Source of the DNA: Stentor roeselii
Taxonomy: Eukaryota; Ciliophora; Heterotrichea; Heterotrichida; Stentoridae
Direction of reading: 5' to 3'
NCBI GenBank assembly: GCA_006503475.1
Contig: RSEH01000378.1
Location: 1-32,273, forward strand
Length of the DNA stretch: 32,273 bases
Shown here: in pieces, positions 1 to 32,273 of the stretch
How the letters are laid out: every line of letters begins with the position of its first letter
Position numbering within the stretch: position 1 is the first letter of the stretch
Position numbers and translations under genes: made by a program
Notes under the pieces: generated by a model
What the model was told of the DNA's origin: nothing
Databases searched by the model: none
What the model saw: the letters and a program-made list of their open reading frames with translations, nothing else

Positions 1-53
1 TTTTGATCGAGTTGGGAGAATGTGGAACTGCTTCAGGCTTCAAGTGGTCTTAA
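1..53 (+). CDS. possible 3' end of a gene cut by the window edge
   Basis: The reading frame starting at base 3 gives about 16 codons ending in TAA at 51-53; the tail reads IELGECGTASGFKWS. The base composition here is less AT-rich than in the spacer that follows, which is why I think it may be coding. The family is not recognisable from so short a piece, and chance cannot be excluded. The rest of the gene would lie upstream of the window. Confidence 0.3.
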   Translation, partial: LIELGECGTASGFKWS

Positions 54-828
54 ATTAGTAATTTTAGTTAAATACTATAAGGGTTTACGAATTTATAAAC
101 ATTAATCGCTATAAATAGTCATTTGTTCAGTTTTCAATTAATTATAGTCGAATCAATTTAAACAAATTTTTCGACAAGATTGTATTTACATTTTAAATAT
201 TATTCAGGATCTCTTGAAGAAGAGTATTAATATACTTTAAGTACTTGAATGACTTGAAGATATTCATCATTCATATTGAGTACTCATATGATCAACCTTC
301 ATGATAGTTTATAAAATTCTGTAGGGTGATTGGTTTTCTCAGAGAGTAGATACTAGATAGACAATAAAGATTTGTTAGTTATTCTTGGGGCACAATTATA
401 TACAAGGTTTTTTATTGTTGAAATTAGAAAGAAAGTTTTAATATTAGATAAAATCCAAGTTCCTCTTTTGATTTAATAAATTCAAATAATCCATTTACTT
501 TTAACTACCATGCATAAAATTGTATCTGTTAATCTTGAATAGGTATGAAAATTAGAGATAATATTTAATTATATTTTTTAGTGATACAAATCTAACTTTA
601 TTCAAAATTTATTTTCTAAATATCGCTAATCTTTGATTTCATCTCACTAAATTTTATCGGTTGGCGTCTCATCTTAAATGATTCAATAATCACTGATTGG
701 TTCTTTTAAATAAAACTAACTCAAATATATTTGATAAATCCATTCAATAAGCAGATCAAAATTTTAAGACCACCAGCTCTTCTCCAAAATCTTATTTCAT
801 ATTTTAAACTACTATAATTAACCTTTAA
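54..828. other. AT-rich intergenic region, no gene seen
   Basis: I see no convincing coding stretch, RNA gene or repeat on either strand in this 775-base spacer. It probably holds the 3' untranslated region of whatever ends near base 53 and the promoter of the gene starting at 829. No specific promoter element can be identified by eye. Confidence 0.6.
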
Positions 829-1896
829 ATGGAACCATCACCAGAGCCAGAGATAACTTGCCTAGTCCTCCTCTACAAAGCCTACATCCAGCAAAGATTC
901 AAACTCGAATCAGAAATAAAACTTCAATGCATAAGTTCAAACTTTTACAAATACAACACAAATCACAGATACTACCTCGAAGTCATTCCAAAAGCCAAGC
1001 AACTAAAAATCAGTTACTTGAACCTTTTAAGAAACCTAAAAATCCTCAACGAAAAAAACCGTCACTCAGCCGAAACCGAAGCTTTAAAATCTCGAATCTC
1101 ATCAAGTTTCATTGAAATAAACTCATTGTCCGATAAAATCCTCGGAAATCTGTGCAACTTCGAAATTCAAAAACATAAATTTAACGCTTTAAACTATAAC
1201 CTGCAAGAAAAACAAGCGAAACTCGAGCAACTGAAAGCCTTACATCAAGTCAACTCGAAGTCTTTGAAGGCCTGGGAATGGAAAAAAGCTCAAGTCGAGT
1301 CAAAAAAACATTCAATCAACTCTCTCAAAGAAAAAATACTTAAAATTCGAGTCAAGATCGAAAACTTGTCTTTGAAAGATGAGGACTCGACGCCTAGGTA
1401 CCTCCAGGACGTAAAAACAGTCCAAAGTTACAAAAAGCTGACAAAAAGCCATTTGTTGCTTCGGTCAAAGATTTTACTGAAAAACGATATTTGCATGCTT
1501 CTTGAATCTGCGAAGCAAACTTATGAAAGTCAAATCCACTTTTTGAAACTAGAAAAAAGAAGAATCCAGAAAATTCACCATCAAGATACTAAAAATGATG
1601 AGAAAAAGAACAGTGATGTGATACAAACTCGACCTTGCACTTTTAGTAAAGAACATTTTGAAGCTGAGATTGCAGAGTACTTTGAATGCATCTCTCCAAT
1701 AAACTCGCGCCCGGTTCTTCCTTGTACTGAGGAGTCTTTTCAGGAAGATATCAAGGACTGTGACCAACTGGCTTCAGATTTGATAAACTCGCTTAGTGAC
1801 TCGCTGAGGAAACGCAATGAAGAGCTTAAAGAAAAAATCAGTAAACTCAGTTCTAAGGTTCATTCTATAGGGAATAAGTTGGTGGAGATTAATTAA
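829..1896 (+). CDS. hypothetical coiled-coil protein, 355 aa
   Basis: Intact ATG-to-TAA frame of 355 residues in the AAATGG start context common here. Residues about 60-250 and 330-355 are rich in K, E, L and S with heptad-like leucine spacing, as in a long coiled coil (for example LEQLKALHQVNSKSLKAW and SINSLKEKILKIRVKIENL). No catalytic motif, membrane segment or signal peptide is visible. A cytoskeletal or basal-body structural role would be typical for such proteins in ciliates, but nothing in the sequence proves it. It converges on the minus-strand gene at 2034-2996, with 137 nt between the two stop codons. The overlapping 85-aa frame on the same strand is a shadow. Confidence 0.8.
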   Translation: MEPSPEPEITCLVLLYKAYIQQRFKLESEIKLQCISSNFYKYNTNHRYYLEVIPKAKQLKISYLNLLRNLKILNEKNRHSAETEALKSRISSSFIEINSLSDKILGNLCNFEIQKHKFNALNYNLQEKQAKLEQLKALHQVNSKSLKAWEWKKAQVESKKHSINSLKEKILKIRVKIENLSLKDEDSTPRYLQDVKTVQSYKKLTKSHLLLRSKILLKNDICMLLESAKQTYESQIHFLKLEKRRIQKIHHQDTKNDEKKNSDVIQTRPCTFSKEHFEAEIAEYFECISPINSRPVLPCTEESFQEDIKDCDQLASDLINSLSDSLRKRNEELKEKISKLSSKVHSIGNKLVEIN

Positions 1897-2033
1897 AAGT
1901 ATCTCGATAATTGCAGGCTATAAATTAAGTTAATAATCTTCGGTCTCTGAAAGATTTATTCTATTAGCCCATCAAGATCTTTATTTCCTATTCGAGCAAT
2001 CTTCTATTATTAAAGCTTCAACTAATATTTTAA

Positions 2034-2996
2034 TTATTTTAAAGACTGGAGGGCACATTTCATTAAATAAGAGTAGTTACCTTCCTTCCCATTCCAAAAA
2101 GCCCCATCCTTTTTTTTCTTCGATGTCAAAAACCCAGGCATTTCAGCAATTTTTTTGTTCTTAGCTTTTTCCCTAACAATCTCTTCAGTGCTAACAATCG
2201 GAGTGCCCTGCAAAATAAAAGGAAAAAAAGCATTCAAATAGCAAAAGTCGATCCAAACATCCAAGCACAAGATTTCAAGTCCATTGACACAAGGAGTATT
2301 CCGAATGATTTTAACAATAAAAGAACTCGCATAGTTCTTTTCCCTGCTAAACTTGTCAAACATTTCCTGTCGAAAAGTTGCGAAATTATTAAAAGCTCTC
2401 GGATTTTGCAGTAGTTCGCCAATAAAAGTAAGAATACTGTAAAGGTTGCTACAAGACTCTCGATTGTACCGACTTGCCTTCTCATCTCGAATCATTGCAT
2501 TGAAATGTTCAGTGGCCGATTCAAGATAATCATGCGCCTCTGACATTTTTCCCAATTGGCACATGCAGATCAGCCCGACGAAGGAACTCGCTATTTGAAG
2601 ATCGGAAAACTCAGGAGTTTCTTTGAGCCCCAGCAGAAGACTTTCAGAATCATATAAAAACTTCACAGAACTCGAATAGTCCCCGACTTTAAGATGTAAA
2701 AAGGCCAGATTGTTGTAAAGAATCACTCGCACTGGAGAGCTTTTATCTTTTTTCTTACCCTTGAAGAAAATAGCCACATCTACGAAGAGAGCTCTTTTGA
2801 GGACTTCTAGAGATAACTGCAGCAAATTGTGGTATAAGAATACGATCGAGATTGAAGTTGAAAGGTTTAGAATGTATTTCAAGGTTTTTAGCGTTTGAGG
2901 ACTTTCGTAACCGATTTGGGTTGAAAATCGCTTGAATTTGTCCTCCAGAGATTTTAACTTCTGCAGGATAACTGGAATTGATGTAATTTTCGGCAT
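2034..2996 (-). CDS. hypothetical helical protein, possibly TPR-like, 320 aa
   Basis: Intact 320-residue frame, ATG at 2996-2994, TAA at 2036-2034. The protein is mainly alpha-helical. The central part (about residues 95-175) has helix pairs with TPR-like spacing, for example ILYNNLAFLHLKVGDYSSSV followed by a second pair around LICMCQLGKMSEAHDYLESA. These suggest degenerate tetratricopeptide repeats and hence a scaffold or adaptor role. No TM segment or signal peptide is visible. The C-terminus ends in a basic, lysine-rich segment. It is divergent from the RCC1-type gene at 3215, with a 218-nt intergenic space. The exact function is unknown. Confidence 0.75.
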   Translation of the reverse strand: MPKITSIPVILQKLKSLEDKFKRFSTQIGYESPQTLKTLKYILNLSTSISIVFLYHNLLQLSLEVLKRALFVDVAIFFKGKKKDKSSPVRVILYNNLAFLHLKVGDYSSSVKFLYDSESLLLGLKETPEFSDLQIASSFVGLICMCQLGKMSEAHDYLESATEHFNAMIRDEKASRYNRESCSNLYSILTFIGELLQNPRAFNNFATFRQEMFDKFSREKNYASSFIVKIIRNTPCVNGLEILCLDVWIDFCYLNAFFPFILQGTPIVSTEEIVREKAKNKKIAEMPGFLTSKKKKDGAFWNGKEGNYSYLMKCALQSLK

Positions 2997-3214
2997 TTAT
3001 TTAGACTCTTATTAATTATTTCCAGCTGTTACTGAAGGTCACCAGATTATTTATTTTAAAACTCTTGGAAATCCTTGTGTTTTCTTCATGATTTTTCGTG
3101 TTTTTTTGAAGTTTAGATGCTGTTGCAAGACTGAATGAATCTCTCTGAAATCCTAAAAAACTCCTTATTTGAATAAATCCTTAAAAACATTCTCTTTATG
3201 AAAAAATCTTATTA

Positions 3215-5869
3215 ATGGATCCTAAAATCAATTCAAATTTCGGTCTGGTATCAACGAAGTCTTACAGCCTGGTCCAAATCTCCCATTACAAAGTAAACTC
3301 TTCTTGTTTCAGCCTTCAAAGCGGGTTCATGGTTAACGACCAAAACAAACTATTCCACCTAGACCTACTCACACTGAACAAAACCTTTTTACAATCAAAC
3401 GTGTTCCAAGTCTCCTGCAACGAGTCAGTCGCCGCTTTCATCACAGAAGCCGGGTCACTTTTCACCTTTGGGGAAGACAAAGAAAACTTCGGAACTCTCG
3501 GCATAAAAAACTGTTTTTCCTCGAAAATTCCTTTAAAACTTGCTTTTGACTTTGAAGTTTCCACTGTTCACATCGGGCAAAGTCACGTGGCTTGTCTGTC
3601 AAAGACCGGCGAGCTCTTCACCTGGGGCAGTGGGGTGCACGGCGAGTTAGGAGTGAGTCTTTTCTGTGAACAACAGCTTCCGACACTAGTCCGCAGTGCT
3701 CAGATCTTCCTGATAAAGCAAGTAGTCTGCGGTCGAGGTTTCACAGCGATTTGCACGGCCGGAGGCTTTTTGTATATTTTTGGACAACTGCCCGTTTCCA
3801 GCTGTGGAAGTAAAAAGGTCAAATCGCCCTTCACTGTCAAGTCCCTGTCAAAGTCCTTCATCACGGAGGTTTCAGCTGCTCGAGACTTTTTGGCTGTCGT
3901 CACAGACCAAAAAGAAGTTTTTTTAGTTGACGCTTGCTTGGAAGTCTTTCATCTTCCAGAAAAATACTCAAAAGTCGCTTGTTCTTCAGATTCCTTGTTG
4001 GCTGTTTCGAAAAAACATAAACTTTTCCATGAATTCAAACCTGCCTCGAACGCAACTTGTAAAGCAAGTCATTTAAACGAGAAGGTTTTTTTAATTGAAG
4101 AACTTATTTCAGCGAAAATCAACTTTTTCGCTGGAGCACTTGTCGGGTATCAACTTGATTCTGTCACTGCTAATGGGGACTTGCGACTTCAGTATTTAAG
4201 ACAACATAAGCTTCGAAGGGATTCACAAGTTTTAAGAGAGTTCAACTCCCGGAAGCCGATTTTGGCGAATTTGGTTTCAGTTCTGCTTTGCAAACTTCAA
4301 AATAACCTCAAGTTCAGCTTTGGGTGTCTCAGATTCAAACAGAAATACGAAAATATGAGAGAAAAAAATACTCTTAGCCTTGTTTTGCTCTCTATTTTGA
4401 ATAACTTGTCAATAAAACTTCTGATTCATAAGAAAAACTCCTGGAAAAAGTTCTGGGGCCACTCAGAGCAAGTAAAAAAACGAAGAAGAAGCAAAGAGTT
4501 TAAAAAAAGCTCAACTATTCAGAAAGTTTTACAAGAAAGAGTCAGAAAAATGCTTTTTTTTGTTGTTTCGCTTTTTAACTGCACGGAAAGTTTTAAAGTT
4601 GCGAAAATTCGACTCACTGAAACAATTGTTTCAAAAATGCTGCAAAAAACCAGTCGAGACCTGATGACTGCTTTTTTGAGAATGAAGAAATATTCAGAGA
4701 TCTACAAAAAGTCGGACTTCGCTCTTTCCAGGCTTTTCGAGGTGATTGAAAAACTGATGAAAGCCACTTTTATTCAGAGTCTCGTCCAGGTTAATGTGAT
4801 TAAAGCCAAGCTACGCAAAATCGTGAATCAAATTCTCGCGTTTTCCGCTGCTAAAAGCTCGAGAACTCAAATTTTCAAGCATTTCCATGAGTGGAAGAGA
4901 CAAATCATCGCAAGTAAAATCGCTGCCATAAGCCAGAAATACGCTCGAAGCATAAAAACCAAGAAAATCGCTGAAAAGGTAAAACAACTTCTAAGAAAAT
5001 CATTAAAAATCGGTCTTTTCAGCCTGAAACTTCACATTCGTACTCCTTTTAACAAGTTAAAACTTTCATTTTTCATTAAAACCTTCAACGTTTTTTTCTA
5101 CAGTCCGAAAAAAGAGAGTTTTTTAAAAATCAGAGCTTTTGGAAAAGTAAATCGAAGAATGATCAACTTGTTGAAAAGCCTTTTAAAGGCCAGGTTCAAA
5201 AGTCTGCTGATAAGTCTTCAAGGGTTCATAAAAGCGAAGCGACTGGTGCTTTTAATGAAGATTCTGACTAATCACCAGACCAGGCTGTCCAATCAGGACT
5301 ACAAAAAGAAATTCGAGGCTTTTCACTCAGTCGAGTGGAAAGAAAGAAGAAGCTTCAGCCCAGCCTTGTCAACTTTAAGTGACTCGGCAGGGTCACTCAG
5401 AATTTTCCAGTCTTTGAACCCGCGACTTGAAAGTGAAGGACTGAAGAACACCTCGCCTTTTCCGAAGACTGAAAAAAATGCGCTTGTCAAGCCGATTGAT
5501 TTTTCGAAACTTACGAATGGGAATCATTTGACTCTTGAGAATTTTTTGAATAAGCTTGGGAGTTCTAAGGCAAGGTCTTCTCGTAAGACAGCCACTGCAA
5601 AAACTCCGAATTTCAAAAGAAAGACCTTGAAAACTATGACTTTGAGTTCGAGAGAATACACAAAATCTCAGACTAATAAAAGCAACAATAACAGCTTTTT
5701 TTTAGACAAATCGAAAATTGATATTCGGATCAATAAAGAAATGAATAAGGAGTACTCGAGTTGGGAGAAGCAACTTATGGCTCTTGCTCAGAGCCTCTTG
5801 TTCAATGTTTATAAAAATCATTATTTGAGGGTGGTAGACAGAATTTTGAATAAAAATGAGCAGAATTAA
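3215..5869 (+). CDS. RCC1-repeat protein with long basic helical C-terminus, 884 aa
   Basis: Intact 884-residue frame. Residues about 15-300 contain RCC1-type blades: VAAFITEAGSLFTFGEDKEN near 72-91, and the clearest at 119-147, HIGQSHVACLSKTGELFTWG followed by G-x-x-G-E-L-G; a third is near 170-190. This fold is usually a seven-bladed propeller acting as an exchange factor or a scaffold. Residues about 340-700 are strongly basic and helical with scattered F, L and W positions (for example FKHFHEWKRQIIASK), vaguely like Sfi1/centrin-binding repeats, but I cannot assign a family. About 705-830 is low-complexity, Ser/Lys-rich and probably disordered. The C-terminus returns to a helix. The architecture suggests a cytoskeleton-associated scaffold (inference). 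It converges on the gene at 5989 with a 119-nt gap. Confidence 0.85.
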   Translation: MDPKINSNFGLVSTKSYSLVQISHYKVNSSCFSLQSGFMVNDQNKLFHLDLLTLNKTFLQSNVFQVSCNESVAAFITEAGSLFTFGEDKENFGTLGIKNCFSSKIPLKLAFDFEVSTVHIGQSHVACLSKTGELFTWGSGVHGELGVSLFCEQQLPTLVRSAQIFLIKQVVCGRGFTAICTAGGFLYIFGQLPVSSCGSKKVKSPFTVKSLSKSFITEVSAARDFLAVVTDQKEVFLVDACLEVFHLPEKYSKVACSSDSLLAVSKKHKLFHEFKPASNATCKASHLNEKVFLIEELISAKINFFAGALVGYQLDSVTANGDLRLQYLRQHKLRRDSQVLREFNSRKPILANLVSVLLCKLQNNLKFSFGCLRFKQKYENMREKNTLSLVLLSILNNLSIKLLIHKKNSWKKFWGHSEQVKKRRRSKEFKKSSTIQKVLQERVRKMLFFVVSLFNCTESFKVAKIRLTETIVSKMLQKTSRDLMTAFLRMKKYSEIYKKSDFALSRLFEVIEKLMKATFIQSLVQVNVIKAKLRKIVNQILAFSAAKSSRTQIFKHFHEWKRQIIASKIAAISQKYARSIKTKKIAEKVKQLLRKSLKIGLFSLKLHIRTPFNKLKLSFFIKTFNVFFYSPKKESFLKIRAFGKVNRRMINLLKSLLKARFKSLLISLQGFIKAKRLVLLMKILTNHQTRLSNQDYKKKFEAFHSVEWKERRSFSPALSTLSDSAGSLRIFQSLNPRLESEGLKNTSPFPKTEKNALVKPIDFSKLTNGNHLTLENFLNKLGSSKARSSRKTATAKTPNFKRKTLKTMTLSSREYTKSQTNKSNNNSFFLDKSKIDIRINKEMNKEYSSWEKQLMALAQSLLFNVYKNHYLRVVDRILNKNEQN

Positions 5870-5988
5870 TTAAGTAATGGTAGTGGAATAAGAGGTAGTT
5901 ATTTGAAAGTACTTAAAATTTAACTTTTACTCATAATTTAAAATCATGAAATTTGAGTTCTCAACATCCTTTAACGATAACCAGACAT

Positions 5989-7143
5989 CTATAAACCTTC
6001 TTTATAATACAAAATAGAATTCTTCGACAGTCTCTTTCTATTCTCAACAAACTGTCCAGTCCTAGAGCTTTTCTGACTAATAACCTCAAACCTTCCAGTT
6101 CTACTAAAAGACCGACTAGGGTAAAACTCTTTTCTAAGATTTTCATTATCAAAGACTTTGTATTCTTTAAACGAGTAATTCCTTACACCTTGATTTTTTA
6201 AGCTTTCCTTAAAAATGCGACTTTCTCTCTTTCCATCAATTGAATTCTCATCATTTTTGGTTTCCCGAGTCATGGCAAGTTCTTTCATTTTCTCCAAAGC
6301 CCTTTTATGTACTCTAGGCGACTGAATGACCATCTTTGCTAATTTAAGTTCTTCTTGCAGCAAGTTAATGGTTTGCGTGTGGCGAATGTTCAGTTCTTCC
6401 CTTGCTTCAACTTCCTTCTCAGACTGCAGACGATAAGCTTGATACTCGTTCAGCAATTCTTCTTTTTCCTTTGAAAGCTTCGCAATGATTTCGCCAGTGC
6501 TTTCTTTTATCCGATTTTCAAGGTCTTTGATATTTTTCCTCAGAATCAAGTTTTCTTCATTCAGTTTTTCATTACTTGATCGACATCTACTGAGTTCTTC
6601 TTTGTAAGCCTCGCAAAGCTCTTTCAAGGAATCGATTTGAATCGTTGAAGACTCGTCTTCAATCAGCTTTTCTGGCGAAGATGGAGGAAGTTGAGGTCTT
6701 TTTAACTGTCTTGAAAGGCGACGAGTGGAGATCCTCATTTGCGCGATGACTGCTTCTTGATTTGCCACGTATTGGTTCAGTTCTGTGATTTTATTGTCTT
6801 TTTTTCGTATTAAAGTGCGAGAATTTGCATGAATTTCTTTAAGTTCTTCGATTTCTTTTTGAAAGTCTTCTTTTACTTGGGTGAGTTTCAAATTGAACTC
6901 CTTTCGAGCGACGTTCAGCATCTTGACCTTGAAATTTCTGATTTCCTCTTCTTTGCTTTCTCGAATGTTTGAAATCAGCTTCTCGTAAATTTCCTTTTCG
7001 CCGAACCTCAGGGTGTTAACAGGAACTGGCTTCAGGGTCAGTCTCGATTGAATGTTGTCAGGAACAGCAGGGAGGAAATTGTTGTAATTTTCCAATGACA
7101 GCCAAAACTCATTGTCTGAGTCGTTTGAATCAATGTCACTCAT
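5989..7143 (-). CDS. hypothetical coiled-coil protein, 384 aa
   Basis: Intact frame of 384 residues, ATG at 7143-7141, stop TAG at 5991-5989. The N-terminal 20 residues are acidic. Residues about 45-285 form a long coiled coil interrupted near 147-165 by a proline-rich break (RPQLPPSSPE). The tail (about 300-384) is basic and Ser/Arg-rich, with repeated SRTGRFE and SRTGQF elements. A filament or basal-body protein is plausible, but no known family is recognised. It is the last of three closely packed minus-strand genes (8432 to 5989); its start lies 53 nt after the stop of the gene at 7197-7685. Confidence 0.8.
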   Translation of the reverse strand: MSDIDSNDSDNEFWLSLENYNNFLPAVPDNIQSRLTLKPVPVNTLRFGEKEIYEKLISNIRESKEEEIRNFKVKMLNVARKEFNLKLTQVKEDFQKEIEELKEIHANSRTLIRKKDNKITELNQYVANQEAVIAQMRISTRRLSRQLKRPQLPPSSPEKLIEDESSTIQIDSLKELCEAYKEELSRCRSSNEKLNEENLILRKNIKDLENRIKESTGEIIAKLSKEKEELLNEYQAYRLQSEKEVEAREELNIRHTQTINLLQEELKLAKMVIQSPRVHKRALEKMKELAMTRETKNDENSIDGKRESRIFKESLKNQGVRNYSFKEYKVFDNENLRKEFYPSRSFSRTGRFEVISQKSSRTGQFVENRKRLSKNSILYYKEGL

Positions 7144-7196
7144 TGTAAAAATTTATTATTGAGAATAGGTTTTAACTATGACGCAGATAATTCGAT

Positions 7197-7685
7197 TTAC
7201 CTTGATTTTAGCTTCTTTTCTATGAAATTCACGAAGTGTTTTGTGTTGCGTATCACGAGGTTGAAAGGCTTGTTCCAAGTAAAAAAGATTTCCATTAATT
7301 GGCTAACTTTTTTACCTTCTAGGACTTGACTTCTCACAAGCTCTGTCTTCGCTGAATAAAAATCTGAGGAAAAAGGGGAAAAGATTGCCTGGTTCTTACT
7401 TTTAAAGAATTTCAAGTGCTTGGTTCCATCTTCAGTTAAGTAACATGCGATGTATCCTGGGTCTTCTGGGCAAGCTACTTCTAGAAGTAAGAAGTATCTT
7501 TTCCTACTTCCGATGGTGTGAATTAATTTAACTGGCATTCGATATATGCTGATTTCTTTTATGTAGTACTCGTAGTTCTCATTTGGGATTTCAATGTCTA
7601 TACCTCCATATATATTTGTCAGGGTCTTTCTGATTAAACCTTTTTCATTTACTGATTCTAGGTCTTGAGAGTGTTTATTACCCAT
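7197..7685 (-). CDS. hypothetical 162-aa protein with N-myristoylation-type start
   Basis: Intact frame of 162 residues. The N-terminus MGNKHS has Gly2 and Ser6, the classical N-myristoyltransferase context, so membrane attachment is likely (inference). The rest is a compact mixed alpha/beta sequence without a recognised motif; hydrophobic strands such as RYFLLLEVACPEDPGYIACY suggest a globular domain. No TM segment is seen. It lies 30 nt downstream of the RING gene stop and 53 nt upstream of the coiled-coil gene start, all on the same strand, so any promoter must be very short or lie within its neighbour. Confidence 0.75.
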   Translation of the reverse strand: MGNKHSQDLESVNEKGLIRKTLTNIYGGIDIEIPNENYEYYIKEISIYRMPVKLIHTIGSRKRYFLLLEVACPEDPGYIACYLTEDGTKHLKFFKSKNQAIFSPFSSDFYSAKTELVRSQVLEGKKVSQLMEIFFTWNKPFNLVIRNTKHFVNFIEKKLKSR

Positions 7686-7715
7686 TAATATAACCTTAAT
7701 TAGATATTAAGCATA

Positions 7716-8432
7716 TTAAGCGCAAGCCAGGCAAGTATTTACCTTACAATGCAAGCAAGAGAAAGCTCCAAACTTGGAAATCTTTTTCTTACAAGTATTA
7801 CAAGTAAAGTACCTTTTGCCTTCCATTTTGCAAACATTCTGAATTTTCGGTCTCCACTTAACAACATGTCCTTTAGCACAAAAGTCTCTCTTGTTCCAGA
7901 CATCAAAGTACTTCCGACAGCATCTCAAACAAAGGTCAACATCACACAAAGCGCATCTTTTGCACTTTTCATTAAACTCCATCAAGCATCCATCGCACTT
8001 GAAAGGTGACTGAAGTGCTTCGTTCATCAAATGGCCTGAACAACACAAAACTTCTCCTTTGCACAAATGGCACAAGTCGTAATTGCAAGTCGAACAATGC
8101 CAGGTGGCTGAAGATGTTGTTTCGTTGCAAGAGTTGCATTTGGCTAATGAAGAATCATGCAATTCACTCAGGTAAAGACTGTGATTTGATGGGCAAAAGT
8201 CAGAAAGTTTGATTTCCTTGATCGTTCTTTGAAATAAGGAAAATCCTGAAGTTTTCCGGATTAACGAAATCAAGTCGAAGTTTAAAGACGTGCTTTTTAT
8301 TTGCACTCGGTCGAATGGACACTTTCGGGACTTCAGGTTGAACAGGCAGCATGTGCAGAGAGTGTGTCCGCATTGAAGAATTGTTGGAGGACTTATGTCG
8401 CTGTAGGCATTAAAACAGATTTTGCACTCCAT
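7716..8432 (-). CDS. RING finger (C3HC3D) plus DC1-like zinc repeats, 238 aa
   Basis: The N-terminus is a RING finger: C3-x2-C6, C21-x-H23-x2-C26-x2-C29, then C38-P-F-D41. The last ligand is Asp rather than Cys, as in TRAF-type RINGs (C3HC3D). Three Cys/His-rich repeats follow. Each has a C-x-x-(G/N)-H-like start, then C-x2-C pairs, then a C-x2-C-x4-C-x2-C block (about residues 80-125, 129-170 and 183-238). They resemble DC1/C1-like zinc domains. RING proteins usually recruit E2 enzymes for ubiquitin transfer, so an E3 ligase role is likely, with target unknown. Start ATG at 8432-8430, stop TAA. Plus-strand frames across it are shadows. Confidence 0.88.
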   Translation of the reverse strand: MECKICFNAYSDISPPTILQCGHTLCTCCLFNLKSRKCPFDRVQIKSTSLNFDLISLIRKTSGFSLFQRTIKEIKLSDFCPSNHSLYLSELHDSSLAKCNSCNETTSSATWHCSTCNYDLCHLCKGEVLCCSGHLMNEALQSPFKCDGCLMEFNEKCKRCALCDVDLCLRCCRKYFDVWNKRDFCAKGHVVKWRPKIQNVCKMEGKRYFTCNTCKKKISKFGAFSCLHCKVNTCLACA

Positions 8433-8623
8433 TTACTATGCTTTAGCAAATTTATTTTTAAAGAAATATTTTAGTTAAGTGGATTTTGACTGGAGAATAA
8501 GACGTGGTTTATTGGTTAGAGAAATTTTAAGTTCAGTAGTTTTATATAAATGGTCAAGGTTATAACTTAGATATGAAATTAGGATTATTGGTAATAATGG
8601 GTATAAAATAATCTTATTTGGAA

Positions 8624-9310
8624 ATGAATCTCCAGATAGCCTTTAAGGGAAACAATCAAAGAGGTGGTTTCATCTCTTACGAAATCGAGCTAAAAGACTT
8701 AAAAACCAATGAAACCTGGACTTTCCATCGTCGTTATTCATTCCTGCGTGATTTCTACTCCCAAATCTCATCCTCCCTGAACCATTCCTTAAATTTTCCC
8801 CCTAAAAAGCTATTCGGTAACAAAAGCCCAAAATTTGTAGCACATCGTCAACAAGAGCTCGAAACTTTCTTCAAAAATCTCTTGAAACATGCAGGATTAC
8901 AAGAAAATCCTTCAATCATAAACTTTTTATACCCATCAGACCGAAAAATCTGTGAATCCGCGAAGCCATCAGTACAACCAACAAAGAAACTCGCAGAAAA
9001 AGGGGAAAGAATAAAAGAAGTTCGAGACACTTCTCAAAAAGTAGCAGATTTAATGAATTCCAAGTTCTTCGACCTGTCAAGTCAGCCTCTTCCCTTAGAA
9101 GAAGAAGAATACAAAAGCCGAGAGCGATGTTATTGTGAGGTCTTCAAAGGGCTTAAACTTGAAATCCCTTCAAATTTACACCTGAAGTCTCAGGAAACTG
9201 ATGAAAATCATGCAGTTTCCTCAGGAAGGTCTCTTGAGCGAAGTTTCGACTCTTTATTAAGAGCTTTCCCGACACCGACAGGTTATCAGTTCACTCGTAA
9301 GTTAGATTAA
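8624..9310 (+). CDS. PX-domain phosphoinositide-binding protein, 228 aa
   Basis: Residues about 1-105 form a PX domain. RRYSF at 36-40 supplies the R-R/K-Y-S/T-x-F signature, the PPKK loop is at 59-62, and R75 in the AHRQQELE helix is the further basic residue usually contacting the lipid. All main phosphoinositide contacts appear present, which by family knowledge favours PI3P-containing endosomal membranes. The remainder (about 106-228) is charged and probably disordered. I chose the ATG at 8624 over an in-frame TTG at 8618, since non-ATG starts are not expected here. A sorting-nexin-like trafficking role is the simplest inference. It ends 3 nt before the stop of the convergent gene at 9314. 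Confidence 0.9.
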   Translation: MNLQIAFKGNNQRGGFISYEIELKDLKTNETWTFHRRYSFLRDFYSQISSSLNHSLNFPPKKLFGNKSPKFVAHRQQELETFFKNLLKHAGLQENPSIINFLYPSDRKICESAKPSVQPTKKLAEKGERIKEVRDTSQKVADLMNSKFFDLSSQPLPLEEEEYKSRERCYCEVFKGLKLEIPSNLHLKSQETDENHAVSSGRSLERSFDSLLRAFPTPTGYQFTRKLD

Positions 9311-9313
9311 CTA

Positions 9314-10102
9314 TCATTTACAAAAAATATTGCTTCTGGCTTCACGGATCTTTTGTCTTCGCTTGCCTTCAAGTTCACTGTCAAGATCTTTCAGTTCTTT
9401 TTCCATGTTTTTCTTGATTTCCTCAGTGACCTGCTTGAAAATTCCACTTTTTCCTCCAATGTCGTCCATGGCCAGTTGGTACTTGCTCCGGATTTCGCTG
9501 CTTCGAGTCACTTTCTCTAAAACTGAACTTTCCATGATTTTTTCCAACTCGACCTCGAATTCCGCAACGTTTTTCACAGCTGACCCTGCCGAGACGTCAC
9601 TTTCACCTTCAGAGGGTTTTCGTTGTTGCGCGGTAGTCTTGAATTTGAAAATAATTCCTTTATTCGAAGGGTTTCTTTTAGCTTCTTCGCTGGTATTTCG
9701 TGATTTCCTGTCAAGAAACCTCTTCAAAACAGAAGAGTTTTGCTTTTCGAGGTTTAAAGAAACCTGTCTGGAGATGATTTCGGATTTTCTCTCGAATTGT
9801 TTGATTTCTTGCTCAGCTTTGCGATGTTCTTTCAGGTCTGGGGTTTTTGGGTCTTTTAGAAGAAGGTTGGACTGCTTGGAGAGGCAGGTGTTCATTCGGT
9901 CTTGGTAGTACTTGAACCGAGGGTCTTTCAGGGACTCGTAGTACTCGATTGCTTGCTGATTATGGGTTACTGAGTAGAGTTCTAAAAGACTGCGAAGGGT
10001 ATCTAAGGACGGGCTTATTTCGACTGATATTTCTAGCTTTAGGATCTGGTCTGCGAAGTTGCATGGCAAGGGCTTTACTGAGTTGAAAGACTTTCGGTTC
10101 AT
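9314..10102 (-). CDS. coiled-coil protein with probable in-frame 15-nt intron
   Basis: Open throughout as 262 residues, ATG at 10102-10100, stop TGA at 9316-9314. A segment near residues 49-53 (VTHNQ) is encoded by GTAACCCATAATCAG, which fits the local intron pattern exactly (GTA start, TA at positions 9-10, CAG end). Removing it gives a 257-residue protein with a smooth helix, LLELYSQAIEYYESLKDPRF. Both readings are open, so only transcripts can decide. Residues about 95-130 and 195-255 are charged and helical or coiled-coil; 130-180 is Ser/Lys-rich. Function unknown. Its stop and that of the PX gene are separated by 3 nt, so the two 3' untranslated regions must overlap each other's coding sequence. 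Confidence 0.75.
   Translation of the reverse strand: MNRKSFNSVKPLPCNFADQILKLEISVEISPSLDTLRSLLELYSVTHNQQAIEYYESLKDPRFKYYQDRMNTCLSKQSNLLLKDPKTPDLKEHRKAEQEIKQFERKSEIISRQVSLNLEKQNSSVLKRFLDRKSRNTSEEAKRNPSNKGIIFKFKTTAQQRKPSEGESDVSAGSAVKNVAEFEVELEKIMESSVLEKVTRSSEIRSKYQLAMDDIGGKSGIFKQVTEEIKKNMEKELKDLDSELEGKRRQKIREARSNIFCK
9956..9970 (-). other. probable hidden 15-nt intron
   Basis: Minus strand reads GTAACCCATAATCAG, matching the eight better-supported introns at the 5' end, at T9-A10 and at the 3' AG. It is phase 0, has no in-frame stop, and so is invisible to a frame scan. Splicing would delete five residues and join two helical segments. Confidence 0.55.
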
Positions 10103-10613
10103 TTTTAAAAGAATGAAATTTTAGGATTGAATTGATGAGTTTTTGATGAAATGAGATTTGAAAAGTTTTGGGAGATTTGAGTTTTGAGATTTGAGGAGCC
10201 TGAATCTTATGATAAATGGAATGATTTTTAGTTGTCATCTATTTGGATTAATAATTTTTGATTTTTTGAAGTTTAAATGAAAATAGAAATGTTTAAAAGG
10301 AATATTTATCTTTTTCGAAAGATTGATTTTCAACTTATGTAAAATTTCTTCAGAAGTTTCTAGAGATTTCTCGATACAAAGCAATTACCACACACAATCA
10401 GTTATAACTTATCAATAAAAACTACAAACCCGTTACTTTCAATAATTAAAAAAGCCAAACTTTGAAATTTTCTTTGAATAATTATTTCAAAAACTAACCC
10501 CTTCCCAAAAACGATTTTTTCCCCATTGATCACTCCTATTAATTGCTAACCTCTGATGAATCCTGAAATCCCGAAACACCAACTAAAAAAACTCAATCCT
10601 CCATCTAATAAAC
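10103..10613. other. divergent intergenic region, no gene seen
   Basis: An AT-rich spacer between the divergent starts at 10102 (minus) and 10614 (plus). A 92-residue minus-strand frame enters it from 10238 but overlaps the coiled-coil gene in another frame and has biased, low-information composition, so I do not call it. The promoters of both flanking genes should lie here. Confidence 0.6.
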
Positions 10614-12017
10614 ATGGGAATCTGCTCAACAATTTTAAAACCTTCAAACAAAGACGAAAAATACCGATCAATCTGCACATACCCCCGGGTCTGCACAGTG
10701 AACATAAAAAAGAAGTTAAACCGTACATCAAGTGACCAATACGACTTCCACCTAACAGAGCCAACTCAATTAAAAACCGAAGAAGTGGTAGTCGATTCGA
10801 TCCACTACATAATAAGCCAGTGCATCCTTCCAGGTATCGACCCTCGCGGGCAATTCTTCAAAAAATGCCAGGACAACTGCCTGGTGCTTTACTCGTCCTG
10901 CTCAATTTTCCTGGGACTTTTCGACGGCCACGGGCGAGAAGGTTTAAAAGTAGTGAATTTTTGCTGCTTTTTCGCTGAAAAGTTCTTTTTAAGCCAGTGG
11001 GACCCTTCAGTACTGTCCACATAGTGCTCGGCCGTTGATTTTCTGACGAATCTCTGTGAAAAGTGCGACGAGGAGCTAAGTCAATCACTGTCGAAAATCG
11101 ATTCAACTTATTCAGGGACGTAATTTTTACTTAGAACTGCAGTTTTCATGATAATTTCTTCAGGAGTGGCGTACACTGCAAGTCTAGGCGACTCTCGCGG
11201 TGTTCTCTGCACCCGACGACAGGTGAACCGTCTGGTGCCGTTCGTGCCTCATGTAGAAGACGACATAATCCAAACTCTGAAAGAATCTCGTCCGCTGCGC
11301 GTTGATGAGTCGCTCTTCGAAGTCCAGCTGACCCGCGACCTGAAGCCCGAAGACCCTGAAGAGTACTCCAGGATACTCGAAGCAGGCGGCAGGGTCAAGC
11401 GGCTCATCGACGACGACGGCAATAAAATCGGGCCGTTCAGGGTCTGGGAAAGCGACTCGAACACCCCAGGCCTGACGATGACCAGGTCCATTGGCGACTC
11501 GGCCGCCAAAAGCATTGGATTGGTCTCGACTCCGACTGTCACATCACTTAAGCTTAACTTCAAAGAAGACTTGTTCATTGTCATCGCCTCTGACGGCATC
11601 TGGCATTGCATGGACAACTCGGATGTCATCAACTTCGTCGAAATCTGCAGGCCGATGACTTGCAAGGAAATCATCAGGCATAAGGACTCGGAAGTCAGTG
11701 TCGCTAACAGCTGCATCGCTCAGATCTTGTGTGAAGAAGCTCGGGTCAGGTGGCTGCAAGTTGTTGAAGCTGAAGATGTTGAAATTGATGATATCAGTTG
11801 TGTTGTTGTGGAAGTCTTCACTCATCAGGAACCTAAAAAGAATGTCTTGAAAAGTAAAAGTGTCAAAGTTAATATGAGTGAAAAGGAAAAACCTGTGATG
11901 ATTATGGAGAAGAATAAGAGGACTGGAAGAACTCCGACTGTTAAGTTGACAAATATCAGGGACCCTAAGCGAGGAAGTCACGTGTCTCCGATTGACTTTG
12001 ACTTTACTGACCAGTAG
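10614..12017 (+). CDS. PP2C-family Ser/Thr phosphatase, 457 aa, two introns
   Basis: Three exons (10614-11009, 11025-11119, 11135-12017) joined by two 15-nt introns give 1374 nt, or 457 residues. Splicing restores the conserved S-G-T-T-A-V run across intron 2. PP2C motifs in order: KKCQDN (Asp87 of the alveolate/plant-style N-Q-D-N motif), GLFDGHG (Asp104), YTASLGDSRGVL, EAGGRVKR, TMTRSIGD, VIASDGIWHCMDN and a final D-D-I-S; these retain the metal-binding aspartates. Mn/Mg-dependent phosphatase activity is therefore expected. The start MGIC carries Gly2 and Cys4, suggesting myristoylation plus palmitoylation and a membrane location (inference). The C-terminus beyond the catalytic domain (about 80 residues) is basic and likely disordered. 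Confidence 0.93.
11010..11024 (+). other. 15-nt intron 1 of the PP2C gene
   Basis: Sequence GTACTGTCCACATAG, phase 0. Retention would end translation at the TAG formed by its last three bases. Splicing joins QWDPS to CSAVDFL. Confidence 0.9.
11120..11134 (+). other. 15-nt intron 2 of the PP2C gene
   Basis: Sequence GTAATTTTTACTTAG, phase 2. Retention gives an immediate TAA. Splicing restores the PP2C run S-G-T-T-A-V-F, which is strong evidence for the boundary. Confidence 0.95.
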
Positions 12018-12173
12018 AAGGTATTTAAAGACTCAAGCTTTATTCAGTGCTGCAATTCAAGCACTTCATTTTTATGATAATTAAAGATTGGTTTAATAGT
12101 ATTCTTTAAGTCCTTATTCATCAAGTTTCGCAAGTTGAACATAAAATCTTCTATTTCTTAGTAATTTATTATA

Positions 12174-12758
12174 ATGTCGATATCAACTCCAACCATTAGC
12201 GAGGTCTTACTTTCTAATCCCAACGATGACCCTCACAACTTGAAAGTTCAAAACGACCACCTGAATGAAGACGGGTCCTTAATGACAGACAAAGACCTGA
12301 GCAGTGAATGTGTTTCTCTTGAAAGCGAGGTGATTAAAATAAAAGAAATCACTGACAGTTTGACAATTTCAGCCAAAGACAACCTGAAAAAGCACCTTCA
12401 CGTCAAAAATAAGATGCGAAGTCAGTCACTCAACTCACTGGACATACAAGGATTTAAAAAGGCACAAGGCAATGAAAAGTCCAATGAAGCCACCCAGGAA
12501 TTCGAAGTTTTTACAAAAAGTAAAGGGGATTATTCACCTCTTGATGTTGATGAATTAATTAAAAGCAACTCGGAACTCAGCGTCATCTTGAGTCAAATGC
12601 AAGGACAGCTTAAATCTCTTCAGGAAAAATATGAAAGGCATAATCGTTCACTTGAAAAAATTCAAGAAACGAATGCTTTGTATATCAGGGAACGTGACGC
12701 TAGTTTTAAAATGGAAGATAAGAGTAAAAGTACTGTATGTTCTTGCAGGATAATTTAA
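12174..12758 (+). CDS. hypothetical 194-aa protein with C-terminal CxCaaX (CSCRII)
   Basis: Intact frame of 194 residues. The N-terminal half is acidic and Ser-rich; residues about 125-175 form a coiled coil (SELSVILSQMQGQLKSLQEK). The last six residues are CSCRII: C-R-I-I fits a CaaX prenylation box with X = Ile, and a second Cys two residues upstream could be acylated. This suggests a membrane-tethered coiled-coil adaptor (inference). The same CxCaaX layout ends the unrelated small protein at 17909-18208. No catalytic motif is seen. It is transcribed in the same direction as the PP2C gene, 156 nt downstream of it. Confidence 0.75.
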   Translation: MSISTPTISEVLLSNPNDDPHNLKVQNDHLNEDGSLMTDKDLSSECVSLESEVIKIKEITDSLTISAKDNLKKHLHVKNKMRSQSLNSLDIQGFKKAQGNEKSNEATQEFEVFTKSKGDYSPLDVDELIKSNSELSVILSQMQGQLKSLQEKYERHNRSLEKIQETNALYIRERDASFKMEDKSKSTVCSCRII

Positions 12759-13237
12759 CAATAATTATTTTAGTTTGAGGATTAAGAATTTTTGAGTTGA
12801 TGATGAAGATTGGAACTTGTTTTAAGAGATTATTTTTGGAATAGAAAAGAAGATAAGGATTTCACTTTTGACGATAAGACTTGTTGATATATATTTTTTT
12901 TGGTAGTTACTTTTGATTTCTTGGTGACCCTGAATACTTAGGAAGTTATTTTTTTAAATCTGAAATTCTTACTTTTTGGAAATTGATTAAATAATGTTTT
13001 CTGTGATTTTTTAAAAATTTAGTGGATTCGTAGTATCTCAGGATTGATTTTAAATAAACTGATTAAATCAGTAAGGTAGAAAACCTTTTAATCTGCCTAT
13101 CGTTCAAGGATTTTATCTGTATAAAATAATATTGGTATGTAAATATAGGACTTAGTTCAATCTTAAACTAATGATTTTCCTGATTCTAATCCCATGGAAA
13201 TCTTTAGGCATATTTAACCAAAATGATACAAACTTTA
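12759..13237. other. AT-rich intergenic region, no gene seen
   Basis: A T-rich spacer of about 480 bases between the CxCaaX protein gene and the end of the decayed minus-strand gene. I see no coding stretch, RNA gene or clear repeat. Confidence 0.55.
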
Positions 13238-13951
13238 TTAGTCACCTAATCTTTTTCCTGCAACCTTTATAACACTCTCCTGATTTTTCAAATTTTCTAG
13301 AATATTTCTCATTCCTTGATTGGTTTCTTCATGATTTTCTTCAAGTTTTACTAATCTTCCTTCAAGTTTTTCAAATCCTTCCAGTTTAGCAATGTTATCT
13401 TGACTTCTTCGACTTGTAGCAGTCTTCTTTCAGCAGTTTCCAGATTACTTCTAACTTTACCTGCTTCTTTTGATGCGTTTATATCAACTTCCTTTAAATT
13501 TACTGCTATTTCATCTGTATTCTCCTTCAGTATATCGACTTTCGTTGCTGTTTCTGTAGTTTTTTTTTCAAGTTTTTGAGTTTTTTCATTAATAATTTCT
13601 CAGTTAATATTTTTTTTAAGGTTTTGCAAATTTTTTCTGTTTTTTTTTCTATGCTAGATATAATTTTCTTAATCTCTGTTTTTTTCACTTGCACAAATTT
13701 CAACAGAGTTAAGCCGCACCCCAAGTTCCTTCATTTTTCCTAATTTTTTTCGGATTCTCAAATTAGGCCATCTGACTGTTTTTTAAATTGAAATCTTTTC
13801 TTCCTGATTTTTCAATCGGACATAGAGATGATAATGTCCATCTTGTGGCCCATCAATGAAACATCGATATTTTTTGTTTTCCTAAGATATATATATCTTC
13901 TGGTAGTGACTCCTCTATCTTGATAGTAATTTTAGGTTCGGCCGGGTCCAT
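13238..13951 (-). pseudogene. decayed coiled-coil gene with several frameshifts
   Basis: The minus strand from an ATG at 13951-13949 to a TAA at 13240-13238 reads as protein in successive frames. It starts MDPAEPKITIKIEESLPEDI, continues after a frame change as CFIDGPQDGHYHLYVRLKNQ, passes an in-frame TAA within ATTTAAAAAAC, and becomes a coiled coil (EIAVNLKEVDINASKEAGKV). After another shift near 13407 it ends in KLEGFEKLEGRLVKLEENHE and GKRLGD. About five interruptions are visible, four of them beside runs of A on the minus strand. Codon use in the pieces looks coding. The parent family is not recognised. The alternative is homopolymer sequencing error in a live gene. The 65-aa frame at 13527-13724 is one fragment of it. 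Confidence 0.65.
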
Positions 13952-14115
13952 AACAATAATTATAAACATATTTTCAATAAAAATTTGAATCTTATGGTGA
14001 TTTTAAACTTTATTATTTTTCCAAACCTTCATGTAAAAAACTAATGTCTTTGTAGTGTTTAAACTTTATAATAAAAAAATTTCTCTCTATTTCAAGAATC
14101 TTACTAATAATTTTA

Positions 14116-15402
14116 ATGTACCTTTTACTGAAAAAAAGCATTTTCAGGTACTTTTCCACCAAAAAATTCGAAGAAATCCATGAAAAATTCGGTCTTACCC
14201 CAAAAGCCATCCAAATGCTTTGCTCCCTGACAGACTCTTTAATATCCTCTCAAAACCTTCCAGAAGCCGAAACAGGTTCCAAGTACTTGTCAAGTCTCTT
14301 TAACCAACTAAGCCCAAGCCAAAAGTTAGACTCAGTGACTCATCTTTCAAAGTTAGCTCCAAAGCTAGAGTCTCAAGGTTTACTCGAAGCAGCAAAGAAC
14401 TTATACTTATCATCATTTCTAACCTTTCAGTCCAAACAAAGTGAAAATCTTTCAAAGTACTTTTCAACAGGTATCGAAGCAGCGAATATTTCAACAGAAC
14501 TTGAAGATTACTCGAAAGCTGAAGAAATTTTTTTGGAACTTTTGAAAAGTGTTAAAATTTTAAGGGACTTGAAGTTAAAAGGAATATTTTACGAGTCTCT
14601 TGGAAGACTTCGGTACAATCAGGGACAGACTGACCAGGCAATTGAGTATCTTGAGATGTCAAGAGAGATTTTATCGAAGTTCAATGAAGATCAAAACCTT
14701 TCCATGATCCTCGCGTCGTTGTTTTGTCAGCTTGGAGACCTTTATTGTTTTAAAAACGAGTTCATCAAAGCGAAGGAAAACATCACAGCTGGAATTCTTT
14801 TCTTTACTAAAAATGATGAAGTTGATTTAGAAGCTTTGGCCAATATGCATGCAAAGCTCTGCGAGATTTACTTTCATTTAGCTGAAATTCAAGAAATTTT
14901 CAATGTGATTAAAATGGTTGAAGAGGTTTTTTTGAGTGCTAAAGAACAGACTCGGATTATTTCTAACTTTTACACAAACGTTGCTGATAAAATCATTGAA
15001 ATTGGAAAAGATTATAAAACTTGTTTTAAGGTGTTGCAGGCTTACTTGGACTTTGTTTTGAAAAATATTGGAGAAGAGACTCAAATCGCTTCTCAGGCTT
15101 ATGGCTTTTTTGCTGAAAAGTACCTTGAAAAAAATAAGTATAAGGAGGCTGTTGTGCATGCGGAACGGGCTCTTGATATACAGAAAAAACTTAAGAATGA
15201 AAATGGACAGATACTTGCTTTGAATTTGTTGGCTTCTATTTACTTGAAAATAGGTGATTTGGAATTGGTTAAAGAGTTTCTGAGTCAGGTTACGAATTTA
15301 TTGCTGGTTTGTAAAAATGATGAATTGGAAAATCTGCATAAACAGAACCTAGCTAATTTTCATGCTTATTACTTTGCGCATGTTTCAGCGCCGAAAAAAT
15401 GA
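14116..15402 (+). CDS. TPR-repeat protein, possible mitochondrial presequence, 428 aa
   Basis: Intact frame of 428 residues. The first 20 residues, MYLLLKKSIFRYFSTKKFEE, lack acidic residues until position 19 and contain R-Y-F-S, typical of a mitochondrial targeting peptide. Tandem TPR helix pairs follow from about 85 to 400, for example AANISTELEDYSKAEEIFLE, then YESLGRLRYNQGQTDQAIEY, and near the end AEKYLEKNKYKEAVVHAERA with LLASIYLKIGDLELV. Such arrays bind partner proteins. A mitochondrial assembly or translation role would fit the presequence but is an inference. It is followed at 15565 by the PGP-repeat gene on the same strand. Confidence 0.85.
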   Translation: MYLLLKKSIFRYFSTKKFEEIHEKFGLTPKAIQMLCSLTDSLISSQNLPEAETGSKYLSSLFNQLSPSQKLDSVTHLSKLAPKLESQGLLEAAKNLYLSSFLTFQSKQSENLSKYFSTGIEAANISTELEDYSKAEEIFLELLKSVKILRDLKLKGIFYESLGRLRYNQGQTDQAIEYLEMSREILSKFNEDQNLSMILASLFCQLGDLYCFKNEFIKAKENITAGILFFTKNDEVDLEALANMHAKLCEIYFHLAEIQEIFNVIKMVEEVFLSAKEQTRIISNFYTNVADKIIEIGKDYKTCFKVLQAYLDFVLKNIGEETQIASQAYGFFAEKYLEKNKYKEAVVHAERALDIQKKLKNENGQILALNLLASIYLKIGDLELVKEFLSQVTNLLLVCKNDELENLHKQNLANFHAYYFAHVSAPKK

Positions 15403-15564
15403 AAAGTTTAAAGGTTAAAAGTAATAGTCAGTTTTTAAGATTTGATTAAAAATATGATTACTTTCTCTGTATCATTCCAACTCCACTCCAAAATCCAATC
15501 TCCAAACTCTTCACCCAAACCCAACCCTCACGTAGAATTTTTCCATAATATTTTTCCAGATTAA

Positions 15565-16818
15565 ATGAAAAAGTCTTCACCTGCCTATACAATGCGAGGT
15601 CGATCAAAAGATCAAAGTTCTCTAGAAGTTCCAGGTCCAGGTAGTTACAACCCCAACCTAACAAACCTCGACAAAAGTCCAAACTACAAAATCGGTACAT
15701 CAGATCGATTATCCTCCAAACTAAGCTGGGAAAATCCCGGTCCAGGTTCATACGACCCGAAGCAATCAGCCAAGCTTTCTCCCCGAGCAGTGTAAGACCT
15801 ATAAAGGATTGGGAAGTCAAAAAGAGGAAAAACTGATATTCAAGAAATCACCCCGGGGCCAGGTTCATACGAAAACGAAGTCGGAGTAGGAGGGCCTAAA
15901 TACAGTATGAAGGGCAACAAGCTCAGCAACTCCGACAACTACTTTCCAGGTCCTGGGTCCTACACGCCAAGACAAGAGTTCAGCAAGACAATGGTTCCAT
16001 CATACGCGATAGGCAAGGCAAAGCGAATGATAAGTCAAGAATCAAGAGTGCCAGGTCCAGGGTCTTATAACTCCGGAGAGACCTTTCATGGACCCAAGTG
16101 GAAAGTAGGGACTCAGAAAAGACTTGTGTCGAAATTCGAAGAAATCCCAGGACCTGGAGCGTATGAGTCCATGTCTGAACATTCACAGCCGGCTTACACG
16201 ATGAGGCCGAAAAGACCTGTCACGTCTGGATCTGCAGGGCCTGGGCCAGGCGCGTATTCTCCTCGAGAAACTTCTTCTTCTATTAACTACTCGATTGGCC
16301 AGAGCGAGAGGAACTGTTACAAGTTGAATGAAGTCCCTGGGCCGGCTTCTTATGAAACAGCGACGCCGAAGACCCGCTCAGCTTTTTTTGGCTCGGGTCA
16401 GCGCGCCTTTAGCATCGGAGAAGATAAAAACCCGGGACCGGGGAACTATGAAAATCTTGTCCCTTGGCAGGGGCCGAAGTACTCGATGAGAAAAAAGAAT
16501 AAAAATAAGGATTTTGATGAATTTCCGGTAAGTTTTATGTAGGGACCTGGGAATTATAACCCTAAACAAGTCTTTAAAGCTGAACCTGCGTGGAAAGTAG
16601 GAAATGAAAAGAGAATACCTGAAAAAAATAATAGAAATCCGGGACCTGGGAGTTATGGAGATAAAAGTTCGTTAAGTGGACCAAAATGGGCTTTTACTCG
16701 GACTTCTAGGGCTCAAAAGTCCCAAGAGTCGTTTCCAGGGCCAGGAACTTACGAAATAAAAGCAACTATCCCTGATGTGCCTGCTTATTTAATGGCATCA
16801 GTTTCATCAAATAGTTAA
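15565..16818 (+). CDS. STPGR/PGP-repeat (SHIPPO/ODF3-like) protein, 407 aa, two introns
   Basis: Exons 15565-15791, 15807-16527 and 16543-16818 total 1224 nt, or 407 residues. Twelve STPGR repeats are visible, each a PGPG-S/A/N/T-Y core (one is PGPASY), about 30-40 residues apart: EVPGPGSYNP, NPGPGSYDP, TPGPGSYEN, FPGPGSYTP, VPGPGSYNS, IPGPGAYES, GPGPGAYSP, VPGPASYET, NPGPGNYEN, FPGPGNYNP, NPGPGSYGD and FPGPGTYEI. Between cores lie basic P-x-Y-x-M/I-G-like strands. The repeat is characteristic of ODF3/SHIPPO proteins associated with ciliary microtubules and cytoskeletal arrays. Splicing intron 2 restores the core F-P-G-P-G-N-Y, which confirms that boundary. No other domain is present. Confidence 0.93.
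15792..15806 (+). other. 15-nt intron 1 of the PGP-repeat gene
   Basis: Sequence GTAAGACCTATAAAG, phase 2, with TA at positions 9-10. Retention creates TAA at once. Splicing gives SPRAVIGKSKRG and keeps the repeats in frame up to the next PGPGSY. Confidence 0.93.
16528..16542 (+). other. 15-nt intron 2 of the PGP-repeat gene
   Basis: Sequence GTAAGTTTTATGTAG, phase 0, ending in TAG. Splicing joins E-F-P to G-P-G-N-Y-N-P and so rebuilds a repeat core exactly. Confidence 0.95.
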
Positions 16819-16843
16819 TTTTAAAGATTAAGTATCTTTTAAC

Positions 16844-17506
16844 TTAATAGAAGTTAAATCTTGGCTCAGCAAAAGCTTTTTCATTGTCAATTTGATAATT
16901 TTCTGAATACTTCAAATCAAAGTCAAAAAATCCTTCTTCTAAGCTGAAAGCTTCTCGAGGGTTATTCGAGATACTATCGGGAGACTCGAAATATCTGCAG
17001 TTTTCGAGTTTTTCAGACCTTTTTTCCATAATTTTTTCGAAATCTTTTCCAAAAGCTTTGATTGCGTTATATAATTGCGGCTTCTTCACGTCACTTTTCA
17101 TTTCAGATCTGGGAAGAAATCTTGAAGGTCCTTTTTTTTCTTTTCTTGGACTCAAAGAAACGTAAGGAGCTTGTTTTAAATGCAGAGTTCTGCTTGAATC
17201 TTTGAAGTCTGTCTCAGGAGAACCGTCTGAAACGTTTTCAATTGAGTTCTTCAAAACTTTTTCTAATGGTTTTTGAAGAGGTTTTATTCCTGAGGACTGG
17301 AATCTTGGAACTGCGTATCTTGAACCTTTTGGTTCTATCAGAGTGTTGAATCGAGTGGTCTTTCTTTTTTCTCGAATTGTCAATGAAGGAAGAAGTGGAT
17401 TACGTGATGGGCACTGCGGGTGGACCGTGTTTTGTGCTCGGTTTTTCAGAGTAAGGACTTTTTCTTTACTTCCCTCGGAATGTTTTTTCGAGTGGTTTAG
17501 ATCCAT
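16844..17506 (-). CDS. hypothetical basic protein, 220 aa
   Basis: Intact frame of 220 residues, ATG at 17506-17504. Composition is Lys/Arg/Ser/Pro-rich in the first 150 residues (for example RFQSSGIKPLQKPLEKVLKN), likely disordered. A short helical segment near 155-175 (YNAIKAFGKDFEKIMEKRSE) and an acidic, aromatic C-terminus follow. No family is recognised and no TM segment is seen. Its stop is 25 nt from the stop of the convergent PGP-repeat gene, so their 3' ends probably overlap as transcripts. Confidence 0.7.
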   Translation of the reverse strand: MDLNHSKKHSEGSKEKVLTLKNRAQNTVHPQCPSRNPLLPSLTIREKRKTTRFNTLIEPKGSRYAVPRFQSSGIKPLQKPLEKVLKNSIENVSDGSPETDFKDSSRTLHLKQAPYVSLSPRKEKKGPSRFLPRSEMKSDVKKPQLYNAIKAFGKDFEKIMEKRSEKLENCRYFESPDSISNNPREAFSLEEGFFDFDLKYSENYQIDNEKAFAEPRFNFY

Positions 17507-17908
17507 TAATAATAATCAACATTTAGGATGAACATGATATTCAGTTGGCAGATTATTGGAATTTGGAGATGATTTTAGAGGGTATTGGATATAAATTGCT
17601 GAAATATTTGTTTTTCATTTAATATTAGATAGATTAGAGTTATTTATCTCATTTTGGGTTAAAGTTCCTAGACGAGATTGAAGGTTTGATAATTGATAAG
17701 TTAGATGATGAATCTTTAATATTTCAAGTCTTTTAATAAATATTCTAATATCTTCACAACTCATCACACATCAAAAGTCCAGAAATCCTCAGATCTCAAT
17801 CCAAAACCCAGCAAACCCTAAAACATCTTCCCTCAATTTCTTTACCCATAACCAAAGCTCTTATCCTAAAGATCCCAACAAAATTTCTATTCTAAATATA
17901 TTAACTGA
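17507..17908. other. intergenic region, no gene seen
   Basis: An AT-rich spacer of about 400 bases between two minus-strand genes. It should contain the promoter of the 220-aa gene and the 3' untranslated region of the small CaaX gene. Nothing else is recognised. Confidence 0.55.
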
Positions 17909-18208
17909 TTAAAATATAAGACAGGCACATGATTTGCCTTTAGGCGAGTCATTATCATCATACCTAATCGGTTCAACTTCAAAAACAGTGCAAATCGGGG
18001 CATTTTTGTTTTTATCCTTGAAAGTGACTTTCCGAGAGATCTCAAGATTAGCAGTAGAAGTCCTTCTAATAGTACTTTTATTCTGAGTGAGCCTCTTCAC
18101 TCCAATAGTGCAAGATTTTTTCAATATCCCTCGAGTAGGACTTCGATTAAGTCCTATATCTTCAGGAGTGTTGACTGAAGAGATTTCAACCGCATTGGTA
18201 GAGTCCAT
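17909..18208 (-). CDS. small 99-aa protein with C-terminal CxCaaX (CACLIF)
   Basis: Intact frame of 99 residues ending SCACLIF. The last four residues, C-L-I-F, are a good CaaX box (X = Phe often goes with geranylgeranylation), with another Cys two residues upstream. The middle is basic with Ser/Thr-rich stretches (KSTIRRTSTANLEISRKV), including R-R-T-S, a possible kinase A-type site. It is probably a peripheral membrane protein; function is unknown. The gene begins 37 nt after the stop of the 88-aa gene on the same strand. Confidence 0.7.
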   Translation of the reverse strand: MDSTNAVEISSVNTPEDIGLNRSPTRGILKKSCTIGVKRLTQNKSTIRRTSTANLEISRKVTFKDKNKNAPICTVFEVEPIRYDDNDSPKGKSCACLIF

Positions 18209-18245
18209 TTATAAGATGCTTAGACTGAAGAATATCTAAACTATT

Positions 18246-18512
18246 CTAAATAGATTCGACATATCGTTCTCGTGTCCTGAACTCAGTGTAAACCTTTCCA
18301 GACCCGTAGTCAGGCATGACTCGCGTTTCAACCATCTGGCTAGAGAAAGTGATGGGAAACACTGCTGCTACTGTTGTCAGCACCCAACAGCTGAAGATCC
18401 CTGAAATGAAATTGACAATCATGAAGTGATTTTTAGATATCCGATTAATACGATTCTCAGTCAATAAATGCACGTTTTTTGGGACTTTGCTCAGAAGTCG
18501 GCTTACAATCAT
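18246..18512 (-). CDS. small single-TM protein, 88 aa
   Basis: Intact frame of 88 residues with ATG at 18512-18510 and stop TAG at 18248-18246. The N-terminus (about 1-28) is basic with few acidic residues and could be a mitochondrial or membrane-topology signal. Residues about 30-57 are one hydrophobic helix (VNFISGIFSCWVLTTVAAVF). The C-terminal 30 residues are polar and Arg/Glu-rich. The size and layout resemble accessory subunits of mitochondrial inner-membrane complexes, but I recognise no specific family. It is divergent from the lipase gene, with about 100 nt between the ATGs. Confidence 0.65.
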   Translation of the reverse strand: MIVSRLLSKVPKNVHLLTENRINRISKNHFMIVNFISGIFSCWVLTTVAAVFPITFSSQMVETRVMPDYGSGKVYTEFRTRERYVESI

Positions 18513-18613
18513 ATTTATTATGACTGATGGATAAGAATTTTAAGTGTCGGTGATTGTTGAAAAACTAGAGATTTTTAATACTTTGCCTTTACCAGCTTTT
18601 GGTTATAAGAAAT

Positions 18614-20695
18614 ATGTCTTTAAAGGCGATTGTTGAAATTGTTCTGCATGTGGATAGTTTTCGCAATATCGACTTGTTCCAGCAAGGGTTTTATCATCTG
18701 CAGTTTGAAATCTTTCATTTGGAAAACAACAGAAAGGTCTCAGCTTCGCCTTATAATCTGGTAACCTCAGAAACAACGAGTAAGAATTCAGTGAAACTTC
18801 CAGCAAGCATCGACGACATCTTCTACAGAACTCAGAGTTTTTTCATAAAATTCTTCGAAGAAGAGGTGGAAATCAACGAAATTGCAGTCTTCCGGACAGA
18901 AATCGATTTAACTTCAGAGAAATCACTTCCCTTAACACTAAACTGCAGTTTAATGTTCAGCGAAATAGGTGGTCGTGGAAATAACAAACATCCAAGACAT
19001 TCTTGCTCTTCAATGCAAGACTTTAAACTCGAGTCAAGCCTGTTGGTGAAGATTCAAGACTACGAAGAAGGTTTGAACCAGTTCTTTCCAATCATTTTCG
19101 ACAACAGTCATTTTTGCCTTGTTTCTACTTCGCTGCATCTTTTCATCATCGACTTCCGCTACCGGGCTTCGAGGTCATCGAGTGACTTGAATGAAGACCT
19201 GGACATCTCCGAGGCCCTTGCCGAGTCTTTTTTTCCCTGCAGCGATGATCTGCCCGCTGGCCTTATCGACGAGGTCCACTCGAAGTTCATCTTTCCGCTG
19301 AGCGTCAGCCAGACGAGAAGCGCCCTGCTCATCAACTTGTTAAAAAAACTCTCAGAGCCCGGACATGAGGTGACAGTTGAGGACTTACTTGTTCTTTCCA
19401 ATGACACGATTCAAGCTTTGATATTAAAAAGTCCTTCTGAAAACTTCAGCAGACACCTGGAAGACCTTGACCCTTGCAAGGTAATTAAAAGGATTTTAGA
19501 GGAAATTCAACTCATTGCTAGCAACTTGCATTATGTTTTGTTTGAATTCATTGAAGTACTTCAGATGGTTTCGAGAAAAGCGACTCTTGCTTTCATGCTG
19601 GTTTATAATAAAGAAGTGAATGATAGGTGGGGTGAAAGTATTTTTAAAAAAATCACTCAAGTCGGGTCTTTCACAGAATTCGCTGAGGAGAACTTGAAGC
19701 ACTTACATAAAGAAACAGCCAGAAAACTCAGAAAATCAGAACATTACAAAAACAAGGAATTACCGAAAGTTGGAACTGAGAAGTATTTTCCCAATGCAGA
19801 AACGCATCCTATTTTATTTTTAGATATTTTTTCACGTGTGCCGTATAAAGAACAGCAGTGGAAGCCGAGCATGGTCAAGTTCTGCATGGCGAGTAAAGGC
19901 AAGTCGAAGCATCTTATTGTTCTTGTTCATGGGTTTCAAGGAAGTTCATTCGACGTGCGTTTAATAAAGAACCAAATTTCGTTACTTCGTCCAGACACCA
20001 TTCTGATGAGTTCTCATATGAATGAAGGCGAGACAGAAGGCGACATTCTTTCAATGGGCGAGCGTCTTTCAGATGAAATAACTCAGTTCATCGACGAGTG
20101 GTGCTCAAAAGACTCCTTGGAATTCATTTCTTTCATCGGCCACTCATTAGGAGGCCTGATAATCCGAGCATGTCTTCCCTACTTAAAGCCCTTATCACAC
20201 TTATTCCATTTTTTCATATCTTTTTCCTCCCCACACCTCGGATACATGTACAACTCTTCAAAACTCGTAGGGGCCGGAATCTGGATTCTGAAAAAGTGGA
20301 AAAAAACTGAAAGTCTCAAACAATTATCCATGAACGACGCTAGTGACCTGAGAAAATCTTTTCTTTTCGCACTCAGCTCTGCTGAAGGACTCGGGTGGTT
20401 CAAACATGTCGCTTTTGTTGGAGCTCATCAGGATAATTATGCACCTTTTGAAAGTGCAAGAATTGAAGTTCAACATAAAGCACTCGCTGAGCCGAAAGGA
20501 AGGGTTTATGTTGAAATGGCTACAAATATTTTAAGCAGGGTCAGGGCTGAGCAGATTTTAAGAATTGACTGTAATTTGAAGTTTAAGAAAAAAAACTTGG
20601 ATAGCATGATTGGAAGAGCTGCGCATATTCAGATGTTGGATAATCATGTCCTGCTTCAGATGGTTTTTAACTGCTGTGCGCATTTTTTTAACTGA
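18614..20695 (+). CDS. FAM135-type (DUF676) putative serine esterase/lipase, 693 aa
   Basis: The start is the ATG at 18614; the frame can be extended to a TTG at 18599, which I reject as a start. The N-terminus FRNIDLFQQGFYHLQFEI matches the FAM135 N-terminal domain (y/fxNxDLFqxGxY). The C-terminal third is the alpha/beta hydrolase: VLVHGFQGSSFD (oxyanion loop, about 437-448), FIGHSLGGLIIR with nucleophile Ser511, then QDNYAPFESARIE, the counterpart of the family's q-D-x-y-v-P-x-x-S-A-R-I-E, with acid Asp607. DNHVLL near residue 678 could supply the His. The triad appears complete, so esterase or lipase activity is plausible; the substrate is unknown. Stop TGA. Confidence 0.92.
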   Translation: MSLKAIVEIVLHVDSFRNIDLFQQGFYHLQFEIFHLENNRKVSASPYNLVTSETTSKNSVKLPASIDDIFYRTQSFFIKFFEEEVEINEIAVFRTEIDLTSEKSLPLTLNCSLMFSEIGGRGNNKHPRHSCSSMQDFKLESSLLVKIQDYEEGLNQFFPIIFDNSHFCLVSTSLHLFIIDFRYRASRSSSDLNEDLDISEALAESFFPCSDDLPAGLIDEVHSKFIFPLSVSQTRSALLINLLKKLSEPGHEVTVEDLLVLSNDTIQALILKSPSENFSRHLEDLDPCKVIKRILEEIQLIASNLHYVLFEFIEVLQMVSRKATLAFMLVYNKEVNDRWGESIFKKITQVGSFTEFAEENLKHLHKETARKLRKSEHYKNKELPKVGTEKYFPNAETHPILFLDIFSRVPYKEQQWKPSMVKFCMASKGKSKHLIVLVHGFQGSSFDVRLIKNQISLLRPDTILMSSHMNEGETEGDILSMGERLSDEITQFIDEWCSKDSLEFISFIGHSLGGLIIRACLPYLKPLSHLFHFFISFSSPHLGYMYNSSKLVGAGIWILKKWKKTESLKQLSMNDASDLRKSFLFALSSAEGLGWFKHVAFVGAHQDNYAPFESARIEVQHKALAEPKGRVYVEMATNILSRVRAEQILRIDCNLKFKKKNLDSMIGRAAHIQMLDNHVLLQMVFNCCAHFFN

Positions 20696-20818
20696 TGTTG
20701 AGATATTATTAATTTTTATTAGAAGATGGTTTAGAAGGAGATTTTTATCATTTTTAGAAGGCCCCCTTTGGGTTATGGAAGATGTGAAGAATGATTATTT
20801 CTAGAAAGTGATTTAATC

Positions 20819-22027
20819 ATGGATACCTTTGGGAATAAGGTAATAATGTCGAATAATACTGAGAGTCTTCTTTCAAAAATCGATTCTATCAACCCTGAAT
20901 CAATCCTTCGCAACCATAACCACAGCTTGCCAGGTCTTGAATCTCAAGAAATCTTCTTAGATGCGATTACCTCAGTGCCTGATCCAGGTGAATGCAGTTT
21001 TACTTTAAACAAGCAACACGAGTTAAATCTGAATTTAAGAGTCCAAGATATGAGTCTTCTTTCATCAGTTTTTTGTGAGTTTTATAAATTTCAAAGCGAT
21101 TATCTAGCTGTTTGTGGAAAGACTTATGCTTATGTCTTTGATCAGAAATTTAAAACTCTGCAATCGTATTGTATTAAGACTTTAAATGAGGACTTTTTGA
21201 CAGTTTCTTGGGGAGTCTTGAATGGCGACTTGTTTTTAGCTCTTGCTGGGTACTTAGGAAATATTTATGTTCTTAATTTGCAGAACTATAAAAACCAGAA
21301 GATACTTGAAGGTCATGTAAAGTCAATAAACTGTGTTCGTTTCATTCCAAGTAACTGCGAACTTCTACTTTCAGCTTCAGAAGACCTGAGTATCCGTTTA
21401 TGGCACATTAAAACCCAAGTAGTAATATCCTTATTCAAAAGCCACATCCAAGGAGTAATGTCTCTAGACATTCACCAAAGTCAGCAAATTTTCATATCAG
21501 GTGGTAAAGACTCAGCATTAAAGATTTGGTCACTTCTTCCAGTGCAGTCAAGCATTGAATTAGCGAGAGTCTGGTCAGGAAAAGGTTTCAACTCATTAGA
21601 AATCCTGAAGCCGACCTTCAGCGAGCACAAACTTCTTCAAGGTTACGTCGACTGTGTGAAGTTTTTCGGAAATCTGATAATTTGCAAGAGCCAAACAGGT
21701 GAGATCATCATTTGGAAGACAACAGGAGCTGAACATGACATTATAACAGTAGTTAAAGTGCTTCGCACCTCGAGTATCGGCGAGATCAATGTGAAGTTCA
21801 CAATTTGCAAAAGAAAGAAGATTCTTGTCATCGGGAATAGTATTGGAGAGTGTTTTTTTTATAAACTTGACTGGACCCACTCTGATGAAATCATGTATAA
21901 ACTAAGTGAAAATGAGGGAATTGTCAGAAGTGTGGAAGTCGGGAAAGAACATGTCATTATTTCTAGCACTTCAGGTAAGCTGCAGATTTACTCTTTCGAT
22001 TTTTTTATATCAAAGGTCATTTATTAA
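20819..22027 (+). CDS. EED: ESC/EED-like WD40 protein, Polycomb PRC2 subunit, 402 aa
   Basis: About 70 N-terminal residues precede a WD40 propeller. Blades are visible at 165-195 (EGHVKSINCVRFIPSNCELL to SIRLWHI) and 209-237 (IQGVMSLDIHQSQQIFISGG to LKIWSL). The key identifiers are the EED-type blade YVDCVKFFGNLIICKSQTGE (276-295, human counterpart YVDCVRWLGDLILSKS) and VKFTICKRKKILVIGNSIGE (325-344). The order and spacing match EED rather than a generic WD40 protein. In PRC2, EED scaffolds the E(z) methyltransferase and reads trimethyl-lysine. Two or three of the four cage aromatics appear replaced (see findings). Nuclear chromatin is the expected location. Confidence 0.85.
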   Translation: MDTFGNKVIMSNNTESLLSKIDSINPESILRNHNHSLPGLESQEIFLDAITSVPDPGECSFTLNKQHELNLNLRVQDMSLLSSVFCEFYKFQSDYLAVCGKTYAYVFDQKFKTLQSYCIKTLNEDFLTVSWGVLNGDLFLALAGYLGNIYVLNLQNYKNQKILEGHVKSINCVRFIPSNCELLLSASEDLSIRLWHIKTQVVISLFKSHIQGVMSLDIHQSQQIFISGGKDSALKIWSLLPVQSSIELARVWSGKGFNSLEILKPTFSEHKLLQGYVDCVKFFGNLIICKSQTGEIIIWKTTGAEHDIITVVKVLRTSSIGEINVKFTICKRKKILVIGNSIGECFFYKLDWTHSDEIMYKLSENEGIVRSVEVGKEHVIISSTSGKLQIYSFDFFISKVIY

Positions 22028-22159
22028 TAAATGGGGAGCGTTTTTACCTTTTCTAGTTATAAATCAGACCTTCTCCTCACCCCGCCTGTCGCCGCTCTTG
22101 ATTGTCTCACTAAATGTAAAGGCTAGGAAGGGAAAAAATCTGATATTTCTTATTTTCTT

Positions 22160-23305
22160 ATGAAGAGTAAGACCATGCTTTCAAAACCGTTTATTGATAA
22201 ACATGCTTTTAGGAAAATTACTCGTGGTAGTTTTATTGACGGCAAAGAGGAATTGATTTTTTCTGTTTTTTGCAACTTGAAAAAGCAAATCAATTTAAAT
22301 GAGGTTTTAGCTGCTCTTGTTATTTATTCGGCATCCAGTTGGGAGGAAAAATGCGAGTTTGCTTTGAAGATAGGAGACCTCGACGATAACGAAGTAATAA
22401 GTAAAGACGAAATGTTAGTCCTTTGCACTACTTTTATCCGCAGCATAGGAATAGTAACTCGAATCCCTCTATTGAAAAAAACAAACATGAAAAAATTATC
22501 CCAAGAGTGCTTTAAAGCAGCAGACAGTCACCCAGACGGTTCAATCACGATATTCGAGTAACCACTAAACAGGCTGAAAGACTGGGTACAGTTCAACCCA
22601 GTAATCCTGAAACTTCTTCAGATGTTTAAGCCAAGAAAGGCAAACGCAGAGTCGATTTCCAGTACATTCGAAGGAACGAGTTTCAACAGCATAAACAACT
22701 CATTTAGAGAAAAAATGACTGAAAAGAAACTAAAACGTGACCATGAAGCCGCTTTGGAACTTTCAGAAATCTTCAAAAAACTCGCAGTTGAAAGAAAACG
22801 ACCGACAGTAGCGAGAATCTTTCAAGTTTTTCTTTCAAGTAAGCATTTTGTGGATGATGCGAATTATCTTTACAATATGTTTCACTTCAAATTGAAAACT
22901 GAACTTTCACTTGAGCAGTTAATTGAAATTTTAAATAAAAGGGTCATTAAAAGACCGAGTTTTCTGAAGAAAAGGAACTTGAGTGTTGTTTTTAATTCAG
23001 AAAAAAAGGATGAAGAGGTTAATTTTCGAAGAAGCTTTAGAGAAATGGATGCTTTTACTGCTTTGAAACTGGAAAAGATCTTTGATAGGTTTGATACGAA
23101 TAAGGACGGGGAAGTTGATTATAAGGAATTGAAAACTGGACTTAAGGAGGATTTTGATAAAGTTGTTATCAGGGATCTTTTTAAAAATCATGTCAGGAAA
23201 GGCAAAAGTAGTTTGGGGATTAAGGAGTTCATTGAATTATTCGCTCCTGCTAATGTTGAAGTCACTGCTGAAAGTCTCAGACATTTGCAGTCGAGACTTA
23301 AGTAA
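22160..23305 (+). CDS. EF-hand calcium-binding protein, 376 aa, one intron
   Basis: Exons 22160-22557 and 22573-23305 (1131 nt, 376 residues) are joined by a 15-nt intron. EF-hand 1 loop is at 73-84 (D-L-D-D-N-E-V-I-S-K-D-E). EF-hand 2 loop is at 122-133 (D-S-H-P-D-G-S-I-T-I-F-E), preceded by CFKAA and followed after the intron by LKDW. EF-hand 3 is at 307-318 (D-T-N-K-D-G-E-V-D-Y-K-E), the most canonical. A further loop near 340 (VRKGKSSLGIKEF) is degenerate. The N-terminal half has the layout of NCS/calcineurin-B-like sensors; residues about 145-300 are a charged linker with a second helical unit. A calcium sensor is likely, targets unknown. Confidence 0.92.
22558..22572 (+). other. 15-nt intron of the EF-hand gene
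   Basis: Sequence GTAACCACTAAACAG, phase 2. It splits the GAG codon of Glu133, the twelfth (bidentate) ligand of EF-hand 2. Retention gives GAG followed by TAA. Splicing gives ITIFELKDWVQF. Confidence 0.95.
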
Positions 23306-23685
23306 TTTTAATCTATATATTTTTTTGGGGAAAAAGTGGTTATTATAATTAAAATGAGGAATTTAGAGATAGAGAATATAGTCTTTTGTTATTTAGCTTT
23401 GAGATGATTTTTTTTTTGGATATACAAAATTCAAGAATATTGAATATTTGGTTTATTTTTCATAAATTGAAATAGGAAATTCAGCATCTATTGAAAATAA
23501 GTTATATGAATGTTAGAGATTATTACTTTTTTGTTTTCATTTAAATAAATTAACTTTCATAAGAAATTATCAACCTAAACTTCTAATCTCGACAATACAA
23601 CAGATAATTTACTAATTTTCAATCTCCAAAAATTTGAACATTTCATCTAACTTTATCCTCGTCAAATTTTTATTTATCAGGATTT
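23306..23685. other. AT-rich intergenic region, no gene seen
   Basis: A 380-base spacer between two plus-strand genes, rich in A/T runs. No coding stretch or RNA gene is seen. It should hold the dCache gene promoter. Confidence 0.55.
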
Positions 23686-25257
23686 ATGAGTTCCATTTTT
23701 TATCTAATGGTGTTTTATCAATGCTATAAAATGAAATTCCGGGAAACATACACCGAATTATCAGTCGCAAGACAAGTTCAGCTGGTGTTTCTTTTAACAG
23801 CCTTTATATTATGTGGCATATTAGTAGTGATCACAAAGTTCCAACTAGACTGGATAAGAGACCTGACGATTTCAGAGGCTTCACGCGCCTTCAAAAATCG
23901 TATTTATCACCAAATCGAGAACATCGGCGAAGTAGAAGCATCTTATTTCGAGTCAGAGTTTACAGGATACGAGTACTTTACATTGAACTTGGCAAAAACT
24001 GACGAGATAATCAACGGTTTTTCAAAAGATTACAATTCAAAAGTATTTCAAGAATCTAAGTCATATTCTCAAGATTCAGCAAAAGGAACAGTCGACTACT
24101 CCCATGGTGTTTACTACACGAAATACTCTTCCTTGTCACCTGAAGGCCAATCTTTAGTAAAAAATGAATCATCGTTCAATTTCATCTACCCGGCACTTTA
24201 CACTAACTATTTTTACAATTATTATCAAGGTTACTTTACAGATGAGTTGACAAACAGCTACCCAAGCAGGAAAATAACACCCGGGTACTCCCCTTTACCA
24301 CGAGAATGGTTTTATCGAGGAGTCGATAACGAAGGGCAAGTAGTCATCACCGAGCCTTACAAAGACGTTGATCAAGGAACTTGGGTAGTTTCACTTTCGA
24401 AAGCAGTAATGAAAAATAAAAAAGTCTTCGGCGTCGCTGCTTGTGACGTCACTTTAGAAGTATTGACTGAAAAAATCAACAAAGTAAAAATTCTAGAAAA
24501 TGGCTTTAGTATCCTTGTAAGTGCAACTGGAATAGTTTTGACTATTCCTGATCAGTGGGTTAATAATGATGAGGATTCTTTGAGGATCTTTGACTCGTCT
24601 ATCACTGGCATTTCTTATGAGACCTGGCTTGAAATAAGAGATAAATCTGATGCAAGTTGGACCAGTGTCACTATTGCAGAGGATGAGGATTTGGGCATTG
24701 AAGCTGCGGATTTAAAGATTTTTAAGAAGAACATCGTTCCGATGTTTCAAAGTAATGTTACACATTACTTACTTCTTGTTGTTGATGAGGTGGATACTGA
24801 TGATGTCAGGGATAACATGATTGATCAGTTTGAGAAGACTTATGAGATACTTTTTTGGGTCATCCTTGCCTTTGGGATCACGGTGGTTGTACTGATTTTA
24901 CTGTTGAGCTTCTTTTTCGGACGAGAACTCACTAAACACTTTTCTGTTGCTGAAGAAATCCTTGGAGGACTGTTGAGAAGAGGCTTTTTTACTCAAAGAA
25001 ACAAACTTTTTGACCATGTTTTTCCGAATAAGGGACTTATGGATATTGAGAACTTCAAGACAGCTGTTTCGGAAAAAGTTATTCAGCTTGAGAAAAAAGA
25101 AAGCAAGTTTGAACATCAGACCTGGTTTAACACTCGACCTGAAGACAACTTATTTTACATTGAATGGGCGCAGCAGTTGTATCCGAAGATTAAAGTCCCT
25201 GTTCAGGTAGAGTACTGGGACCAAAAAATTGAAAGAATCATGTCGGTTTATAAGTAG
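23686..25257 (+). CDS. two-TM dCache_1 receptor with amino-acid-binding signature, 523 aa
   Basis: Topology is a short N-terminus, TM1 at about 31-51, a large extracellular domain, TM2 at about 387-411 and a 111-residue cytoplasmic tail. The ectodomain is a double Cache domain: YSPLPREWFYRGVDNEGQVV (201-220), then EPYKDVDQGTWVVSLSKAV and GVAACDVTLEVL. Residues Tyr201, Arg206, Trp208, Phe209, Tyr225 and Asp254 match in kind and spacing the amino-acid motif known from bacterial dCache_1AA sensors and animal alpha2-delta subunits. No kinase, cyclase, HAMP or VWA domain follows, so signalling must go through a partner. The annotated start is at 23686; an in-frame ATG at 23731 (MKFRETYTEL) would remove a hydrophobic leader and is equally plausible. 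Confidence 0.88.
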   Translation: MSSIFYLMVFYQCYKMKFRETYTELSVARQVQLVFLLTAFILCGILVVITKFQLDWIRDLTISEASRAFKNRIYHQIENIGEVEASYFESEFTGYEYFTLNLAKTDEIINGFSKDYNSKVFQESKSYSQDSAKGTVDYSHGVYYTKYSSLSPEGQSLVKNESSFNFIYPALYTNYFYNYYQGYFTDELTNSYPSRKITPGYSPLPREWFYRGVDNEGQVVITEPYKDVDQGTWVVSLSKAVMKNKKVFGVAACDVTLEVLTEKINKVKILENGFSILVSATGIVLTIPDQWVNNDEDSLRIFDSSITGISYETWLEIRDKSDASWTSVTIAEDEDLGIEAADLKIFKKNIVPMFQSNVTHYLLLVVDEVDTDDVRDNMIDQFEKTYEILFWVILAFGITVVVLILLLSFFFGRELTKHFSVAEEILGGLLRRGFFTQRNKLFDHVFPNKGLMDIENFKTAVSEKVIQLEKKESKFEHQTWFNTRPEDNLFYIEWAQQLYPKIKVPVQVEYWDQKIERIMSVYK

Positions 25258-25306
25258 CTAAAGGAAAATGATTATAAGGACAATTCATGATGAGATTAAG
25301 TAATTA

Positions 25307-25651
25307 TCAGTCTTGTTTCTTCCACATCTGGAACTTTTCACTTAAACTATGCAAATTTTTGCTTATTTTTCGTAAATTTTTTATACATAATCTCATTCGC
25401 TGGGAGTTTAAAGAAAGAAAAATCAAATGGTGAGCTTCAGTTAAAGATATATAAGGGTCTTTTCTAAGTTCATTAGGGTAAAGTCCGCCTTCTTTGTTTT
25501 CTTCAAGTTCAGGATCAAATCTGTTTGAATTTTTTTCGTAAGAGTCTTGAGTTTTTACAGAACTCAGTGAAAGGTCGTGTCTTTGAGATTCGACGATAGA
25601 AGGATTTTCATCATCAGTGTCAGTAGTCTCTAAGTTTAAGTCAGAAAACAT
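25307..25651 (-). CDS. hypothetical 114-aa protein
   Basis: Intact frame of 114 residues from ATG at 25651-25649. The first 70 residues are acidic and Ser/Asp/Glu-rich (DTDDENPSIVESQRHD), likely disordered. The last 45 are basic and helical (HHLIFLSLNSQRMRLCIKNL), possibly a short coiled coil. No family is recognised. It converges on the dCache gene, with 49 nt between stops. Composition is coding-like compared with the spacer upstream, but the gene is short. Confidence 0.6.
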   Translation of the reverse strand: MFSDLNLETTDTDDENPSIVESQRHDLSLSSVKTQDSYEKNSNRFDPELEENKEGGLYPNELRKDPYISLTEAHHLIFLSLNSQRMRLCIKNLRKISKNLHSLSEKFQMWKKQD

Positions 25652-26566
25652 TTTTAAATTATCAAAGATACTTCAAATATTGGCGTAAATTTGAATACTT
25701 TGTTAAGGAAATAGTTGAAGGTAAAGGATTGATGTGAAGAGTTTTAATTGATTTAAATTTGTTAAGAAATTTTTTAGTGATTGTAAGATTGAATGGGTCC
25801 TGATGATTAATACCGATTATGGCTATCGTCATGCAGAATCAAGTTTTAATAGTTGTTTATATCATTTTATTTTGTTGATCAAGTCAGAAATGATGTTATT
25901 CGAAGAATTTTTCATAGTTTTTAGTCAGTTTATAAAGATTTGTTTTTTATATTTAGGTAGTTTTTTTGATATAATTCAAAAGATTGAATATATATATCAG
26001 GATTATTTTAGTATTGTTGACTGTAATTTATTAAGATGATATCTATAAATATCTATAGCATGAGGCTAATGATTCTAAACTTGAACATTGTTAAAATAAT
26101 ATTTTTCTAACGTTGGACTTTAAAAAGATTTGAAGTTTTAGAATAGCGTATGGAATTAAATTTAAAGTTACTTACACAGGTCGAAGATGCTTCTGATTAT
26201 AAGGACTCTCTAGATATCAGATTTTTTTAATGTAATATCAGAATATTTTATTAAAATTGATTGAGGTGGGGATGTAAGAACTGGAATATCAGACTTTAAA
26301 TGAATACAATTTTGATGAATAAATTAGAATTTTAATTCAAGTTAAAAATATTAAAATGACACTAAATCATGAAGAAAAATCTAAAATCATAATGAAAATG
26401 TAATAAAAATCATAAACAGCATAAAACACATTCTTAATAAACAAAGAAATTGAATCATTAAGTAAACTCTAAAAATCCAAAGCACAATAAAACATCCAAA
26501 AAAATATCTTCAACATCACACCTAAAAAATCTCATTATTTGATTAACCCTCACTAAAAAACCCTGT
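25652..26566. other. long AT-rich spacer before the tRNA gene
   Basis: The longest stretch here without a clear gene. A 78-residue plus-strand frame at 25803-26039 is hydrophobic and Phe/Ile/Tyr-rich, as expected from AT-rich noise, and I do not call it. A 26-codon frame starting at 26150 (MELNLKLLTQVEDASDYKDS) looks slightly more coding-like but ends at once in TAA. No RNA gene other than the tRNA downstream is evident. Confidence 0.5.
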
Positions 26567-26639
26567 GCCGGGATAGCTCAGTTGGGAGAGCGCAAGACTG
26601 AAGATCTTGCGGTCCTGGGTTCAATCCCCAGTCACGGCA
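26567..26639 (+). tRNA. trnF(GAA): tRNA-Phe (anticodon GAA)
   Basis: A full cloverleaf of 73 bases including the discriminator A: D stem GCTC/GAGC, anticodon stem CAAGA/TCTTG around loop CTGAAGA (anticodon GAA), T stem CTGGG/CCCAG around TTCAATC. There is no intron and no encoded CCA. The internal A box (TAGCTCAGTTGGG) and B box (GGTTCAATCCC) for RNA polymerase III are intact. The acceptor stem GCCGGGA/TCACGGC has one G-A mismatch at position 5:68. Confidence 0.96.
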
Positions 26640-26646
26640 TTTTTTT
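26640..26646 (+). terminator. RNA polymerase III T-run terminator
   Basis: Seven consecutive T residues immediately follow the tRNA-Phe discriminator base, the standard Pol III termination signal. Confidence 0.85.
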
Positions 26647-26702
26647 ATCAGATAAGAATCAAATCAACAAAGTAAAAACCTTTCAATCAAATCAACAGAC
26701 TA

Positions 26703-29700
26703 TTAATTCATATTTATTTTAAGCTGATTCCTTCCATTAGTCAAAGCAGGTCTTTCAACAGCTATATGAGTTTCATTATATCGAACAAAAAACATGAAAT
26801 CAGTGTCTTCCAAAGGTTTCGTCGGTTTATATTCAGCTCTTTCTCCTACATACTTGATTTCTCCATGTAAAACTCTTACTTTTTCATCAAACTTCGAGGT
26901 GATTACTCGAATGAGTTCAGTGCAGGTGATACTTTTCGAAAAAAACTGAATAAAAGAATACCCTCTATCTTCTCCTTTACGAAAAACGTAAATAATCAGC
27001 TGGTTTTCTGTGAAACCATCAAAAACCTCTTGTTTTGAGTAATTTTTACAATAAATCAAGCTGTGAGGTTGACTAGCATACTTATCAATATTATCTGAAA
27101 GTTCAAGTTCTCTAATAATGCAGTTCTGAGGATAATTCACTAAATAACATTTAAAATCTCCAAGTTGTTCAAGAGAGTCATTTTGCAGGTCTTTCATCAT
27201 TTCCAGTGAAATACTAGGGTCCAGGTCTTTCACCTTTGCAGGTTTTTTTAGGACCTGGTGATATTCCTTGATTTTCTCGAAGTTTTCATTGACCAGGACG
27301 AAGTAAACAGTTGAATAGTCTTCCTGGTCTCCTGGGCATCTTGGGTGTATGTCGAAGGCGACTTGCATGTTCATATTGACCAAGTCTTGCACTTTTCTCA
27401 TCTTGTCTCTTGGTAAGTGGTTGAAACAATGACCTTCTTCGGTGAACAACTCGATTTGACTTGCTTCGATGTGCTCTGAAAGGTTTAAACTTGAAATCAA
27501 CCGATGCACCAGTTCATTTTCACTGCTTTTTAAAGTCGTTTCTACTCGAAACTCTCTAAAATTTGAATTTTGAAGTAGTTGAAGTGAATAGCTTGAATAT
27601 CCTCTGCTCTCTAGTCGGTTATGGTAATGGAACTGGAAGATGATATTTTGAAATTTTTCATCAAGGTACTGTGAGGGCTGATTTTTTGTAGAACTTTCGC
27701 TGACCACCTCGCCGATCACACAGTCGCCATTTTTGAGATGAATGCCTTCGAGACAAGTCTCGAAGGGTAAGAATCTATAAGTTTCAGGTCCTTCTTTAGA
27801 AGATGAGGATGATTTTTCTATTGTGATGTGAATTGCTTGGTTGTAGTCATTAAAGCGGCCGTACTTTTCGAAGTAGACCTTGTTACGAAGGTCTTCTAAG
27901 TTACTTACTGTGATAGACTCTGCCTTGATTGTAGAAAGTGAAGGACACCCATCATTCCATTCGAACCATTTGAAGACAATCAGGACTTTCGAGTTTAATT
28001 CAGGTTCTTCTCCCATTATTTCAGTATCTTGACTGCAGGGAGATATGGTCTCGATATTGGAAAAATCCCAAGTTTTTGTTTCTTCGATGTATTCAAAGAC
28101 TTTTTCAGTGGTTTCGATGAAGATTGCTTTTCCTTCTAGTTGTTTTTGAAGTTCTTCATTGTAGGAAAAGGAGGAGAATTCCCAGTTTATGAATCCTGGT
28201 CGGAATACCCATAATTTGAATACACTTCGGATCTTTTTGGATATTTCTTCGGCTAGGTCTGAACCTTTTGAGGTTTTTTTCATTTGTAGTGTTGCTCTGA
28301 TACGGCTGTTTATTGAAAAACGATCTAAGGTGTAGATGTCTGAGTCAGGGTTTGATATTCCTGGGTAGTCCCAGTTTTTTATTATTTCGTTTGATAGGAG
28401 GTAAATGTCTATCATTGAGTCTTTTAATTCTCTGCTCTTTTCTTCACTCGACTTTTTATTGATCTGTCCCTGATAAATCTCAATTAAATTTTTCGGAATA
28501 TCTTCTTTAGCAACATCAGCCATAATATCCTTAATCATATCATCCCTAACATAAACAACCATATAAGCACAAGTTTCACTACTAGTCTGAACTTCCTTAA
28601 CAAATCCATTTTCATTAATTTGCAATTCATTAATAGCCCCTCCACAACTATTCATCAAAGCAAAAGAAGTAGCAACATGATCCACAGAGTCATCATTGAA
28701 CACAAACCAATCCTGATCAACTCTGGGTCTAATATAAGAAAAGTAATGCCCAGCCTGGGCAGTACCCCGATGTACTAAAATAGAAATCAAAGAATAACTC
28801 CACTCCCCAGGACTCAATACAAACTTCTTCAAGTCAATATTCTGCTCCACATTGTAAAACTGGTTCAACTTCACCATGCGCCCCTGTTCATGGTCATATT
28901 CAAACCTCTTCAGCAACAACTGCAAAACCGGAGGCAGATACTCAAAAATTACTGTTTTTTTCGCAACCTGCTTTCCAAACCCTTCAGCTTCATACTTATT
29001 ATCTCCGTCTAGAACCTCAGCTTCAGTGTATTTCTCGAAACTTTCAAAGATTGAAGAACATCCCTGAACATTCAACTGTAAATCATTGAAAAATTCAGCA
29101 CGTTCTGATTTAAAATTCACTTCTGAACATTGGATCACACTTTTCATCTTTCCCTTTAAAAGACGGGAATAAGTCCCTTCAGAAGGGGTTCCTTTCATTT
29201 TTTTTTCGAGGGTGTCTGACAGGACGCAGTTGAATTCTTGGACGTCGTGCTGCTCGTATTGCTGGTCGGAAGTCCAGCCGAAACTTCTTAGTAAGTCTCT
29301 TGTGCTTGCTGGGCTTTTCTCTAGTTGGAGATGACAGAACACGAGTTGGAGAGAAAGTGGGATACGGTCTTCATCTTTTTCGGAAGTCGGCATCTCGTAT
29401 ACAGCTTTTCGGAAGTCAGGAATGAAGAATAAGGTTTGAAGTAAACTGTTGATGTAGCAAGTGGTGCCTTCATTATTCAACCCATTATATCCCGTAACAA
29501 GTTTAGACTGTTCATACAATCGATAAGGACTAACAGTAACCTCAAAAACAACAGGTTTATTCATAAATCCCATAAAATCACTTAACTTCAACAACTTGTC
29601 ATATCCCCAGTCCCTTTTCGCAAAACTAAACTCATCACTAAAGCTATTCTGAGACTTCCTCTCAAGTTTATTTCCAGTAAGATAAACTTCAATAAAAACA

Positions 29701-30062
29701 TTAGCTTTTCTCCGATACCAAATCTTCTCTTTTTTCGGCTTCAACTCAACAAAAAGTCCTAAAAACCCTTGAACCTTACTAGGATAAAGAACCAAATTCC
29801 AGACATCGCCATTGCTAGTCTCAAATTCAGGACTTCTGATAAATTTTCTGTTATTATTGATTTCATAGGTAAGAGACTTAAAGTACCAAAAAGCTTTCCC
29901 GTCGCCATTCTGAGTGATGATTGTTTGAAAGTCAGACTGTTTCGAAGGCGTAGGTCTTAAAATTTCAGGTTTTTTATAAGGCGATGGCTGGTCTTCTTCT
30001 CGGGGTCGTTTCAAGCTCGAAAAGGCCTGGTTCGAAGGAGATGGGGCTTCCCGCTCTTGCAT
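26703..30062 (-). CDS. USP7: USP7/HAUSP-type ubiquitin-specific protease, 1119 aa
   Basis: Layout and length match USP7 (human about 1100 residues). Residues 1-45 are a basic, Pro/Ser-rich tail. A MATH/TRAF domain is at about 55-185 (AFWYFKSLTYEINNNRKFIR, VVFEVTVSPY). The USP catalytic domain is at about 190-510: GLNNEGTTCYINSLLQ with Cys202, QQYEQHDVQEF, GTAQAGHYFSYI with His439, and WFVFNDDSV with Asp457/458. A long region of ubiquitin-like folds corresponding to the ICP0-binding and C-terminal UBLs of USP7 follows. The catalytic triad is complete, so deubiquitinase activity is expected. USP7 usually controls nuclear protein stability and chromatin factors. The start is 19 nt after the stop of the upstream TPR gene. 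Confidence 0.94.
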   Translation of the reverse strand: MQEREAPSPSNQAFSSLKRPREEDQPSPYKKPEILRPTPSKQSDFQTIITQNGDGKAFWYFKSLTYEINNNRKFIRSPEFETSNGDVWNLVLYPSKVQGFLGLFVELKPKKEKIWYRRKANVFIEVYLTGNKLERKSQNSFSDEFSFAKRDWGYDKLLKLSDFMGFMNKPVVFEVTVSPYRLYEQSKLVTGYNGLNNEGTTCYINSLLQTLFFIPDFRKAVYEMPTSEKDEDRIPLSLQLVFCHLQLEKSPASTRDLLRSFGWTSDQQYEQHDVQEFNCVLSDTLEKKMKGTPSEGTYSRLLKGKMKSVIQCSEVNFKSERAEFFNDLQLNVQGCSSIFESFEKYTEAEVLDGDNKYEAEGFGKQVAKKTVIFEYLPPVLQLLLKRFEYDHEQGRMVKLNQFYNVEQNIDLKKFVLSPGEWSYSLISILVHRGTAQAGHYFSYIRPRVDQDWFVFNDDSVDHVATSFALMNSCGGAINELQINENGFVKEVQTSSETCAYMVVYVRDDMIKDIMADVAKEDIPKNLIEIYQGQINKKSSEEKSRELKDSMIDIYLLSNEIIKNWDYPGISNPDSDIYTLDRFSINSRIRATLQMKKTSKGSDLAEEISKKIRSVFKLWVFRPGFINWEFSSFSYNEELQKQLEGKAIFIETTEKVFEYIEETKTWDFSNIETISPCSQDTEIMGEEPELNSKVLIVFKWFEWNDGCPSLSTIKAESITVSNLEDLRNKVYFEKYGRFNDYNQAIHITIEKSSSSSKEGPETYRFLPFETCLEGIHLKNGDCVIGEVVSESSTKNQPSQYLDEKFQNIIFQFHYHNRLESRGYSSYSLQLLQNSNFREFRVETTLKSSENELVHRLISSLNLSEHIEASQIELFTEEGHCFNHLPRDKMRKVQDLVNMNMQVAFDIHPRCPGDQEDYSTVYFVLVNENFEKIKEYHQVLKKPAKVKDLDPSISLEMMKDLQNDSLEQLGDFKCYLVNYPQNCIIRELELSDNIDKYASQPHSLIYCKNYSKQEVFDGFTENQLIIYVFRKGEDRGYSFIQFFSKSITCTELIRVITSKFDEKVRVLHGEIKYVGERAEYKPTKPLEDTDFMFFVRYNETHIAVERPALTNGRNQLKINMN

Positions 30063-30081
30063 ATTTATTACAGAAGACTAT

Positions 30082-30525
30082 TTACTCAATGAGCCAGTAA
30101 GACTCCCGCTTTTCCAAGATCTCCAAACGGGACTGTTCCTGTCTGATCAGCAGAATTTCCTTAGAATTTCCGTTGTTCTTCGCTAGGATCTTCGCGAATT
30201 GCAGGTCTTCTTTTGCCTGAGGGAAAAGTCGGTAGTTCGTCATTATTTCAGCCCTTCTTCTGAAGTTTGAAGGGTTTTCACTGTCGATTTCAGCTAATTC
30301 GTTGAGAACTTCTACGGCTCGTTCTTGTTCATTCATCTTTAACAGAACCAATGACAGGTTTCGAAGAACTACAGCTCGAATCTAGGTAAAACTTACGCTG
30401 ATTATTCTCTCGTTAAATGTAGCGCAATGAGCCAGGCCTTTATTGAGAAGCTGGTGACAACCTTCGAAGTCTTTGATGATGAAAAGTTCTTTACATTGAC
30501 TGAGGATTTCTTTAATTTCTTCCAT
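30082..30525 (-). CDS. small TPR protein, 142 aa, one intron
   Basis: Exons on the minus strand are 30525-30397 and 30381-30082 (129 + 300 nt, 142 residues). I chose the ATG at 30525 (MEEIKEILSQCKELF); the frame extends to an ATG at 30582 inside the divergent gene. Helical pairs of TPR type run through it: CKELFIIKDFEGCHQLLNKG, then after the intron LVLLKMNEQERAVEVLNELA and RRRAEIMTNYRLFPQAKEDL. This is about three repeats, an adaptor-size protein. The start codon lies within a palindrome shared with the plus-strand gene at 30530, and the stop is 19 nt before the USP7 ATG. Confidence 0.85.
30382..30396 (-). other. 15-nt intron of the small TPR gene
   Basis: Minus strand reads GTAAGTTTTACCTAG, phase 0, ending in TAG. 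Splicing gives FNERIISIRAVVLRNLSLVL, joining two helices of a TPR unit. Confidence 0.92.
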
Positions 30526-30532
30526 TATAATG
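30523..30532. promoter_or_regulatory. shared palindromic start of two divergent genes
   Basis: The ten bases CATTATAATG are a perfect inverted repeat. The right half supplies the ATG of the plus gene (30530-30532) and the left half, on the other strand, the ATG of the minus TPR gene (30525-30523). Only TATA lies between them. Confidence 0.7.
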
Positions 30533-31438
30533 TTTTGTAAAAGTAGGACTCGAGGGTACTTTAGGTCCAAGTCTCGCAACAAGTCACTTCGAAGGACTTA
30601 CAGTGAAAATTTGGTGAAACAGGAGAGTTTGAAGGGTGTTAAGTCGCCTGACTTGAGGACTTTTTGTTTTGATTTTTTTACTTCAAGACCTGAAAAACTT
30701 TGCTTTCATATTTTGAGGTCGGGTAAATCGAAACTTAATGAAAAAATCAGAGTATTGGGTAGTTAGGCCTTTGAAGCACTATTGAATAGAAAGAACTTCA
30801 GGTTAAATCAAACTTTGCATGATTTACTTTGTGAATGGATGCAGAAAATGGTGCATAAGAAAAAAATAATCGCTTTTTTAAATGTTTTTATCAGGATAAA
30901 GTAAGTTTTAAACAGTCCTGGACTTTTTGAATCTTCTGAAGTGAATCAACTTGTTAAGGTCATCTCGAAAAATGCTTTGAAAAAATTTGAGGCTGGGATA
31001 ATAACTGAGTCTTATAAACAAACTGTTTTTTCATTGTTTCAATCAACTGTTGCTCTTGGATTCAAGGTCTGGACTGGAAAGTGCCTTGAATGTCTTTGTC
31101 TTTTGTTTCAAGGGAAAAAATGTGTTGAAATTTTTGCTATGATGATGAATAATTCACTTGAAAAGATTTGTATCATGAAAATGATTAAATTGGCAAGGAA
31201 GAGAAGTGCTGGAAAATATGTTGTACTTATTTTTAAAGAGATTTTGTTTGGAAAAAATAGGATTAAGAATTGCAGGGAATATGTTAGGAGTTTCTTGATG
31301 ATGATTTATGAGGCGAGTAAAGTTAGAGAGAATGCTATGATGGTTCATGATGTTTTGAAGTTTTTAGAGGAGCAAAAAGGGATTGATTTGGATTCTGGGA
31401 TTTTGAGTAGCATCAGAATAAATCTTGAACGTTTTTAG
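30530..31438 (+). CDS. hypothetical basic helical protein, 292 aa, two introns
   Basis: Exons 30530-30751, 30767-30900 and 30916-31438 total 879 nt, or 292 residues. The first 35 residues are very basic (SRTRGYFRSKSRNKSLRRTY). The rest is helical and lysine-rich (LNRKNFRLNQTLHDLLCEWM and, in exon 3, NALKKFEAGIITESYKQTVF). Style and composition recall the basic C-terminal half of the RCC1-type protein at 3215, but I cannot establish homology. No TM segment or catalytic motif is seen. The start is the only upstream in-frame ATG compatible with exon 1. It is arranged head to head with the TPR gene. Confidence 0.8.
30752..30766 (+). other. 15-nt intron 1 of the 292-aa protein gene
   Basis: Sequence GTATTGGGTAGTTAG, phase 0 with terminal TAG. 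It differs from the others in having T at position 4. Splicing joins LNEKIR to AFEALLNRKNF. Confidence 0.88.
30901..30915 (+). other. 15-nt intron 2 of the 292-aa protein gene
   Basis: Sequence GTAAGTTTTAAACAG, phase 2; retention gives AAG then TAA. Splicing joins FLNVFIRI to NPGLFESSEVNQ. Confidence 0.9.
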
Positions 31439-31762
31439 CTTTTTTCCTTGATTCTTAAATTCTAATAAAATCTAAAATTTGGTAAGCACTGTGAATTTAC
31501 CTTTTATTGAGATAATTGAGGATGAAGTATTAAATCTATTTATATTTCTTGTACAGCGTGATTTAAGAAGGACTTGATATTTGATCGAAATCCCTTCAAT
31601 CCAAAAATAACTCTCTCCTTCCAAAATCCTCTAAACTCTATAATCCTTTCAACATAAGTAATCCTCCCCAATACCCCCACAATCTAAAAATCTTCGATAT
31701 TCCCAAAATCATAATTCAAAACCTCTAATATTCAATTCTCCAATTTTCTTAAACTTTCATAA
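31439..31762. other. intergenic region, no gene seen
   Basis: About 320 bases of AT-rich sequence between two plus-strand genes. No coding segment is evident; it probably contains the TTLL gene promoter. No defined element is recognised. Confidence 0.5.
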
Positions 31763-32273
31763 ATGGACAAATCCGAATTCAGTGTGGTTTCCATTCCCCC
31801 AAAGAGCCAAATGGGTCCCAGCCTTCGTAAATTCAAGCAAATGAACACCTTCGACAAAGAAAGATGGGAAGGAGTCGATCTCCAAGGAATCGGCCTTCCA
31901 CGTAAAGGTCTTCTAACATTACCCTCATCAACTCCCTTCTTAGAAGACGCTGAAAAGCGTTGGAAGTCCCACAACGAGGACTTAAAAACCTCAACAAAAC
32001 CTCGAATTTACATAAATTTCGAAGAGCCAAACGCAGCAAATTCCGAGCTTTTTTACAAATTCGTGAAAAGCGAGGTGAAAATCGTGAAAACAGTTCTTGA
32101 AAACGCAGGTCTTGTTCATTCAACAGGTCACGACTGGAGCATTCTCTGGAGTTGTGGAGCACCAAACAACTTTTTCTATCAAAACATGAGCCTAGGACAG
32201 AGAGTGAACCATTTTCCATCTTCAACTGAAATCACTCGAAAGGACAAGTTATGTGCAAACATGACAATGATGC
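31763..32273 (+). CDS. tubulin tyrosine ligase-like (TTLL) protein, N-terminal 170 residues, cut by window end
   Basis: An open frame from ATG at 31763 runs to the window edge without a stop. Residues about 80-170 show the start of the TTLL domain: RIYINFEEPN, a helix YKFVKSEVKIVKTVLENAG, then HDWSILWSCGAPNNFFYQNM (W125 and W129) and QRVNHFPSSTEITRKDKL, the counterpart of the family's N-H-F-P-g-x-x-x-i-t-r-K-D. TTLL enzymes ligate Tyr, Glu or Gly to tubulin tails; which type this is needs the missing ATP-grasp C-terminus. Several alternative minus-strand frames across it are shadows. Confidence 0.9.
   Translation, partial: MDKSEFSVVSIPPKSQMGPSLRKFKQMNTFDKERWEGVDLQGIGLPRKGLLTLPSSTPFLEDAEKRWKSHNEDLKTSTKPRIYINFEEPNAANSELFYKFVKSEVKIVKTVLENAGLVHSTGHDWSILWSCGAPNNFFYQNMSLGQRVNHFPSSTEITRKDKLCANMTMM

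Follow-up and report, generated by a model that had tools for sequence, protein, structure and literature searches.

A probable ciliate surface-receptor gene with amino-acid-pocket residues in Stentor roeselii and its 14-member family

Bacterial Cache receptors signal through a membrane-proximal module and the second transmembrane helix (TM2). In animals the Cache domain of mGlyR binds glycine. PctA, PctB and PctC of Pseudomonas are chemoreceptors of the dCache_1AA type, and the dCache_1 amino-acid motif, printed as YxxxRxWY followed by Y and D, is also present in eukaryotes in the animal proteins alpha-2/delta-1 and CACHD1 (PMC9901441; this and all other papers are cited for the excerpts available of them). 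A ligand-binding Cache domain is likewise found in the animal proteins mGlyR and GPR179 (PMC12716839). Cache sensors of non-animal eukaryotes have been described in plant and fungal histidine kinases and in one Naegleria adenylate cyclase (PMC4822843).

The window, the whole 32,273-nt stretch of Stentor roeselii DNA that was analysed, contains a probable ciliate surface-receptor gene with the residues of an amino-acid pocket in its outer part and an inner tail that gave no convincing Pfam match. The protein has the dCache_1 sensor in common with PctA, PctB and PctC and all six motif positions are as in PctA. Unlike the PctA-type receptors it has no MCP signalling domain and no HAMP match in Pfam, carries its own 110-residue tail and belongs to a eukaryote. 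It differs from alpha-2/delta-1 and CACHD1 in having no VWA domain, two TM helices, a conserved tail and one dCache domain instead of two. VWA did not appear in the Pfam families listed at E up to 0.1 for any of the 14 members of the family to which it belongs. mGlyR and GPR179 are GPCRs with an EGF-like domain, whereas the Stentor receptor has two TM helices. The histidine kinases and the Naegleria cyclase carry a bacterial-type enzyme output, but none was recognisable in the 14-member family.

The receptor gene and its pocket residues

The first-pass annotation had described the gene as an ORF of 523 residues. The ORF is open and real but the paralogue alignment moved the probable start to Met16, giving 508 residues (Table 1). 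The two TM helices reported earlier were both recovered by hydropathy and lie in similar places in all 14 paralogues. Lower additional hydrophobic peaks were visible in four of the 14. N-glycosylation sequons were counted in 16 proteins and were little enriched outside (1.01 versus 0.70 per 100 residues), so the predicted topology rests on hydropathy and homology. The receptor is a homologue of the dCache proteins, matching Pfam dCache_1 (PF02743) at 4.4e-15 with 56.3 bits against a curated cut-off of 45. It also matched 20 distinct solved sequences (E up to 1). The majority bear the name of a chemoreceptor or a sensor domain, and the animal protein CACHD1 is among the 20.

Table 1. Positions of the receptor gene features in the window
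Feature	Position	Strand	Basis or conservation
ORF, 523 aa + TAG	23686..25257	+	Frame open throughout under the standard code
Probable CDS from Met16, 508 aa + stop	23731..25257	+	Inferred from alignment start common to paralogues
TM1 core, residues 16-34 of 508	23776..23832	+	Hydropathy; similar position in 14/14 paralogues
Extracellular dCache region	23833..24846	+	Pfam dCache_1 match spans 23887-24546
Y201 = PctA Y121	24286..24288	+	Tyr in 14/14 paralogues
R206 = PctA R126	24301..24303	+	Arg in 12/14 paralogues
W208 = PctA W128	24307..24309	+	Trp in 14/14 paralogues
F209 = PctA Y129	24310..24312	+	Phe/Tyr in 14/14 paralogues
Y225 = PctA Y144	24358..24360	+	Tyr in 12/14 paralogues
D254 = PctA D173	24445..24447	+	Asp in 10/14 paralogues; Glu in closest paralogue
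TM2 core, residues 373-391 of 508	24847..24903	+	Hydropathy
Cytosolic tail, side inferred	24925..25254	+	Conserved domain; within the genome seen in the 14-member family only
Tail C-terminal box W..TRP.D..LY..W....YP..........W, residues 464-500 of 508	25120..25230	+	Paralogue alignment

Six residues had been proposed as a complete amino-acid-binding signature. All six were present at the positions claimed. They aligned on their PctA counterparts (Table 1) when a profile of the 14 family members, window protein included, was aligned to the solved PctA sequence and residues were counted along the PctA row. The spacing given for the window protein (5, 2, 1, 16, 29) is correct and that of PctA was counted as 5, 2, 1, 15, 29, the window protein having one residue more than PctA between the WF and the Y of the motif. 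In this alignment GYSPLPREWF...TEPYKD...GVAACDVTL of the window lies on GYDPRSRPWY...TEPYVD...GVVGGDLSL of PctA. The PctA numbering agrees with the residues named in PMC11245519 and PMC10104139. The receptor satisfies the printed pattern and has the dCache_1AA residues Y, R, W, Y/F, Y and D at the PctA places, with F at the structural aromatic. R126 of PctA contacts the ligand carboxylate, and the position of F209 is termed structural and not ligand-contacting (PMC10104139). D254 was expected to be a top-conserved column, which was ruled out by its rank of 77 among 336 ectodomain columns in the 14 paralogues.

The motif was also scored with loose spacing as Y-x4-R-x-W-[YF]-x(10,20)-Y-x(24,34)-D. 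This pattern occurred in 82 of 200,000 shuffles of the window ectodomain. The genome has 18 dCache-type proteins (the family of 14 and four others), and 11 of them fit the pattern. The pattern occurred in none of 38 dCache_1 loci from Chloroflexota genomes, a background from a single phylum consisting of those of 83 dCache_1 matches for which loci were given. With Phe permitted at the first Tyr the counts were 50 of 100,000 shuffles, 11 of 18 and 7 of 38, respectively. The R-x-W-aromatic ... Y ... D part is thus common among dCache_1 domains, and in the Chloroflexota comparison it takes the complete set, Tyr included, to be distinctive. The background fit with Phe makes the amino-acid receptor slightly less probable and a different ligand slightly more so. 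All six residues were found in 7 of 13 loci of bacterial-type relatives, a figure which is no background because the relatives were chosen by similarity or by part of the motif pattern; the alignment covered 12 of the 13.

Two AlphaFold models were built, one of the full-length protein from an alignment that included three bacterial-type rows taken from viral contigs (pLDDT 39) and one of the ectodomain, for which four rows of this type were supplied (pLDDT 38). PctA and PctB were among the best PDB fold matches of the ectodomain model, in which the dCache fold was partly put in by the bacterial-type dCache rows used as input. The amine receptor PacA tied with the amino-acid receptors as a fold match of this low-confidence model. 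Amino-acid binding, as the proposed signature implies, is favoured by the motif residues and the dCache homology but both predicted models were of low confidence. The amino-acid reading is well founded on sequence, with the ligand a candidate. Overall, the first-pass interpretation of the gene was supported in part.

The stop codons of 17 receptor ORFs were TAG (8), TAA (6) and TGA (3), and none of 161 Trp residues in 18 ORFs required TGA. Four neighbouring genes contained ten in-frame stops that were regarded as internal, and a 15-nt GT-AG stretch covered 6 of these. Stop usage and the 15-nt stretches point to a heterotrich with the standard code and predicted introns. Blepharisma stoltei has introns of 15-16 bp and reads UGA as Trp (PMC9942806); the UGA reading does not fit here. 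A PP2C gene lies at 10614-12077 of the window, and two 15-nt GT-AG stretches, a sign of heterotrich mini-introns, cover its two internal in-frame stops. A FAM135-type serine esterase (DUF676, DUF3657) is encoded at 18614-20695 as a single ORF of 693 aa. Directly upstream of the receptor and on the same strand, a WD40 protein with EF-hands is encoded at 20819-23302 and ends approximately 380 bases before the receptor ORF.

The 14-member family and its tail

The window is contig C320 of a genome of 44.4 Mb in 522 contigs, all of which was searched with the window protein. The paralogue search suggested by the first-pass annotation found 14 full-length relatives, including the window protein, on 11 contigs. 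All are single ORFs of 497-511 residues and all have the same layout of a short N-terminus, TM1, dCache domain, TM2 and a tail of approximately 110 aa. At E up to 0.1 dCache_1 was matched by 13 members and the related MCP-like_PDC_1 by all 14. Three tandem copies are located on C130 and two on C198. The C366 fragment 4112-4469 (L027), beside the closest paralogue, contains in-frame stops and is likely a pseudogene, having the appearance of a decayed copy. The tandem copies and this fragment fit birth-and-death evolution.

The complete motif was found in ten of the 14 members. The nearest paralogue (64% identical) has Glu in place of D254 and three members have lost the motif. The two members without R206 and the two without Y225 all fall among the four without D254. 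The pocket segment was closer to that of the window protein than either flanking ectodomain segment in eight of the nine other motif-keeping members; the exception was L003, with 57% identity before the pocket and 53% in it. The three members that lost the motif showed little or no such excess. These members did not form one cluster on the tree, where the supported branches require the 'lost' label to have changed two or more times and 8 of 14 inner branches are weak. The ectodomain and the tail are both conserved in the family. Between the window protein and its closest paralogue dN/dS was 0.25 overall, 0.16 in the pocket and 0.30 in the tail.

A short tail of 111 residues had been noted previously. 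Its length of approximately 110 aa was upheld, but the tail is not a stub. The paralogue alignment revealed a conserved domain, and its dN/dS indicates that it evolves under constraint. The conserved blocks are a short basic membrane-proximal stretch, GIE.L...K.K...L..KE and the C-terminal box. The majority consensus of the box is W..TRP.D..LY..W....YPFN.......W...L, of which FN is absent from the window protein and its two nearest relatives. The earlier statement that no known output domain is present was borne out, the tail having no convincing Pfam match or solved relative. No Pfam match was common to several tails, single weak ones only being found (e.g., Syntaxin_2, E 0.011, in one member), and no solved relative was better than E 0.4. 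Two different tails were used as single-protein queries against the genome, in searches whose scoring is limited to the best candidates. At E up to 1 they returned 14 and 12 matches, and every one belonged to the 14-member family.

Four further dCache-type proteins were found in the genome. Family B (L028:2441-3964 on C520, L029:2386-3897 on C344 and L035 on C35) consists of membrane proteins with the same layout as the 14-member family but without the Arg and with a different tail. The Arg place is occupied by Leu, Thr and Ser in the three proteins. L028 and L029 matched dCache_1 below the curated cut-off, and L035 was placed by similarity to L028 alone. The family B tail is HAMP-like by eye and ends in [YF]PxNE[LM][YF]. 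One such tail used as a query recovered the three family B genes, and its two other matches were at chance level (E 0.72 and 0.92). The C510 protein (L026:3166-5997) has 944 residues, a dCache_1 match of 34.3 bits (below the cut-off), hydrophobic segments, TPR and a C-terminal VWA domain. It keeps all six motif residues like the window protein and differs from it in its TPR and VWA domains. We know of no other protein with this dCache, TPR and VWA architecture.

The MCPsignal domain was absent from the window protein and was not found in the genome, in a search with a control positive in 7 of 14 genomes. No Pfam match to HAMP was found in the genome (control positive in 12 of 14 genomes). Profile comparisons were weak for the tail against seven bacterial HAMPs (P 0.061, probability 0.9%), for the family B tail against HAMP (P 0.014 over 23 columns) and for the tail against the family B tail (P 0.0067, probability 5.7%). 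The tail is not claimed as a HAMP domain.

Proposed mechanism and alternative explanations

On balance, the window protein is probably an amino-acid receptor with two TM helices and the layout of a bacterial chemoreceptor. Its short N-terminus would lie inside the cell and its double-Cache sensor outside, between TM1 and TM2, and TM2 would be followed by a cytosolic tail of approximately 110 residues. By comparison with PctA, a free L-amino acid or a close relative is the probable ligand of the distal Cache pocket. D254 presumably contacts the ligand amino group. R206 would bind the ligand carboxylate as R126 does in PctA (PMC10104139), with Y201, W208 and Y225 placed around the ligand. Ligand binding, possibly in a dimeric receptor, would move TM2 and thereby alter the tail, which may recruit or gate a separate partner. 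As no enzyme is recognisable in the tail, the receiver of the signal would have to bind to it. A separate channel, cyclase or scaffold is a natural guess for this partner and none of them is singled out by the evidence. The protein could also be a co-receptor. The 14-member family would have expanded by duplication, with some members losing or changing the pocket, a pattern that a repertoire of chemoreceptors would be expected to show.

The protein might instead serve an ion channel or another receptor as an auxiliary subunit, in the way that alpha-2/delta serves calcium channels and CACHD1 serves Frizzled/LRP6, with amino-acid binding only tuning trafficking or gating and the tail acting as a docking piece. 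This is unlikely given the absence of a VWA domain and the conserved 110-residue tail, unlike alpha-2/delta, which is lipid-anchored according to PMC9901441. The family profile also matched bacterial sensors better (down to 4.5e-20) than alpha-2/delta (E 0.5-0.8). A search of the genome for the alpha-2/delta family was uninformative, its control having matched nowhere. It is quite unlikely that the dCache fold was kept with another ligand (an amine, GABA-like compound, taurine or purine) or with none. PctC, which departs from the six residues only in having Phe where PctA has Y144, was solved with GABA, and Mlp37 was solved with taurine. The altered motif residues of 4 of the 14 paralogues and the loss of Arg from the key place in the three family B proteins suggest that ligands may shift readily among the dCache proteins of this genome. 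However, the window protein fits at all six positions. Its Arg at 206 is as in the amino-acid type, whereas the dCache_1AM amine type has no conserved Arg (PMC10104139), and the purine receptor McpH has Gly at the Asp position (PMC11245519). The amine type is also characterised by an insertion upstream of the pocket.

The nearest relatives found outside the genome were bacterial, in a search in which this was the only eukaryotic genome, and Cache domains in eukaryotes have been argued to be apparently due to horizontal transfer (PMC4822843). Even so, a recent bacterial gene, present through contamination or fresh transfer and lacking a cellular role of its own, is highly improbable. Contamination was rejected on the basis of the eukaryotic genes found on both sides of the receptor in one contig (RCC1 repeats, PP2C, FAM135-type esterase, WD40 with EF-hands and ubiquitin hydrolase). 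The 14 diverged paralogues spread over 11 contigs also argue against a recent bacterial origin, as do the bacterial relatives, which matched the Cache part at 19-37% identity. The ten plasmid matches listed (of 28) fell within residues 186-321 and did not include the tail. The whole protein with its tail was not found in plasmids or phages. One scan of genome contigs yielded a match of 11 residues, located in a Chloroflexi contig with no dCache ORF among the ORFs listed there.

Amino-acid sensing in ciliates

Paramecium is attracted to bacterial products such as glutamate (PMC8208649) and Tetrahymena to amino-acid mixtures (PMC3226668). No two-TM dCache receptor is named in the excerpts of these two papers. 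No paper on dCache_1 in ciliates was found in the literature searched, which leaves out most subscription papers. It is tentatively suggested that an expanded ciliate class of two-TM dCache proteins may represent the missing amino-acid chemoreceptors. Such a class would have kept the bacterial sensor and TM signalling and exchanged the MCP hub for a cytosolic module of its own, linking amino-acid binding to ciliary or membrane-potential control.

The main addition made here is the 14-member family with its conserved tail domain, found by the two tail searches nowhere else in the genome. The ten members with the complete motif make it a short list of candidates with residue-level predictions. 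The family adds a eukaryotic use of a sensor whose range extends from bacteria to human alpha-2/delta, which gabapentin targets (PMC9901441). These 14 genes may be how the cell senses amino acids.
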